Shown one piece after another: positions 1 through 64,000 of a DNA stretch of 64,000 nucleotides. The position numbers were made by a program, and so were the translations under genes. Origin of the DNA: Desulfonatronovibrio sp. (GTDB taxonomy: Bacteria > Desulfobacterota > Desulfovibrionia > Desulfovibrionales > Desulfonatronovibrionaceae); NCBI GenBank assembly GCA_003566455.1, contig PXDF01000063.1, forward strand, positions 1 through 64,000, written 5' to 3'. The notes under the pieces were generated by a model. The model made no database searches and was not told the origin of the DNA. It saw only the letters and a program-made list of their open reading frames with translations. The first letter of the stretch is position 1, and every line of letters begins with the position of its first letter.

Positions 1-363
1 CAGCAGCGGGGTATTGCGGATGGTTTCCACGTAGACTCTGGCCACCAGCTTGGCCACAATTGAGTTTGAAAGCCTGAATATGGCCGCGATAAGACCGAAT
101 ATGAAAGTCAGAATTAGACTGATAACGGTGATTTTAAGGGTAACCCAGAGACCCTGGAGCAGTGGACCGGGAATGAATTCTCCCTGGTCAAAGGTAAAAA
201 GGAACTGCTTAACCCTGAACCATTGCCAGTTGTAATGGAGTTTTTCCGAGCCCGCGGAGATCAGCCAGTAGATCAGGCCGATAATAACCAGAAATTTTAC
301 AATATCCTGAAAGTTTTGAGAAACAATGGTCCTGTAGATTTTTCGCAGGGATTTGGAAATCAT
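1..363 (-). CDS. Amino-acid ABC transporter permease (HisM/GlnP type), truncated by the window edge
   Basis: Reverse-strand translation from ATG at 363 (MISKSLRKIYRTIVSQNFQDIVKFLVIIGLIYWLI...GPLLQGLWVTLKITVISLILTFIFGLIAAIFRLS...VARVYVETIRNTPLL) carries the typical permease 'ETIRNTPLL' segment. Confidence 0.85.
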   Translation of the reverse strand, partial: MISKSLRKIYRTIVSQNFQDIVKFLVIIGLIYWLISAGSEKLHYNWQWFRVKQFLFTFDQGEFIPGPLLQGLWVTLKITVISLILTFIFGLIAAIFRLSNSIVAKLVARVYVETIRNTPLL

Positions 364-401
364 GTCTGATTTTGATCCTTAAGGCAGAAAGCTTTCTTAT
401 T

Positions 402-1478
402 TCAGGCGCAGGCTTCAATATATTCTTTTCTTAAGGAATCTATAAGCTCTTTAACTGAAATAATTTCTTTGATCATATATGCTTTCTGTCCGGCAAAAGC
501 GAACCCTCTGTGCATTTTGCCCTTTTTGGCGTTGTTCAGGGCCGCGGCTATGCAGTAAGGGCTTTTGGTATAATCACAGGTGACTATACAATGATATGGA
601 CACTTGAATGGTTTTTTTTTGCCCTGTTCAACATCGCTTAAAAAATCGTTGCGAAGAGCCCTGCCAGGCATGCCCACAGGGCTTTTAATGACCATAACGT
701 CTTCTTCTCTGGAATCAATAAAAGCCTGCTTGAAATTATTGTCCGCGTCACATTCATGGGTGGCCACAAACCTGGTCCCCAACTGGACTCCTGAAGCTCC
801 GAGCTTCAAAAAGCGGCAGATGTCCGCGCCGTTATATATGCCTCCGGCCGCTATGACTGGAATGGATTCTTTATGTTCCTGTTCAAAAGGCTTCACCGCT
901 TCAACAACCTCCTGCACCAGATTTTCCAGCTTAAAGGCCGGATCATCAAGCTGCTCGGTTTTGAAACCCAGATGTCCTCCGGCAAGTGGGCCTTCGACTA
1001 CAAAAGCGTCAGGAAGGTAGTTAAACCTGGAAAGCCATTTTTTGCAGATAATTTTAGCGGCCCGGGCTGATGAAATAATTGGAACCAGCTTGGTTTTGGA
1101 TTCCTCACTGAGGTACTTGGGCAGGTCAAATGGCAGTCCTGCCCCGGAAAAGATGATGTCTATGCCTTCCTGGATGGAGGTTTTCACCATGTCGGTGAAA
1201 TTGGTCAGAGCGACCATGATATTGACACCCAGTATTCCGGAGGTCATTTCCCTGGCCTTTTGAATTTCCTTTTTCAGGGCCCTGATGTGGGCCTGAACCG
1301 GATTTTTGGCCACATCAGGTTCATCCACGCCTATCATGGCGGCCGAGATTACCCCGATTCCCCCCTCATTGGCCACTGCCGAAGACAATCCGGACAGAGA
1401 AATCCCAACACCCATCCCTCCCTGAATGACGGGAACTTTTGCTACAAGGTTTTTTATTTTCAGCTCTGGGAAGTCCAT
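402..1478 (-). CDS. Nitronate monooxygenase / 2-nitropropane dioxygenase-like flavoprotein (FabK-like TIM barrel)
   Basis: VPVIQGGMGVGISLSGLSSAVANEGGIGVIS, VIAAGGIYNGADICRFLKLGASGVQLGTRFVAT; start chosen at MDFPELK inside the longer ORF 402..1511. Confidence 0.88.
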   Translation of the reverse strand: MDFPELKIKNLVAKVPVIQGGMGVGISLSGLSSAVANEGGIGVISAAMIGVDEPDVAKNPVQAHIRALKKEIQKAREMTSGILGVNIMVALTNFTDMVKTSIQEGIDIIFSGAGLPFDLPKYLSEESKTKLVPIISSARAAKIICKKWLSRFNYLPDAFVVEGPLAGGHLGFKTEQLDDPAFKLENLVQEVVEAVKPFEQEHKESIPVIAAGGIYNGADICRFLKLGASGVQLGTRFVATHECDADNNFKQAFIDSREEDVMVIKSPVGMPGRALRNDFLSDVEQGKKKPFKCPYHCIVTCDYTKSPYCIAAALNNAKKGKMHRGFAFAGQKAYMIKEIISVKELIDSLRKEYIEACA

Positions 1479-1606
1479 ATTTTTCCTCCGAAATAGAAAT
1501 AATTTATCCATTTAATATAAGCACAGGACGCCCTAAAAAGCAAGGATATCCCCTGGGCGAAGCTATGCGGGATCAAACTTTCAAAATAAATGACCCGTGA
1601 AGACAA

Positions 1607-2353
1607 TCATATCGCGAGGTTCTTGCAAAAAGAATCGTTGACGTGTTTTTTAAGATTAAAGAATTCTTTATGGCCGATCTTTGAACCAGTGAGGCCACCT
1701 GAAAGGGAAATTTCAGACAGATAATAATTTTCAGCTTTGTCCACTAGCACGTCAAGAATGGCATAAGGAAAATCTCCCCTGCGCATAACCCGGCGACAGA
1801 AGTCTTCAAGAACTGGATTTAGGTCTACCCTGCGGGATTTTCCCCCACAGGCCAGATTTTTGCGGAAGCTGAAGGGGTTGGTTTTTTCATAAGCTTCGCA
1901 GTATTTTTCAATAATAAGGACTCGAATGTCCCTGGCGTCTCTCAGGTAGGGCTGAACCACAAAGGGGTAGGGCAATAAATCCATGGCGGACAGACTTTGA
2001 AGGTCTTCAAGGGATTTCCATTTGCTGAGGCCAAGTCCCAGATGTTTTCTGTCCCTCTTGCATACCACCTGATCATGTTTGGCATAATCAGGCATATGCA
2101 TGATCAGGTCTTTGTTTTTATAGGCCACAAAAGTATCTTTGAGCATGAATGTTCCCAGAATTTCGGCCTGAAAAATCTTTGATCTGCTCAAAAACTGAGA
2201 CTGCAGTGACGGGAAAACAATGACGCCTCGGTTGATGAGGTCTATGGCCTTGAATTCTTCTCCAGGCCTAAGCACCAGGTTTCCCACAAAAACATCACCT
2301 TTGCTGAGCTGGTGAAAATATTTTCTGAATTCGCTGATCCTGTGAATGATCAT
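1607..2353 (-). CDS. ATP-grasp domain protein (RimK-like)
   Basis: ATP-grasp-like pattern: PFVVQPYLRDARDIRVLIIEKYCEAYEKTNPFSFRKNLACGG ... YAILDVLVDKAENYYLSEISLSGGLTG. Confidence 0.7.
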   Translation of the reverse strand: MIIHRISEFRKYFHQLSKGDVFVGNLVLRPGEEFKAIDLINRGVIVFPSLQSQFLSRSKIFQAEILGTFMLKDTFVAYKNKDLIMHMPDYAKHDQVVCKRDRKHLGLGLSKWKSLEDLQSLSAMDLLPYPFVVQPYLRDARDIRVLIIEKYCEAYEKTNPFSFRKNLACGGKSRRVDLNPVLEDFCRRVMRRGDFPYAILDVLVDKAENYYLSEISLSGGLTGSKIGHKEFFNLKKHVNDSFCKNLAI

Positions 2354-2553
2354 TTGTTTTTCTGGAATTGTTCCAGTCTCTCCCTGACCTTGTTTTTGGC
2401 TTTGTCAATATCATCAGGTTTTATGCCAATCTTTTGAGCGTATATTTTCAGGTTTTTTTCTAGTCTGGGTATATTCCGCTCAAGTTTTGTTTTTCCGTTG
2501 GCCAGGGACTTCTTTACACTGTTCAGGAGATCCTGTAATTTTTTATCGCTCAT
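2350..2553 (-). CDS. Small conserved hypothetical protein, start/stop overlapping the ATP-grasp gene
   Basis: MSDKKLQDLLNSVKKSLANGKTKLERNIPRLEKNLKIYAQKIGIKPDDIDKAKNKVRERLEQFQKNK; its stop overlaps the next start. Confidence 0.55.
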   Translation of the reverse strand: MSDKKLQDLLNSVKKSLANGKTKLERNIPRLEKNLKIYAQKIGIKPDDIDKAKNKVRERLEQFQKNK

Positions 2554-2718
2554 TTTTAAAATAGCCGTCCTTTTATTGTTCAAGGTCGCGGTAAAACATT
2601 TTTCAAAAGATCTGAACAAGTTTTCCGGGCATTTTTGCTGATCCACTGATAGTCATTCATGGAAAAAAAAACAAGGGACAAACATCGGGTTGAAAAAATC
2701 ACTTGACTTTTACATGGT

Positions 2719-2737
2719 GATACTGAAAATCAGTACT
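2719..2737. promoter_or_regulatory. Putative Fur box upstream of the feo operon
   Basis: GATACTGAAAATCAGTACT; perfect TACTGA-AAA-TCAGTA core; 14/19 identity by eye to GATAATGATAATCATTATC. Confidence 0.6.
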
Positions 2738-2785
2738 CGAATCATTTTTTGTTTAAATCATAACTTCAAGAAATATGGAGAATAG

Positions 2786-3034
2786 ATGAAGAGCTCAATT
2801 TGCCTTCGCCGGATGAAAGTCAATCAGAAGGGAATCATCAGGATCGTAGGCGGACAAGGAGAAATGGGCAGGAGAATAAGGGATATGGGTCTGGTGCCGG
2901 GAGTGGATATTCAGGTTGTGGGGAGGGCTCCCCTGAATGATCCGGTGGCCTTGAGACTCAGGGATTTTACTCTGACCCTGCGCAACAATGAAGCTGATTA
3001 TATTTTTGTAGAGACAGACGATGAAAACCCCTAA
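2786..3034 (+). CDS. feoA: Ferrous iron transport protein A
   Basis: FeoA SH3-like fold sequence (GQGEMGRRIRDMGLVPGVDIQVVGRAPLNDPVALRLRDFTLTLR), overlaps feoB start. Confidence 0.9.
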   Translation: MKSSICLRRMKVNQKGIIRIVGGQGEMGRRIRDMGLVPGVDIQVVGRAPLNDPVALRLRDFTLTLRNNEADYIFVETDDENP

Positions 3035-5222
3035 ATCCAAAATAACAATTGCCCTGACCGGCAACCCCAATTCCGGAAAAACAACTCTTTTTAACGCCCT
3101 GACAGGATCAAGGCAGCATGTAGGCAATTATCCCGGCATAACCGTTGAGAAAAAAGAGGGTTATTTTGAAACCGCCCAGCATGTTCTGCATTTTGTGGAT
3201 CTGCCCGGAACCTATTCCCTGACAGCTTATTCCCAGGAGGAGCTTGTCGCCAGGAACTACATGATCCGTGAAAAACCCGATCTGGTAGTAGACGTTGTCA
3301 ACTCGGCATCCCTGGAGAGAAACCTTTATCTGGCCCTGCAGATCCTTGAACTGGGAGCACCCCTGATTCTGGCTTTGAACATGATGGATGAAGTCAGAAA
3401 AAAAGGTATGACCCTGGACACTTTGCTCCTGGAACAAAGAATGGGATGCAGGGTAGTGGAGACAGTAGCCAGGCAGGGAAAGGGCAAGCAGGAACTCATT
3501 GAAACCATTATCAGCCTGCGCACCAGAAAAGATGAGCGCAGGTCTCCGTTGAGAATATCATACGGTCCTGATCTGGACCCGGTGCTTAATGAGATGGCGG
3601 CCATAATCCAGGAAACGGGTTTTATGACCGACACTTACCCTGCCAGGTGGCTTGCCCTTAAATATCTGGAGTCTGATGAACAGATCATCTCAGAAGGAAG
3701 AGAGAGATCCCTGGAAACTTCAAACAGACTTGAAGGCGCGGCAAATGATGTGGCTGAACACTGCATGAAGACCCTCAAAACATATCCTGAAGCAATAATC
3801 GCCGACTACAGGTACGGCTTTATTTCCTCTTTGCTAAAGGACGTAGTGACCAGGGATCAGCAGAGACAGCGCATTGAAATGTCCGACCAGGTGGATAAGT
3901 TCCTGACTCACAGGATGCTGGGGCCTTTGTTCATGATCTTTGTGCTTTACATGGTCTACAGTCTGACCTTTCTAGTAGGCGACATACCCCTCAGCCTGAT
4001 AGAGGATTTTTTCGGATGGCTGGGAGACGCAGTCAGAGCCGTGATGCCTGACGGTCTGCTGCAGTCACTTCTGGCTTCGGGGATAATAGACGGTGTGGGA
4101 GCGGTACTGAGCTTTGTTCCCCTTTTGATGATCATCTTTTTTTGCATAGCTTTTCTTGAAGATTCAGGCTATATGGCCAGGGTCGCTTATATGCTGGACC
4201 GCGTGTTCAGCTACTTTGGACTGCACGGCTGTTCCATCATGCCGTTTATCGTATCCGGAGGAATCGCCGGAGGATGCGCCGTGCCCGGGATCATGGCCGC
4301 CAGAACATTGCGCAGCCCCAGGGAAAAATTGGCAACCATACTTACGGCTCCATTTATGACCTGCGGGGCCAAACTGCCGGTTTTCCTGCTTCTGGCGGCT
4401 ATTTTCTTTCCTGCCAATCAGGCTCTGGCCCTGTTCATGATCACGGTTCTGGCCTGGGCCTCAGCCCTTCTGGTTTCCAAATTACTGCGCTCAACCATTA
4501 TCAGGGGGCCGGCAACTCCTTTTGTCATGGAACTTCCGCCTTATCGGCTGCCCACATTGCGCGGGCTCATGATTCATACATGGGAACGGACATGGCAATA
4601 CATAAAAAAGGCTGGAACAATCATCCTGGCTATATCTATCCTGATATGGGCGGCCATGACTTTTCCCCAGCTTCCTGAGGAGCGCCTGGCCTATTATGAT
4701 TCCCAGTCTGTCATTCTGGAGGGGGATCTGGCTTCTTTGCCAGGGGATTCAGACGTCAACGAAAAAATGGATGAAATATTATCTCAACGTGAACAGATTG
4801 AATTTTCTCTGGCTGGAGAGCAACTGGCTTATTCCTATGCCGGAAGGACAGGTACATTTCTGGAACCAGTCAGCAGCTGGGCCGGCTTTGACTGGAGGAT
4901 CAATATTGCCCTTGTGGGTGGATTCGCTGCCAAAGAAGTGATAATTTCCACCCTGGGTACCGCGTATTCTCTGGGGGCGGTGGACGAGGATGATCCCGTT
5001 TCTCTGGCAGGCCGCATTCAGCAGGATCCAGACTGGGACACCAAGAGGGCGGTCAGTTTGATAATATTTGTCATGTTGTACGCGCCATGTTTTGTCGCGG
5101 TAGTAGCCATTGCCAGGGAATCAGGGTCATGGAAGTGGGCCGGTTTCGCCATGGTTTTCAATACGGTTTTTGCTTTTGGATTTTCCACTGCTGTTTATCA
5201 GACTCTTAAATTTTTTATTTAA
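3021..5222 (+). CDS. feoB: Ferrous iron transport protein B (GTPase/permease)
   Basis: GNPNSGKTTLFNALTGSRQHVGNYPGITVEKKEG; membrane domain with GGIAGGCAVPGIMAARTL and GFAAKEVIISTLGT. Confidence 0.97.
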   Translation: MKTPKSKITIALTGNPNSGKTTLFNALTGSRQHVGNYPGITVEKKEGYFETAQHVLHFVDLPGTYSLTAYSQEELVARNYMIREKPDLVVDVVNSASLERNLYLALQILELGAPLILALNMMDEVRKKGMTLDTLLLEQRMGCRVVETVARQGKGKQELIETIISLRTRKDERRSPLRISYGPDLDPVLNEMAAIIQETGFMTDTYPARWLALKYLESDEQIISEGRERSLETSNRLEGAANDVAEHCMKTLKTYPEAIIADYRYGFISSLLKDVVTRDQQRQRIEMSDQVDKFLTHRMLGPLFMIFVLYMVYSLTFLVGDIPLSLIEDFFGWLGDAVRAVMPDGLLQSLLASGIIDGVGAVLSFVPLLMIIFFCIAFLEDSGYMARVAYMLDRVFSYFGLHGCSIMPFIVSGGIAGGCAVPGIMAARTLRSPREKLATILTAPFMTCGAKLPVFLLLAAIFFPANQALALFMITVLAWASALLVSKLLRSTIIRGPATPFVMELPPYRLPTLRGLMIHTWERTWQYIKKAGTIILAISILIWAAMTFPQLPEERLAYYDSQSVILEGDLASLPGDSDVNEKMDEILSQREQIEFSLAGEQLAYSYAGRTGTFLEPVSSWAGFDWRINIALVGGFAAKEVIISTLGTAYSLGAVDEDDPVSLAGRIQQDPDWDTKRAVSLIIFVMLYAPCFVAVVAIARESGSWKWAGFAMVFNTVFAFGFSTAVYQTLKFFI

Positions 5223-5257
5223 AGGGCTTCGGACTTGTTTTCGCAAGTGCATATATT

Positions 5258-5515
5258 ATGATTTACGGACAAGAAAGAGAAATTAAATCCATTGATCAGT
5301 TTGCGAACGGAAGGTTTGTCAGAATAGTTGATCTAGACGCGGGAAAGAGCGCTTTGTCCAGGTTCTGTGCTCTGGGGCTTATCCCTGGGACCATGGTTCA
5401 GGTATTAACCAAGGGAAACGGACCCGTCAGGCTCAAATTCAGAGATACAGAAGTGGTCATTGGAAGAAAGTCCGCGGAAAAAATCAAAGTCCAGCCGGTT
5501 GAAGACAATGTTTGA
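5258..5515 (+). CDS. Second FeoA-domain protein
   Basis: IVDLDAGKSALSRFCALGLIPGTMVQVLTKGNGPVRLKFRDTEVVIGRKSAEKI. Confidence 0.88.
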   Translation: MIYGQEREIKSIDQFANGRFVRIVDLDAGKSALSRFCALGLIPGTMVQVLTKGNGPVRLKFRDTEVVIGRKSAEKIKVQPVEDNV

Positions 5516-5750
5516 GCTTATTGTTATCATATTATTAATATTGATCTCCCTGCTTTTTCTGGTCAGAAAGTTTCATCAAGATTATAAGAGAGCAAGATCT
5601 GTATCTGCCTGTGGACAAGAATGTCCGTCCTGTTCCGGAGGGCAAAAGGACAGTGCCGGATGTGAGGTTGAGATGACAAAATGCTGCGGGTGCAATGCTC
5701 ACCAGGTTTCAAGTCCTGAAAAGGGCCCCCCGGACATATTTAAATCCTGA
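5508..5750 (+). CDS. FeoB-associated Cys-rich membrane protein
   Basis: MFELIVIILLILISLLFLVRKFHQDYKR then CGQECPSCSGG...CEVEMTKCCGCNAH; overlaps the end of the second feoA. Confidence 0.75.
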   Translation: MFELIVIILLILISLLFLVRKFHQDYKRARSVSACGQECPSCSGGQKDSAGCEVEMTKCCGCNAHQVSSPEKGPPDIFKS

Positions 5751-5789
5751 CAGACCAGATGGATCTTTAGTTGAATCACTGGATAAGCC

Positions 5790-6755
5790 CTATTGTCTTA
5801 TCGGCCTGTAGAGAGGTCCGAAGGGAGTATCCACTCTGCGCATGGTTCCTTCTTCCACCTGTCTTTCCAGGTCTTGGGTGGAACCCGGCTGGCCCGCCTG
5901 TTCCCCTGAAGCGCCTTCCCTCATCCTTTGCATAAATTTGGGCAGGGCTTCCTCCTGGGTCTGCCGGGAAGTATCATCTGCCATCTGTTCAGGTTTAATT
6001 TTTTCAGCATCCATGACAGTTGATGCCGCCAGTTCCTGCCGCCTGTGGCTGTACAGGCCGACCTGAAAAGTATCACCACCAGCAGAAACCGTAATTGATT
6101 CCCGCTCAATGGCGATAATTTCAAATTTTTCATCATCCCCTTTGCGGTTCAGGTAAACTGTTTCCCCTTCACTTACCAGACGGCTTCTCGATTGTTCAGG
6201 CAGTTTCTGGTGGTTTATCAGGGCCATCTTCTGACCTTGACTGTTGATTACTCCGTGGAGCTGGACTTCTTGAGGTCTTATTCTGGACCTTGTGGCAGTG
6301 GGGGGGGTGTCTTGAGGATCATCAACGGTCAGGGGGGCTTTCCAGGCTTCCCGGTCAGGAGAAAAGAGATTTTTGTCAACAATGACATCAAAATCAGCAA
6401 GCATGATTTCCCTGGAAAAAATGTCCGAAGACCGATCCACACGGAAGCGCACCTTATGGCCGGATTTTTGATCCGGAGGATGTTCTCTGGCTTTTTGATA
6501 CAAAGACATGAAGTATTTTCCAGAAACATCTTCAACAACATCAATCACGGATTTTCGCGTGGCAAACATTGACATCAGCTGTTCAGCCGATACCTCGGAA
6601 CCTGATCCGCCCGGATGAGATATAGTTTCAATATCCATCCGCGCGTGTTCTCTATACTCCATGAAACTCAGGGTGAGCACCAGCAGGCCAAGCCCGATAA
6701 AAATAAGAGAGATGAATAAGCCAGGTCCTTTGACCCAGGTGAATTTTTTTTTCAT
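5790..6755 (-). CDS. GspC-like type II secretion-related protein (N-terminal TM, HR-like domain)
   Basis: Single N-terminal TM; DFDVIVDKNLFSPDREAW; VQLHGVINSQGQKMALI... repeat-like region typical of GspC. Confidence 0.55.
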   Translation of the reverse strand: MKKKFTWVKGPGLFISLIFIGLGLLVLTLSFMEYREHARMDIETISHPGGSGSEVSAEQLMSMFATRKSVIDVVEDVSGKYFMSLYQKAREHPPDQKSGHKVRFRVDRSSDIFSREIMLADFDVIVDKNLFSPDREAWKAPLTVDDPQDTPPTATRSRIRPQEVQLHGVINSQGQKMALINHQKLPEQSRSRLVSEGETVYLNRKGDDEKFEIIAIERESITVSAGGDTFQVGLYSHRRQELAASTVMDAEKIKPEQMADDTSRQTQEEALPKFMQRMREGASGEQAGQPGSTQDLERQVEEGTMRRVDTPFGPLYRPIRQ

Positions 6756-7059
6756 TATTTATTCCAGGCAATGAGTCAGGGATTTTCATCCCTGCTTCAT
6801 GCTTTAGTATCTTTGAATCTGTCCAGCATTTCCATCGGTCCTGGATGACCTTTTTTTCTAAAATGTAACATTCAAAACATCAAGCCCCGGCGCGTTTCAC
6901 CCCAAGGTTTTTGAGTAATTTGACTTTTCAGCTAATTCAATACTCAGAACTATAAAAGTTAAAGATCTTAGTGTCCAGCAGGTTGTATAAGTTTCATATT
7001 TGGTATAGGGGGATTATTTATGAACATTGGCTTGCAGGCCTGCCCTCTGTCAGTTTTCA

Positions 7060-7160
7060 TGGGTCAGGAGTCAGGGGGTCGGGGGTCGGTTAATCGGTGA
7101 ATCAGTGGTCAGTGAATCAGTAAATCGGTTGATCAGTAGTGAATCAGTCAGTCGGGAGTC
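7060..7160. repeat. Degenerate short tandem repeat tract (TCGGTGAATCAGTGG-like units)
   Basis: Repeated GAATCAG at 7099, 7114 and 7141 and GGTCAG/GGTCGG units in a non-coding interval. Confidence 0.6.
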
Positions 7161-7287
7161 TGGAGACAAAGAGTTATGGAGCTGATTTGTTGCTGAATTA
7201 TTCATGTCCCGATTTTTTGCAGGTCCATCATACAGTTGATATTCTGTTTTTGATTCACAGGTTGTCAAAATCATTGAGGGGAATCCT

Positions 7288-7330
7288 GAATCAGCCGCTC
7301 ATCTGGCGGGCCAGCCGAATCGGCTGATTC
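7288..7330. repeat. Nested inverted repeat upstream of the VanZ-like gene
   Basis: GAATCAGCCG (7288-7297) pairs with CGGCTGATTC (7321-7330); inner CTGGC-GG-GCCAG. Confidence 0.6.
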
Positions 7331-7371
7331 CTCGACTAAATGTATTACAGATTTCTGAAAAATCCTGACAA

Positions 7372-7755
7372 ATGAATTCAGCTTATTATTCCAGGTGGAT
7401 AAGGACGGGAGCAAGACTCTTTCTGGTAATAACCCTTGTGCTTATGCCTGTGGCCACCCTTTTCCCGGGGACAAATCATCTTTGGGCAACTGCCTTTCAG
7501 AGGCATTTTATCAGCCTGGCCTTTCTCGCTTTTCTTGCCTGTGTCAGCTTTGAAAACAACCTCTTGAGAACAGGGGCAGTGGTGTTCGTTTTCGGATACA
7601 GCGCCCTAATGGAGCTTTTTCAGCATTATCTTCCCTTCCGTCACGGCACCTGGGTTGATGTTGGGTTCAATGGCGCGGGATGCCTGGTGGGTGTCGGAAT
7701 CTTTATTGTTCAGCGTTCAACATTTAATATCCTGAACTCCAGATTCAGACTGTAA
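7372..7755 (+). CDS. VanZ-like family membrane protein
   Basis: LFPGTNHLW...KFxAFxAFLACVSFEN-like helices and YSALMELFQHYLPFRHGTWVDVGFNGAGCLVG motif. Confidence 0.75.
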   Translation: MNSAYYSRWIRTGARLFLVITLVLMPVATLFPGTNHLWATAFQRHFISLAFLAFLACVSFENNLLRTGAVVFVFGYSALMELFQHYLPFRHGTWVDVGFNGAGCLVGVGIFIVQRSTFNILNSRFRL

Positions 7756-7782
7756 GTGACACCTAAAGCAAGTGTTTTTTAT

Positions 7783-7863
7783 CTGTCATTGCCAGGGAAG
7801 CAAAGCAATCTCTGTGAGTTATAATGAGATTGCCACACATCCTTTGGGTTCTGGCAATGACAG
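7783..7863. repeat. Palindromic REP/MITE-like intergenic element
   Basis: Termini CTGTCATTGCCAG ... CTGGCAATGACAG are perfect inverted repeats, with inner GCAATCTC/GAGATTGC inverted pair. Confidence 0.75.
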
Positions 7864-8032
7864 GTTTATCCAAACAGTACGGGAAAAATCGCTCAATTTA
7901 GGTAAAAGCTTGTTCACAGGTGAACAGATCACATGCCGGGCGGTTTCACTCTGGTATATAGTCGGCAAATGTTGAGAGCTGAGAATTACAGCCTGGGATC
8001 TCTAGATCAGCTCAGGCTGCTGGTGAGAAAAT

Positions 8033-8824
8033 ATGGTCCTGACCTTTCTGGAAAAGTTTAAGAAGAAACCCCGGGGAAAATTATATCAACTTCCTGAAGG
8101 ATGGCGGGTTTACGCTGTAGGGGACATACATGGCCGGGCTGATCTCCTTGAGAAATTACATCAGATGATTGTCCGTGACTCTGAGGCTGAACCCGTAAAA
8201 AACAATCTGGCAATCTATCTGGGCGATTATCTGGATCGCGGCCCCCTTGTAAAGGAGACTCTGGATCTTTTGATTTCCGGCTTGCCCTCAGGATTCAAGG
8301 CAGAATATCTTCGTGGCAATCATGAAGAGTTTTTTTTCCGCTTCCTGGAGGATCCTGTGATTCTTGAGCTGTGGGCAGTTCTGGGAGGACGGTCCACCCT
8401 CATGAGTTATGGAGTTCGGGTGCCGGGTTCTGGATTATCAGCTGAGCGTGCTCGACAGGTCAGACAGGAGCTTCTGGAAGCCATGCCCAAAAAGCATCTT
8501 GAATTTTTAATGAATCTAAAACCCTTTTATCAATTGGGTGAATATTTTTTTGTTCACGCTGGCATCCGCCCCAGGATCCCTCTTGAAAATCAAAAGCCAG
8601 AGGATTTTTTCTGGATAAGGGATGATTTTCTGGGTTCCACGGACGATCATGGGATTAAAATCGTTCATGGTCACACCATATCGGAGCAGGTTCAGAATTA
8701 TTCAAACCGTATTGGCGTTGACACCGGGGCTTATGCCACTGGAATTCTCAGCTGCGCTGTCCTGGAGAACAGCGGGATCCGTTTTTTATCCACCAAGCAT
8801 GACTCCGGATCAACTAAATTATAA
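8033..8824 (+). CDS. Metallophosphoesterase / serine-threonine protein phosphatase (PphA/ApaH-like)
   Basis: GDIHGR, GDYLDRGP, RGNHE, and VHGHT motifs. Confidence 0.88.
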   Translation: MVLTFLEKFKKKPRGKLYQLPEGWRVYAVGDIHGRADLLEKLHQMIVRDSEAEPVKNNLAIYLGDYLDRGPLVKETLDLLISGLPSGFKAEYLRGNHEEFFFRFLEDPVILELWAVLGGRSTLMSYGVRVPGSGLSAERARQVRQELLEAMPKKHLEFLMNLKPFYQLGEYFFVHAGIRPRIPLENQKPEDFFWIRDDFLGSTDDHGIKIVHGHTISEQVQNYSNRIGVDTGAYATGILSCAVLENSGIRFLSTKHDSGSTKL

Positions 8825-9125
8825 GGCTGACTTTAAGAAACCATGCTTATCCTCGCAAATTAATGATAATTACACTTTGAGAATTACAGTTTCAAAATTG
8901 TTATCATAATTACATAAACAGCCTGTTTTCTGTTAATAATTATGCCAGCCACATATGGGATAATCATTAACTTCCCGAAAAAAATATTAATTTTATTGCA
9001 AGCATCAACCGGGCTGGAATATGTATAAAAGCAATAAATAGAAGAGACGCGGCCGCGGTATTGAACACCTGAAAATGAGTTGATCAGAAGGATTTCCCTG
9101 GATCAGGGGAGCGCAGGAATTGAGT

Positions 9126-9797
9126 TTAAAAATAAAATCTTTTGCTTTTTTTCCGCTGGATTCTGCCCAGAAAAAAACCTAACAGCGCGGTAAAGCCCAT
9201 GGCTCCGCCGCCGGCCAGAAACCAATAAAGGTTATTTTGGGAACGTAAAGTCTGATTTTCATGTTTAAGCTGTTGAAGCTGTTTTCTGTCCGCGGCCAGA
9301 GCATTGCTGGTTCGTTCCAGTTCAAGCTTTATGCCCTCAATATTGCCTGAGTCCTGCTGCAGGGTCTGGTACCTTTGAAGCAGGTTTTCATGTTCTTCCC
9401 GCATCTGCAGCAATTGGGATTTGAGATCAGAATTTTCCTGATCCAGGACCGCGGCTTTCTGCTCGTTGCTTTTTGCTCTGTCCTGCAGTTCATCTGTTTT
9501 TTTTTCAAGCTGCTGAACAAGCAGGGCTCTTGGTGTTCTCTGCATGACATACTGTTTAAGAACCCAGCCCTCTTTTCCGTCGTGAGTACGTATCTGGAAC
9601 CAGTCCGAGGATTCACCCAGTATATTCAGGGCGGTGCCTGAGGGAAGCATGCTGATTACCCTGTGCTGCAGACTTGGACCGGTACGCATGGTGATTTCGA
9701 ATTCATCCGCGACATATCGCGTCTCAGCCTTGACCCATCCAGTCATGAGCGACAAAGTCAACAGAATCAGGAAAATTATTCTGACAGGCATTTGCAT
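9126..9797 (-). CDS. SH3-domain protein with coiled coil and C-terminal TM (YgiM/TIGR04211-like)
   Basis: Signal peptide; RTGPSLQHRVISMLPSGTALNILGESSDWFQIRTHDGKEGWVLKQYV; coiled coil; GFTALLGFFLGRIQRKKSKRFYF. Confidence 0.82.
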   Translation of the reverse strand: MQMPVRIIFLILLTLSLMTGWVKAETRYVADEFEITMRTGPSLQHRVISMLPSGTALNILGESSDWFQIRTHDGKEGWVLKQYVMQRTPRALLVQQLEKKTDELQDRAKSNEQKAAVLDQENSDLKSQLLQMREEHENLLQRYQTLQQDSGNIEGIKLELERTSNALAADRKQLQQLKHENQTLRSQNNLYWFLAGGGAMGFTALLGFFLGRIQRKKSKRFYF

Positions 9798-10115
9798 GAA
9801 CCTTTTGATATATTTTGTTCAATCTTTTATTTTTTATCAAGATTTGTCAACTTAGGCATTCACAGCGCTGATATATTGTTCTGAATCAGGTTTGCCTGTT
9901 GTGTGATTCAGTATTAAGCTTGCCGCTCACGCGGTTGAGTATTTTAATTCTGCATCACGGAATTTATTCACGCCAGTATCAATGGAGTATCATAAGCGTA
10001 TTATGGTTAAGATCCCGCAGTTCTGGCGGGTCTCAGCAAATTGACACTTACTGACTACCGATTGTTTTTTATACGGATTATACCGGCAAATTAAAAACCA
10101 GGAAGGAGCTATTTC

Positions 10116-11027
10116 ATGTCCAAAAACACTCAAAAGAAAATATTCCCATCCGCCCATGAAGACGCCGCGGCCTCGCGACGCGCGGTGTCCACCAGGCAAA
10201 CCGAATCCCCTGCCTACCGTCTGGCGTTTTTGGACGATGATTTTATTTTACAGGAAGAATTGCGACCTGTCCGGCTGCAATTGGAACTGCTCAAACCGGA
10301 GCTTTTGATGCAGAAGAATAATATCGAATCAACAGTGGTCATATTCGGCAGCGCCCGTTTTCTGGACAGAAAGACCGCGCAGGAACACCTGGATAGAATT
10401 CAAAAAATGGCTGATAAAAAACCCGGTCCATCCATGGAAATAAGCCTGTCCAAGGCCCGCCGCGCGGTGGCCAGCAGCAGATATTATGAAGAGGCCCGTA
10501 AACTTGCAGCGATTATTTCCAGGCGTTGTCAGACTGGGGACAAGAACACACACGTGATAATCACCGGCGGCGGCCCGGGCATAATGGAGGCGGCCAACAG
10601 AGGAGCGGATGAGACAATGGCCAAGAGTATAGGCTTAAATATTGTCCTGCCGCATGAACAGGCGCCCAATACCTACATAACCCCGGAATTATGCTTTCAG
10701 TTTCACTATTTCGCCATACGCAAGATGCACTTTCTGATCCGGGCCAGAGCTCTGGTTGCTTTTCCAGGTGGATTCGGCACTCTGGACGAACTTTTTGAGG
10801 CCCTTACCCTTATTCAGACTCAAAGAATCAAACCCATGCCGGTGCTGCTGTTCGGCAGGGAATTCTGGCACAGAATAGTCAACTTTGAGGCTTTGGTAGA
10901 GGAGGGAACAATCTCAGCGGATGATCTGAATCTTTTTAACTATGTTGAGACCGCGGAAGAAGCCTGGGAGCATATTGCCAGGTTTAATGATCTTGGCGAA
11001 CCGCTGAAAAATCAGCAGTCCCTTTAA
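10116..11027 (+). CDS. LOG family (TIGR00730-like) Rossmann-fold protein
   Basis: VIFGSARF, VIITGGGPGIMEAANRGA, VAFPGGFGTLDELFEALTLIQT. Confidence 0.88.
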   Translation: MSKNTQKKIFPSAHEDAAASRRAVSTRQTESPAYRLAFLDDDFILQEELRPVRLQLELLKPELLMQKNNIESTVVIFGSARFLDRKTAQEHLDRIQKMADKKPGPSMEISLSKARRAVASSRYYEEARKLAAIISRRCQTGDKNTHVIITGGGPGIMEAANRGADETMAKSIGLNIVLPHEQAPNTYITPELCFQFHYFAIRKMHFLIRARALVAFPGGFGTLDELFEALTLIQTQRIKPMPVLLFGREFWHRIVNFEALVEEGTISADDLNLFNYVETAEEAWEHIARFNDLGEPLKNQQSL

Positions 11028-11054
11028 TGGAGAGGCTTTTTTTAGTCACGTGAC

Positions 11055-12668
11055 TTAAGGGTTCTGGTCCTGGGGTAATCTTTCTGACTGTCTCTTTGCC
11101 TGATCATTTCCAAGGTAATGGCAGATCCTCCAGACGTGATAACTAATCCGGTCAAGCCAGCGCATGGCGTCCAGAAATTCAAGCGCCAGAGATGGTTCCC
11201 ACCTTCCGTCCACTGTCTGGTTAATGATAAGGGGCCGGTCATGTCTTCGCAGCTCAGCAAGCTCTTTTGCTTTTTTTTCAACTCGCGCCGGCCAGTCTCC
11301 ATGTTCGGCCCCCTCTAATCCTGATATGCCCAGCTCCAGCAGTTCTCTGGCAATTGTGACAGCAGGTCTGAGGCTGTCCCTGGAAAGCATCTGCCTGACA
11401 CTCTCTGGAGGATAAAAATGAGTTGTCAGCCTCATTAAATGGTCCAGGGCATGCACCTGATCCACCCTTGTAATGGAAAGAGGTTCCTCCTGGGAACCAG
11501 TAGGAATTCTGGCAAAAAAAGCCTGGGTTTCATCCAGGGCGGCCTGAACTTTGGGCACTGAATACTTGATATTATAATGTCTGTTAATAATAACCGACCT
11601 GAGGCCTTCCAAAAGCACAAGGGCAACTTGATTCAGAACCCGCCTGGTGGTTTCCAGGGCAACAAAGGGAACATTCAGCACAGAATTATCAAGATGACGG
11701 GTCAGAGTGGGTTCTTTATCAGGAAGAAGTCTCTCGATGAACCTGGCAAAGTTTTCAGCAAAGGGCAGAAAAACAGTCACGCCCACAGCGATAAAAAAAG
11801 TGTGAAACGCTGCCAGACTTACAGCTCCCGGGACAAGACCCAGATGCTTCTGCATCAGCTGGATTGCCCACAAAAGAACCGGCAGAAATATTACAGCAAT
11901 AAGCCCGGTGGTCAGGTTAAAAAGCACATGGGCCATTGCGGTTCGTTTAGCCGGAACACTCGCTCCTATGGCGGCCAGGGCGCCAGTCACTGTTGTACCC
12001 ACAGCCGCTCCAATCACCAGGGAAGCAGCCTGATCAAAATTCACGGCACCTGTGTGCAGGGCGGTCAGGGTTGTGGCTACGGCAGCGCTTGAAGACTGCA
12101 TAACCACGGTCATCATTATTCCAATGGACATGGCCAGTAGATGTCCCCATAAGCCAATGGACGGAAGCTGGCCCAGATTGAACAGTCCTGATATTCCCCT
12201 CATTCCTTCCTGCAGAGATTCAATGCCCACAAAAATCAGTCCAAATCCGGCAATGGCCAGTCCAAAGGATTTCCATCTGCCATGAGCCAGCAATTTGAAA
12301 AACGCTCCGATGCCCACAAGGGGCAGGGCGTAAAACCCGACACTTACTTTCAACCCCAGAACAGAAACTATCCAGCCTGTGCCTGTTGTGCCAAAGCTGG
12401 CCCCAAGCACGACACCTACGGCCTGGGGAAAGGTCAGCAGCCCGGCACTGACGAATCCGATAACAGTAACGGTTGTGGCACTGGATGACTGGACCATCAG
12501 CGTGACCAGGCTTCCTGATCCAAAAGCCTTGAGAGGCGTTCCAGTGAATCTCATCAAAGCCCTTTTCAGGGCCTGGCCGGCAAAGGATTTGAGACCGTCT
12601 GTCAGAAGGATCATTCCCAGCACGAACAGTCCAATGCCGCCAAACAGCTTAAAGAACATCGCAACCAT
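11055..12668 (-). CDS. Na+/phosphate cotransporter family protein
   Basis: GGIGLFVLGMILLTDGLKSFAG; duplicated VQSSSATTVTVIGFVSAG / MQSSSAAVATTLTALH; PhoU-like C-terminal part. Confidence 0.92.
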   Translation of the reverse strand: MVAMFFKLFGGIGLFVLGMILLTDGLKSFAGQALKRALMRFTGTPLKAFGSGSLVTLMVQSSSATTVTVIGFVSAGLLTFPQAVGVVLGASFGTTGTGWIVSVLGLKVSVGFYALPLVGIGAFFKLLAHGRWKSFGLAIAGFGLIFVGIESLQEGMRGISGLFNLGQLPSIGLWGHLLAMSIGIMMTVVMQSSSAAVATTLTALHTGAVNFDQAASLVIGAAVGTTVTGALAAIGASVPAKRTAMAHVLFNLTTGLIAVIFLPVLLWAIQLMQKHLGLVPGAVSLAAFHTFFIAVGVTVFLPFAENFARFIERLLPDKEPTLTRHLDNSVLNVPFVALETTRRVLNQVALVLLEGLRSVIINRHYNIKYSVPKVQAALDETQAFFARIPTGSQEEPLSITRVDQVHALDHLMRLTTHFYPPESVRQMLSRDSLRPAVTIARELLELGISGLEGAEHGDWPARVEKKAKELAELRRHDRPLIINQTVDGRWEPSLALEFLDAMRWLDRISYHVWRICHYLGNDQAKRQSERLPQDQNP

Positions 12669-13031
12669 GGTATATTGTTTTGGTGATTACCTGTGCAGGA
12701 AGGTTAATTTTTCTGGCAAAGATCGCCAGTATGTTGGATTTCCCGATAAAATTCCGGCCGATTTTTTTACCTGAGCAAAGCTTCTGCCTGTCCTGGATGA
12801 GCTGATATAAAGGATATATCATTGGGATTCAAGGCCGGCTTTTTAAGGCGATCATGGTCCAATAGCGAAGCTGAAAATTACTTCAATTCTGGAACTGCTT
12901 GTATTAAAAAGTAGCAGCTTCTCAAATGGCAATTCATGGAATGATGTTTTTTGGTCCAGCCATGAAAAGTGATCAGCTTACAGGGGCTGGATTTCCAGCA
13001 AATAATTAATGCCTGGGAGGTATAAGTCAGT

Positions 13032-13838
13032 ATGACCGCGGGTCTGATTTTTGACCATTTCCTGAAAAAAGTATGCCCGCCACTGGATCTTGACTGGCGC
13101 AAATACAGGCGCGCCAGCCAGCGTAAGGTGCTTGCCCGGATCCAGGAGCTCGGGCTGACCGGTTTTTCCGATTATGTCCGCTATCTGGAAATGAACCAAG
13201 AGGAAGCAGATGCCCTGCCCAATCTTCTTAATGTCACTGTGAGCCGATTTTTTCGGGAAAAAGCCCTCTGGGATTACCTGGGGAGCACTATCCTTCCAGG
13301 AATTTTATGCCGGATTGGGTCGTCCAGGCCTTTGCGCGTGTCAAGCATTGGGTCCTGCAACGGTGAGGAGCCATATTCCATGGCCTTGCTCTGGAAGTCC
13401 ATGCTCCAGCCGGCTTTTCCCGGCCTGGAGTTAATCATAACCGGACTGGAACTGGATCAATCCTGTCTGAAAAGGGCGGCCAAGGGCTTTTATTCCGGCA
13501 AGACACTGCGTGAGGTAGATCCTGGCCTCCTTTCTGCCTGGTTTGTTCGTGAGTCAGGCGGTTATCGCCTGAAAGCAGAAGTTCGCCGGATGGTTCAATT
13601 TAAGAAGTTCGATCTTTTGAAAAATAGACTTCCCCGGGATCAGGACCTGGTTTTCTGCAGATATCTGGTTTTCACCTATTTTCACGGCCAGCGCCGCTTG
13701 AACATGACAAAAAAAATTATATCTGCCCTGAATCAGAAAGGGATACTGGTTCTGGGTCAGAAAGAAGAGCCTGAATTTCCGGAAAAATATCTCCTGACCC
13801 CGGTCAGCCAGGCCTTTAAAGTTTACCAGCCTGAATGA
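13032..13838 (+). CDS. CheR-type SAM-dependent methyltransferase (solitary)
   Basis: YRRASQRKVLARIQELGLTGFSDYVRYL...LLNVTVSRFFRE, SIGSCNGEEPYSMALL, LVFCRYLVFTYF. Confidence 0.8.
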   Translation: MTAGLIFDHFLKKVCPPLDLDWRKYRRASQRKVLARIQELGLTGFSDYVRYLEMNQEEADALPNLLNVTVSRFFREKALWDYLGSTILPGILCRIGSSRPLRVSSIGSCNGEEPYSMALLWKSMLQPAFPGLELIITGLELDQSCLKRAAKGFYSGKTLREVDPGLLSAWFVRESGGYRLKAEVRRMVQFKKFDLLKNRLPRDQDLVFCRYLVFTYFHGQRRLNMTKKIISALNQKGILVLGQKEEPEFPEKYLLTPVSQAFKVYQPE

Positions 13839-13951
13839 ATATAAATAGCTGCCGTATGCTCTACAGCGGTTTATTTGCAATGGCATAAGCATTGCCTGAA
13901 TAAATTCACCTGGCTTGCAGAGAATAAAAGGAAAAATTCAGCTTCTGAAAA

Positions 13952-14350
13952 TTATCGAATAGCTATTCTTTTCCCGAAAAGATTCAAGGTGATAACCAGT
14001 ATTAATGCCACCAGCAGAGCTGCTATGATTATCCCCTTGTCACCGCCGCCCAGTTCATCAGAAAGAGATGCCAGCTGGTGCAGCTGTTTATCGTCCAAAG
14101 TATTCATCCTGTCCATAATCTCTGCCTGGTCAAGACCAAAATCAGCCAGTCTCTGAGCCACCACCTTGTGTTCCAGGGCCTGTCTTAAGGACTCGATCTG
14201 CTGGGCGCGCTCTGAGATTTGCTCGCCAGTGGAAAGACGGCTTTCAATGAGTGAGGCTTCTCCGGTAGAGGGCAGCAGGGCCACAAAAAAGTAAAACGCC
14301 AGGATTAACCTGCAAAGCCTTTTGTCCAGCAGAATTCTCTTAAGTACCAT
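13952..14350 (-). CDS. PA2779-family small membrane protein
   Basis: N-terminal hydrophobic segment, LADFGLDQAEIMDRMNTLDDKQLHQLASLSDELGGGDKGIIIAALLVALILVITLNL. Confidence 0.65.
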   Translation of the reverse strand: MVLKRILLDKRLCRLILAFYFFVALLPSTGEASLIESRLSTGEQISERAQQIESLRQALEHKVVAQRLADFGLDQAEIMDRMNTLDDKQLHQLASLSDELGGGDKGIIIAALLVALILVITLNLFGKRIAIR

Positions 14351-14778
14351 TTGATTAACCTCCCATGATTAATTAGTTGTCAGGAAAAAATATTGGATCA
14401 TGACTTGAACAAAGGTTTTTTTTGAGCGTTTATCAGGATAACCTCAGCCGGATTTTTATCTATGTCCGGTACATAATCTCTTTAGAAAATTTTCACGATT
14501 CACTCTTGATTTATGTTTCACTTAAATATTATAAAATATCTGATTATAGACAGTCAAGATTCGGTTTTTGAATAATTCAGGTTGAGATGTAATTTGTGAC
14601 AACTATATGATTAGTTGAGATGAGGTTTGACGTTTAAGGTCAGGGCATGAACTTTTACCGAAACAGGAAGCAAATGCTTAAAAAGACCGTCCTCTTTACT
14701 GTGGGGGGCTTTTTTATGCCAGCAAGGATCAGGCAAGGTTCAAGATCAGTTTAGGATTACGCTAAGGATTGTTTTTTG

Positions 14779-14812
14779 CAAAAAAATTGGGTTACGATTT
14801 TAGCCGTAACCC
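14779..14812 (-). terminator. Rho-independent terminator after tRNA-fMet
   Basis: Perfect 8-bp stem GGGTTACG/CGTAACCC, T-run on the minus strand. Confidence 0.8.
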
Positions 14813-14823
14813 TTTGATTTTAT

Positions 14824-14900
<77 letters not shown>

Positions 14901-15070
14901 TCAAGCAATTTTTATTTCTAATTACGCTTGTGATTTATGTCAATGTTTATTTTGCAGGTATTTTGAAGCCAATAAGACACAGGTATCAGCGAAAAAGCTT
15001 GAATCGCTGCCCATTGTGCCAGCTATGAGGGCTCGGGATAACTTGCCTCTCGTATTTAGTGATTCTCTTC

Positions 15071-15778
15071 CTAATCAATGCCCAGATAGGCACTCTGTAT
15101 TTTGGGATTTTCCATGAGTTCTCCTGCCGGGCCTTCCATAATAATTTTGCCTGTTTCCAGGACATAGCCTTTATGAGCTATCTGCAGGGCCATCTGGGCG
15201 TTTTGTTCCACCAGCAGAATAGTGGTTCCGCTGGAATTGATCCGGGTTATGACCTCAAAAATGTTTTCCACCACAATGGGGGCCAGTCCCAATGAGGGCT
15301 CATCCAGCAAAAGGAGTTTTGGTCTGGCCATAAGAGCCCTGGCTATGGCCAGCATCTGCTGTTCCCCCCCGGATAATGTTCCTCCAGCCTGTTTCCTTCT
15401 TTCCTTGAGGATGGGAAAGAGCTCAAAGCAATGTTCCTCATCCATCTTTATTCCTTTTCTGTCTTTCCTGAGATAGGCGCCCATGAGCAAATTTTCATAA
15501 ACAGTGAGCCTTGGAAAAATCATCCTGCCCTCAGGTACCTGAGTAATGCCCATTTTTACAATTGTATCTGTGAGGGCGGTTGTAATATCTTTATCCTGGA
15601 AGAAAATTTTCCCGGTCCTGGGTCTTGTTATGCCGCTTATGCTCATGAGAGTTGTGGATTTGCCGGCTCCGTTGGATCCGATAAGGGTTACGATCTCACC
15701 CAGGTTCACCTCCAGGCTTAACCCTTTAATGGCGTGAATGTTACCGTAATAAGTATGAATGTCCTCCAGTTTAAGCAT
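15071..15778 (-). CDS. livF: Branched-chain amino-acid ABC transporter ATP-binding protein
   Basis: MLKLEDIHTYYGNIHAIKGLSLEV, GSNGAGKSTTLMSISG, LSGGEQQMLAIARALMARPKLLLLDEPSLGLAP. Confidence 0.93.
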   Translation of the reverse strand: MLKLEDIHTYYGNIHAIKGLSLEVNLGEIVTLIGSNGAGKSTTLMSISGITRPRTGKIFFQDKDITTALTDTIVKMGITQVPEGRMIFPRLTVYENLLMGAYLRKDRKGIKMDEEHCFELFPILKERRKQAGGTLSGGEQQMLAIARALMARPKLLLLDEPSLGLAPIVVENIFEVITRINSSGTTILLVEQNAQMALQIAHKGYVLETGKIIMEGPAGELMENPKIQSAYLGID

Positions 15779-16553
15779 CTGCTGCTCCCCGGCCCAGGTA
15801 TGCCTCAATAACCTTTGGGTTCTCCCGTATCGCCCTGGGTCCCCCCTGAGCAATCATGACACCATGATCAAGAACAACCAGCCTTTTGCAAATGCCCATC
15901 ACCAGTTTCATGTCATGTTCTATGAGAATTACCGTAATTCCCAGGTCGGATATGCTGTGAATAAGCTCCACAAGAGATTTGGTTTCCTTGGGGTTCATTC
16001 CAGCGGCAGGTTCATCCAAAAGAAGCAGACTGGGATCAGTTGCCAGAGACCTGGCAATCTCCAGCTTGCGTTGAAATCCGTATGACAAGCCTCCAGCTGT
16101 TAAAAAAGCGAATTTATCCAGACCAACAAACTTCAGCCAGTTTATGGATTCATCAACAATTCTCTGCTCTTCCTCTTTTTGAGATCTGGTCCGTAAGACA
16201 GCACCGAAAAAATTGGACCTGGTCCTGCAGTGTCTTCCAATGCGCACATTGTCCAGCACTGTAAGGGCAGAAAAAAGACGGACATTCTGAAATGTTCTGG
16301 CTACTCCAAGGTAGGTCATTTTTTCAGGTTTATAGCCGTTGATGCGGATTTTTCTGTTTCCTGTTTCAAAAAGCATATCTCCGCTGGTAGGCTTGAGAAC
16401 CCCTGAAATGCAGTTGAACATGGTGCTTTTGCCTGCGCCGTTGGGACCAATGAGGCCCAGGATTTCGCCTTTGACAACATTGAAGCTGATGTCTGCCAGA
16501 GCCATCAGACCTCCAAAACGCATGTTAATACCTACAATATCCAGGATATTCAT
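15771..16553 (-). CDS. livG: Branched-chain amino-acid ABC transporter ATP-binding protein
   Basis: GINMRFGGLMALADISFNV, GPNGAGKSTMFNCISG, DEPAAGMNPKET, position next to livF/livM. Confidence 0.93.
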   Translation of the reverse strand: MNILDIVGINMRFGGLMALADISFNVVKGEILGLIGPNGAGKSTMFNCISGVLKPTSGDMLFETGNRKIRINGYKPEKMTYLGVARTFQNVRLFSALTVLDNVRIGRHCRTRSNFFGAVLRTRSQKEEEQRIVDESINWLKFVGLDKFAFLTAGGLSYGFQRKLEIARSLATDPSLLLLDEPAAGMNPKETKSLVELIHSISDLGITVILIEHDMKLVMGICKRLVVLDHGVMIAQGGPRAIRENPKVIEAYLGRGAADA

Positions 16554-16557
16554 AGTA

Positions 16558-17598
16558 TCAGGAAGAACCAAGTTCCTTTTTCAACTTGATGAGAATGGGG
16601 TTTTTTTGAGATTGAGTTGCTATGCTGGGAAAAAATCCCATGGGTCTAAAACGCATCATGAGCACCATGATCAGGCCGTATGCCAGAAATCTTGTTTCCG
16701 TGGGCAGATTCAATGCTGGAAGAATTATTCTGAGAACTTCTCCCAGGGCAATGAGTATAGCTGCTCCTACAAGACTTCCCTTAAAATTGCCAAGTCCCCC
16801 CAGAACAACCATGCACAGTATGAGAAATGATTCCCAGAACTTGAACATGTCAGGTGACAAAAACATGGTCCATCTGGCCAGAAACGCGCCAGCCACAGCA
16901 CCAATGGCTGCTGAAATGGCAAAGCCGATCACCTTGTATGTAAGGAGGTTAATCCCGCAACTGGACGCGGCTATTGAATCTTCCCGTATGGCAAACCATG
17001 CTCTGCCAAGACGAGAATCTTCCATTCGCCCCATTATTACATAAACCAGAGCGACCATAAACAGACCAAGATAAAAGTATGGCTGTGGTCCTATGAATTC
17101 CCAGTACCAGTCCCATTCCGGATTGATGAGAGTAGAGAACCATGAAAAATCAATAATTACCGGATCAATACCGGGAAGACCAAGAGGACCCCGGGTGAGC
17201 CAGATTTCATTGGTAAGAAAAAGAACTACCAGTTCTGAAAAACCAAAGGTGACAATGGCAAAATAGTCTCCGGTCAAACGAAGGGTGGGAGCACCGAGCA
17301 ATATTCCCCAGATAGCCCCGTTTAAAGCTGCAAGGGGTACAATAACCCAGAAGGAAAGACCAAAGTGGATGGTCAGTAGGCCGGCGGTGTAAGCTCCTAT
17401 TCCGTAAAATCCAACATAACCCAGGTCCAGGAGACCGCAAAAACCGGGGACTATATTCAGGCCCATGGCCAGAACCATGTAAACCATGATTAAAACCATG
17501 ACATGCAGAAAGTACTCATTGGCAAAGGAAAATAAAGGATAAATGAGCACAGCAGCCAGCAGTAGATACTTGAGAGCGTCTTTAAGGTTGATATTCAT
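16558..17598 (-). CDS. livM: Branched-chain amino-acid ABC transporter permease
   Basis: Multi-pass; MVYMVLAMGLNIVPGFCGLLDLGYVGFYGIGAYTAGLL, GGLGNFKGSLVGAAILI. Confidence 0.93.
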   Translation of the reverse strand: MNINLKDALKYLLLAAVLIYPLFSFANEYFLHVMVLIMVYMVLAMGLNIVPGFCGLLDLGYVGFYGIGAYTAGLLTIHFGLSFWVIVPLAALNGAIWGILLGAPTLRLTGDYFAIVTFGFSELVVLFLTNEIWLTRGPLGLPGIDPVIIDFSWFSTLINPEWDWYWEFIGPQPYFYLGLFMVALVYVIMGRMEDSRLGRAWFAIREDSIAASSCGINLLTYKVIGFAISAAIGAVAGAFLARWTMFLSPDMFKFWESFLILCMVVLGGLGNFKGSLVGAAILIALGEVLRIILPALNLPTETRFLAYGLIMVLMMRFRPMGFFPSIATQSQKNPILIKLKKELGSS

Positions 17599-17601
17599 GG
17601 A

Positions 17602-18486
17602 TCAGACCTTTTCTAGCGTTGATTTCCCCAATATGCCTGATGGCCTGAAGATAATCACAGCTATCATCACAGCATAGGCGATTCCGTCCCGGTAAAGGGA
17701 TGAAATATAACCAGCTCCCAGGGCTTCTGCTATCCCAAGTACAATGCCGCCAATCATGGCGCCGGGCACGGAGCCTATACCGCCAAGAACAGCCGCGGCA
17801 AAGGCCTTGACTCCAGCCACATAGCCCATGGTTGGATAAAGGGTGTTATAGTATATGGCCACCATTATTCCGGCAACCGCGCCCATGCTTGATCCCAGGG
17901 CAAAGGTAAAGGAAATCACTCTGTTGACGTTGATTCCCATCAGGGCCGCGCTGGTCCTGTTCTGGGAAAGGGCGCGCATGGCGGTTCCAACCCTGGTTTT
18001 ATTGATAATGAGAAAAAGTATGATCATGAGAAGAGACGCAATGCCGAAAATAAACAATTGAAGCCAGCTGATGCTGGCATCGCCCACAGTCAGGGCGGTA
18101 GTGCGCAGGAAGGGTGGCAGGGCGCTCTGGACAAAGGGCTTTGGTCTGCTGCCCCAGATGATCATGGCCAGGTTCTGAAGAAAAATAGACATACCTATGG
18201 CTGTAATCAGGGCGGCCAGCCTGGGTGACTGGCGAAGAGGCCTGTAAGCGAAAATGTCCAGGAGTACTCCGATTAGAGCGCAGCAGCCCATGGTCATGAT
18301 GATGACGATATAAATGGGCAGACCAAAAACAGTGATAAAGGTCACAGCCAGGAAAGCGGCCAGCATGAAGATTTCGCCATGGGCAAAATTGATGAGCTGA
18401 ATCACCCCGTAAACCATGGTGTAGCCCACGGCAATAAGGGCGTAGATCATGCCCAGGGTAAGTCCGTTGATAAGTTGTTGTTCGAA
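17602..18486 (-). CDS. livH: Branched-chain amino-acid ABC transporter permease (TTG start proposed)
   Basis: FEQQLINGLTLGMIYALIAVGYTMVYGVIQLINFAHGEIFMLAAF; AGGA-like RBS precedes TTG at 18486; the longer ORF reaches 18558. Confidence 0.92.
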   Translation of the reverse strand, partial: FEQQLINGLTLGMIYALIAVGYTMVYGVIQLINFAHGEIFMLAAFLAVTFITVFGLPIYIVIIMTMGCCALIGVLLDIFAYRPLRQSPRLAALITAIGMSIFLQNLAMIIWGSRPKPFVQSALPPFLRTTALTVGDASISWLQLFIFGIASLLMIILFLIINKTRVGTAMRALSQNRTSAALMGINVNRVISFTFALGSSMGAVAGIMVAIYYNTLYPTMGYVAGVKAFAAAVLGGIGSVPGAMIGGIVLGIAEALGAGYISSLYRDGIAYAVMIAVIIFRPSGILGKSTLEKV

Positions 18487-18564
18487 CAAGGGGTATTTTC
18501 CTTGGAAAATAAGTATCCAAACAGTAAGGCCGGGTATTTGTTGAGAGATCTGAAACAAAAACAG

Positions 18565-18601
18565 AACAAGGCAGCCGGACTTTTGTCCAGGCTGCCTTGT
18601 T
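18565..18601 (-). terminator. Strong stem-loop between livK and livH (attenuator/terminator or 3'-stabiliser)
   Basis: Perfect 12-bp AACAAGGCAGCC/GGCTGCCTTGTT, extended by inner GGAC-TTTT-GTCC; T-rich stretch follows on the minus strand. Confidence 0.85.
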
Positions 18602-18720
18602 TGTCAAGTCCGGTTTAACAGGTCGACATAAATACTCTTTTAAGGCAGATCTCGAATCCAGAAATAAGGATGCATCTGGTACAGGAAATAATTCAACAAC
18701 CTGTTAATATAAAATGTTTG

Positions 18721-19875
18721 TTAATCCATCTGGACAGGGGCGGCCACAAACTGGCCATCCTTGACTTTTTTAACAAACGCAGGCTTTAGGGTATCACCTT
18801 TGTCATTAAAATATGTCAAGCCAGCTATGCCCTGATAAGCGTTTTCAGGGGAGTTGATGCCGGCGATGTATTCCCTGACCTTTTCCCTGTCTTCACCTGC
18901 CTCGGCAATGGCCTGCAAAAGGATCCCAGCGGCGTCATAGGCATTGGCGCTCATCCAGTCCACTTCACGGTTAAACCTGTTTCTGAAATTTTCCAGAAAT
19001 TCCTTTGCATCGCCTTCAGCAGCGTCAGCCAGGAAAGGTACCGTGAGGTATGTGTTTTCTGCGGCAGATCCGGCCAGGCTGATGTAATCGACATTGTCAA
19101 AACCGTCAGCCCCGAATTTGGCTACTTTCATTCCCAGGTTGTCGGCCTGACCAGCAATAAGAGCTCCTTCAGGATAATAGCCGGAGATAAACAGGCCGTC
19201 AGGATTTCTTCCTCTGAGTCTTGTGAGCTGGGGGTTAAAATCTGAAGCACCGGAAACATAAGCTTCCTGACCCACGATATTCAGGCCCAGTTTACTGGCC
19301 TTATTTACAAAAGCATCCTTAAGACCTATGCCATAATCGTTGTTTTCATAAAAAACTGCAATGTTTTTAAGTTCCAATACTTCATTGACATATTGGGCCA
19401 GAAATTCTCCCTGGTAGTCGTCCCGGTACACAACCCTGAAGGCCCATGTCTTGCCATCGCGGTCCTTGCTTTGCTCGCTAATGGAAACAGCGGTTGTGGT
19501 CGGAGCGACAACAGGAACGCCGTGACGAAGATATTGAGGCAGGGCGGCCAGATGAGCGGATGAGCAGAGATGTCCGACAACTCCCACGATATTCCTGTTC
19601 TGGGCGATTCTTGAAGAAACAGTTGCTGCTTCCCTGGGTTCGCATTGTTCATCCATCCATTCCACGCGGATCTGTTTGCCGTTAATACCACCCTGAGCGT
19701 TGATTTCTTCAACTTTCAGGGTTACGCCCGCCTTGACATTATCGCCGTAACCGGCCAATGCCCCGGTGAATGGAGAAGCCACTGCAATTCTGATGGTATC
19801 AGCCAGTGCAGGAGTACTCAAAAACAGCACCAGTAAGCAGGCTGCAACAGCCTTAAGCCATGTTTTACCAATCAT
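18721..19875 (-). CDS. livK: Branched-chain amino-acid ABC transporter substrate-binding protein
   Basis: Signal peptide then IRIAVASPFTGALAGYGDNVKAGVTLKVEEINAQGGINGKQI. Confidence 0.93.
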   Translation of the reverse strand: MIGKTWLKAVAACLLVLFLSTPALADTIRIAVASPFTGALAGYGDNVKAGVTLKVEEINAQGGINGKQIRVEWMDEQCEPREAATVSSRIAQNRNIVGVVGHLCSSAHLAALPQYLRHGVPVVAPTTTAVSISEQSKDRDGKTWAFRVVYRDDYQGEFLAQYVNEVLELKNIAVFYENNDYGIGLKDAFVNKASKLGLNIVGQEAYVSGASDFNPQLTRLRGRNPDGLFISGYYPEGALIAGQADNLGMKVAKFGADGFDNVDYISLAGSAAENTYLTVPFLADAAEGDAKEFLENFRNRFNREVDWMSANAYDAAGILLQAIAEAGEDREKVREYIAGINSPENAYQGIAGLTYFNDKGDTLKPAFVKKVKDGQFVAAPVQMD

Positions 19876-20019
19876 TTTAACCTCCTGAAAAAACAGTTAT
19901 ATTTGTTAAAAAAAAATATAAAAAAGAATTCATAATTAATCAAGGGTTAAATGGTATAAAATTATAACAGGGCTATATAAACTTATCATCAGATCATCAA
20001 AAATTCAATATAACTCATT

Positions 20020-22317
20020 TTATTGTTTGATCATTTCGCGGCCATACACCGCCTGACCCAGGGAAATGCAGGCGTCATTGGGAGGAAGCATTCTGTGGAC
20101 CAGGACATTGAGTCCCGAGTTGACCAACAGATCCTGCAAAAGCCCTGAAAGGGTCATGTTCTGCATAACCCCTCCACTTAAGCCTACTGTTGAAACGCCT
20201 GTCTCTCTGGAAGCGCTTGTTACCCAGTTGCAGATTCCGTGCGCAAGGGACAAATGAAACCGGCGGCTGATAATTTCCGGTCTTGTTCCTGCCTTAAGGT
20301 CTTGAAAGACGTTTTCAAAAAGGGCAGGAGTATTCAGGATAATCATTCCACCCCTTCTGAACAAATCTGCATCATAATGATTTGTTTCAGAAGGGTCCTG
20401 GATTTTTTCCAGTCTGATTGCTCCCTGACCCTCATACTCAATGGTCTCAACCAGACCCAGAAGAGCGGCCACAGCATCAAAAAGCCTTCCGCAGCCAGAG
20501 GAAAGCGGCGAATTGATATTCTGATCAAGCATTCTGAAAATATGTTTCTGCTGGTTCCTGAATTTTTTCATCCAGGGAAAGCCATAAAAATTTTCAACTC
20601 CAAGCTGACGCAGGAAACTGAGTGCTATCCTCCAGGGTTCTTCAATAGCCTTTTCTCCCCCGGGAAGCTGAACAGGTTGAAAAGACCCCAGTCTGTTCAT
20701 GGTCAGCTTCGTGTTGTCCACCAGTAAAAGCTCTCCACCCCACAGGGTCCGGTCCAGGCCAAGACCGGTTCCGTCCAGGGCAACTCCAAGACACTGACCC
20801 TGAAATCTGTTTTCCGCCATAACTGCAAAGATATGGGCAAAATGGTGCTGAAGGGTGAAAACCGGGAGTCCAGATTCCTCATGCGCGTACCTGGAGCTTA
20901 GATAATCAGGGTGATAATCACGGATAATTGCCTGGGGTTCTTCCTGCAGGACATTCTTGAAATGATGAATTGTTTCAAGAAAAAAATCATAGGTTTCCAG
21001 GTTTTTCAGGTCCCCAATATGCTGCGATACATATGCATGATCATTTTTGGTCAGGCAGATTGTGTTTTTGAGCTCCGGGCCTGCCCCGAGGACTGAAGGT
21101 CCTTTTTCTGCCAGAAAAACAGGGGCCGGTGTGTAGCCTCTGGCCCGCCGCAGAAAAACAGGATTCCGGTCTGGGACAAAGACCACTGAATCGTCGCAGC
21201 GGATCAATATATCCCTGTTGTGCAGTAAAAAATAATCAGCGATAGGGCACAGGCGTATAAGGGCTTCCCGGTTTCCAAGGCTGATGGGCTCTGAACTTGA
21301 ATTCCCTGAGGTCATTACCAGGGCCGCTGGTTTTTCTGGAGGCAGAATTTTTTTCATATAATGGAAAAGCACTAAATGCATTGGAGTGTAAGGGAGCATC
21401 AGGCCCAGATTCTCAGTATCAGGAGATAGAAGGGGACTTAAAATAAATGGTTTTTTAACCGGCACAATAACAATGGGATGTTCCATGCCGGTCAGAATTT
21501 TCTCCTGATGAGGATTTATGCGCGTAATCATTTCAGCGGTTTCAATATCCGAAACCATAATTGCAAGGGACTTCCCAGGTCTGTTTTTTCTTTTCCTGAG
21601 TTGTTCAACGCTTTGATTGTTTCCTGCGTCACATACCAGATGAAATCCACCCAATCCCTTGGCTGCAATTATTTTACCCTGGATCAGAAGTTCAGCCGTT
21701 CTGGCCATGGATTCTCTGTTCCTGGCTATTTCCTTGCCCTGTTTATCAGCAAGCCATACTTCTGGACCGCAAACCGGACAGGCGTTGGGCTGAGCGTGGA
21801 ACCTGCGGTTTGAGGGCTCATTATATTCAGCAAGGCAGTTGGGACACATTTCAAAACAGGCCATGGAAGTCATGGGCCGGTCATATGGTATGGAACGGGT
21901 AATGGTCAGCCTTGGGCCGCAATTGGTGCAGTTGGTGAAGGGATAAAGATATCTCCTGTCCCCCGGATCAAGTACTTCTCTCTGGCAATCCAGGCATACA
22001 GAGGCGTCCGGGCTTATCAGGACCTGATGAGTTCGCCCGGAGACGCTGGGAGTTATGGTGAATTCTTTAAAATGGGCCAGGGACTCCATTTCCAGGTTTT
22101 CAATTCTGGTGATACCTGCCAGAGGGGGTGGATGATCAGTCAGGTTCCGGTCAAAGGCTTCAAGGTTTTCTTCTTCTCCCTCAACATCGATGACCACTCC
22201 TTCCTGTGTGTTGGATACAGAACCTGTCAGGGAAAGCTCTCTTGCCAGGCGATAGACAAAGGGTCTGAATCCCACCCCCTGAACACGGCCGTTGACAATA
22301 TACCTTTTTCGTTTCAT
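20020..22317 (-). CDS. hypF: Carbamoyltransferase HypF
   Basis: Acylphosphatase N-term (VQGVGFRPFVYRLA), zinc fingers CLDCQREV...CTNCGPR, CPNCLAEY...CPVCGPEV, YrdC-like domain, C-term HHFAHIFAVMAEN. Confidence 0.95.
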   Translation of the reverse strand: MKRKRYIVNGRVQGVGFRPFVYRLARELSLTGSVSNTQEGVVIDVEGEEENLEAFDRNLTDHPPPLAGITRIENLEMESLAHFKEFTITPSVSGRTHQVLISPDASVCLDCQREVLDPGDRRYLYPFTNCTNCGPRLTITRSIPYDRPMTSMACFEMCPNCLAEYNEPSNRRFHAQPNACPVCGPEVWLADKQGKEIARNRESMARTAELLIQGKIIAAKGLGGFHLVCDAGNNQSVEQLRKRKNRPGKSLAIMVSDIETAEMITRINPHQEKILTGMEHPIVIVPVKKPFILSPLLSPDTENLGLMLPYTPMHLVLFHYMKKILPPEKPAALVMTSGNSSSEPISLGNREALIRLCPIADYFLLHNRDILIRCDDSVVFVPDRNPVFLRRARGYTPAPVFLAEKGPSVLGAGPELKNTICLTKNDHAYVSQHIGDLKNLETYDFFLETIHHFKNVLQEEPQAIIRDYHPDYLSSRYAHEESGLPVFTLQHHFAHIFAVMAENRFQGQCLGVALDGTGLGLDRTLWGGELLLVDNTKLTMNRLGSFQPVQLPGGEKAIEEPWRIALSFLRQLGVENFYGFPWMKKFRNQQKHIFRMLDQNINSPLSSGCGRLFDAVAALLGLVETIEYEGQGAIRLEKIQDPSETNHYDADLFRRGGMIILNTPALFENVFQDLKAGTRPEIISRRFHLSLAHGICNWVTSASRETGVSTVGLSGGVMQNMTLSGLLQDLLVNSGLNVLVHRMLPPNDACISLGQAVYGREMIKQ

Positions 22318-22623
22318 CTTAATATGTTCGGCTGCAATTTTTTCATCTGAATGATGAACATAAGTTTTATCCGACTTCTTGAACTTAGCTTCTGCAAGGC
22401 ATCGAAGCAAGCAGTAAATATTTCAACTGATCACTGGCAGGCCTGACCAGCCTGTCCTGGCTTTGTATCATTGATTTTTCGGACTTGCCCACAAAATTCA
22501 GAGGTCAGAAATCAGGGGTCAGAACATATAAAGAAATATTTTGCGTAACTGGTTGATTCGCATTCGGTTGAACGCTAATTCACAGCTAAATCTGAGGAAA
22601 ATATAAGATGCAAGGAAGCTGAT

Positions 22624-23760
22624 GTGACAGATGATAATAAAGGAATAGGAGTATTCAGTATTGAATGCATTGATGGCAGAGCCAGGGCCGGGGAACTGAT
22701 TACGGTCCATGGCCGAGTCAGAACACCGGTTTTCATGCCCGTGGGTACTCAGGGCAGCGTGAAAAGTCTGTGCCCGGAAGACCTGATAAGTATTCAGACT
22801 TCAATTATCCTTGGTAATACTTACCATCTTTATCTGAGGCCCGGGGATAATCTGCTGGCTGAGATGGGCGGCCTGGGCAGATTCATGAGCTGGAACAGGC
22901 CAATACTGACCGATTCAGGCGGGTTCCAGGTCTTCAGCCTGTCTGATCTCAGAAAAATCAGTGATGATGGAGTAGAATTTTCTTCTCATATTGACGGGTC
23001 AAGGCATTTTTTTACTCCGGAAAAGGTTGTGGCCATCCAGAACAATATTGGTTCAAGCATCATGATGGTCCTGGATGAATGTGTGCCATACGGGGCTGAC
23101 TTTCAATATACATCAAGATCCCTTAAGCTTACTACTGACTGGGCGTCCAGGAGTCGAAATTTTTATCCGCCTGGAGCCGGAAATCAACTCATGTTCGGCA
23201 TTGTACAGGGCGGATTTTTTCATGAGCTCAGGAAAGAAAGCGCCGGACAGATTACGGATATACCTTTTGACGGATACGCCCTGGGGGGCCTAAGTGTTGG
23301 GGAGTCCAAAGAAGAAATGCTGGATATAATGCACTATTCAATCCCGCTTCTGCCAAATGAAAAGCCCAGATATCTAATGGGTGTCGGCAAGCCAATGGAT
23401 ATTCTGGAGGGCATCAATGCGGGCATAGATATGTTTGACTGTGTTTTGCCCACCAGAAATGCCCGCAACGGAACCCTATATACCTCTCTTGGCCAGATCA
23501 ATATTAAGAGAGCCCAGTTCAAAAGGGATGATTCATCCCTTGATCCCAACTGCGATTGTTATACATGTCAAAAATTTTCCAGATCATATCTCAGGCATCT
23601 ATACATGGCCAGGGAGCTTCTGGCCTATAGCCTCAACTCCATTCATAACCTCAGGTTTTTTATAAATCTTGCGGACAGAGCCAGACAGGCAATTTTTGAT
23701 GGCCGGTTCTCGAAGTTTTTCAGGGAGTTCAAGGATATTTTCGCATCGGGTGGTCAGTGA
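22624..23760 (+). CDS. tgt: tRNA-guanine transglycosylase (queuosine); GTG start
   Basis: [70 protein letters not shown] zinc site. Confidence 0.96.
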
Positions 23761-23841
23761 ATTGGGCAATGGACCAATTTGTCAAAATTAGAGTATAGTC
23801 AATACATTTTTAACCAGAGATCATCAACCAAATGAGAACAT

Positions 23842-25677
23842 ATGAAAAAATATGAAAAAAATGATTTGATAAGAAATATCGCCATAATCGCCCATGTTGA
23901 TCATGGCAAGACAACCCTGGTGGATGCCATGTTCAGACAGAGCGGTGTTTTCAGGGAGGGGCTTGAAGTTGAGGAAAGGATAATGGATTCCATGGACCTG
24001 GAACGTGAAAGAGGAATAACAATAGCGGCCAAGAACTGCGCAGTTGTCTGGAATGGGGTAAAGATAAATATTATTGATACTCCCGGTCACGCAGACTTTG
24101 GAGGAGAAGTTGAACGTTCCCTTTCCATGGCTGACGGAGCATTGCTGCTGGTTGACGCTTCAGAAGGTCCTCTTCCCCAGACCAGGTTTGTCCTGAAAAA
24201 AACCATGGAGGCCGGTCTTAAAATTATTGTTGTCATCAACAAGATAGATCGCCAGGACGCCCGAGTTGCCGAGGTTCTTGACGAGGTTTACGGCCTTTTT
24301 ATTGATCTTGATGCCACTGAGGAGCAGCTTGATTTCCCTGTGGTATACTCAGTGGCCAAGGACGGCATTGCCAAGAGATTTATAGAAGAAGGACCTGAAA
24401 ACCTGGATATACTTTTTGAAACCATAATGGATGTGGTTCCTCCTCCAGGCTATGATCCAGACAAGCCTTTCCAGATGCTTGTATCAGATCTTGGCTACTC
24501 TAATTATCTGGGCAGACTGGCTGTGGGCAAAGTATTTAACGGCACGGCCAGGCAAAGCGATCAGCTTGTTCGGCTGGGACCAGATAATAAACAGGATTTG
24601 CTGCGGGTTACCAAGCTGCAGACTTATGTTGGACTGGAGCTTGTTGAGATTGACCAGGTAACTCCCGGCGATATCGCGGTAATTTCAGGCATTGAAGATG
24701 TGCATATCGGGGATACAATCTGTACCAGGGAAAGCCCGGTGCCTTTGAAGAGGATTACTGTTGATGAGCCGACCGTGGTCATGAAGTTTTCAATCAATAC
24801 TTCTCCCCTGGCCGGCAGAGAGGGCAAGCATGTTCAGTCCAGGAAAATATGGGAGAGGCTTGCCAGGGAAACCCTCAGCAATGTGGCTGTTCAGGTGGAA
24901 GAGTCTCTGGACAGGGAAAGCTTCCTGGTCAAGGGCAGGGGAGAGTTTCAGCTGGCCATCCTTATTGAGACCATGCGCAGGGAAGGGTTTGAAATGAGCG
25001 TGGGTCGCCCTGAGGTTATTTATAAATATTTGAATAATAATAAACTGGAACCCATGGAGCATCTGTTTATTGATTGCGATGAGATTTTCATGGGGATTGT
25101 CACGGAAAAGTTATCCCTGAGAAAGGGGAGGATGATCAATCTGGTCAATCGCGATACCGGCAGAATAAGGGTTGAATTTTCAATTCCTGCCAGGGGACTT
25201 ATTGGATACAGGGATGAATTTCTCACCGACACCAAGGGCACAGGGATTATGAATTCATATTATATGGGATATGAAAATTACCGGGGTGAATTTCCTACAA
25301 GATTCATGGGTTCACTTGTGGCTGATCGTCCTGGATCCGCTGTTCCGTACGCCCTATCCAATCTCAAGGCCAGGGGCAATCTTTTTATCAGGCCGGGTCA
25401 GCCTGTATATGAAGGCATGATTATTGGCGAACATAACCGGGAGGCAGATCTCAATGTAAATGTATGCAAGGAAAAAAAACTGACAAATATCAGGGCAGCC
25501 GGCAAGGATGATGCCATTGTATTGCCTCCGGTCCTTCCCATGACTCTGGAGCGCGCCTTACACTTTATCCGGGAAGATGAACTGGTGGAAATTACTCCCA
25601 AGTCAATCAGGCTCAGGAAGGCTGAGCTTTCAGCAGGCAAGCGGCACAGTTCCAGGAACAAATTCGAGGTTAGATGA
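23842..25677 (+). CDS. typA: TypA/BipA ribosome-associated GTPase
   Basis: IAIIAHVDHGKTTLVDAMFRQSG, ERGITIAAKNCAV, GRGEFQLAILIETMRREGFEMSVGRPEVI. Confidence 0.97.
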   Translation: MKKYEKNDLIRNIAIIAHVDHGKTTLVDAMFRQSGVFREGLEVEERIMDSMDLERERGITIAAKNCAVVWNGVKINIIDTPGHADFGGEVERSLSMADGALLLVDASEGPLPQTRFVLKKTMEAGLKIIVVINKIDRQDARVAEVLDEVYGLFIDLDATEEQLDFPVVYSVAKDGIAKRFIEEGPENLDILFETIMDVVPPPGYDPDKPFQMLVSDLGYSNYLGRLAVGKVFNGTARQSDQLVRLGPDNKQDLLRVTKLQTYVGLELVEIDQVTPGDIAVISGIEDVHIGDTICTRESPVPLKRITVDEPTVVMKFSINTSPLAGREGKHVQSRKIWERLARETLSNVAVQVEESLDRESFLVKGRGEFQLAILIETMRREGFEMSVGRPEVIYKYLNNNKLEPMEHLFIDCDEIFMGIVTEKLSLRKGRMINLVNRDTGRIRVEFSIPARGLIGYRDEFLTDTKGTGIMNSYYMGYENYRGEFPTRFMGSLVADRPGSAVPYALSNLKARGNLFIRPGQPVYEGMIIGEHNREADLNVNVCKEKKLTNIRAAGKDDAIVLPPVLPMTLERALHFIREDELVEITPKSIRLRKAELSAGKRHSSRNKFEVR

Positions 25678-25916
25678 ATCAGTTAAGCGCGACAGGCAAT
25701 TCATACACAGGTTATTATTGAACTTTCAGACAAAATTGTAATTGGAATTGATACTAAAGGAGCTATTCACTTACTCCGTCTATCTTATAGACTGAAGATG
25801 GTGATATGATCACGTCCAATGGTCACTTAAAATCTACAACCTGAATATCGGCTGACAGATAATGACTCACGGTGCAGGGGATATATGGTCGCAACAGAAT
25901 AGAATCAGGAGATAAT

Positions 25917-26822
25917 ATGAAAAAAGTCTTTTCTTTTTTAATAATTGCTGTCTTGTTTTTCCCTTCAAGCCTTATGGCTGGCTTACAGGAGGATAATCTT
26001 ATCAATAATCTGGTTAAGAGGTTTCAGGAGATTATTACTGACAGGGGGGGCGATCCAGAATCAATTGTCAGTGATGATATGTATGTGTCGCGCAGCATCC
26101 CCTTTGAGCTGAATGTCAGCGGACAGATCCTGAACATGTACGCGGTCAGGGTGGAATTCTCCCTGCCTGATACCGGACAGAAGCAGAGTGTGACCATGCT
26201 TGTTGATGAAACAGGCAATATTCAGTTGGATGGAGCATTTGTGAATCTGATTACCGGCAGGTCAATTCATCAGAAGGTCATGGATGAACTGAACAGACTG
26301 GAAAAGGATCCTCAGGTTGGAGATGTGCTCTTTAAAGGTACTGGAAAGGCTGAAGTACTTTTTCTGAGTGATCCGTTCTGCCCGTATTGCAGACACGCCT
26401 ACGACTATCTCTTGGATCAGAAGAGTAGATTGGATGAGTTTAAGATAGCCCACTTTCCTCTTGATCCCAACTCAGGCGCCGTCGCCCTGACTTTTCTCAT
26501 GATGGATCATAAGGGTAGAGACAGCTTTCAACAGGTTGTTGACTTTGCTTACACGATTGACAGAAGCAGATTAAGCGGTAACGCAGATTATTCTGTTATC
26601 CGGATTTTTAATGAAGAATTTGGGACATACTCTCTGAGCCCAGAAGAAGTATTTGAATTTTTGAAGGAAAAACACCAAGACAGCCTGGCCAGAGATATGG
26701 AAGAGATGCGGAATATAGGTCTCAGCGGAACACCGGTGATTATTATCAACAGCTTCAAAGTGGACGGATTCAACAGGAACAGGATCAATGATCTTTTGAA
26801 TCAGGCCATGGAACAGGAATGA
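25917..26822 (+). CDS. Exported thioredoxin-fold protein (DsbC/DsbG/DsbA-like)
   Basis: Signal peptide MKKVFSFLIIAVLFFPSSLMA; redox motif FLSDPFCPYCRHAYDYLL; GLSGTPVIIINSFKVDG (cis-Pro loop). Confidence 0.82.
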   Translation: MKKVFSFLIIAVLFFPSSLMAGLQEDNLINNLVKRFQEIITDRGGDPESIVSDDMYVSRSIPFELNVSGQILNMYAVRVEFSLPDTGQKQSVTMLVDETGNIQLDGAFVNLITGRSIHQKVMDELNRLEKDPQVGDVLFKGTGKAEVLFLSDPFCPYCRHAYDYLLDQKSRLDEFKIAHFPLDPNSGAVALTFLMMDHKGRDSFQQVVDFAYTIDRSRLSGNADYSVIRIFNEEFGTYSLSPEEVFEFLKEKHQDSLARDMEEMRNIGLSGTPVIIINSFKVDGFNRNRINDLLNQAMEQE

Positions 26823-26985
26823 TATATCAGGTCTTTAAACCGTTTGTTCTTAAAACCAAAGCATTGGAAAAAGACTTGAGAGTCCATCAGCCAGTCTTTA
26901 AATTTTCTGCGCCCCCTGCGGTAAAGTTTATTCTAGATTACTTGCCCCAGAGGGCACAGATAATATTTTTTCTGCTATTACTGTC

Positions 26986-29190
26986 TTATCGAGGGTCTCT
27001 CCCGCGTCCTGACCGGCCTCTGTCACCGCCGCGACCTCTGGGAGCAGGCCTGGACGCAGCCTGCAGGTCGAACTTTTCCCCGTTTTCTTCCATTAGAACA
27101 GCCATTCGGCTGAGGCGAACTTTGCCCCGATCCCCGATTTCAATGACCTTGACTTTCAACGTGTCTCCAATTTTGACCACATCACTGACCTTTTCTATTC
27201 TCTTGGTGTCCAGCTGGGAAATATGCACCAGGCCGTCAACACCGGGCAGAATTTCAACCACCGCCCCGAAATCAAGAATCCGTTTGACCTCTCCTTCATA
27301 GTCCTTGCCCAGCTCCGCCTTCTGGTTGAAAAACAGGATCATTTGTCTGGTTTTTTCAAGGATCTCCTGAGTTGGGGAGAATATTGTAATCTTGCCTGAG
27401 TCCTCAATGTCTATTGATGATCCGGTCTCAGCTGTAATGGCTTTGATATTTTTCCCCGAGGGTCCGATGACGTCTTTGATCTTGTCGGTATCAACATAGA
27501 CAATTTCGGTTTTGGGAGCGTACCTGGAAAGTTCTGGTCTGGGCTTGTCAATGACCTTGTTCATACCGTCCAGAATGGTTTTTTTAGCAATGCTGGCCTG
27601 TTCCAGTGCCCTGTACATGACATCCATGGGAATGCCGGGAATTTTTATATCCATTTGAACAGCTGTAACTCCTTCATAGGTCCCTGCAATCTTGAAGTCC
27701 ATATCTCCAAGATGATCTTCATCACCCAGGATGTCGGTGAGAACCAGATACTCATCTTCTTCCTTGATCAGTCCCATGGCAATTCCGGCTACAGGCTCCT
27801 TTATGGGCACTCCAGCGTCCATGAGAGATAAAATTCCACCGCATACAGTGGCCATGGATGAAGAACCATTACTTTCCATGACCTCGGAGACAATTCTGAT
27901 GGTAAACGGAAATTCTTCAATATCGGGCAATACTGGAGTCAAGGCTCTTTCTGCCAGTATTCCATGCCCGATTTCTCTTCTGGAAGGACCTCTTAAGAAT
28001 TTAACTTCTCCCACACAATATGGGGGAAAATTGTAATGAAGCATGAACCTCTTGGTACTGTCGCCAGTCAGAGTTTCTATGCGCTGTTCATCTGAACCGC
28101 TTCCAAGTGTAGTTATGCAGAGGGACTTTGTCTCACCCCTGGCGAATAAGGCAGAGCCATGGGTTCTGGGGAGGAGACCTATTTCAATGGCCAAAGGCCT
28201 GACCGTGGTCAGATCCCGTCCGTCAATTCGAGTCCTGGTTTCCAGAATTTTTTCCCGAACAATCTTTTTTTCCAGTTCTTCGAGCATATTGACGGCTTTG
28301 GCATACTTTTCCGAATCTTCTCCCAGGTTTTCAGCTATTGTTCCCTTGAATTTTACGGATGCTTCTTTTTTGGCTTCTCTGCGTTCCATTTTATCTGGAA
28401 TAAAAAGAATCCTGGACAGATCTGTCGCTGCCAGATCAAAAATCATTTTTTCCAGGTCCGGATCTTTTTCAGGTTCTGCAAAAAGGGGCAGTTTTTCTTT
28501 TCCGCAGAGTTCCCGGAGTTTTTCCTGAGCCGCGATGAGGGGAATGATTTGTTGCTGCCCCCAGTTAATGGCATCGGCTATTACCTTTTCAGGCAGAAAT
28601 TCAGTAAACCCCTCAACCATAACCACACCATCCCTGGTAGCAGCAACTATAAGATTGAGGTCGCTTTGCTCAAGGAGTTTATGACTGGGATTGAGGACGA
28701 ATTCATCATCAATATAGCCGATTCTGGCACCGGCGATTGGGCCGGAAAAAGGAATCCTGGAAATATGAAGGGCAGCTGAAGCGCCGCTGATGGCCAGAAC
28801 ATCAGGGTCATTGTCTGAATCAGCTGACAGCACTGTGGCTATGACCTGGACTTCATCCTTGAATGTTCTGGGAAAGAGTGGCCTGATAGGACGGTCAATA
28901 AGTCTGGAAACAAGAGTTTCCCGGTCGCTTGGCCGGCCGATTTCACGCTTGAAGTAGCCTCCGGGTATTCTGCCAGAAGCATAGGACATTTCCTGATAAT
29001 TGACCACCAGAGGGAAATACCCGGGATCATGTTGCATGGCCTGACTGACTGCGGTGACAAGGACAACCGTGTCTCCCCCGCGGACCACAATCGATCCGTC
29101 AGCCTGATTAGCCAGCTTTCCGGTTTCAAATATTATCTCGCAGTCTCCTGCTGTAGCGCTGGTTGAGTTAATTTTAAATTGGTTTTCCAT
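26986..29190 (-). CDS. pnp: Polyribonucleotide nucleotidyltransferase
   Basis: GRIPGGYFKREIGRPSDRETLVSRLIDRPIRPLFP, KH and S1 domains at C terminus. Confidence 0.98.
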   Translation of the reverse strand: MENQFKINSTSATAGDCEIIFETGKLANQADGSIVVRGGDTVVLVTAVSQAMQHDPGYFPLVVNYQEMSYASGRIPGGYFKREIGRPSDRETLVSRLIDRPIRPLFPRTFKDEVQVIATVLSADSDNDPDVLAISGASAALHISRIPFSGPIAGARIGYIDDEFVLNPSHKLLEQSDLNLIVAATRDGVVMVEGFTEFLPEKVIADAINWGQQQIIPLIAAQEKLRELCGKEKLPLFAEPEKDPDLEKMIFDLAATDLSRILFIPDKMERREAKKEASVKFKGTIAENLGEDSEKYAKAVNMLEELEKKIVREKILETRTRIDGRDLTTVRPLAIEIGLLPRTHGSALFARGETKSLCITTLGSGSDEQRIETLTGDSTKRFMLHYNFPPYCVGEVKFLRGPSRREIGHGILAERALTPVLPDIEEFPFTIRIVSEVMESNGSSSMATVCGGILSLMDAGVPIKEPVAGIAMGLIKEEDEYLVLTDILGDEDHLGDMDFKIAGTYEGVTAVQMDIKIPGIPMDVMYRALEQASIAKKTILDGMNKVIDKPRPELSRYAPKTEIVYVDTDKIKDVIGPSGKNIKAITAETGSSIDIEDSGKITIFSPTQEILEKTRQMILFFNQKAELGKDYEGEVKRILDFGAVVEILPGVDGLVHISQLDTKRIEKVSDVVKIGDTLKVKVIEIGDRGKVRLSRMAVLMEENGEKFDLQAASRPAPRGRGGDRGRSGRGRDPR

Positions 29191-29290
29191 TTTCTTTTAT
29201 CCTTTAAGCTAAAATGATTGAAATATTGAAAGATAGGGCCAGAACGCGGAGGAATTGTTATCTATCAAAGGCGCGGTCAAAAAAGGCAGG

Positions 29291-29330
29291 AAAAGGGCGC
29301 GCCTGTCCACAGAAAGAGTGCGGCACGCCC
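29291..29330 (-). terminator. Stem-loop between rpsO and pnp (terminator/attenuator or processing site)
   Basis: GGGCGTGCC/GGCGCGCCC stem (minus strand, one G-U) followed by TTTT. Confidence 0.6.
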
Positions 29331-29340
29331 TGATCCGGTA

Positions 29341-29604
29341 TTACTTTCTAAGGCCGAGACGGGTAATAATCTCTCGATATCTTTCAATGTCTTTTTCCTT
29401 GAGGTAGTTGAGCAGATTCCTTCTCTTGCCAACCAGTTTAAGCAGACCGGTCCTGGAGTGGAAGTCCTTTTTATGGATCTTAAAGTGTTCAGTAAGATAC
29501 TTGATCCTTTCGGTAAGCAGAGCAACCTGGACCTCGGGAGAACCGGTGTCATTGTCGTGCTTTTTATACTCCTCAATAATTCTGGTCTTTTCATCGGGAT
29601 TCAT
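29341..29604 (-). CDS. rpsO: 30S ribosomal protein S15
   Basis: [53 protein letters not shown]. Confidence 0.97.
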
Positions 29605-29640
29605 AACCACAGCGATATCCTCCTTGATTAATTGTCATTC

Positions 29641-30543
29641 TTAATTTTCCCATAAGCCACGCTTTATGGTCCACAACAGCCTTCCATCCCCTGCTGCCTC
29701 AAGTCTGGCCAGCGCTTCCGGTGATCCTTCCCTGGAAACCATGAGCGCCATTTTGCTCTCTTCTGGATTGGCAATGGAAAGAAGAGAAAAATCAATGGGT
29801 CTGCCGTTTCTGGCCAGAGCCTGAAGATTGTCGTCCAGGACCAGTTTTGGCCAGTGTGCCAGGGCTTCATTAATGGGCAGGGAAAAATCCTGCCAGTTTT
29901 CTTCCTGAAGAAGCAGATCCATATCCACGGCCTTTTCAAGGCCAAAGGGATGGCTATGCTCCCGGACAAGTTCTGTCAGGACAGCGCCGCAACCAAGTCG
30001 TTTCCCCAGGCTGTGGGCCAGGGAGCGTACATAGACGCCTGCCGAACAGGATATCCGAAAGCTTGACAGGGGGATGTCAATTTTAATGACATCTGCCCTG
30101 AAAATTTCTATATTCTTAAACTTTATCGGGACCTTTTGTCCAGCCCTTTGCAGGGAGTAAAAGGGTTTGCCTCTGTGTTTGGCTGCTGAAACCGGGGGGA
30201 CTTCCTGGGATTTAACTGTTTCCCATTCCTTTATGGCCCTGGCAATATCTTCACTGGCAACCCCTGAATAATCATATTCCCGTGTGACCTTGCCCTCAAT
30301 ATCGTAGGTATCAGTTTCAAGGCCAACACGCAAAGTGCCTTTGTAAGTCTTGCGTCCCTCCATAATGTAATCGGCCATCTTGGTTGCCTGCCCGACCATT
30401 ACCACCAGAACGCCAGTAGCCATGGGATCCAAAGTTCCGGCGTGACCAATTTTCTTAATCCTGAATTTTTTTTTGATCCTGTTCAGACATTCCGCCGAGG
30501 TGGGACCTTTTGGTTTATTAAGAACAATTATACCGTCATGCAT
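29641..30543 (-). CDS. truB: tRNA pseudouridine(55) synthase
   Basis: GIIVLNKPKGPTSAECLNRIKKKF, GHAGTLDPMATGVL. Confidence 0.95.
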   Translation of the reverse strand: MHDGIIVLNKPKGPTSAECLNRIKKKFRIKKIGHAGTLDPMATGVLVVMVGQATKMADYIMEGRKTYKGTLRVGLETDTYDIEGKVTREYDYSGVASEDIARAIKEWETVKSQEVPPVSAAKHRGKPFYSLQRAGQKVPIKFKNIEIFRADVIKIDIPLSSFRISCSAGVYVRSLAHSLGKRLGCGAVLTELVREHSHPFGLEKAVDMDLLLQEENWQDFSLPINEALAHWPKLVLDDNLQALARNGRPIDFSLLSIANPEESKMALMVSREGSPEALARLEAAGDGRLLWTIKRGLWEN

Positions 30544-30560
30544 GGGGGAATTCAGTTCGC

Positions 30561-31523
30561 TTAAGCCTTGAGGTGTCTGGTCACCACATCCATTATCCGT
30601 TCCCGGGCTTTTATCATGTCGCCTTGAATTATTCCGCCCGAGGCGTTTTTATGTCCTCCGCCATCAAGTTCAGCAGCGATAAGCTGAACATTGGTATCTC
30701 CTGTTGAACGCAGGCTGTATTTGATTTTGTTCTGTTCATCCTCACGCAAAGATATTGCCACTTGAACGCCTTTGATATTGCGGACAGCGTTTACCAGTCC
30801 CTCACAATCATCAAGCACAGCGCCTGTTTCATGAAGCATTTTCCTGGAAACAGAAATGATGCCAACCAGGCCATCCAGGTGAAGCAAGGCTTTCTGCATG
30901 GCCATTCCATGAAGATGGATTCTTTCAATGGTCCATTGGTTGAGTATCTTTGAATTAATCAGGTCTGGGTTGACTCCATCCCGAATGAGTCTTGCTGACA
31001 GATCATGAACTCTGGCTGAGGTGTTGCCGAAACTGAAGAATCCCGTGTCAGAGACCAAAGCCAGGTAAATACTTTCAGCCATGGGCAGGTTTATTTTTAT
31101 GTTCAGGTGGTCAGCAAGTTCAGCTATCATCTCCCCGACAGATGAAAAGGAAATGTCTACCCAGTTTATTTCTCCAAACTCAGGATTACCTCTGTGGTGG
31201 TCTATGTTTATGATGGGCTCGGCAGCATTTTGAGACAGTTTTTTGCCTGATCTTTGAAAATTGCCGCAGTCCAGGACAATTATCCAGGAATGTCTGCCGG
31301 GCTGGTATTCCCTGAGAACCGGCCCGGGCATGGTGAACCATTTAAATTTATCAGGGATTTCACTATCATTGAATAAGGTAAATCTTTTGCCCATGACTTT
31401 GAGAATATAGCCCAGAGCCGCCATTGAACCGATGGCGTCGCCGTCAGGATTTTCATGAGAAGCTATTAAAAAATCATCATGATTTTTAATGACTTCTGCT
31501 ATCTTATTGATGTTTTCCATCAT
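30561..31523 (-). CDS. DHH/DHHA1 phosphoesterase (NrnA-like oligoribonuclease)
   Basis: SHENPDGDAIGSMAALGYIL, NIDHHRGNPEFG, DGGGHKNASGG. Confidence 0.92.
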   Translation of the reverse strand: MMENINKIAEVIKNHDDFLIASHENPDGDAIGSMAALGYILKVMGKRFTLFNDSEIPDKFKWFTMPGPVLREYQPGRHSWIIVLDCGNFQRSGKKLSQNAAEPIINIDHHRGNPEFGEINWVDISFSSVGEMIAELADHLNIKINLPMAESIYLALVSDTGFFSFGNTSARVHDLSARLIRDGVNPDLINSKILNQWTIERIHLHGMAMQKALLHLDGLVGIISVSRKMLHETGAVLDDCEGLVNAVRNIKGVQVAISLREDEQNKIKYSLRSTGDTNVQLIAAELDGGGHKNASGGIIQGDMIKARERIMDVVTRHLKA

Positions 31524-31833
31524 AAACCATCTCCTCAACAAAGGAGTCCCATATAAATCTCAGCTCAGGAACATAACGCAGCTTCAAGTTTTTCCCCAGG
31601 CTGGATCTGAAAAAACCACCAGCTTTTTTCAAACTTTTATCCAGTTCAGGGCTTTGACCCTGATAATGAGTATATAGGACTTCAGCAATGCTGAAATCCT
31701 TGTTAAGGCGGACCCCGGTGATTGTCAGGAATTCCAGTCTTGGATCCTGGCTTTCCTCAACAATAATTCTTCCCAGCTCACGCATGATTTCATCAGCCAT
31801 TCTTGACGATCTTCTTGTTGTTGATGGGCGCAT
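31504..31833 (-). CDS. rbfA: Ribosome-binding factor A
   Basis: RMADEIMRELGRIIVEESQDPRLEFLTITGVRLNKDFSIAEVLYT; operon position. Confidence 0.93.
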   Translation of the reverse strand: MRPSTTRRSSRMADEIMRELGRIIVEESQDPRLEFLTITGVRLNKDFSIAEVLYTHYQGQSPELDKSLKKAGGFFRSSLGKNLKLRYVPELRFIWDSFVEEMVYDGKHQ

Positions 31834-31834
31834 A

Positions 31835-32134
31835 TCAAAACCTTAAAATCTCCATTTTAACATCCATGATATCTTCTGCGCTTATGGCCTCAATCATGGC
31901 CAGGGCCTTGTTCAAGACTTCCTCCACCCTGATTTTTTCATTGGCCAGGGTTACAATACCGATTTCAAGGAAATCAAGATTGTCCTCGTATCCTACTTCA
32001 GCAACAGACAGATTGAATTTGTTTTTAAGTTTTTGCTTGAGGCTGTTGCTGATCCTTCTCTTGGCCTTGAGGGAAGTTATGCCGTGCAGCCGGAAGTTGA
32101 TATTCAAAGCACCGATTATCATATTTAAATGCAT
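31835..32134 (-). CDS. DUF503 (YlxP-like) protein
   Basis: LHGITSLKAKRRISNSLKQKLKNKFNLSVAEVGYEDN; located between infB and rbfA. Confidence 0.88.
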   Translation of the reverse strand: MHLNMIIGALNINFRLHGITSLKAKRRISNSLKQKLKNKFNLSVAEVGYEDNLDFLEIGIVTLANEKIRVEEVLNKALAMIEAISAEDIMDVKMEILRF

Positions 32135-32147
32135 TTATCAGGACAGA

Positions 32148-34754
32148 TTACAATGTTGCCTTTTCTTCAACCTCTTCAAAAGCATCTATGATATCGCCTA
32201 CCTTAATGTCATTGTATTTTTCAAGACCAGCTCCGCATTCATAGCCCTTGGTGACTTCCTTGACATCATCCTTGAACCTTTTCAGGGAGTTGAGCTTTCC
32301 AGTAAAGATTACCACTCCGTCTCTTAACAGCCTGACCTTGGAATTTCTGGTCAGTTTACCGTCTGAGACCATGCATCCAGCAACAGTTCCAACTTTAGGC
32401 ACGCTGAAAGTCTGGATAACCTCGGCCTGGCCCAGGTATTGTTCCTTGATGATGGGCGCCAGCATTCCTGCCATGGCATCCCGGATATCATTGACCAGGT
32501 TGTATATGATATCATAAAATCTGATTTCAACACTTTCCCGTTCTGCTACTTCCTTGACCCTTGCTGTAGGCCTGACATTGAATCCGATAATAATGGCTGA
32601 GGAAGCAGAAGCCAGTAAAATATCAGACTCTGAAATAGCTCCTGCTCCGGCGTGGATAATATTGATCTTTATGGCATCAGTAGATTGTTTGTGCAGGGAT
32701 TCGGATATGGCTTCCAAAGACCCCTGAACATCAGCTTTGAGAACCAGGTTCAGGTTCAGGACTTCACCTTCTGCCTTAGACGCCAGAAAGCTTTCCAGGG
32801 TGATTTTCGATTCTCTGGCCAGATCTTTTTCTCTTTGCTTGATCTGTCTGGTCTCGGCTATTTTTCGAGCAACTCTTTCATCCTTGACCACAACAAATTC
32901 ATCTCCTGCCTCGGGCACGCCTTCAAATCCCTGCACTTCAACGGGAGTTGATGGTCCGGCCGCATCAATTTTCTGCCCTTTATCGTTGAAAATCGCCCTG
33001 ACCTTGCCGTGAAAAAGACCGCAAACAAATGAGTCTCCCTGTTTCAGAGTGCCGGCCTGGACCAGAAGGGTTCCAATGGCCCCGCGTCCTTTATCAAGCC
33101 TGGCTTCAACAATATGGCCCAGAGCGTGTTTATCGGGATTGGCTTTGAGCTCCAGGACTTCGGACTGCAGAATGACCATTTCCAGGAGTGTATCTATTCC
33201 CAGCCTTTTTTTGGCTGAAACCTCAGTGAAAATTGCATCCCCACCCCATTCTTCAGGTACAAGACCAAGGTCTGCCAGTTCCCGTTTGACCCGGTCAGGA
33301 TTGGCTCCTTCCTTGTCCATCTTATTGATTGCCACAACAATGGGTACTCCTGCAGCCTTGGAATGGTTTACCGCCTCTCTGGTCTGATCCATTACACCAT
33401 CATCAGCGGCTACAACCAGGATAACGATGTCGGTTATCTGAGCTCCCCTGGCCCTCATTGCAGTGAAGGCTTCATGGCCGGGAGTATCCAGGAAGACTAT
33501 GTCTCCCCTGGGTGTGGAAACATAATAGGCCCCAATGTGCTGGGTTATGCCTCCTGTTTCGCCGGAAGCAATCTTGGATTCGCGGATCGCATCCAGAAGT
33601 GAGGTTTTGCCATGGTCAACATGACCCATGATGGTAACCACAGGAGACCTTGGTTTAAGGTCTTTGGGGTCGTCCTTTTCCTTGGGAAGCATGAATATGT
33701 CTTCGGAAAAACCGGTTTTTTCAACTTCGTAACCATATTCAGCAGCAATTATGGCCGCAGTGTCCAGGTCTATGGATTGGTTTATGGTGGCCATGATTCC
33801 CAGGCCAAGCAGCGTCTTGATCAGATCCTGAGCCTTGATGCCCATTTGTCTGGCCAGATCCGCAACTCGTATAGCCTCATCAATCTTGATCTTCTTTTTG
33901 ACCGCTTTAAGGCCCAGAGCTTCAGCTCTTGCCTTTTCATCAAGTTTTAATTTTTTTTCCTTGAGAAGCTTAACCTTGCCACCGGTCCTGTCAGCTACGG
34001 TGCTGGATTTCTGTTTTTTAAAGTTTATAGTGGTTTTTTTGGTTTGCTCACTGTCCTGATAGTATTCTTTAAAATCAACAACTCGCTTGTCTTTGGTGGT
34101 TTTTTTCCTCTTGCGCTTCTTTTTGATTTCCCTGGATTCTTCCGGTTCTTTGGCTGGCAGGACGACACCAGCGTCATCGGGGACACTGTCCAGGGTTATG
34201 TCACGGGTTGATTCAGTAATTTTGGGTTCCGGCTTTGGTTCCGGCTTGGAAATGATGGTAACTCTAGTTTCAAGTGGAGTTTTCCTGGGTTTTTTCGGGA
34301 TCTTTCTGGTTTTGTCAACATCCAGTTTCTTTTCCGGAATCATGTCTTTATCATCAGTGTATGTCTTGCCTGGAGGTTCTTTTTCAGTCTTTTCAGCTTC
34401 AGGGATCTGTGCGGCTTCTGCTGATTGGGGTTTGGTGTCAGCAGGGGGAAGGGTTTCCTCAGGCTTGGTCAGGGGGATGTCCTGATCTGGCTTTTCGGGC
34501 TCAACACCAGATTCCGGCTCTTGTTCAATTCTTTTTCTTCTCCGGACAATAACCCCGGTTTTAACTACCTTCTGAGTCACTTTTTCCGAGGAAGCCTGAG
34601 CGTGCTTCTTACGGGCCTGATCAGCCTGTTCCAGATCCAGACTGCTCATATGGCTTTTGACCGAGATGCCCAGTTCCCTTAAAAGCTGGATCAACTCCTT
34701 GTTGGAGATGCCCAGCTCCTGGGACAATTCTCTGATTCTTATTTTTTCGGACAT
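32148..34754 (-). CDS. infB: Translation initiation factor IF-2
   Basis: [40 protein letters not shown]; long charged N-terminal region. Confidence 0.98.
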
Positions 34755-34756
34755 TA

Positions 34757-34978
34757 CTAAACCCCCTTGCACTTATGAATCCATCCCCTGAATCTGCCAA
34801 TTTTTTCCGCGCAGGCTCTATCCCGGCATGTGTAAAATCCTCTGCCCTGTCTCATTCCTCCGGGATCCGAGTCCAGTTTCAGGCTGGCATGATCAGGACA
34901 GGTGTACCTAAGCAGCAATGCCTTAGGCCTTTTGGCTCGACAAATTACGCATGTCCTCATGGGAACATGTTTGACCAT
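34757..34978 (-). CDS. YlxR (DUF448) family protein
   Basis: [27 protein letters not shown]...[15 protein letters not shown]; lies between nusA and infB. Confidence 0.85.
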
Positions 34979-34994
34979 AACTCTTTGCACCAGT

Positions 34995-36365
34995 TTATTT
35001 TTTTGTTTGTTCTTCTTTATCAGTTTCAGCATTTGACCCTTTTTCCAACTGGGCTGCCATATTGTGCTCTTGAGATTCTGACTCCTGTTCTTCAAATCCC
35101 TCAAGACCTTCAGGCGATTCCTGTACTTCTGCTTTTCTGGGCGTCAGAAAGTTGATGGCGCTTTTAAGGTTGTCCATATTTTCATCTGAAAGTTCAAGCT
35201 TTTCCTTCAGCTCTTCATCAGGTACCTGGGAAAGCTGTTCTATGTTTTCAAAACCCTGTCTGATAAAATCATTGATGGAAATATCTGCCGCGCTGGCCAA
35301 TTGCTCCATTATCTGCTGATGTTCGTTAAGCTGATTGTATCTTGTTTCAGTATAAACATCTATTTTCCAGCCCAGCAAAGTTGAAGCGAGTTTGACATTT
35401 TGACCTTTTTTGCCGATGGCCGGGGTTAATTGATCATCAGGAACCACTACTTCAAGGGTTTTTTCATCTTCATCTACGGTAATTCTAGAGATTCTGGCCG
35501 GGGACAGAGCATTGGCAGCATAAGTGGCAATGTCCGGTTTCCAGATCACGATATCGATTCTTTCACCTTTGAGTTCCTGAACTATATTCTGAATTCTGGA
35601 ACCCTTAACTCCAACGCAGGCCCCCACAGGATCGACATCCATGTCTTTGGACATGACAGCTACCTTGGCCCTTTTGCCGGGGTCCCTGGCCACGTTCATA
35701 ATCTTTATCGTTTCATCTGACACTTCAGGAACTTCGCGTTTAAACAGTGCCACCATATAGTCAGGATGAGACCTTGAAACAACGATCTGGGGCGTGCGGC
35801 TCTCCTTGCGTACATCAACAATATAGGCTTCCACTCGATCACCTCGATGGAATCTTTCCTTGGGAATCTGTTCCGCTCTTGGAAGTACTGCTTCTGTCCT
35901 TCCCAGGTTGATTATCCATCCTGAACGGTCCCTGCGCTGAATAATGCCGCTGGTTATCTCACCAATTCGGTCTTTATATTCCTCGTAAATGATTTCCTGC
36001 TCTGCGTCCCGCATTTTCTGAATCAGGACCTGCTTTGCAGACTGTGCGGCAATTCGACCCAGATCCTTGACGTCCAATGCAAATCCAATCTCATCATCCA
36101 GCTGTACATTGGGATCATGTTCCAGGGCATCCTTGAGAAGGATTTCGTTTTCCGGATCAAGTATTTCATCCACAACAACCTTGTACTGGTATACTTCGAT
36201 TTCTCCGGTATCTTCATTGAAATTTACCTCAGTATCCAGTCTGTTGCCGTACTTCTTGTTGACTGATGTGCGAACAGCTTCTTCAAGGGTGTCCACAAGC
36301 ATGTCCCTGTCTATTCCCTTATCCTTGCTGATTTGATCAATGACTCTTTTAAGTTCCAGGCTCAT
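34995..36365 (-). CDS. nusA: Transcription termination/antitermination factor NusA
   Basis: S1 region, VGACVGVKGSRIQNIVQELKGERIDIV, AIGKKGQNVKLAS. Confidence 0.97.
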   Translation of the reverse strand: MSLELKRVIDQISKDKGIDRDMLVDTLEEAVRTSVNKKYGNRLDTEVNFNEDTGEIEVYQYKVVVDEILDPENEILLKDALEHDPNVQLDDEIGFALDVKDLGRIAAQSAKQVLIQKMRDAEQEIIYEEYKDRIGEITSGIIQRRDRSGWIINLGRTEAVLPRAEQIPKERFHRGDRVEAYIVDVRKESRTPQIVVSRSHPDYMVALFKREVPEVSDETIKIMNVARDPGKRAKVAVMSKDMDVDPVGACVGVKGSRIQNIVQELKGERIDIVIWKPDIATYAANALSPARISRITVDEDEKTLEVVVPDDQLTPAIGKKGQNVKLASTLLGWKIDVYTETRYNQLNEHQQIMEQLASAADISINDFIRQGFENIEQLSQVPDEELKEKLELSDENMDNLKSAINFLTPRKAEVQESPEGLEGFEEQESESQEHNMAAQLEKGSNAETDKEEQTKK

Positions 36366-36407
36366 AGCCTTCCTCCATAAAATTATTTCCAGCGGTAATG
36401 GCGGAAA

Positions 36408-36872
36408 TTATCCGACCAGCCTTGCCTTATCAATTTCTTCCCAGTCAAACTTCCATTCTTCATGGGAATCAGATTCGACAATAATCATTTCCCCGGCAAC
36501 ACTGCGTAAAGTCCCGGAAAAGTTTCTTCTTCCCTGCTTCGGATGCTTCAGTGATATTTTTATTTTTTGGTTTATAAAGTCTGACGCCTGTGAAGGGCTG
36601 AAAAAAATTCTGTTCACTCCTGGGGAAGAAACTTCAAGGGTATAAGAACCCGGGACGATGTCTTCGACGTCAAGGACAACACTTAAATTTTTGCTGAGTT
36701 CAGCGCATTGGTCAATAGAAACGCCCTGATCTGAATCTATAAATATCCTGACAATACTTTTTTTCCCACCAGGACCGGGAAAGAATTCCACTCCCCAGAG
36801 ATCAACACCCATTATCCGGCAATTGATCGTGGCCAGTTCTGAAATTTTGGTTTTGATATCCTGATTTTTCAT
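36408..36872 (-). CDS. rimP: Ribosome maturation factor RimP
   Basis: VRIFIDSDQGVSIDQCAELSKNLSVVLDVEDIVPGSYTLEVSSPGVNRIF. Confidence 0.94.
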   Translation of the reverse strand: MKNQDIKTKISELATINCRIMGVDLWGVEFFPGPGGKKSIVRIFIDSDQGVSIDQCAELSKNLSVVLDVEDIVPGSYTLEVSSPGVNRIFFSPSQASDFINQKIKISLKHPKQGRRNFSGTLRSVAGEMIIVESDSHEEWKFDWEEIDKARLVG

Positions 36873-36890
36873 TTTGCTGTTTCCACTATC

Positions 36891-36917
36891 AAAAAAAAAG
36901 TGGACCAAAAGGTCCAC
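36891..36917 (-). terminator. Rho-independent terminator between tRNA-Gly and rimP
   Basis: GTGGACC-AAAA-GGTCCAC with an A-run on + (T-run on minus). Confidence 0.88.
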
Positions 36918-36944
36918 CCCAGTATACATCAGTAAAGCTTGGAG

Positions 36945-37020
36945 TGGAGCGGGTGACGGGGATCGAACCCGCGACACCAAGCTTGGGAAGCTTGTACTCT
37001 GCCAGCTGAGCTACACCCGC
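36945..37020 (-). tRNA. tRNA-Gly (CCC)
   Basis: GCGGGTGTAGCTCAGCTGGCAGAGTACAAGCTTCCCAAGCTTGGTGTCGCGGGTTCGATCCCCGTCACCCGCTCCA; anticodon loop TTCCCAA. Confidence 0.93.
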
Positions 37021-37138
37021 TCAAGCAAATAAATAATAAATACTGATGGATTCTTTAATAATTGTCAAGAAGAAGAATTAAAGAATCGCCTATAGTCCCA
37101 GTGCATGACCCTGGCCCTGAGCGGAATATTAAAACCCA

Positions 37139-38260
37139 TCATGTTTGTTTGGCTATTATATTCTTGAATCTGGAAAAAAAGTATCTGCTGTCATGCGGTC
37201 CTGAGCTGGCTTCAGGGTGGTGCTGGACAGCGAGAATGGGTTTTGATTTATGTCTGAATCCCTCGAGTGTACCATCATTAAGATTTATATGTGTTTGTTC
37301 CAGAAAATCAAGGTGATCAATATTTACGCAGAATCCATGATTTTGAGCGGAAATCTCGATTTTTCCAGTGACAAGGTCCTTCACCGGATGATTGGCTCCA
37401 TGATGTCCAAATTTTAGCTTAAAGCTCTTTCCGCCAAGTGCCAGTCCCAGGAGCTGGTTCCCAAGGCATATTCCGGCAATGGGAAATTTTTCAGTAAGCT
37501 TGCTGATGTTTTCAATGCTTCTGGTCATGGCAGCCGGATCGCCAGGGCCGTTTGTTAAAAAAACACCATCAGGATTGATCCGGCAAACCTGTTCATAGCT
37601 GAAGGAAGCCGGTACAACCAGGATTTCTAGATCCTCTTTTTTCAGCAATCTTAAAATATTCCACTTTACACCATAATCAATAACCAGGACCTTGGGACCC
37701 TGTCCGGGCCATTTGTATTTTCCCCGGTCAAGTCTGGCCGGGATGGGTCCGTCGTTGGTCCATGCGTATGGTTCAGTGCAACCGGCCTGTTCAGCCAGAT
37801 TAAGTCCTTCCATGTGAGGAAGTTTTTTAGCTTTGCTAACCAGTTTATCAGGATTGGGCTCATTTGTTGACATCATGCCCCGCATAGCTCCATTTTTTCT
37901 GATGTGACTGGTAAGAGCTCTGGTATCTATTCCTTCAATGCCCATGACATTGTGTCTGGAAAGGTAATCAGGAAGACTTTCAGTTGATCGCCAGTTGGAA
38001 GGTTCCTTGCAGCACTCCTTTACAATAAGGGCGGCAGCCTGGACTTTAGATGACTCAACATCTTCAGGATTGACTCCGTAATTGCCTATCAGGGGATAGG
38101 TCATGCATACCATCTGTCCTATGTAAGATGGATCAGTAATGATTTCCTGATACCCGGTCATGCCGGTGTTAAAAATTACTTCTCCTCCTGAATCGCCTGG
38201 TCCCGTGAATGACTCTCCCTCAAACCAGGTCCCGTCCTCAAGTGCCAGAATAGCTTTCAT
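37139..38260 (-). CDS. carA: Carbamoyl-phosphate synthase small subunit
   Basis: [61 protein letters not shown]. Confidence 0.97.
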
Positions 38261-38999
38261 TATTTCTCTCCCGCATTATTTTAATGACTTTTTCAATATC
38301 TTCCGGTGAGTCTACTCCATAACTGACATGGCTGGTCTCCACTACGTGAATTGGTATATCTGCATCCAGAAGCCTTAATTGTTCCAGTCTTTCGATTTTT
38401 TCCAACCTGCTTTGATCAAGACTTTTGAATTTTTCAAGGTAACCCATCCTGAAGGCGTAAAGACCGATATGTACAAAGCAGGTTGTCTGTTCATCTGAAT
38501 ATGGAATCATATTTCGTGAAAAATACATAGCCCTGCCTGTTCCAGAAAACACCACCTTGACCAAATTTGTGCTGCTTGCCTCGTTCCGGTTCATGGATCT
38601 GGCCAGAGTGGTGATGCTGACTTTCTGTCTGGATACAAAAGGGCCAAGCAACTGGTCAAGCATTTCCGGTTCCAGCACCGGTTCATCTCCCTGGATATTG
38701 ACAATGATTGAGTCATCAGCGGCATTGATAATTCTGGCGGCTTCATGAACCCTGTCTGTTCCGCTTTTATGTTCTTTTGATGTCATTACCACAGGGACAT
38801 CAAGTTTTTCAGCGGTGCTGAAAATTCTGCTGTCATCAGTTGCCAGGCAAACAAATTTCAGAAGATTACATTTTACGGCCTGGTTATAAACATGCTGGAA
38901 CATGGGTTTTCCCAGAATATTGGTCAGAGGTTTGCCTGGGAATCTGGATGATCCATATCTGACCGGGATTATGCCGATGAAACTTTGGTTATTGTTCAT
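38238..38999 (-). CDS. kdsB: 3-deoxy-manno-octulosonate cytidylyltransferase
   Basis: [46 protein letters not shown]. Confidence 0.95.
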
Positions 39000-39008
39000 A
39001 GCTGCTTT

Positions 39009-40259
39009 TTACAACTTGTCCAGACTGGTTATGAGCATGGATGTCCCGCCTTTTTTTTCGGCCATATAATTCTTGAAATCTGACAGAATTTTGATTCTGG
39101 AAGCTGCAGGAGGTTTAATGAGTCTGGAGTACAGTTCATGCTTATCCGCAACCTGACACATGAGATTTATCGATATAATCTTTTTTCCAACCCAGTGGAA
39201 GTTGTCCCAGAATGGGCCGACACAGGGAATTATCCCCTGAGACAAAGGTTCAAGGAAATTCTGGCCACCGCACGGGGCCAGGCTGCCACCGACAAAAACG
39301 GATTTGGCCAGGGCGTAAGCATGCAAAAGTTCTCCGAATTCATCCCATAGAATTACCCCTGTCAGGGAAGAATCTGCTGAAATTCCGGAGCGCCTGACCC
39401 AGGTGATTTTATTGTGATCCAGGAATTTTTGCCATGGATCAATTCTTTTCATGTGCCTGGGAAAAAGAGCAATAGTTGTCTTGGTACGGCTGGATGAAAT
39501 TTTTCTAATCAACCACTGGATTTGAGGTTCTTCTTCCTTACGGATCGAACCGAGAACTATCAGAGGGTGTCCAGCCTTGAAATAGGATGAAAGATGATTT
39601 TTGACGTAAGGTATGGGGTCAATGTTTTTGATGATGTCAAACTTGATATTAGGCATAAGACCCAGTTGGGATTTATTGAATATCCAGGAGAATCTTTCCC
39701 GGTCCCGATCAGATACCGTCAGAATCTCATCTGGCCCCAAGCTGCTTAAAAAATCGGAGAAAGGATAATAGCGGCAAAAGCTTTTCAGACTCATGCGGCC
39801 ATTACCGACTATTACGGGAATGGATTTTTGTTTGCATTTGAAAAGAAGTGCGGGCCAGATTTCAGTTTCCAAAAGGAGCAGACGCTTTGGCTGGATCTTG
39901 GTAAAGACAACTTCCCATACCGCTGGAATGTCAAATGGGAAAAAAACAAGTTCGGCCCGTCCATTGATATTATTTTTCAAAGTATCCATGCCCTGGGTGG
40001 TGTTGCAGCTGATGATGATTCTTGGGAAACGGTTCCTGGGCAGATTTGACAGTAAATTAAGGGCAAGTTTGGCTTCACCCACTGACGCGGCCTGCATCCA
40101 GAGGTCAAATGGTCCCTGAGGCATATCAAGGCCGAATCTTTGTCTGGTTATGGGTTTTAATCCTTTAACAAAAAATAGAAATGGCAAAGCAATGATCCAG
40201 GCCACAAAGTATATGGCCATAAAAAGTGAGCAGGATAGGGAAGTTGCTTTAACCATCAT
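39009..40259 (-). CDS. waaA: 3-deoxy-D-manno-octulosonic acid transferase
   Basis: LWMQAASVGEAKLALNLL, LLLETEIWPALLFKCKQKSIPVIVGNGRMS, FVGGSLAPCGGQNFLEPLSQG. Confidence 0.92.
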   Translation of the reverse strand: MMVKATSLSCSLFMAIYFVAWIIALPFLFFVKGLKPITRQRFGLDMPQGPFDLWMQAASVGEAKLALNLLSNLPRNRFPRIIISCNTTQGMDTLKNNINGRAELVFFPFDIPAVWEVVFTKIQPKRLLLLETEIWPALLFKCKQKSIPVIVGNGRMSLKSFCRYYPFSDFLSSLGPDEILTVSDRDRERFSWIFNKSQLGLMPNIKFDIIKNIDPIPYVKNHLSSYFKAGHPLIVLGSIRKEEEPQIQWLIRKISSSRTKTTIALFPRHMKRIDPWQKFLDHNKITWVRRSGISADSSLTGVILWDEFGELLHAYALAKSVFVGGSLAPCGGQNFLEPLSQGIIPCVGPFWDNFHWVGKKIISINLMCQVADKHELYSRLIKPPAASRIKILSDFKNYMAEKKGGTSMLITSLDKL

Positions 40260-41178
40260 ATTTTCTGGGTCTGTTTTTGGCTGATTCCATGGCTAGAGCA
40301 AGGAGCTTTTCCACAAGGGTGCTGAAATCCAGGCCAGCGGCCAGAGCAGCTTTGGGAACCAGGCTGGTTTTGGTCATTCCGGGCAATGTATTGGCTTCAA
40401 GGATATAAATATCATCATTTTTATCCAGTATAAAATCTGTTCTGCTGTAATGTTTAAGGCCAAGGATTCTGTGCGCTTCAAGGGAAAGACTCTGGACCTG
40501 CCGGGTTATTGACTCAGATATTGGAGCCGGGCATATTTCACTGGCTCCGTCAGGATCATACTTGCTCACATAATCAAAAAAACTGCCCTTGAGAGGCTTG
40601 ATAAGTATAGGAGGCAACGCGGAATTTTCCAGGACAGCACAGGTCAACTCGACTCCTTCAATATATTCCTCAAGGATAATTTCATCATTTCTGGTATTAA
40701 GCTGACCCATATGTTTTTTCAGTTCTGCAAAGTTTTTGAATATGGCCATGTCCAGGCTTGAACCTCCGGTATTGGGCTTGGCAACCAGAGGGAAATTAAG
40801 TTCATCAGGAATCTTTTGATTCAGTCCTGTGAGTAAGGACCAATTGGGCGTGGACAGTCCATGGTTTCTGAATATCTGTTTGGACAAATACTTATTCATG
40901 GCCAGAAAAGAACCAACAGGTCCGGATCCCTGATATGGAAGGCCAATGTCATCCAGCAGGGCCTGGATTGTTCCGTCTTCGCCCGGTTGTCCATGAAGGT
41001 TGATAAAAGCGGCGTTGCATCTGCGGGCCTCTTTGATCAATCTGCCCAGGTCCGGTTCCAGGTCAAAGAAACACACATCATGACCCAGACTTATCAGGGC
41101 ATTTTCTATTTGAATCGCACCACTTAAGGAAACTTCCCTTTCCTTAGACCAGCCGCCTGCAATTAAAAGCACACGCAT
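40249..41178 (-). CDS. ddl: D-alanine--D-alanine ligase
   Basis: GGWSKEREVSLSGA, LHGQPGEDGTIQALLDDIGLPYQGSG, ILEANTLPGMTKTSLVPKAALAAG. Confidence 0.94.
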   Translation of the reverse strand: MRVLLIAGGWSKEREVSLSGAIQIENALISLGHDVCFFDLEPDLGRLIKEARRCNAAFINLHGQPGEDGTIQALLDDIGLPYQGSGPVGSFLAMNKYLSKQIFRNHGLSTPNWSLLTGLNQKIPDELNFPLVAKPNTGGSSLDMAIFKNFAELKKHMGQLNTRNDEIILEEYIEGVELTCAVLENSALPPILIKPLKGSFFDYVSKYDPDGASEICPAPISESITRQVQSLSLEAHRILGLKHYSRTDFILDKNDDIYILEANTLPGMTKTSLVPKAALAAGLDFSTLVEKLLALAMESAKNRPRKYDG

Positions 41179-41734
41179 TGATGTCCGTCCCGAATTTTCT
41201 GTTCAGTTCGTTTTGTATGGCAACGGCCTGATCCCATGATTTCTGCATAAGTCCGTTCATGCGATCATTAATTCCATAGCGGGAAAAAAGATCATCAAAC
41301 CTTGTTTCAAGAGAAACTATCTGGTCGTGCTTAACCCGTTTATCGCTGTAAATGATAACCAGAGGCAAAAAAAATTTTTCAATATCAATGTCTCCAGGCC
41401 AGAAAACATGGTGCATTACTCCCTGGGCTATGGCCGGATTGCGAGTTAATTCCATTACCAGACTGGCCCCAAGCTGATTGTGAAATCCTCCATGCTCAAT
41501 ACAGTAGAATTTGCCAAGATCATGCAGCAAAGCCGAAGCAATTACGGCACCGGTGGGAACAGGGATATCATCCTTGGCCAGCAGGCATATTTCTTCAGCT
41601 ACAACTGCCACCAGACGGCTGTGCTCCTGAATATGACCGGGAAGTTTGAACTCTTCCCAATACCTGAAGCATTCTTCTCTGGAAGGAACGGTCCAGTTTT
41701 TATTATAGGGGTAATGAGCGGGTTTGAAAATCAT
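41144..41734 (-). CDS. HD-domain phosphohydrolase-like protein
   Basis: HIQEHSRLVAVVAEEIC, ASALLHDLGKFYCIEHGGFHNQLG. Confidence 0.82.
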   Translation of the reverse strand: MIFKPAHYPYNKNWTVPSREECFRYWEEFKLPGHIQEHSRLVAVVAEEICLLAKDDIPVPTGAVIASALLHDLGKFYCIEHGGFHNQLGASLVMELTRNPAIAQGVMHHVFWPGDIDIEKFFLPLVIIYSDKRVKHDQIVSLETRFDDLFSRYGINDRMNGLMQKSWDQAVAIQNELNRKFGTDINACAFNCRRLV

Positions 41735-41905
41735 ATGGCAAAACAATGGTATTGATAATTCCCGTGGCAACTTGGCTGTTTACCATCAGTCGCAAGAAAA
41801 GGCAAAATAAACTTTCTAAACCAGCGGATCATGTCGTTGACCTTTGCCGCATGCCTGACTATGTATTCTTCTGCAAAAATAGATTCATGTTTTTTGGAGG
41901 TCTTT

Positions 41906-42136
41906 ATGTGTCTTGCCATACCCATGGAAATCAAATCCATAGAAGATAATGTTGCTACTGTAGAAGTGGGCGGGGTCAGAAATCAGGTCCGTCTTGATAT
42001 AATTGATGAACCGGCCCAGGTGGGTGATTTTGTTATTGTTCATGCTGGTTTTGCCTTGCGCAGAATTGATCGTGAAGAGGGGCTTGAGACCCTGAAACTA
42101 TTCCAGGAGGGGCTTGGGCTTGAACTTGTTAAATAA
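41906..42136 (+). CDS. hypC: Hydrogenase maturation chaperone HypC
   Basis: MCLAIPMEIKSIEDNVATVEVGGVRNQVRLDIIDEPAQVGDFVIVHAGFALRRID. Confidence 0.95.
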   Translation: MCLAIPMEIKSIEDNVATVEVGGVRNQVRLDIIDEPAQVGDFVIVHAGFALRRIDREEGLETLKLFQEGLGLELVK

Positions 42137-43202
42137 ATTCAAGGATCCAAAGCTTTGCTTGAATATTCTGGCTCAGATCAGGGCCGAAATCAATGGGGAA
42201 TTCAGATTCATGGAAGTCTGCGGGACCCATACAATGGCCATTTTTCAAAGCGGCATAAGAACCCTTCTGCCTGAACAGATTGTTCATCTCTCAGGACCTG
42301 GCTGCCCTGTATGCGTCACCCATGACCGGGAAATTGCAGCCTATCTTGCCTTGTCAGAAAAAGATCTGGTCATTGCCACGTTTGGTGACCTGATCAAGGT
42401 TCCAGGGCCAGGCGGCAGAAACCTAAAAATGGCCCAGGCTGAAGGTGCAAGGATTAAAGTCGTGTATTCGGCCTTTGATGCTTTGCAGATTGCCCTGGAA
42501 AATCCTGATGATAAGGTGGTTTTTCTGGGTGTGGGTTTTGAAACAACCGCTCCCACTGTTGCCGCTGTCATCAGAATGGCCAGGGAGCAGGGAGTTGGCA
42601 ATTTTTCTGTCCTGTCTTTTCATAAACTTGTTCCTCCAGCCCTTAAGGCTCTGGCGACAGATCAGCAAATCACGGTAAACGGCCTGCTTCTTCCGGGTCA
42701 CGTGTCCACGATTATTGGTCTTGAACCCTATCTGTTTCTGGCTCAGGAATACAAAATGCCTTCAGTCATAGGCGGCTTTGAGCCTCTGGATATTCTCCAG
42801 GCCATACTCATCATGATCAGACAGAAAAATCAGGGTCAGGTCGAGGTTGTGAATAATTACAAACGAGTGGTCAGCGACAAAGGAAATGCCAGAGCTATGG
42901 AAATAATGTATGATGTCTTTGTGACCTGTGACGCCCTCTGGCGCGGTCTTGGAGTCATTCCTGACAGCGGTCTGGCCGTTAGGAAGCAGTATCAGGATTT
43001 TGACGCCTCTGTGGTACATGATCAGAAACTGCCTCAGGTGGAAGAAATTCCCGGCTGCAAATGCGGAGAAGTACTTAAGGGTTTGATATCTCCAGACAGG
43101 TGTCCACTCTATGGCACCAGATGCACCCCGGCCAGACCCGTGGGTCCGTGCATGGTCTCAACCGAAGGTTCATGCGCTGCATATTACAAATACCGGTTGT
43201 AG
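42114..43202 (+). CDS. hypD: Hydrogenase maturation protein HypD
   Basis: FMEVCGTHTMAIFQSGIRTLLPEQIVHLSGPGCPVCVTH. Confidence 0.97.
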   Translation: MGLNLLNKFKDPKLCLNILAQIRAEINGEFRFMEVCGTHTMAIFQSGIRTLLPEQIVHLSGPGCPVCVTHDREIAAYLALSEKDLVIATFGDLIKVPGPGGRNLKMAQAEGARIKVVYSAFDALQIALENPDDKVVFLGVGFETTAPTVAAVIRMAREQGVGNFSVLSFHKLVPPALKALATDQQITVNGLLLPGHVSTIIGLEPYLFLAQEYKMPSVIGGFEPLDILQAILIMIRQKNQGQVEVVNNYKRVVSDKGNARAMEIMYDVFVTCDALWRGLGVIPDSGLAVRKQYQDFDASVVHDQKLPQVEEIPGCKCGEVLKGLISPDRCPLYGTRCTPARPVGPCMVSTEGSCAAYYKYRL

Positions 43203-43260
43203 TTTCATGCCCCAAGGATATGGCGAAAGATGATGATGTTTATAAAATATGGACCCACTT

Positions 43261-44268
43261 ATGTCTGAAAGAATAATCCTTGATTATGGAAGCGGAGGCA
43301 AAGCCTCACAGCGTCTGATCAAAGATCTGTTTATCAAACATTTCGGGAATCCAAGCCTGAACAGACTTGATGACGCGGCGCTGATATCCGGACTTGAAGG
43401 GTGCTTATCCATGAGCACTGACACCTTCACCGTGGATCCCGTATTTTTTCCCGGAGGCAATATCGGTTCTCTGGCCGTTCATGGAACAGTCAACGACGTG
43501 GCCATGCTTGGGGCAATTCCCAAATATATCAGTTGCGCCTTTATTCTTGAAGAGGGCCTGAAAATGGATGATCTGAACAGGATTGTCAGTTCAATGGCCA
43601 TGGCCGCCCAGGATGCCGGAGTACTTATAGTGACAGGAGATACCAAAGTGGTGCCAAGAGGGGCTGTGGACAGGATATTTATCAACACTACAGGCATAGG
43701 ATCGGTTGTCGCTCATCCACCTCCATCTGGGAGCAGGGCTGTTCCGGGAGACATGATCCTGGTCAGCGGAAGCATTGGAGATCATGGCCTGGCAATTTTA
43801 TCGCACCGTCAGGGGATATCTTTTGAAACAGATATTTTGAGCGATTCTCAGGCCCTGAATCATCTGATCATAAAGCTGATCAGGGAAGTGGGCGATGTTC
43901 ACGTGCTCCGCGATCCCACCAGAGGGGGGCTGGCCACGACCTTGAATGAAATTGCCCAGCAGTCCGGCGTGGAATTATTCATTGAGCAGGAAAAAATACC
44001 CGTTCGTCAGGAAGTTGAAGGAGGATGTTCTTTTCTGGGACTTGATCCGTTATACTTGGCAAATGAAGGCAAGTTCATCTGTATCCTTCCTGAAAAATCA
44101 GCCGGAAAAGCCCTTGAGGTCATGCACGCGGATCCCGCAGGGCAGGGAGCCGCCATTATCGGACATGTCAGGCAGGGCAGAAAGGGAAAAGTGGTGCTCA
44201 GGACCGCCCTGGGTGGTCACAGGCTTCTTGATATGCTGGAGGGAGAACAATTGCCCAGAATCTGCTAG
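43261..44268 (+). CDS. hypE: Hydrogenase maturation protein HypE
   Basis: LDYGSGGKASQRLIKDLF, STDTFTVDPVFFPGGNIGSLAVHGTVNDVAMLGA, C-terminal PRIC. Confidence 0.96.
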   Translation: MSERIILDYGSGGKASQRLIKDLFIKHFGNPSLNRLDDAALISGLEGCLSMSTDTFTVDPVFFPGGNIGSLAVHGTVNDVAMLGAIPKYISCAFILEEGLKMDDLNRIVSSMAMAAQDAGVLIVTGDTKVVPRGAVDRIFINTTGIGSVVAHPPPSGSRAVPGDMILVSGSIGDHGLAILSHRQGISFETDILSDSQALNHLIIKLIREVGDVHVLRDPTRGGLATTLNEIAQQSGVELFIEQEKIPVRQEVEGGCSFLGLDPLYLANEGKFICILPEKSAGKALEVMHADPAGQGAAIIGHVRQGRKGKVVLRTALGGHRLLDMLEGEQLPRIC

Positions 44269-44277
44269 CATAAAATT

Positions 44278-44502
44278 ATGAACTACTGGTCCGGGCTTGG
44301 AAAAGCCGTGATATTTACCGGGGTAATCCTGATAATCATCGGGATGATAATCCTTTTCAGGGACAAGCTGCCTTTTGGCATTGGCCGTCTTCCCGGGGAC
44401 CTATCCATTGAACGGGATAATTTCAGGTTTTATTTTCCCTTGGGCACTTGTATTGCTGCCAGCATTATTTTGACTCTGGTACTGTATTTATGGAGAAAAT
44501 AG
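44278..44502 (+). CDS. DUF2905 small membrane protein
   Basis: GKAVIFTGVILIIIGMIILFRDKLPFGIGRLPGDLSIERDNFRFYFPLGT. Confidence 0.82.
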   Translation: MNYWSGLGKAVIFTGVILIIIGMIILFRDKLPFGIGRLPGDLSIERDNFRFYFPLGTCIAASIILTLVLYLWRK

Positions 44503-44505
44503 GGC

Positions 44506-45900
44506 TTATTGAGCTGTTTTTTTCAGTCTGTTCAAAACACGTTCTTTGCCGAGAACCTCCATAGTTTCAAAAAGGCCGGGGCTGGCTGTTTTACCGGTTA
44601 TGGCCACCCGTAGAGGCTGAGCAATGACTTTGAACTTGACTTCTCTTTTCTTGATATAATTTCCCAGTTCCTCTTCCAGAGCCTTTTGATCAAAAGCATC
44701 CATTTTTTCCAGCAACATGGCGATTTCACTCAAGTATGCCTCTGTTTCCCGAGTCAGAAATTTATCCACGGCCTTTTGATCATAAACCAGGCTCTGGTCA
44801 TCGGCCAGAAAGAACTCAGCCATTTCAGCCATTTCCTTCATGGTTCCCGCCCTGGGCTTCAGCAGGGGAATGATTTTCTCCAGATAACTCTGGTCAACGG
44901 GCAGCAGACTCTGATCAAGATGCTCAGCAAGAATCGATGCCAGGCGGCTGACATCGGCTTCCTTGATATAATGGGAATTAAGCCAGATAAGCTTGCTTGT
45001 ATCAAAGATGCAAGCTGATGATCCGAGATTTTCCAGGGAAAACTTCTTGATCAGGTCTTCTTTGGAAAAAATTTCTTCATCCTTGAAAGACCATCCCAGG
45101 CGGACCAGGTAATTAAGCATTGCTTCAGGCAAAAAGCCCATTTCCCTGTAAGCCATGACTGACAGCGCACCGTGGCGTTTGGAGAGTTTTTTTCTATCCG
45201 GGCCCAGGATCATGGGAACATGGCCAAAAAGAGGCGGATCAACTCCCAGGGCCTTATAGATGAGTATCTGTTTAGGAGTGTTGTTGACATGGTCGTCGCC
45301 GCGCAGGATGTGGGTTATCCCCATTTCAATATCATCCACCACCACGGCCAGATTATAGGTGGGAGTTCCGTCTTTTCGCTGCAGAACAAAATCGTCCAGC
45401 TCCTGGTTGTCAAGATATATGGGTCCTTTGACCTGATCAATAAATACAGTCTGTCCGGTCAAGGGGGCTTTCAGCCTGATGACCGTATCCGGGCCGGGTT
45501 TGACTCCCATATCCCGGCATTTTCCGCTGTATTTTGGCTTGAGTCCCTTTTTTCTGGCCGCCTCCCGCATGGCTTCCACTTCATCAGGAGAACAATTGCA
45601 GTAATACCCGCTTCCTTTTTCAATAAGACTGTCAATATAACTTAAATATTCCTCTTTCCTCTGACTCTGGAAAAATGGCCCCCGGTCGTAATCGAGTCCA
45701 AGCCAGTCCATGGCGTCAATAATGGCCCGGGTCATTTCAGGGGTTGATCTCTGCTGATCAGTGTCTTCAACCCTGAGAATAAAGTGCCCGTCATTTTTTC
45801 TGGCAAAAAGCCAGTTGAAAAGAGCGGTCCTGGCTCCTCCAATATGCAGATATCCGGTGGGACTGGGCGCGAATCTGGTTGTGACTGTATTCATGTTCAA
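44506..45900 (-). CDS. gltX: Glutamate--tRNA ligase
   Basis: TRFAPSPTGYLHIGGARTALFNWLFAR, RKKLSKRHGALSV. Confidence 0.97.
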   Translation of the reverse strand: MNMNTVTTRFAPSPTGYLHIGGARTALFNWLFARKNDGHFILRVEDTDQQRSTPEMTRAIIDAMDWLGLDYDRGPFFQSQRKEEYLSYIDSLIEKGSGYYCNCSPDEVEAMREAARKKGLKPKYSGKCRDMGVKPGPDTVIRLKAPLTGQTVFIDQVKGPIYLDNQELDDFVLQRKDGTPTYNLAVVVDDIEMGITHILRGDDHVNNTPKQILIYKALGVDPPLFGHVPMILGPDRKKLSKRHGALSVMAYREMGFLPEAMLNYLVRLGWSFKDEEIFSKEDLIKKFSLENLGSSACIFDTSKLIWLNSHYIKEADVSRLASILAEHLDQSLLPVDQSYLEKIIPLLKPRAGTMKEMAEMAEFFLADDQSLVYDQKAVDKFLTRETEAYLSEIAMLLEKMDAFDQKALEEELGNYIKKREVKFKVIAQPLRVAITGKTASPGLFETMEVLGKERVLNRLKKTAQ

Positions 45901-45918
45901 TGCCTATGGTCATTTTAC

Positions 45919-45949
45919 GAAAAAAATGGCGGGCCATCAAAGCCCGCCA
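45919..45949 (-). terminator. Rho-independent terminator downstream of the NifU-like gene
   Basis: TGGCGGGC-CATCAAA-GCCCGCCA, A-run on + strand adjacent. Confidence 0.85.
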
Positions 45950-45976
45950 GAGAGATCCCTGCCATACAACCTTAGT

Positions 45977-46201
45977 CTAAGATGCAGGCTCAACACCTTT
46001 TATTTCAGGTAGTTCTTTTAATATCAAGCGCTCGATCCCGTTTTTAAGGGTCATCTGGGACATGGGACAACCTTTGCACGCGCCGGTAAGCCGCACTTTT
46101 ACTATTCCCTGGTCGGTCACTTCCACCAATTCCACGTCTCCGCCGTCTGCCTGAAGAGAAGGCCTGATTTTGTCCAGGACCGCCTGTACCCTATCTTTCA
46201 T
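45977..46201 (-). CDS. NifU C-terminal-domain Fe-S scaffold protein
   Basis: [52 protein letters not shown]. Confidence 0.93.
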
Positions 46202-46556
46202 TATGTTCCTCGCTGGAGAGTTAAAAGTTACAAGTTAAGATGGAGAAATCAGACAGTTAAAGCCCATACTGCGCCGGACATTTAGATGCCTGTAAATTAT
46301 CAATAAGCTCAAAGTCTTGACGGAGAATTTTGGATGTCAAGTTTTTTAATAACATCAAAATATAACTATTACCAGTTGATTTGTCAAAAAAGACACGCCC
46401 GCTAGTGAGTCCATCTCGTCTCAAAGCCGGGAAAGTCCTGATAACACGCTTCCGTGAGCGGACCCGCGTGAATGGAAATCGAGCAACACCCTCAGACAGC
46501 ATAATGTCCTGAGTTGAAAAGAAAAGTCTCAATGTGCGAATTTTCAATACCCAGGC

Positions 46557-46889
46557 TCAACACTTCATTTTTTCAGGAGGTCGGCGTTCTGGAACGTATA
46601 TGTGGACGATCTTGTCTTCATTCCATTCTTTTGAAACATACAGGCCGCAATAGCAGCTGCCAAACTCGATCACATCCTGCTTTCTGTAAACACAGGGACA
46701 GATTATATCTTTATCATCCTGCTGATTACCGGATGCCAGCCGGCACGGGCAGGCCATGTAACCGTAGCGGTCTTTGTTCTCCAGAAGACTTTGCATCAGC
46801 TCCATAACCATGGTTTTGTTTCTGTTAAAATAGTATCCCTTGGGTTCCTGAATTTTTTTCAGGGTTTCATAAAGTTTTTCCGGAGTCAT
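46557..46889 (-). CDS. Ferredoxin-thioredoxin reductase catalytic-subunit-like protein
   Basis: CPCRLASGNQQDDKDIICPCVYRKQDVIEFGSCYCGLYVS matches the CPC...CPC...C-C cluster/disulfide pattern. Confidence 0.87.
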   Translation of the reverse strand: MTPEKLYETLKKIQEPKGYYFNRNKTMVMELMQSLLENKDRYGYMACPCRLASGNQQDDKDIICPCVYRKQDVIEFGSCYCGLYVSKEWNEDKIVHIYVPERRPPEKMKC

Positions 46890-47140
46890 TTTCCACATGC
46901 CTCCAGAATTTCTTCCTTGTTCAGGCCGACAATGATCTTTTCACCGTCTATGACAATAGTTGGAAAGGAGACCTTAGGGTTATATTTTTTGACTTCTTCA
47001 ATGGCTTTTTCGCGCTCATCTCCAGTCAGCTTGTCCACGTATACAAAGTCAAAGTCGATATTTTTATTGTCAAGGAATTCCTTAGTGTTTTTGCAATGAA
47101 TGCAGGTGCTTAATGCATAAAGAAAGACATTTTTTGCCAT
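46886..47140 (-). CDS. Glutaredoxin-like protein
   Basis: MAKNVFLYALSTCIHCKNTKEFL...NPKVSFPTIVIDGEKIIVGLN. Confidence 0.88.
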   Translation of the reverse strand: MAKNVFLYALSTCIHCKNTKEFLDNKNIDFDFVYVDKLTGDEREKAIEEVKKYNPKVSFPTIVIDGEKIIVGLNKEEILEACGK

Positions 47141-47187
47141 TTTTTAGCTCCATTTATTAGAATTTACTTTATTTTATAATACGTTGA

Positions 47188-47865
47188 TTACTGATCCATT
47201 AATTTGGGATTGTCTCGAAGCCAGAACAGGACATCAAATTTTTGGCTCACCTCACCCTGGAGAAACATTTCTTTAGATTTTTCCATATCCTGGATTCTCA
47301 TGTACACGTGTCTAAAGCCCTGTTCCACCCTATCATGTGAGGTAAGGACGCTGTTAATCCTGGCTCCATGAGACCTTAATAAATCCAGGACAGGCTTGAG
47401 GCTGCCTTGTTCGCTTGAAATCTTTACACCAATTTTTATCCCGCCCTGATAGGCACCAGTGATGTTTACCAATGCCTTAAATATATCCGTTTCAGTGATT
47501 ATGCCCACAACTTCCCCTTTTTCATCCACAACCGGCAGTCCTTCCACCTTCTTTTCAAGCATTTTGATGGCAGCTTTTTCAAGACTGTCATCTACTTTGA
47601 TGGTAAAAGGGTTGGGAGTCATAATGTCCTTAATCTTGATTTCAGAAAGAAGATAATAAAGCTCGTGCACATCCAGGGTAGTTGCCTTGGACGGTGAAGC
47701 ATCCTTAATGTCCCGGTCAGTAACTATGCCTACCAGCTTGCCTTGTTCATCGACAACCGGCAGGCGCCGGAAATCATTATCCTTGAATATTTTGGAGGCT
47801 TTGAGCATGGATGTGTCCTTGCTCACTGTTGTAACTTCCCTGGTCATCCAGTCTCTTATCAGCAT
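47188..47865 (-). CDS. CBS-domain pair protein with C-terminal ACT-like region
   Basis: Two CBS motifs (RRLPVVDEQGKLVGIVTDRDIKDA; EGLPVVDEKGEVVGIITETDIFKAL). Confidence 0.9.
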   Translation of the reverse strand: MLIRDWMTREVTTVSKDTSMLKASKIFKDNDFRRLPVVDEQGKLVGIVTDRDIKDASPSKATTLDVHELYYLLSEIKIKDIMTPNPFTIKVDDSLEKAAIKMLEKKVEGLPVVDEKGEVVGIITETDIFKALVNITGAYQGGIKIGVKISSEQGSLKPVLDLLRSHGARINSVLTSHDRVEQGFRHVYMRIQDMEKSKEMFLQGEVSQKFDVLFWLRDNPKLMDQ

Positions 47866-48170
47866 ATTATCCTCCTTATTTATGTAAATAAAATTGAAGA
47901 AGTTAATTATAATTTATATAACAAAAATCGACATAAATCAATAGGTAACCAAAGCATAAAAATGTCTTCACAGAGTAACATTGAAGCAGAATCCAAAGCC
48001 TGGCCTCGGGATTAAAACTGAAATCTGAATGAAGTGTAAACAGATATAACCCGAGTCCAGCATTGACCATCATGACCACCTGTGGCAAATTTAAAGAGGA
48101 TAACCGGCTTATGAATGCAAGGTGATACATGATTGTAGGTTAAACTGAAGCTGAATCATAAAGGAATATC

Positions 48171-48641
48171 ATGCCCAAGAAATTTATCCTGATCCTTCTG
48201 GACGGCCTTGGAGATCGCTCTTATCAAAGGCTTGGAAACATGGCCCCGCTCCAGGCGGCTCATAGAAAGGATCCCTTTCTGAAAAAGAAAGTAATCGAGC
48301 AGTTGGATCTGGGTCTTGGCAAGTCTCTGGCACGGCTCATGGAAAGACAAGATGTCTTTGTGGCTTTGACATCCGATCATTCTACTCCCTGCAAGGGCGA
48401 CATGGTCCATTGCGGCGAGCCTGTGCCTTTGGCAATATACGGTAAAGGCGTGAGAGTTGATCATGTGAAAAAATTTGATGAAATATCTGTGGCCAAAGGT
48501 GCCCTGGGATTTGTCCGGGGCTTTGAGTTCATGTATATGGTTTTGAATTATCTGGATATGGGGAAGCTGACAGGCCTGATGGACACAACATATGATCAGC
48601 CTTACTGGCCCGGAAACTCTGTGCCGTTCAGGTTGTTCTGA
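48171..48641 (+). pseudogene. Internally deleted archaeal-type (ApgM) 2,3-bisphosphoglycerate-independent phosphoglycerate mutase
   Basis: N-term ILILLDGLGDRSYQRLGNMAPLQAA is joined directly to C-terminal AHRKDPFLKKKVIEQLDLGLG...FVALTSDHSTPCKGDMVHCGEPVPLAIYG; the central region is absent. Confidence 0.75.
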
Positions 48642-48706
48642 TCCGGATGCAGTTGTTGATAGCGTGTTCTTATGAGTTTAAAACAGTTAATCATTAGGGA
48701 CAGAGT

Positions 48707-49561
48707 ATGAAAAGCGCGTTCCTGACGTGGGTCTTTTTTTTATTTGTCTGGACTTTGAATGTCCATGCCGTGACTGTTTCCATCCCTGAACAAGTTGGAC
48801 AGGGGGAGCCGTTCTGGGTGGAAATCAGTTCTGAACAAAAGCCTTTGTCCATAAATGTCAACTGGATGGACAAGGTTGTGGAATATCCGGTTGATCTTCC
48901 CGGAAAACAGAGAATTCTTTTGGGGGCAGGGCTGGATCATAAAGGAAAATATCCTTTGAACATTGTTTTTGATTTTCCAGAAGGGGTTTTAGACAAAAGC
49001 CTGCATATCAATATTGAGGAAAAGAATTATCCTGTTCAGCATCTGACCTTACCTGAATCCATGGTTACTCCTCCTCAGGAATTAATTGACAGGATAGTCA
49101 GGGAAAGGGAGAAAACCTTGGCCGCTCTGAATACTCTGAGCAAAAAGCGTTTCTGGTCAGACGAATTCGCCCGGCCCGTGCCTGGAGAGATCAGCTCTCC
49201 TTTCGGAGTGCGCAGGTTTTTAAACCAACAGCCCAGAGCCCCCCATAGAGGTGTAGACTTCAGAGGGCCTGAAGGCACACCGGTCAAGTCTCTGGACGCC
49301 GGAGTGGTTATCCTCACCGGAGACTTTTATTATGGTGGCCAGACAGTTATTATTGATCACGGCCTTGGCTTCCAGACTGTTTATATGCATTTGAGCAAAA
49401 TCAAGGTTAATGAAAAAGAACAAATATCCAAAGGAGATCTTGTTGGTCTGGTTGGAATGACCGGGAGGGCCACTGGTCCCCACCTGCACCTTGGGGTGTA
49501 TCTTCTCGGGGAGGCTGTTGATCCCATGTTTCTACTTGGGGGTCAGTTCAATCTTCAATGA
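48707..49561 (+). CDS. M23 family metallopeptidase (exported)
   Basis: Signal peptide; SSPFGVRRFLNQQPRAPHRGVDFRGPEGTPVKS, GMTGRATGPHLHLGVYLLG. Confidence 0.93.
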   Translation: MKSAFLTWVFFLFVWTLNVHAVTVSIPEQVGQGEPFWVEISSEQKPLSINVNWMDKVVEYPVDLPGKQRILLGAGLDHKGKYPLNIVFDFPEGVLDKSLHINIEEKNYPVQHLTLPESMVTPPQELIDRIVREREKTLAALNTLSKKRFWSDEFARPVPGEISSPFGVRRFLNQQPRAPHRGVDFRGPEGTPVKSLDAGVVILTGDFYYGGQTVIIDHGLGFQTVYMHLSKIKVNEKEQISKGDLVGLVGMTGRATGPHLHLGVYLLGEAVDPMFLLGGQFNLQ

Positions 49562-49931
49562 GCCGGTCCAGAATAAACCCGAAGAATATCGATTTACCCT
49601 CTGAATAATAGATCCAACCCATGTGAGAATGACAGGTGGAACAGAGCATGGTTTGCCAGGAATATCCTGGAAACCACGTAAATTCCAAGGTTTCAGGACC
49701 TGTTCCGTAAAGGTTTATGCCCCTGGAGAAACACCCCACTTCAAAGACCAGTCCAGCAGGGTTGACAAAAATATGGGTGTGGCTGCCGCTGATGCTTATG
49801 GACGCATCTTTCCATGTTATTTTGGTCTTGCAGGCTGAACAGAAAAGCGGCTTCTCCGGAAATCTGGTCCGTGTTTCGTTTTTTGTTTCATATTCCGGGG
49901 AAAATCCGGGATCAGGCTGAGCTCTGTACAT
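49548..49931 (-). CDS. CULT-domain (cereblon thalidomide-binding-like) protein
   Basis: CSACKTKITWKD, GSHTHIFVNPAGLVFEVGCF, EFTWFPGYSWQTMLCSTCHSHMGWIYYS: two CxxC and three-Trp pocket pattern. Confidence 0.85.
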   Translation of the reverse strand: MYRAQPDPGFSPEYETKNETRTRFPEKPLFCSACKTKITWKDASISISGSHTHIFVNPAGLVFEVGCFSRGINLYGTGPETLEFTWFPGYSWQTMLCSTCHSHMGWIYYSEGKSIFFGFILDRLIED

Positions 49932-50323
49932 GGCAGTATAAAATATCTGTTTCTGGTCTTTGAACTGTTTTTAAAACTTCAATTATCCGGGTTTTGAAGG
50001 TACTCTTAATCTGAGATTCATTAAGGCCTTTTCAATCTGCTTTCATCCTGATCCATGCGGATAAATGAGAAGATTGTCAAGGCAGACGGTCATGTAATAT
50101 TGAAGGTGGCTGTTGGGGAATTGCCCATTTGCTGTTTGATAGTTTTTTCTGTAAAAGATACAGTTTTAGATGACATCCTTGAATAAAATTTTTAGCTGAA
50201 TTGAGGTTTATCAAGCAGTTTCAGGAAAGGCTCAATTTAGTGTATAATTTTTGTGGTTACCCACAAGAGTGCATCAGGATGGTGAATATTTGTTAATCTT
50301 TAATTTGGGCGGATTTAAACACA

Positions 50324-51124
50324 ATGAATCAGATAACTGCGCCTGACATTATAATGAGTAAAAACAAGAAGAAGCTGGTTATGGTCACTGCTTATGATTA
50401 TTCCATGGCCAGGCTTGTGGACAGATGTGAAGTTGACATGGTGCTTGTGGGAGACTCCCTGGGCATGGTCAGTCTGGGTCATGAGGATACGCTTTCGGTT
50501 GGCATGAAAGAAATGCTTCATCATGCAATGGCAGTCAGTCGCGGGGTTAAAAAAGCACTTGTGGTAGCGGACATGCCGTTTATGTCTTATCAGGCCGGTG
50601 TCAGCAGAGCGGTTTTAAACGCGGGCAGGTTCTTGAAGGAAGCAAGGGCCGGAGCCGTAAAAATAGAGGGCGGTACAAGTGTGATCCCACAGGTCAAGGC
50701 CATGGTTGAAGCCGGGATACCGGTTACAGGGCATTTAGGGTTGATGCCTCAGAGTATTGCCATGTTCGGCGGATTCAAAGTTCAGGGGAGGGGAGCATCA
50801 AGGGGCATTATTCTATCTCAGGCCAGACAACTTGAAGAAGCCGGATGTTTTTGCCTGGTTCTGGAGGCGATCCCTCCGTCCCTTGCCGAGGAAATTACCA
50901 AAAGCATCAGTATCCCCACCATTGGTATTGGCGCGGGACCTTGTTGTGACGGTCAGGTCCTGGTCATAAACGATCTTCTGGGCATGAATGATGACTTTAC
51001 CCCCAGGTTTGTTAAAAAATATTCAGATCTTTCCAGAATGATCAGGCAGGCAGTATCCGCTTATGCCAGCGAAGTCAGATCCGGGGTATTTCCAGGCTCT
51101 GAACATTGTTACAAAGATGATTAG
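50324..51124 (+). CDS. panB: 3-methyl-2-oxobutanoate hydroxymethyltransferase
   Basis: MVTAYDYSMARLVDRCEVDMVLVGDSLGMV, PVTGHLGLMPQS, GIGAGPCCDGQVLVINDLLGM. Confidence 0.97.
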   Translation: MNQITAPDIIMSKNKKKLVMVTAYDYSMARLVDRCEVDMVLVGDSLGMVSLGHEDTLSVGMKEMLHHAMAVSRGVKKALVVADMPFMSYQAGVSRAVLNAGRFLKEARAGAVKIEGGTSVIPQVKAMVEAGIPVTGHLGLMPQSIAMFGGFKVQGRGASRGIILSQARQLEEAGCFCLVLEAIPPSLAEEITKSISIPTIGIGAGPCCDGQVLVINDLLGMNDDFTPRFVKKYSDLSRMIRQAVSAYASEVRSGVFPGSEHCYKDD

Positions 51125-51213
51125 CCCAATCAACCAGATGCTGTCACAAAACCTTAATCAAAGCATCAGACGACAGTAACGCGAGAATTATGCATATACT
51201 GCGGATGTGATCT

Positions 51214-51678
51214 ATGAAATTGATTCTTCAAAGGGTCAAGTGGGCCAGGGTTTTGGTGGGAAAAAAGGTGGTGGGTGAGATTCAGAGCGGCCTGATGGTT
51301 CTGGTGGGATTTTCTTCCCAGGATTATGTCCTTCCCGGCAAAAAGATATGGGAACTCATGCAGGACAAGCTTCTTGGTCTGAGAATTTTCCCTGATAACC
51401 AGGGAAAAATGAACTTAAGTCTTGAGGATATTCAGGGCAGGATACTTCTGGTCCCGCAGTTCACCCTTTACGCGGACTGCCGCAAGGGTCGAAGACCGGG
51501 TTTTACTGAGTCAGCTCCATATGAACAGGCCAGTGATCTATTTGATAAATTCACCATGGATCTGAAAAGCAAATGGACAGGGGTTGAGCTTGGCCGGTTC
51601 GGGTCTGAAATGGAAGTGGAGCTGAACAATTCCGGTCCTGTGACAATCATCCTTGACAGTGATGATTTTACCAGCTGA
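51214..51678 (+). CDS. dtd: D-aminoacyl-tRNA deacylase
   Basis: MKLILQRVKWARVLVGKKVVGEIQSGLMVLVGFS, LLVPQFTLYADCRKGRRPGFTESAPYE, NSGPVTIILDS. Confidence 0.95.
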   Translation: MKLILQRVKWARVLVGKKVVGEIQSGLMVLVGFSSQDYVLPGKKIWELMQDKLLGLRIFPDNQGKMNLSLEDIQGRILLVPQFTLYADCRKGRRPGFTESAPYEQASDLFDKFTMDLKSKWTGVELGRFGSEMEVELNNSGPVTIILDSDDFTS

Positions 51679-51687
51679 ATCATTGAG

Positions 51688-53247
51688 CTACCTTCTCCAG
51701 CCCCAGTCAACCTCCATATCCTTTGGTGCTTCCATGCTTATATTCAGCCTGACCTCCTTATTGCCGTCCGGTTCCATGGTCAGGTTCCAGATAAAAAGGT
51801 TCTCGGTCTGTTCATCCGGGTCAGGGCTGAAATCGAATGAAGCCTTTATTCTTTCGTCACGCAATATTGGTTTTGGTTCTTCCAGCCTGATTTTCACCGG
51901 GTATAACTGGTTGTTGTCAAGGCTGATCACGAAATCCCATAAATAAGTCTGCCTGTTGGAAAATATTCCCCTGGCGCCGGATTTTTTTTCCCTGGTGATG
52001 AGTTCAGCTTTGACAAAGGGGTCCTGACCAAAAAACAGGGTTTCCTCAGTACCCGTAAGCCTGAGAAGTCTTTTGCCCACCATGGCCCCATCCAGCAGAA
52101 ATATGGCTTCGCCCCGGGGAAGATCTCTGGCTTCTTCAAATTCAATTTCAGCTCTGATGAAAGCCTTGTCGCCAATGCTTGGTCTGACCAGGTGCGTGAA
52201 ATCGGCCGGCCAGATTTCTTCTTGAATTTTAAATCTTGGTTTGTCTCCGGCAGCAAGGTTTCTTATCCCAAGTTTCCACTGAGAATAAGTTCCGGTTCTT
52301 TCCAGTTCAGGAGAATCTTGAAGGACTTCAGACCTGACCGCCATCATTTCCACGGCCTTGTGCGGCTCTGCCATGCGGCCCACTGGTGCTAACTCTCTGC
52401 GTGGGGAAACCACCCACTCCGGAATGGGACGCGGGATAAGTTCTCTCTGGGGCTCGAGGGTGGCAAGGCTCATTTCAACATCATCCCAGTCCGCGCCGCT
52501 GCTTTGCCAGACTTCTGCCTGCCAGGTGAAACTTATAAGGTTCTCCCCCGGCTGTGCTTCTATACGGTAAAAAGATCTCCAGCCGCAATTTTTTAAAATG
52601 TAGTTATAAGCAATCCTGATAAGTTCTTTATCCTCAGGAGAATCCACAAAGACCCTGACCTTCCAGACTCTGTTTTCAGGACCGGTAATCTGTTCTATTC
52701 TGCGCTCGAGATCATTAATGTCCTTGTTAACTTCTTCAAGTTTTAGACGGAGGCTTCCAATTTCTGTATATATTTTTTGCAGGCTGGAACTGATTGTCTG
52801 TGAGATTTCCAGCATAGCGGATATTTCACCTGCCTGAAATCCAGCCTGGTTTTCCCAGAATTCAGCACTTTTTTCAGCTGACTTAACGGATATTTCCAGG
52901 ATGGATTTTTCCTGAAGCAGGTCATCAAGTTTTTCCCTGAGAATGACTACCTGACTGATTTCCATGGGCTCAATTCTTTCCCAGGTGATAGCACTGACAG
53001 ATACAGGCTGTTTAAAGGAAATATTTATGGTTTCCGGATCAGCCTGGGCAGGAAGGATAAGTTCGGCAAGAAACCTGCTGTCCTGTCTGATAAGCGGGGA
53101 ATCGGTCTCTTCCCAGATCCTGGCGGAATCTGGAAACATGACAACTTGTCTTGGCGAGGCCCATGAATGGGCCAAGGTGAGAACAGCTAATAAAATCAGC
53201 CAGAAAGATATAACCATGGATTTAAAGGCAAATTTTCTGAAGATCAT
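51688..53247 (-). CDS. DUF4139-domain exported protein
   Basis: Signal peptide MIFRKFAFKSMVISFWLILLAVLTLAHSWA; coiled coil; C-terminal VKIRLEEPKPILRDERIKASFDFSPDPDEQTENLFIWNLTMEPDGNKEVRLNISMEAPKDMEVDWG. Confidence 0.75.
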   Translation of the reverse strand: MIFRKFAFKSMVISFWLILLAVLTLAHSWASPRQVVMFPDSARIWEETDSPLIRQDSRFLAELILPAQADPETINISFKQPVSVSAITWERIEPMEISQVVILREKLDDLLQEKSILEISVKSAEKSAEFWENQAGFQAGEISAMLEISQTISSSLQKIYTEIGSLRLKLEEVNKDINDLERRIEQITGPENRVWKVRVFVDSPEDKELIRIAYNYILKNCGWRSFYRIEAQPGENLISFTWQAEVWQSSGADWDDVEMSLATLEPQRELIPRPIPEWVVSPRRELAPVGRMAEPHKAVEMMAVRSEVLQDSPELERTGTYSQWKLGIRNLAAGDKPRFKIQEEIWPADFTHLVRPSIGDKAFIRAEIEFEEARDLPRGEAIFLLDGAMVGKRLLRLTGTEETLFFGQDPFVKAELITREKKSGARGIFSNRQTYLWDFVISLDNNQLYPVKIRLEEPKPILRDERIKASFDFSPDPDEQTENLFIWNLTMEPDGNKEVRLNISMEAPKDMEVDWGWRR

Positions 53248-53275
53248 ATTTTTTCCTGATGCTTTATTCGTGCAG

Positions 53276-55228
53276 TTAACGGCCGGGGATAATCCTTCTG
53301 AGGAGTCCTTCAACCTCGCTTTGGGGTTTGTCGTCATTCCTTTCTTTTTCTGTTGGAGGCACTATCCTGTCAATAAGTTTTTGCAGTGTTTCATCTCCTT
53401 TTTCCTGGATAAGGCTTTTAATGATGGTCTCACTGTCAAGGCTGAAGCTCAGATCGTCAAAAGGACCTCTCACTCGAAGGGGTATGGTTACTTCCCTCAG
53501 ATTGTATCTGGAAACAAGCTCCTCTCTGAGGGCGCCATCAACCTTGACCTGCGATCTGGAATCAAGATGGGAACGAGGCAGATCCGCGGTCATTTCACCA
53601 GTTAGGGCCAAAGCTGGTGAGTTCATGGTCAGATCTCTTGAAACCGCGATCCCGTTGTTGATATCAAAGTTTGCCCCGATTCGTGTAAAACTGGTTTGCC
53701 CGCTGTTGTCAGTTGCAGCCCCAATCTGACCGGCGGCCAGGGCAAAGACATCTCTGATCTTTTTTTCAAGATCAACTTCCTTAATGACCCCATCTGTCAA
53801 AACAAGCTCAGCCTTGCCTGACATGTTCCTGACGAATTCTTCATTGCCCTGCCCCCAGGTTTTTATATCGCTTTGAATTTCGGCGGTGCCTGTGATTATA
53901 TCTTTCTGGGCCAGGTCTTGAATAAAGGGTCCAATCTGGAGATTTTCCAGACTTTGAGCAGCCGTGATATGCAACGCTCCCCTGATGTCTTCCAGGGTAA
54001 TGTCTGATTCCTGGGTTCCTCCGTAAAGTTCCACTTTAAGGGGAGATATGGTCATTTTGCCCCTGCCTGACCTGATGCTTGCTGAAAAGCTGTCCATCAC
54101 AAGGTTGTCAGCCCTGATTTCCCTGAAGTCCAATTTGCCGTTGAGATTATAATCCGTGAGTAAGGATAAATTTATAGGTTCAATTGTTGATGGTTCTTCT
54201 GGTATGGATGTTTTTTCAGCATCAGGGACAGAGGCAGCCTTGGCAGGCTGGTTTGAATGATCGGTCATGATTTTATCCAGATCTATATTCTCTCCGCTTA
54301 TCTCAAAGGAAATATCAGGAGTTCCATCAAGGCTCAGAGCGGAAATTTTCCCCCTGATCTGCGCCTCATAGATATTAATATCCAGGTTGTTCAAGTGAAT
54401 GGCATTATTGGACAGCTCATAAATCAGGTCACCTCTCAAGGTGTCGTTTTTGAGGGGTCTGGCAAGAATTTCTCCTTGAGCACTGATGTTCAGCAGAAAA
54501 TTGTCCAGTCTGACGAAATCATTATGTGAGTCAAAGGCGGCCAGGGCGCTTAACTTGAGATCGCTCTGAATATCAGGATTCCAACTCTGGATTTTCATGT
54601 CTGCAAAAATATCAAAAGGGACATCCATGCTTATCCTTCCGGTCTCGAGGTTGAAGTCCCGGATTGACATTGACTGATTGGTTTGCCTGTCCTCATAGGA
54701 AACAGCCGCATTGGCCACCTGGAGGCCTTTAATGTTAAAGTCCGAGATGGTCCTGGACGGGTCTGCTGCTGGAATTTCTCTTTCCGCCAGAGGTTCGGAG
54801 GGCTTCAATTCGGGTTCTGCAACAGATTCTTCAGGGGAGATCCAGTTCTGGCGTCCATGTTCGTCTTTTATAAGGACCAGTTTAAAACGGTTAAGTATTA
54901 TTCTGTTAGCCTCGACCCGACGTGAAAAAAGGGGCCAGAATTTGATTCTGACCTGGAGTTCATCCAAAGAAGCCAAAGGGATATCGCCGAATTCAGGGGG
55001 GTTGGCCACATGGGTCTTTCCAAGGCTCAAGCCGATCCATGGTATCAGGGACAGCTCTATATCCCCCTCCATGACTACCTCATAGCCAGTGGCCTTTTTT
55101 ATTTCCTGGGATATTCTGTCCTTATGGTCGTTAACATCAATGATTATAGGAATAATCAGTCCGGCGATCACTATCAGGGCGATGAGAATTCCCATTATCA
55201 AAGCGGCGATTTTTAAGAGCCTGGCCAT
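53276..55228 (-). CDS. AsmA family protein
   Basis: MARLLKIAALIMGILIALIVIAGLIIPIIIDVNDHKDRISQEIKKATGYEVVMEGDIELSLIPWIGLSLGKTHVANPPEF. Confidence 0.92.
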   Translation of the reverse strand: MARLLKIAALIMGILIALIVIAGLIIPIIIDVNDHKDRISQEIKKATGYEVVMEGDIELSLIPWIGLSLGKTHVANPPEFGDIPLASLDELQVRIKFWPLFSRRVEANRIILNRFKLVLIKDEHGRQNWISPEESVAEPELKPSEPLAEREIPAADPSRTISDFNIKGLQVANAAVSYEDRQTNQSMSIRDFNLETGRISMDVPFDIFADMKIQSWNPDIQSDLKLSALAAFDSHNDFVRLDNFLLNISAQGEILARPLKNDTLRGDLIYELSNNAIHLNNLDINIYEAQIRGKISALSLDGTPDISFEISGENIDLDKIMTDHSNQPAKAASVPDAEKTSIPEEPSTIEPINLSLLTDYNLNGKLDFREIRADNLVMDSFSASIRSGRGKMTISPLKVELYGGTQESDITLEDIRGALHITAAQSLENLQIGPFIQDLAQKDIITGTAEIQSDIKTWGQGNEEFVRNMSGKAELVLTDGVIKEVDLEKKIRDVFALAAGQIGAATDNSGQTSFTRIGANFDINNGIAVSRDLTMNSPALALTGEMTADLPRSHLDSRSQVKVDGALREELVSRYNLREVTIPLRVRGPFDDLSFSLDSETIIKSLIQEKGDETLQKLIDRIVPPTEKERNDDKPQSEVEGLLRRIIPGR

Positions 55229-55396
55229 CTTGTTCTCCTGCATAAGAATTTGTTTCATTGCATCTTTAATAATTTCCAATAAAGATTTGGGCAATATTTA
55301 TTGTCATTTTTCGGTGAAGTCCGGCAGTTTTTGAACCTTGAAAGCTTGTTTGTTGCAGACTATTCAGTTATGGGCGTTGAAAAATTTATGGTTTTG

Positions 55397-58300
55397 CTAA
55401 GCAAGGGATCTGTCCAGATAGTCATCCCCGGGTTTGTAAAAATCATCCATAAAGCTTTTTTTGTTTTCTTCGTCTCTTAAAGGCGGATACCTGTCAGCCA
55501 TGTATTCCAGTTCTTCCAGATAAGTTTGCCAGTGGTCAAGGTAAAAAGAAAGGGCCCTGGAAAAGTTTTTGCCCACCAGTCCGTCCAGCAAAAGCCTGCT
55601 GATTTGTTTTTCCCTGAACAATACATGCTGGGAGAGGAGGATAACCTTCCGCTCATCTCTGGACATTCTTTTAAAGAGCTGTTTAAGAACCCCTCTAGCC
55701 CTGGGCTGGTACATCCAGAAATATTGCAGATCAAGGGCGTTGACGATGATAATATTGACCATATCTCTTTTTTCAAACTCAATGGTCTGCATGAGTTCCT
55801 TGGTGGACTCCAGAAGGCTCAGGACGTCGTCCAGGGGAAAGAGTATCTCCAGCTGGGCGTAAGTGTTGAAAAGATGGTTGAATTTGCTCTTGTAATCCAG
55901 GATTCTGCGCTTGATGAACTGAGCTCTGTCAGCAAGGCCTTCAATGACTCCGGCCACAGTGTCTGATGCAAGTTTGGATATTATGGCGGCCCATTGCTGC
56001 AGGATCATGTCTATGGCCAAGACGCCCATAAGGGCCAGAGTACCTCCGGCCAGCCAGTTGAACAACAGGGCCAGGGGGATGGCTATTATACTTCTGAAAA
56101 AGTTGCCGATTACGGCTGCTCTGGGGAGACCTCTGAGCAGATTGTGAGAGGAAAGATAAATCCCGTTAACCAATGATATGACGGAATACACCATTACTGG
56201 ATTGGTATAGACCGTCATATCAAGAGTTCTGTCCAGGAGCATGGTTTTCACCAGGTAATCAAGAAGCGGGACTGAAAAGCCTGTATACATGAGGGAGTCG
56301 GCAAAACGGTCCCATCTGACATAACTGTTCCATCTGACCATTGATGGCCGGTTGATTCCTCCGCAACCAAGAACAGACTGAATAATATTTCTGATTCCAG
56401 TAATGGCAAACCAGATTACAGCCCCGAAATATGCTAAGAGCCACCATTCCTGGTTAAGAAAAAAAGTCAGAAAAGCCGGAATGAACCCCAGGGATATTTT
56501 ACCGGCGATTTTTATCTTGGTATTTAGATATCTCGTTGCGATTCTTCGGGTGACACCGGGAATATTTCTCGGAATTTCAGGACCACGACTCACCTGGTTT
56601 TTGCGAATGCCACCCATTGTGTAAATATTGCTCTTATCCCCTGATTCGGGAAAATAATCTTTTATGTCCCAGTCGGTTTTCCTGCGGTAACCCAGTCTGC
56701 CGACCCCTGGGATATTTTTCAAAAATTCAGATGCCGCGCCGGCAAGTCCTTCCCTGCGGGAAACAGGAATCAGGGTGTGCCTGGCATAAGACTTCACTCC
56801 AACGTTGACGTTTTTATAAGGTGATTCCGGAAGCCGGCACAGCTCTCTTCTGGCTCTTTTTGGAAGTGACTCAATCAATACCAGCCCCATTCCATAAAGG
56901 CGCTCTGAGCGGCCTGTGGAGTCTGATCCAATGCAGGAGCGCAAGGGGTTATCCTTGTAAAAGGATTGAAATCTGGGAATATCACAGAGGATTTCTATGA
57001 GCTTGCCTTTTCTTTCCTGGTCAAAGCCCTCTCTTTTGCTGGCCTCTTCAAGCATCCGGCTGAGATATCTTTTGAGATTTATGACATTGCCCGAGTTAAT
57101 GGAAGTCTGAAGATTTATGATCAGTTCCTTGTCAAATTCTCGACCAAGGATCTGATTTTTGAGATTGAGTATCTCCAGATGAGTGATCAGTCCCTGGCAG
57201 TCATAGAGGAGTTCGATAACGTCCTCCACCTTGAGGTCGCAAATATTCAGGGTGACGTTTGAGTTGGAGTGCAGGATTTTAATCCTGGAAACAAGCTCGT
57301 AAGGGCTCAGGGTCAGGATTTCAGGCAAATCCTGGTTTTCCAGGATGCTTGGTATATCTTTGTTTTTGGAAGGGCGTAAATAATCTTCAATAATATCATA
57401 AATGTCCGGAATGGAGAAGCTGGTGTCAAAGATGTTGTCAGCGCCAAAATTATCCGCCACAACAGGCTGAAGGTTGGTGTCAAGGACAACGCTCTGTCCC
57501 AGGTGTCTGGCAATGCATTCCTGGATGTATCTTCCCAGGTGGTGGATTGAAGCCTGTCCCGGTCCCACAAAGCTGATGAAATCAGACTCCCTTAGTCTGT
57601 CCATTTTTATGCCGAATCTTTTATTGACCGATTCCAGATGGTTATCATTGAATGATGCCAGAAGCTTTAGAGTATGAGACTGGGATAACCTTGAAACCTG
57701 CCTTCCTTTTTCCATGAGTTCAACGATTCTGGGAGCTTTGAGAAAATCAAGAAACCCAAGGGAGTCGCTGAATCCTCGCGGGACCCAGATCAGCCTCACT
57801 TCTTTTGTTCTGAAGTCTACAAAAAACTCGATTCCGATTTTGACCTGGATATCCATGATGGAAGCCGCCCGCAGCAGCTCTTCAGCAGCTTCTCTGGAGA
57901 CATGGTTATAATAAACCACGGTCAGGCTTCTGATGCCCTTGATCCAGGCATCCATGATAAGGTGGGTGGGTGATTTTCTGCCGGTGGTGTTTACGTCATG
58001 AACGTGTTCGTCAAAAGCGACCTGGTTCCACTCTTCAGGCATCTCCAGAAGCCGGTACTTTTTGAGCTGGGCTCTGACAAGCCTGGGTTTGCCGGATGAA
58101 ACTTCAGAAAAATCTCTGGCCAGTTCCAGTTGGAGCCTGCAGTCTCCATGACTCCTGACCAGGTTTTTCATGATTTCCACAAGAACCCTGGCGGTATTGA
58201 TGCGCAATGGACCTTCTGATGAGGACAAAACCTCATCACGCAAAGAGTTTAAAGCGCTGAGTCTGTCACTGGCCTGACCTGTTTTCAGGGAACCAAGGAG

Positions 58301-58549
58301 CTGAATCACTGAGTAGGCTATTCGGAGCGTTCTGGGCGCGGCGATTTCTTTGATCCCGTGAGGATGCAAAAATGGGGTCAGAAGTTTTTTCTGTTCTGAC
58401 AGGGAAGAATCTTTATAGACATCATTGACCAGCTTTAAAAGATCATAATCGCTTTTATCAAAATAAAGCCTGGATATATTTACCTGATCAGCGCAACTGA
58501 TATCCGGATGTTCTGATATGTCCGCGAGGTGAATATTTTTTCTGGCCAT
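55397..58549 (-). CDS. Large protein with degenerate PHP-like region and C-terminal multi-pass membrane region
   Basis: FDEHVHDVNTTGRKSPTHLIMDAWIKGIRSLTVVYYNHVSREAAEELLRAASIMDIQVKIGIEFFV (PHP-like order); several hydrophobic helices after about residue 700. Confidence 0.6.
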   Translation of the reverse strand: MARKNIHLADISEHPDISCADQVNISRLYFDKSDYDLLKLVNDVYKDSSLSEQKKLLTPFLHPHGIKEIAAPRTLRIAYSVIQLLGSLKTGQASDRLSALNSLRDEVLSSSEGPLRINTARVLVEIMKNLVRSHGDCRLQLELARDFSEVSSGKPRLVRAQLKKYRLLEMPEEWNQVAFDEHVHDVNTTGRKSPTHLIMDAWIKGIRSLTVVYYNHVSREAAEELLRAASIMDIQVKIGIEFFVDFRTKEVRLIWVPRGFSDSLGFLDFLKAPRIVELMEKGRQVSRLSQSHTLKLLASFNDNHLESVNKRFGIKMDRLRESDFISFVGPGQASIHHLGRYIQECIARHLGQSVVLDTNLQPVVADNFGADNIFDTSFSIPDIYDIIEDYLRPSKNKDIPSILENQDLPEILTLSPYELVSRIKILHSNSNVTLNICDLKVEDVIELLYDCQGLITHLEILNLKNQILGREFDKELIINLQTSINSGNVINLKRYLSRMLEEASKREGFDQERKGKLIEILCDIPRFQSFYKDNPLRSCIGSDSTGRSERLYGMGLVLIESLPKRARRELCRLPESPYKNVNVGVKSYARHTLIPVSRREGLAGAASEFLKNIPGVGRLGYRRKTDWDIKDYFPESGDKSNIYTMGGIRKNQVSRGPEIPRNIPGVTRRIATRYLNTKIKIAGKISLGFIPAFLTFFLNQEWWLLAYFGAVIWFAITGIRNIIQSVLGCGGINRPSMVRWNSYVRWDRFADSLMYTGFSVPLLDYLVKTMLLDRTLDMTVYTNPVMVYSVISLVNGIYLSSHNLLRGLPRAAVIGNFFRSIIAIPLALLFNWLAGGTLALMGVLAIDMILQQWAAIISKLASDTVAGVIEGLADRAQFIKRRILDYKSKFNHLFNTYAQLEILFPLDDVLSLLESTKELMQTIEFEKRDMVNIIIVNALDLQYFWMYQPRARGVLKQLFKRMSRDERKVILLSQHVLFREKQISRLLLDGLVGKNFSRALSFYLDHWQTYLEELEYMADRYPPLRDEENKKSFMDDFYKPGDDYLDRSLA

Positions 58550-58646
58550 AATTTTATGCTATAATATTATTTAAAAAAGAAGAAATTATGTATTTGTTAT
58601 AATTTAGGCAGGTTGGAAAAAAGTCAAGCTAGGGAAAACTGAGTGA

Positions 58647-59558
58647 TCAGACAGTTTGGGATTTTGTCTGGTTGCGGCCGGATTTTTTGGCCTCGTAAAG
58701 CATTTCATCAGCGCTTTTAATGAACTGGTCCATCGAAGAGGACTGATCTGGGACGGTCGTGGTAACGCCGATGCTTATGGTAATAAATGAACCAATGGGG
58801 GAGTATGCGTGTGGAATGGCCAGACGGGCTAAACTCTTATGAACTCGTTGAGCAATGAGTTCCGCGCCTTCCTGGTCAGTTTCCGGAAGAACGCAGGCAA
58901 ACTCTTCTCCTCCGAATCTCGCAGCCAGATCAGCTGGTCTGGTTAACGATTCCTCTATTGCAAGGGCAATTTTTTTCAGGCAGTCATCTCCGGCCGTGTG
59001 CCCGTAATTGTCATTATACAGCTTGAAATGGTCAATATCAAGCATAAGCAGGGATATGGGTTTTGTCTGCCGTTGGGCTCTCCTCCATTCCTGATGTAGA
59101 TATTCGTCAAGGCGTCTGCGATTGGGAATTCCGGTCAGGCCGTCCTTCATAGAGATTTCCTGGAGGTAATCCCTGTATCTTTTGAGTTCAAGGTGATTTC
59201 TGACCCTTGCTTTGACCACTGATGGTCTTATGGGTCTGGTGATATAATCCACGGCACCGAGTTCAAGGCCTTTTGCCTCGTCTTCTTCCATGTTCAGGTC
59301 TGTAATGAATATGATTGGAATGGCCCTGGTGACCGGGTTGTCTTTAAGTTTTTTACAGGCTTCAAATCCGTTCATTTCGGGCATGGTGATGTCCAGGATG
59401 ATCAGATCTGGCTGTTTTGCCTCGGCCATGGAAATTGCCTCATAACCATTGCGGCCGGAATAAATTTCACAATCATTGCCTAGGATTTGAGCCAGAACCT
59501 TAATGTTGGCCGGCATGTCATCCACGATCAGGATTTTTGGGTGCTGCTTTTTATTCAC
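58647..59558 (-). CDS. Response regulator diguanylate cyclase (REC-GGDEF)
   Basis: ILIVDDMPANIKVLAQIL, LIILDITMPEMNGFEACKKL; GGDEF domain with ARFGGEEFACVLPETD and RPAD I-site. Confidence 0.95.
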   Translation of the reverse strand: MNKKQHPKILIVDDMPANIKVLAQILGNDCEIYSGRNGYEAISMAEAKQPDLIILDITMPEMNGFEACKKLKDNPVTRAIPIIFITDLNMEEDEAKGLELGAVDYITRPIRPSVVKARVRNHLELKRYRDYLQEISMKDGLTGIPNRRRLDEYLHQEWRRAQRQTKPISLLMLDIDHFKLYNDNYGHTAGDDCLKKIALAIEESLTRPADLAARFGGEEFACVLPETDQEGAELIAQRVHKSLARLAIPHAYSPIGSFITISIGVTTTVPDQSSSMDQFIKSADEMLYEAKKSGRNQTKSQTV

Positions 59559-59570
59559 TTAAATTGTGGG

Positions 59571-60299
59571 TTACTGAATATTGCGCAGAAAATCCCTTAG
59601 ACGCTCAGTTGGAGGATTATCATAAAGGTCACGGGGAGAACCATCGTGAATGATACGGCCTTCATCCATGAAAATAAGTCTGTTTCCCACATTCAGGGCA
59701 AAGTTCATTTCATGGGATACAACGATCATGGTCATGCCTTCTTCGGCCAGAGAGCGCATAACCGACAGAACCTCTCCCTTGAGTTCCGGATCAAGGGCTG
59801 AAGTAGGTTCATCAAAAAGCATCAGTTTGGGCTTGACTGCCAGTGCTCTGGCAATGGCCACTCTCTGCTGCTGTCCTCCGGAGAGTTGGGATGGATAGTG
59901 TCCTGCCCTTTCAGCCAGGCCGACCTTGGTCAGAAGATCCATGGCCAGTTCATGAGCGTCCTTTTTGGAGAGCTTTCTGACTTTTCTTGGACCAAAAGCT
60001 ACATTTTCCAGGGCTGTCAACTGGGGAAAAAGATTAAACTGCTGAAAAACCATTCCAGCTTCCTGGCGGATATGACGAATATCGGTCTTGGGGTCGATAA
60101 CGCTTTTGCCGTCAACTATAAGGTCTCCGGAAGTGATTTTTTCCAGGACATTGATGCACCTGAGCAGGGTAGATTTGCCGGATCCGGAAGGTCCCACCAC
60201 CACGACCACCTCGCCCACGTTGATGGACAGGTCGATATCGAAGAGGACGTCGGTTTTATCAAAACTTTTGCAAACTTTTTTACATTCAACAATTTTCAT
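59571..60299 (-). CDS. Amino-acid ABC transporter ATP-binding protein
   Basis: VVVGPSGSGKSTLLRCINVLEKITSGDLIVDG, LSGGQQQRVAIARALAVKPKLMLFDEPTSALDPEL. Confidence 0.95.
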   Translation of the reverse strand: MKIVECKKVCKSFDKTDVLFDIDLSINVGEVVVVVGPSGSGKSTLLRCINVLEKITSGDLIVDGKSVIDPKTDIRHIRQEAGMVFQQFNLFPQLTALENVAFGPRKVRKLSKKDAHELAMDLLTKVGLAERAGHYPSQLSGGQQQRVAIARALAVKPKLMLFDEPTSALDPELKGEVLSVMRSLAEEGMTMIVVSHEMNFALNVGNRLIFMDEGRIIHDGSPRDLYDNPPTERLRDFLRNIQ

Positions 60300-60952
60300 A
60301 AAATCTTCATTCTCCGTTCGAGCCAGCGTAAAGAAAGGGCCAGAACTGTCGTCAGAACCAGATAAATAAGAGCAACAGCAGTCCAGACTTCCAGCGCCCT
60401 GAATGATGAAGCCATGATTTCCTGGCCCTGCCGGGTGAGTTCTCCAACGCCGATAACAATAAAAAGGGAAGTGTCTTTCAGTCCGATGATGAACTGATTG
60501 CCAAGGGGGGGGATCATTCTGCGGAAAGACAGGGGACCGACAACAAAAGCAGTAACCTGTATTCTGGACAATCCCAGGGCCAGTCCTGCGTCAACAAGCC
60601 CCTTGTTGATTGAAAGTACTGCTCCCCTGACGATTTCCGCGATATATGCTCCCGCATTAATGGCCAGAACAAGTACAGCCGCTTGAAGACCGCTCATGCG
60701 GACGCCCATGGCCAGAGGCAGGGCAAAGTAAACGAACATGGCCTGAACAACTATGGGAGTCCCTCTGATTATCCAGACATAGACCGCGCCCGTCAGGTTC
60801 AGAATGGGAATCTTATAGGCAAGAGCAAGTCCGGTTATCATCCCCAGGCCTATCCCGCCGAGCAGGCCGTAAACAGTAATGTAAATGGTCAGTTTAACAC
60901 CCTGCATCAATTGAGGAAGGGTCGTTAAAACGAATTGAAATTGAAAGTCCAT
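60296..60952 (-). CDS. Amino-acid ABC transporter permease
   Basis: YVWIIRGTPIVVQAMFVYFALPLAMG, GAYIAEIVRGAVLSINKGLVDAGLALGLS. Confidence 0.94.
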   Translation of the reverse strand: MDFQFQFVLTTLPQLMQGVKLTIYITVYGLLGGIGLGMITGLALAYKIPILNLTGAVYVWIIRGTPIVVQAMFVYFALPLAMGVRMSGLQAAVLVLAINAGAYIAEIVRGAVLSINKGLVDAGLALGLSRIQVTAFVVGPLSFRRMIPPLGNQFIIGLKDTSLFIVIGVGELTRQGQEIMASSFRALEVWTAVALIYLVLTTVLALSLRWLERRMKIL

Positions 60953-61060
60953 AATTTAATCGCTGGGTAGATGTTCATAGGAAAGAAACAACTAAAAAAA
61001 GCCCGGAGATAAGGACTTTTTCAACAAGCTGTTAAGCCTGGATATGAGCTGGAAAAAACA

Positions 61061-61092
61061 CACCCCTGCGGAAAAAAGGTCCCGCAGGGGTG
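61061..61092 (-). terminator. Strong stem-loop between substrate-binding-protein gene and permease gene
   Basis: Perfect 11-bp CACCCCTGCGG/CCGCAGGGGTG; T-run on the minus strand; starts directly after the stop codon. Confidence 0.85.
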
Positions 61093-61099
61093 GCAGGAA

Positions 61100-61864
61100 C
61101 TATCTGGGGCTGGGATCCTGGCCAAACCATTTGCGATAGATCTCAGCGTATTCACCTGATTCTACAAGTTGAAGGAAAGCGACATTAACGTCATTTCTGA
61201 GTTTGCTGCCCAGGGGAAAGCCGATGCCGTAGGACTGGGCCTGCATTCTGGGGCCAACAGACTTTACCTGTCCATCTCCGGCAGTTGTAATATAGTAGAG
61301 AACATTGGGGGTGTCATGCATGGCCGCATCAACGCGTCCCGCTCTTAATTCCATGTAGGCAGCCTCAATGTTTGGAAATTTTACTATGTCCGAGGGGTTG
61401 AGGCTGGGAGCGTAGTTGGCGCTGGTGGTACCGGTGCGGACTGCGATACGTTTTCCCTCGATATCTTCAGGTCCTTTAATTTCATCATTGTCAGCCATAA
61501 CCATAATGCTCAGGCCGCTGTCATAATATGGATGAGAAAAGTCCACTACTTTTTCCCGTTCAGCAGTAATTGTAATGCCTGCCAGGGCAGCGTCAACGCT
61601 CCCGGTTTGTAAGGCTGGGACTATTCCGGAAAAGTCCATGGGCTGCAATTTATATTCGACTCCGATTTTCTTTGCAATGGCATCCCAGAGATCAATATCA
61701 AATCCAATATATTTGCCTGTATCAGGATCCCTGAATTCAAAAGGAACAAAAGCGGTATCAACAGCCACGGTCAGCGTTTTAGCATGAGCCGGGCCGGCAA
61801 ACACACCCATGAAAAATAAAAGACAACCAAACAGGATTGCTAAAATACGTTTTTTTGTCATCAC
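61100..61864 (-). CDS. Amino-acid ABC transporter substrate-binding protein
   Basis: Signal peptide; LTVAVDTAFVPFEFRDPDTGKYIGFDIDLWDAIAKKIGVEYKLQPMDFSGIVPALQTGSVDAALAGITITAER. Confidence 0.95.
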   Translation of the reverse strand: MMTKKRILAILFGCLLFFMGVFAGPAHAKTLTVAVDTAFVPFEFRDPDTGKYIGFDIDLWDAIAKKIGVEYKLQPMDFSGIVPALQTGSVDAALAGITITAEREKVVDFSHPYYDSGLSIMVMADNDEIKGPEDIEGKRIAVRTGTTSANYAPSLNPSDIVKFPNIEAAYMELRAGRVDAAMHDTPNVLYYITTAGDGQVKSVGPRMQAQSYGIGFPLGSKLRNDVNVAFLQLVESGEYAEIYRKWFGQDPSPR

Positions 61865-62208
61865 AACCTCCGTAAAAAAGTGAAAATGTTAAGGGTTCAT
61901 TGCTAAAATTGATTAGCCTACAATGATTTCCATGTCAATAAACCGCAAAAAGATGATTTTGGATATTGAAGGTCTTTGGACGGTAAGACCGTTTTAAAAA
62001 GCTTACAACAAGCCTGTTCAATCAGTATTTTTCGGCAAGCTGTCCAAATTAGATTTACTGGGGAAACAATAAAGATATATCCCCTTGAAAAGCTGCTTAA
62101 AATGCTGATGTTTACATTGGGCTGATTTGCCAATAGATTTTATCCAGAAAAAGAACTTTTTTGAAGAAAATAATTAATAGAAAAGATCCCGGTTAAAAAG
62201 AAAAATCA

Positions 62209-63126
62209 ATGTCGGAAAAATTATATGATATTCTGAATGATCTGAAAATCCCAGGAATAGTCAGGCCTGGCCGCAAAAAAAAGTCTGAATGGGAGCTGGT
62301 GCTCATAGCCATGGGTGTGGACTATTCCTGGGGTGAAGAAGGCGAGCTGCTGGTGCCCGCGTCACAGGCGGCCAGGGCTGTGGAAGAAATAAGGCTGTAC
62401 GAAGAGGAAGAGAAAAGGTTTCCTGCTAGCAAAGCCATTCAGGTCCTGCAGCAGCAGAATGTTTACCCCAATCTCTTTGTTCTTTCGCTTTTGCTTCTTT
62501 TTTTCACTGTGGTGAATGAAGGACTGGGCGGTCCAGAGTGGGCCGGTCTTCCTTGGCTGGAGCAGGGCAGGGTGGACGCGGCCAGGATAATGGATGGAGA
62601 AATCTGGCGGACTGTGACCGCCCTGACCCTGCACAGCGACCCGGCCCATGTGCTGGGCAATGTGATTATCGGAGCTCCATTCGTACTGATGGTCTGTTCA
62701 ATGCTGGGCATGGGGATGGGCTGGCTGTGCATAATTATTGCCGGTGCTCTCGGGAATTATATTAATGCCTGGATAATGGCGCCAACACACCTGAGTATAG
62801 GGTTTTCCACCTCAGTATTTGCGGCTGTGGGCATTATGTCCATCAACGCCATAAAACACTCCAGGCTTTCCCTGACCAATGCCGTAGTTCTTGGGCTGGC
62901 TTTGCTCGCTCTTCTGGGGGTAGGAGGTGAAAACACGGACCTGGGCGCTCATTTGTTTGGACTTTTAGCCGGCTTTTTTCTAGGCTGGCTGGTCATGATG
63001 GTCATGGACACGGTTGAAAATATCCAAAAGCTGGATTTTTTATTTGGACTGACCGCTATTCTTCTGGTGGTGGAAAGCTGGCTTATGGCTCTTTTCGGGA
63101 ATGGCCTGCTTGATATACTTTTGTAA
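62209..63126 (+). CDS. Rhomboid family intramembrane serine protease
   Basis: IWRTVTALTLHSDPAHVLGNVIIGAPF, HLSIGFSTSVFAAVGIMS (catalytic Ser), DLGAHLFGLLAGFFLGW (catalytic His). Confidence 0.88.
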   Translation: MSEKLYDILNDLKIPGIVRPGRKKKSEWELVLIAMGVDYSWGEEGELLVPASQAARAVEEIRLYEEEEKRFPASKAIQVLQQQNVYPNLFVLSLLLLFFTVVNEGLGGPEWAGLPWLEQGRVDAARIMDGEIWRTVTALTLHSDPAHVLGNVIIGAPFVLMVCSMLGMGMGWLCIIIAGALGNYINAWIMAPTHLSIGFSTSVFAAVGIMSINAIKHSRLSLTNAVVLGLALLALLGVGGENTDLGAHLFGLLAGFFLGWLVMMVMDTVENIQKLDFLFGLTAILLVVESWLMALFGNGLLDILL

Positions 63127-63175
63127 AGGATTGTGGATCTGGGCAAGAGCAAAGAAAATATAATCCGGAGCTGAG

Positions 63176-64000
63176 TTGGATTCTTTAAGTTCTTCTTATA
63201 AAACCATCTGGAAGCTGGCCTGGCCCCAGGTGCTCATGATGCTCTTTCACTTTCTCATCGGTTTTGTGGATGTGTGGGTGGCGGGCAGGCTTGGCCGCGA
63301 CGTTCAGGCCTGCATGGGAATAATCACCCAGGCCCTTTTCTTTTTTCTGGTGGTGGCCATCGCCCTGGCCAACGGCAGCGTGGCCGCCATCAGCCAGTCA
63401 TTCGGGGCCGGACTGATGCGCAGGGTGCAGAGATATATTGGTCTTGGACTGGAACTGGGCGTTATTCTGGGGATGGTTTTCCTTGTGGTGGGCATGTTAT
63501 TCAGGGACACTTTTCTTGACCTGCTGCAGATTCCTGACGAAATAATGCCCATAGCAGCCTATCTGCTCAAGGTTTATCTTTATGTCCTGCCCGGTTATTA
63601 TCTGCTGATTATCTGCAACGCCTTTTTCCGGGCTCAGAGAAAAGTCATGATCCCCCTTTTTGCCATGATGATAGTCACGGTGGTGAACACATTCGGGGAT
63701 TTTGCCTTTGGACTGGGCATGTGGGGTTTCCCCGCGTTTGGATACAAGGGTCTGGCCTGGAGTACTTTTGCCTCGGTTTTGTGCGGCATGTTTTTTTGTC
63801 TTACAATTCTGCACAGGCAGGGTCTGCTCAAAAGAAAAAGTTTCGCGCCCTGGCGATGGGTTAAAAGAGCCTTTCCATACCTGTTTAAGGTGGCCTGGCC
63901 CGCCGGCCTGATGCAGGTGGTCTGGCATTCCGCGTACATGGTTCTATTCGCCATAACTGCTGCGTTGCCGGTGGGAAGTGTAATAGCACTGGCTGGAATG
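63176..64000 (+). CDS. MATE family efflux transporter, truncated by window end (TTG start proposed)
   Basis: LDSLSSSYKTIWKLAWPQVLMMLFHFLIGFVDVWVAGRLGRDVQACMGIITQALFFFLVVAIALANGSVAAISQSFGAG; GGAG-type RBS before TTG. Confidence 0.85.
   Translation, partial: MDSLSSSYKTIWKLAWPQVLMMLFHFLIGFVDVWVAGRLGRDVQACMGIITQALFFFLVVAIALANGSVAAISQSFGAGLMRRVQRYIGLGLELGVILGMVFLVVGMLFRDTFLDLLQIPDEIMPIAAYLLKVYLYVLPGYYLLIICNAFFRAQRKVMIPLFAMMIVTVVNTFGDFAFGLGMWGFPAFGYKGLAWSTFASVLCGMFFCLTILHRQGLLKRKSFAPWRWVKRAFPYLFKVAWPAGLMQVVWHSAYMVLFAITAALPVGSVIALAGM

Follow-up and report, generated by a model that had tools for sequence, protein, structure and literature searches.

A single-domain CULT protein with a predicted cereblon-type ligand pocket in Desulfonatronovibrio sp.

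The window, by which we mean the whole analysed stretch of 64,000 nucleotides from a contig of Desulfonatronovibrio sp. (PXDF01000063.1), encodes a genuine single-domain bacterial CULT (cereblon thalidomide-binding-like) protein, and its gene was shown by computation to be solitary. This kind of protein has been known since 2014-2015 and the window protein is a new member of it. New here are the conservation of the pocket in samples collected pattern-free and a largely negative survey of the gene neighbourhoods. Targeted protein degradation makes wide use of the cereblon pocket as a handle. As the preferred reading, to which we give a probability of roughly 45%, the protein would read cyclic imides in the cytosol, those at the C-termini of damaged proteins being the most likely.

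The gene product and its fold

The CULT gene and its two flanking genes, the latter listed for context only, are the following.

49548-49931, minus strand: single-domain CULT protein (127 aa, from the ATG at 49931 to the stop)
48707-49561, plus strand: M23 peptidase, convergent neighbour (PF01551, 1.6e-30)
50324-51124, plus strand: panB, ketopantoate hydroxymethyltransferase, divergent neighbour (PF02548, 4.8e-110)

A sequence-only reading of this DNA had placed the open reading frame at exactly these coordinates without naming a strand, which is the minus strand. The two segments quoted in that reading, SHTHIFVNPAGLVFEVGCF and FTWFPGYSWQTMLCSTCHSHMGWIYYS, were found letter for letter in the translated protein, as were its two CxxC pairs (C31/C34 and C97/C100), and its three tryptophans are W86, W92 and W106. 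There is no in-frame ATG, GTG or TTG upstream of the start, and the first plus-strand frame of 49548-49931 is interrupted by stops. The final 14 bases of the gene overlap the M23 peptidase frame tail-to-tail, and the gene is present as a single copy in the 2.75-Mb assembly.

In a phmmer search against PDB chains the protein matched MsCI4 of Magnetospirillum gryphiswaldense at an E-value of 8e-23 and human cereblon (CRBN) chains at about 1e-11 to 1e-13, so that the significant match to CULT and cereblon sequences predicted from the sequence was obtained. The CULT domain occupies residues 27-127 and the protein consists of this domain alone. Since the N-terminal 26 residues contain (by eye) no hydrophobic signal-like stretch and are for the most part modelled with low confidence by AlphaFold, the protein is most likely cytosolic.

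The AlphaFold model was computed from an alignment of 62 sequences and has a mean pLDDT of 86.4; the block means rise to 90-98 once residue 31 is reached. It has the beta-tent fold according to Foldseek and to VIA superposition on MsCI4 (4v2y). Foldseek retrieved MsCI4 at 1.2e-11, and all 50 matches listed were MsCI4 or CRBN. VIA superposed the model on thalidomide-bound MsCI4 (4v2y_B) over 101 residues at 1.2 Å (Z 20.2) and on human CRBN chains over about 101 residues at 1.2-1.9 Å (Z about 18-19, 33-36% identity), including CRBN complexed with GLUL-cN (9nr3).

Predicted pocket and zinc residues

Four elements of the protein are discussed below, the CxxC pairs being assigned from the sequence and from their invariance in relatives, and the pocket segment from its equivalence to MsCI4 residues.

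49830-49841, minus strand: putative first zinc CxxC pair, C31-C34
49752-49763, minus strand: NPxG tip of the inserted hairpin, N57-G60 (N57 and P58 invariant)
49632-49643, minus strand: putative second zinc CxxC pair, C97-C100
49608-49685, minus strand: predicted ligand pocket segment, E83 to Y108

In MsCI4 the ligand is contacted by the backbones of F77 and W79, the cage of W79, W85 and W99, the hydroxyl of Y101, and E76 (PMC8900816). With the offset of 7 given by the phmmer and VIA alignments, E76, F77, W79, W85, W99 and Y101 correspond to E83, F84, W86, W92, W106 and Y108 of the window protein. The parallel to the thalidomide-binding segment of human cereblon drawn by the sequence-only reading therefore holds, W86, W92 and W106 being equivalent to the cage. 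Its expectation that the three tryptophans cluster is borne out insofar as the model superposes on MsCI4 and CRBN, in which the equivalent residues form the cage; by superposition and residue equivalence the window protein would thus have a Trp cage as well. By the same analogy Y108 predicts an extra hydrogen bond that is absent in human cereblon.

The conservation of these positions was assessed in 80 distinct CULT proteins from four phyla, called pattern-free here since the genome searches that gave them applied no motif filter, in all of which the four cysteines, N57, P58, W86, W92 and W106 are invariant. Position 108 is Tyr in 42 and Phe in 38 of them, position 83 is Glu in 56 and Asp in 10, and position 84 is Phe in 49. 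The four zinc-motif cysteines are also invariant in 80 relatives from the motif scan. That scan required [EDQ][FW][TS]WFxG[YFH]xW, which covers E83, F84, W86 and W92, and the invariance of W86 and W92 in this second set is thus built in. The entropy comparison used 62 motif-scan sequences and is hence partly circular. A ligand pocket in the window protein is strongly supported, and zinc and cyclic imide binding would be expected by analogy with MsCI4.

Two further cysteine positions were noted. C67 (49731-49733, minus strand), which follows the NPxG tip, is invariant in 62/62 motif-scan and in 72/80 pattern-free sequences, and another consensus cysteine (53/62 motif-scan sequences) is Leu74 in the window protein.

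The Pfam search reported no CULT model for the window protein, and the NCBIfam search gave no match. The sole Pfam match above cut-off was Yippee-Mis18 (PF03226, 28.4 vs 26.6 bits), on the strength of which the protein might be taken for a structural zinc-ribbon or Yippee-like protein that has lost ligand binding. However, the match aligns residues 89-113 to profile positions 53-77, that is 25 of 108 positions, all cage residues are present, the cage tryptophans are invariant in relatives, and the match to CULT structures (phmmer, Foldseek, VIA) is far stronger than this one, which makes this explanation highly improbable.

Distribution and gene neighbourhoods

In the window's own phylum, 41 of 395 genomes have a CULT match (E-value cut-off: 0.001). 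The phyla of a spirochaete (taken as Spirochaetota), of a Sulfuricaulis MAG (taken as Pseudomonadota) and of a Myxococcales MAG (taken as Myxococcota) yielded 32/247, 21/398 and 16/235, counts that include the centre genomes, which were picked for carrying CULT. Two of the 41 own-phylum matches are borderline (5e-4 and 8e-4); one of these two and one other of the 41 contain an internal stop, and one of the 32 spirochaete-phylum matches contains two. The motif scan of species genomes gave 436 confirmed CULT relatives, and among the best 80 of the 436, which were analysed, the nearest are copies from Desulfonatronospira MAGs (44-51% identical).

With regard to horizontal transfer, six phylum labels mapped on the CULT gene tree change 16 times, against a minimum of 5 and a mean of 62.5 for shuffled labels, in a tree with 76 of 153 branches unresolved. 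At the sensitivity used there was no match among 72,556 plasmids and 50,697 phage records, and none of 67 pattern stretches in viral contigs was confirmed; a mobile origin of CULT was rejected on the absence of such matches at the sensitivities used.

The sequence-only reading had seen no obvious pathway operon around the gene, and this agrees both with its position as a solitary gene between divergent panB and convergent M23 and with our survey. The same panB neighbour is present in 5 Desulfonatronospira loci and the same M23 neighbour in 6, and the recurrence of these flanks points to vertical inheritance within the Desulfonatronospira lineage. Genes for a D-Tyr-tRNA deacylase, a nifU-like protein, ferredoxin-thioredoxin reductase, glutaredoxin and a CBS protein lie farther out in the window. 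The promoter scan found 4 sites vs 1.9 expected and carries no weight in the reading given here. Separately, a 156-aa frame of the metalloenzyme (phosphoglycerate mutase/alkaline phosphatase) superfamily was observed at 48171-48641 (plus strand); it matches profile positions 160-251 of 252 only, its first residues resemble the usual start of the enzyme, and the frame may represent a copy that has suffered an internal deletion.

The survey comprised 160 CULT loci with 155 distinct CULT sequences, 80 from the motif scan and 80 pattern-free, the latter drawn from 28/32 spirochaete-phylum, 21/21 Sulfuricaulis-phylum, 15/16 Myxococcales-phylum and 16/41 own-phylum matches. Immediate neighbours of CULT were on the same strand in 157/308 cases vs 618/1035 for the remaining adjacent pairs at these loci (Fisher p 0.007), a comparison that includes five duplicate pairs and is approximate, since genes were called by longest open reading frame and some calls are spurious. 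No neighbour family was found at a fixed position across phyla in the 155 distinct loci; the few families present in three or four phyla were scattered in position and strand. Neighbours at fixed positions were limited to clades, namely cobA-hemD in one desulfobacterial clade, asparagine-synthase-like and EF-G-like genes (named by eye) in another, and panB and M23 in Desulfonatronospira. The search gave no protease partner, and a conserved operon partner was rejected because neighbours at fixed positions in the 160 loci were clade-specific.

Of the 157 same-strand immediate neighbours, 132 lie within 200 nt; 22 of these, mostly short or very long frames, were dropped by hand and the other 110 entered the Pfam scan. 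Two of the loci counted there, L087 and L183, belong to the same contig. HemD plus tetrapyrrole methylase domains occurred in 8 of these 110 neighbours, and at the inspected loci the cobA-hemD gene runs up to or into the CULT frame, a placement in some sulfate reducers from which a role of CULT in tetrapyrrole (siroheme or cobalamin) synthesis could be proposed. Yet the link was seen at 9 loci that all belong to Desulfobacterota, with none in other phyla, and it is absent in the window, so we regard such a role as very unlikely. CULT lies directly downstream of a fused cobA-hemD, with the ends overlapping or near, in L057, L061, L090, L094, L100, L104 and L108. An apparent CobA-HemD-CULT fusion in L057 (6592-8547) was rejected, since the two genes share one frame only through a frame slip near the hemD 3' end.

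A link to protein isoaspartyl methyltransferase (PIMT), which might generate the imide mark, was also considered. PF01135 matches all 395 genomes of the window's phylum under a loose criterion (E 0.001), so its presence there carries no information on such a link. In the contig of L087 and L183, from a spirochaete MAG, a PIMT-like gene downstream of an MlaE-type permease gene overlaps the CULT start on the same strand (L087, 9268-10366); its product is 30% identical to the PIMT of the window genome and falls under the NCBIfam equivalog cut-offs. The surveyed neighbourhoods yielded no second PIMT, which leaves 1 of 155 distinct loci against a chance expectation roughly estimated at 0.1 to 0.3. 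Close homologues of the L087 PIMT (E below 1e-35) were present in 45 of 59 relatives, that is in 28/29 with CULT and in 17/30 without, and this co-occurrence is explained by kinship, because the 13 relatives lacking both come last in kinship order. The gene pair did not recur in the relatives of L087. A functional link between PIMT and CULT was not relied on, the single adjacency being within chance and without recurrence.

Candidate ligands and comparison with known systems

According to the preferred reading, zinc held by C31, C34, C97 and C100 would pin two beta-sheets together into the beta-tent, and W86, W92 and W106 would make an aromatic cage with Y108 at its base, in which the backbones of F84 and W86 could grip a cyclic imide. 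The recognised mark would be a C-terminal aspartimide or glutarimide on damaged proteins or peptides. CULT might act by itself or might deliver its marked target to a repair enzyme or general protease whose gene lies elsewhere, a downstream partner that we infer. C-terminal cyclic imides are favoured as the native ligand because cereblon itself reads C-terminal aspartimide and glutarimide (PMC12117711, PMC13001092; C-terminal cyclic imide reading also in PMC11974815), because any cell can incur such damage, and because an invariant pocket encoded by a gene that stands alone is in keeping with a widespread ligand, an argument made by Lupas et al. 2015 (PMC4287342).

Against the reading of protein imides stands the affinity of MsCI4 for uridine, by which the pocket is not specific evidence for them. 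A pyrimidine ligand is accordingly the main rival, with CULT serving in uridine sensing, in uridine buffering or in the recognition of uracil in nucleic acid. MsCI4 is reported to bind uridine as it does thalidomide, with an affinity in the low micromolar range, and not to bind thymidine or cytidine (PMC4449219), and its deoxyuridine co-structure (PMC4449219; 4v31) was among the best Foldseek matches of our model. However, the authors of that report state that they were unable to place uridine in a biological context, and the 25 Pfam families met most often in the 110 close same-strand neighbours include none of pyrimidine metabolism; overall we consider a pyrimidine ligand unlikely.

Small-molecule or peptide cyclic imides, such as RiPP aspartimides, hydantoins, dihydrouracil or secondary metabolites, would make CULT a binding or immunity protein. 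PDB entry titles show that the MsCI4 pocket takes many such ligands (dihydrouracil, valerolactam, glutarimides), and one review considers, speculatively, a connection between aspartimidylated RiPPs and cereblon (PMC13001092). But no biosynthetic cluster lies beside the window gene and no biosynthetic neighbour recurs across the 155 distinct loci, and this proposal too appears improbable.

Beyond the single protein, the preferred reading could be extended to bacterial CULT proteins at large as solitary C-terminal-imide readers that would do in prokaryotes, without ubiquitin, what cereblon originally did, the connection to an E3 ligase having come later, in eukaryotes; we consider this extension doubtful, if less so than the rival ligands. 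The imides would arise from protein damage or through isoaspartyl methyltransferase, the CULT proteins would mark or shield damaged proteins, and the overlapping spirochaete PIMT-CULT pair would be an example of a link between writer and reader. In the literature searched (open-licence papers, among which structural and drug papers were found) there was no report of a native function for a bacterial CULT protein. That the pocket is so strictly conserved across four phyla, in a gene that has no fixed partners, argues for a native ligand that is common and widespread.

The closest characterised counterpart is MsCI4 (cereblon isoform 4, MGR_0879, 4v2y), likewise single-domain and about 40% identical over 101 residues, which has the cage tryptophans, the base tyrosine, the glutamate and the zinc cysteines in common with the window protein. 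The two differ in that the N-terminal 26 residues of the window protein are unaligned, the non-cage W36 and W59 of MsCI4 (PMC4449219) are A43 and G66, and the nearest relatives of the window protein are from Desulfonatronospira MAGs and not from alphaproteobacteria. Yippee/Mis18 proteins have a related beta-tent zinc fold (PMC4287342), whereas the window protein does not match their profile over its length. The human CRBN thalidomide-binding domain has the same fold and cage, but CRBN also has a LON domain and a DDB1-binding region, in place of which the window protein has 26 residues before its domain; His378 of CRBN corresponds to F84 and the Phe of its cage base to Y108. The bacterial group described by Lupas et al. 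2015 (PMC4287342) consists, like the window protein, of the CULT domain only and is mainly delta-proteobacterial; Desulfonatronospira thiodismutans is already in the alignment published there, and to this group the window protein adds a new sequence that shares 44-51% identity with the Desulfonatronospira MAG copies.

Follow-up and report, generated by a model that had tools for sequence, protein, structure and literature searches.

The subject of this analysis is a gene on the minus strand of the window, the 64,000-nucleotide stretch of DNA examined here, where an open reading frame running from an ATG start at 58549 to 55397 (55397..58549) encodes a predicted inner-membrane protein of 1050 amino acids that joins a variant PHP domain to a six-helix membrane domain. 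The frame is a real gene of a large, widely conserved and unnamed family. We infer a chemistry for the protein and, from gene context, a role in the glycerol-phosphate, phosphate and phospholipid economy of the cell; the reading tentatively preferred, as plausible rather than probable, is that of a membrane protein whose variant PHP domain binds a glycerol-phosphate or phospholipid ester and may also hydrolyse it.

That the frame did not arise by chance follows from its homologues, carried by 45 of 61 related genomes (76-37% identity, mostly full length), and from the 452 relatives found in one scan of GTDB contigs, mostly in Thermodesulfobacteriota. Relatives are also present in 33 of 297 genomes sampled phylum-wide and in 58 of 145 genomes from the order of genome G217. 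The labels of the 80 named loci are nearly all Desulfo-, Syntropho- or Deltaproteobacteria, the closest named relatives of the window protein being those of Desulfonatronovibrio, and a search for plasmid or phage relatives of the family found none. Some genomes carry two to three paralogues, and in one genome two copies of the family gene apparently converge (L072:54-3389 on the plus strand and L072:3416-6790 on the minus strand). One metagenome-assembled genome labelled Alphaproteobacteria (L053) holds a member that nests among Desulfovibrionales on the tree, which may reflect a mislabelled bin or a transfer. A supposed domain fusion at L262 was rejected, as its 2013-aa frame is merely an over-extended high-GC frame. 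Upstream of the window gene a possible sigma-70-like promoter (TTGACT-17-AATTAT, 58599..58627, minus strand) can be read, such sites in the region being no more frequent than chance.

The preliminary description had recognised no named family in this architecture, and rightly so: a Pfam search with the window protein gave no match, no Pfam or NCBIfam family reaches the 1050-aa protein, PDB sequence searches with the protein or family profiles as query returned nothing credible, and a literature search for a PHP domain combined with a membrane region yielded nothing relevant. The PADLOC defence models likewise had no match to the family protein, and a role in anti-phage defence was dropped on this account. 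As a separate observation, a Septu-type PtuA/PtuB pair (L170:4375-6220; PADLOC E 5e-118 and 6e-42) lies just upstream of one member of the deep subfamily.

Residues ~166-562 form a PHP domain, and the fold is secure. An AlphaFold2 model of the whole protein, built from a 67-sequence alignment (mean pLDDT 80, pTM 0.81), was compared by Foldseek with the PDB, and the best five matches are all PHP proteins (3o0f, 3e0f, 9etk, 2yb1 and 7ug9), led by 3o0f with an E-value of 5.6e-6 and a target TM of 0.68. When the family profile was aligned by hhalign with a profile of 18 canonical PHP proteins encoded in related genomes, the first part of the domain matched at E = 2e-5 with its motifs in register. 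Four NCBIfam PHP models match 29, 15, 6 and 3 of 65 members (best 4.7e-6), all below their curated cut-offs, the 29 belonging to NF041577; Pfam PHP reached 0.15 in a single one of the 65. In the window protein the NCBIfam match, a sub-threshold one to a PHP nucleoside bisphosphatase, covers residues 178-254, and the score of 12-14 bits against NF041577, whose curated cut-off is 400 bits, places the protein outside the nucleoside bisphosphatases proper. A PHP fold with altered metal ligands is what had been proposed from the letters alone, and the structural and profile comparisons both uphold it; the motifs quoted in its favour are all present (FDEHVHD at 179-185, GIRSLTVVYYNHVSREAAEELLRAA at 205-229, the IGIEF region at 238-242 and a hydrophobic stretch at ~688-720).

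The domain had been placed at residues ~160-420, but it extends to ~562 and is interrupted by a sizeable insert of helices and by a linker that the model predicts poorly. Foldseek aligned 416 columns with a PHP protein of 287 residues, which suggests that the domain takes in the strand and motif found at residues 537-558. The layout of the protein, given here in minus-strand coordinates, thus begins with an all-helical N-terminal domain (residues 20-165, 58055..58492), defined by the secondary structure of the model and by conservation, with conserved HPxGIKE and NTARVL motifs and EMPEEWNQ just beyond. The first part of the PHP domain, including the helical insert, spans residues 166-350 (57500..58054; hhalign, NCBIfam PHP models and Foldseek), and a poorly conserved linker (residues 351-410, 57320..57499), in which model confidence is low at ~354-378, separates it from the second part (residues 411-562, 56864..57319), assigned by Foldseek and motif comparison and containing ExxN at 459-462, GSDSTG, and GMG at 553-555. 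A weakly conserved connector with strands (residues 563-660, 56570..56863; model and conservation) leads to the membrane domain.

The consensus of the nine PHP metal ligands is H,H,D/H,H,E,H,C/H,D/N,H (PMC3666897), and the family lacks the full set of a canonical metal-dependent PHP phosphoesterase. The window protein clearly keeps four of the nine, H182, H184, E241 and D543, which in the main family are retained at position 1 in 120 of 120 sequences, at position 2 in 116, at position 5 in 114 and at position 8 in 108, the register of D543 being set by the GSD motif and not by the local hhalign match. The first two lie in motif I (DxHxHDxxxxGRK, residues 180-192, 57974..58012) and E241 in GIE (residues 239-241, 57827..57835), both identified by hhalign and conservation; D543 lies in GSDSTG (residues 541-546, 56912..56929; conservation, register by motif), the counterpart of the canonical GSDxH. 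At position 3, the D of the canonical SDG, lysine is found in 107 of 120 sequences and threonine in the window protein, and the lysine of most relatives sits beside the invariant GRK motif. Tyrosines and an asparagine at 213-215 replace ligand 4 (approximate register), threonine replaces the histidine of position 9 in 110 of 120, and the conserved histidine of position 6 is absent from the main family. The deep subfamily, represented by five full-length members, keeps ligands 1, 2 and 5, with H at position 6 and A at position 8.

With several canonical ligands missing, the protein is unlikely to catalyse hydrolysis through the usual three-metal mechanism. The same region nevertheless contains residues identical in all 125 of 125 non-redundant members, deep subfamily included (D180, H182, D185, G190, R191, K192, D200, K204, E459, N462 and G553-M554-G555), and this identity argues for retained binding or catalysis and against decay. 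The domain is a variant PHP with a conserved pocket of its own, whose metals would number one or two at most and in which R191 and K192 may join in phosphate binding.

The membrane domain (residues 677-862, 55964..56521) was delimited from the models and from positive-inside charge counts, and its two ends are predicted to face inwards. The preliminary description had seen a fusion to 5-6 hydrophobic helices at ~680-900; the multi-pass fusion holds, and six helices are predicted within 677-862, a region included in a second model that covers residues 640-1050 (113 sequences; pLDDT 87, pTM 0.82). Lysine plus arginine averages 4.2, 3.8, 3.0 and 6.0 before TM1, in the TM2/3 and TM4/5 loops and after TM6, against 0.7, 0.6 and 0.0 in the remaining loops, a pattern that predicts a cytosolic location for the PHP domain and for the two ends. 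Of the membrane domain's invariant polar residues, nearly all are on the cytosolic side, and the conserved R720/N721, Q724, R734, R748, H802/N803, R806, S858/K859, D863, E870 and D874 would be able, at that face, to meet the PHP domain. Residues 863-1050 (55400..55963; models and conservation) comprise a conserved helix prolonging TM6 and then a helical C-terminal domain. Foldseek of residues 677-862 against the PDB gave no match (best E 0.48, TM 0.12), BFVD viral structures gave none either (best 0.19), and Pfam and NCBIfam held no credible match to the domain. A three-fold repeat of TM hairpins, an idea that arose from P691/P761/P825, from the RN/HN/SD pairs and from faint mitochondrial-carrier-like BFVD matches, was abandoned when hhalign gave no support above reversed controls.

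The survey of gene neighbours covered 126 non-redundant loci, across which no neighbour is universal; ~107 of them lack the glycerophosphate, phosphate and lipid genes described next. A glycerophosphodiester phosphodiesterase (GDPD) gene is immediately adjacent on the same strand at 6 of the 126. Two of these (L169, L172) belong to the deep subfamily and have it upstream, and the other four (L047, L061, L062, L080) belong to the main family and have it downstream. At 9 loci a PHO4-family transporter gene lies only a few genes away, in some cases together with a PhoU-like DUF47 gene. The rough expectation, calculated from rounded genome sizes and copy numbers for neighbour classes picked after the data were seen, is 0.24 for adjacent GDPD, against the six loci observed, and 0.16 (66 genomes) for PHO4 within 4 kb, which was found in 6 genomes of 4 genera. 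Genes of the Ugp glycerol-3-phosphate transporter (UgpE, UgpA and UgpB) lie beside L048 with scores over the curated cut-offs, L041 and L069 have homologues of them, and L050 has UgpA; these genes are convergent with the family gene, not co-directional. GlpA is found near L041, L061 and L080, exceeding its cut-off at L061, where it is downstream of the family gene, and a YegS-type lipid kinase gene follows L090. The minimum number of changes on the tree is 5 for PHO4, 3 for GDPD and 2 for Ugp, so the neighbours do not constitute one inherited block. The PHO4-family proteins at these loci score below the curated cut-offs of both PitA and CysP and might therefore carry sulfate, phosphate not being proved as their substrate. 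Other neighbours were recorded as well: a metallo-beta-lactamase-fold hydrolase is encoded directly upstream on the same strand at three Desulfamplus loci (L093, L100, L102), and a small cysteine-rich CxxC-type protein (YkgJ-like by eye) near members of both subfamilies (L089 from ~9036 onward; L171:5733-6416), its gene overlapping the start of the family gene at L171.

In the mechanism that we propose for a protein handling glycerol-phosphate or phospholipid esters, the PHP pocket would contain no more than one or two metals, with the basic residues of GRK standing in for those that were lost. The pocket could then hold the phosphate of a glycerophosphate, or of a phospholipid head group offered at the membrane surface, and the PHP and membrane domains might jointly cleave or transfer it, cleavage being the least certain step. 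In its strongest form, a membrane-embedded lipid phosphoesterase or head-group transferase of a new type, with a PHP domain rebuilt around basic residues and a previously unseen six-helix domain that together recycle phospholipid phosphate in sulfate reducers, the proposal is unlikely to be right in full.

The main competing view, doubtful but deserving serious consideration, holds that the six-helix domain does the work, as a channel or transporter whose substrate might be phosphate or glycerol-3-phosphate, while the PHP domain has lost catalysis and serves as a scaffold or as a sensor that gates the membrane part when a ligand binds in its pocket. About half of the nine ligands are lost and the third is lysine in most members, and the PHP domain of E. 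coli DNA polymerase III alpha illustrates that a domain with several lost ligands can be inactive (PMC3666897); transporters (Ugp, PHO4) are moreover among the neighbours. However, the invariance of DxHxHD, GRK and GMG across the deep split exceeds what a scaffold would need, and the membrane domain is unlike any known transporter fold.

Envelope biogenesis, in which the protein would act with AsmA-type lipid transport and DUF4139, is distinctly less likely. In the window the family gene is indeed followed on the same strand, as had been described, by an AsmA-family gene (53276..55294) and a DUF4139/MuiA-family gene (51688..53337), both assigned by family match, and AsmA-superfamily proteins are known to shift phospholipids between membranes (PMC8593681, PMC8912898). 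AsmA genes also lie near the family gene in L031, L032, L035, L036 and L037, and an AsmA-like gene is upstream of L047. With the exception of L047, however, these neighbours belong to one clade on the tree (Desulfonatronovibrio/Desulfonatronospira), AsmA being no neighbour elsewhere, and Desulfonatronovibrio, the genus of the window itself, is the only one where a third gene of DUF4139-like type was observed. The suggestion that this gene order ties the family in general to the envelope thus fails, as does the expected co-occurrence of the three genes across genomes, and a conserved PHP/AsmA/DUF4139 operon was given up as lineage-specific. On the other side of the window gene, a response regulator with a GGDEF domain is encoded directly upstream on the same strand (58647-59558), with a similar gene upstream in L037.

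A nuclease or nucleotide phosphatase anchored in the membrane is about as unlikely. The closest PHP models and structures, RNase AM and 3',5'-nucleoside bisphosphatase among them, act on nucleotides or RNA, but the family protein lacks the canonical ligands for such reactions, its recurrent neighbours do not include genes of nucleotide or RNA metabolism, and PADLOC had no match.

The significance of the family lies partly in its size, as it extends over hundreds of species and has no Pfam or NCBIfam model, and partly in a membrane portion that matches nothing in the PDB; to our knowledge no other PHP domain is found within a multi-pass membrane protein. Nor do we know of any protein that dismantles old phospholipids in a phosphate-starved sulfate reducer, and for this task, at scarce phosphate, the family offers a concrete candidate. 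In the sulfate reducer D. alaskensis G20 more than 90% of the phospholipids are replaced under phosphate limitation (PMC5193443), from which we infer a plausible job for the family protein.

Among known systems, the Cv1693-type 3',5'-nucleoside bisphosphate phosphatase (NF041577; PDB 2yb1) has in common with the family protein the PHP fold, the DxHxH, GxE and GSD motifs and the order of strands and helices, but it is a soluble enzyme of ~280 aa, whereas the family protein has several of the nine ligands replaced, contains a sizeable helical insert and is fused to a membrane domain. RNase AM (RNM; NF047791; PDB 9etk, 7ug9) shares the PHP fold and ranks high in both the Foldseek and the profile comparisons; unlike the family protein, it is a soluble 5'-3' exoribonuclease with no membrane fusion. 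Glycerophosphodiester phosphodiesterase (PF03009) and UgpBAE, for which no homology to the family protein was detected, are recurring neighbours that possibly act in the same pathway. The variant PHP of E. coli DNA polymerase III alpha (PMC3666897) likewise resides within a large protein and has lost several of the nine ligands in favour of basic substitutes, but the positions lost are different, and the family protein is membrane-bound and carries no polymerase.
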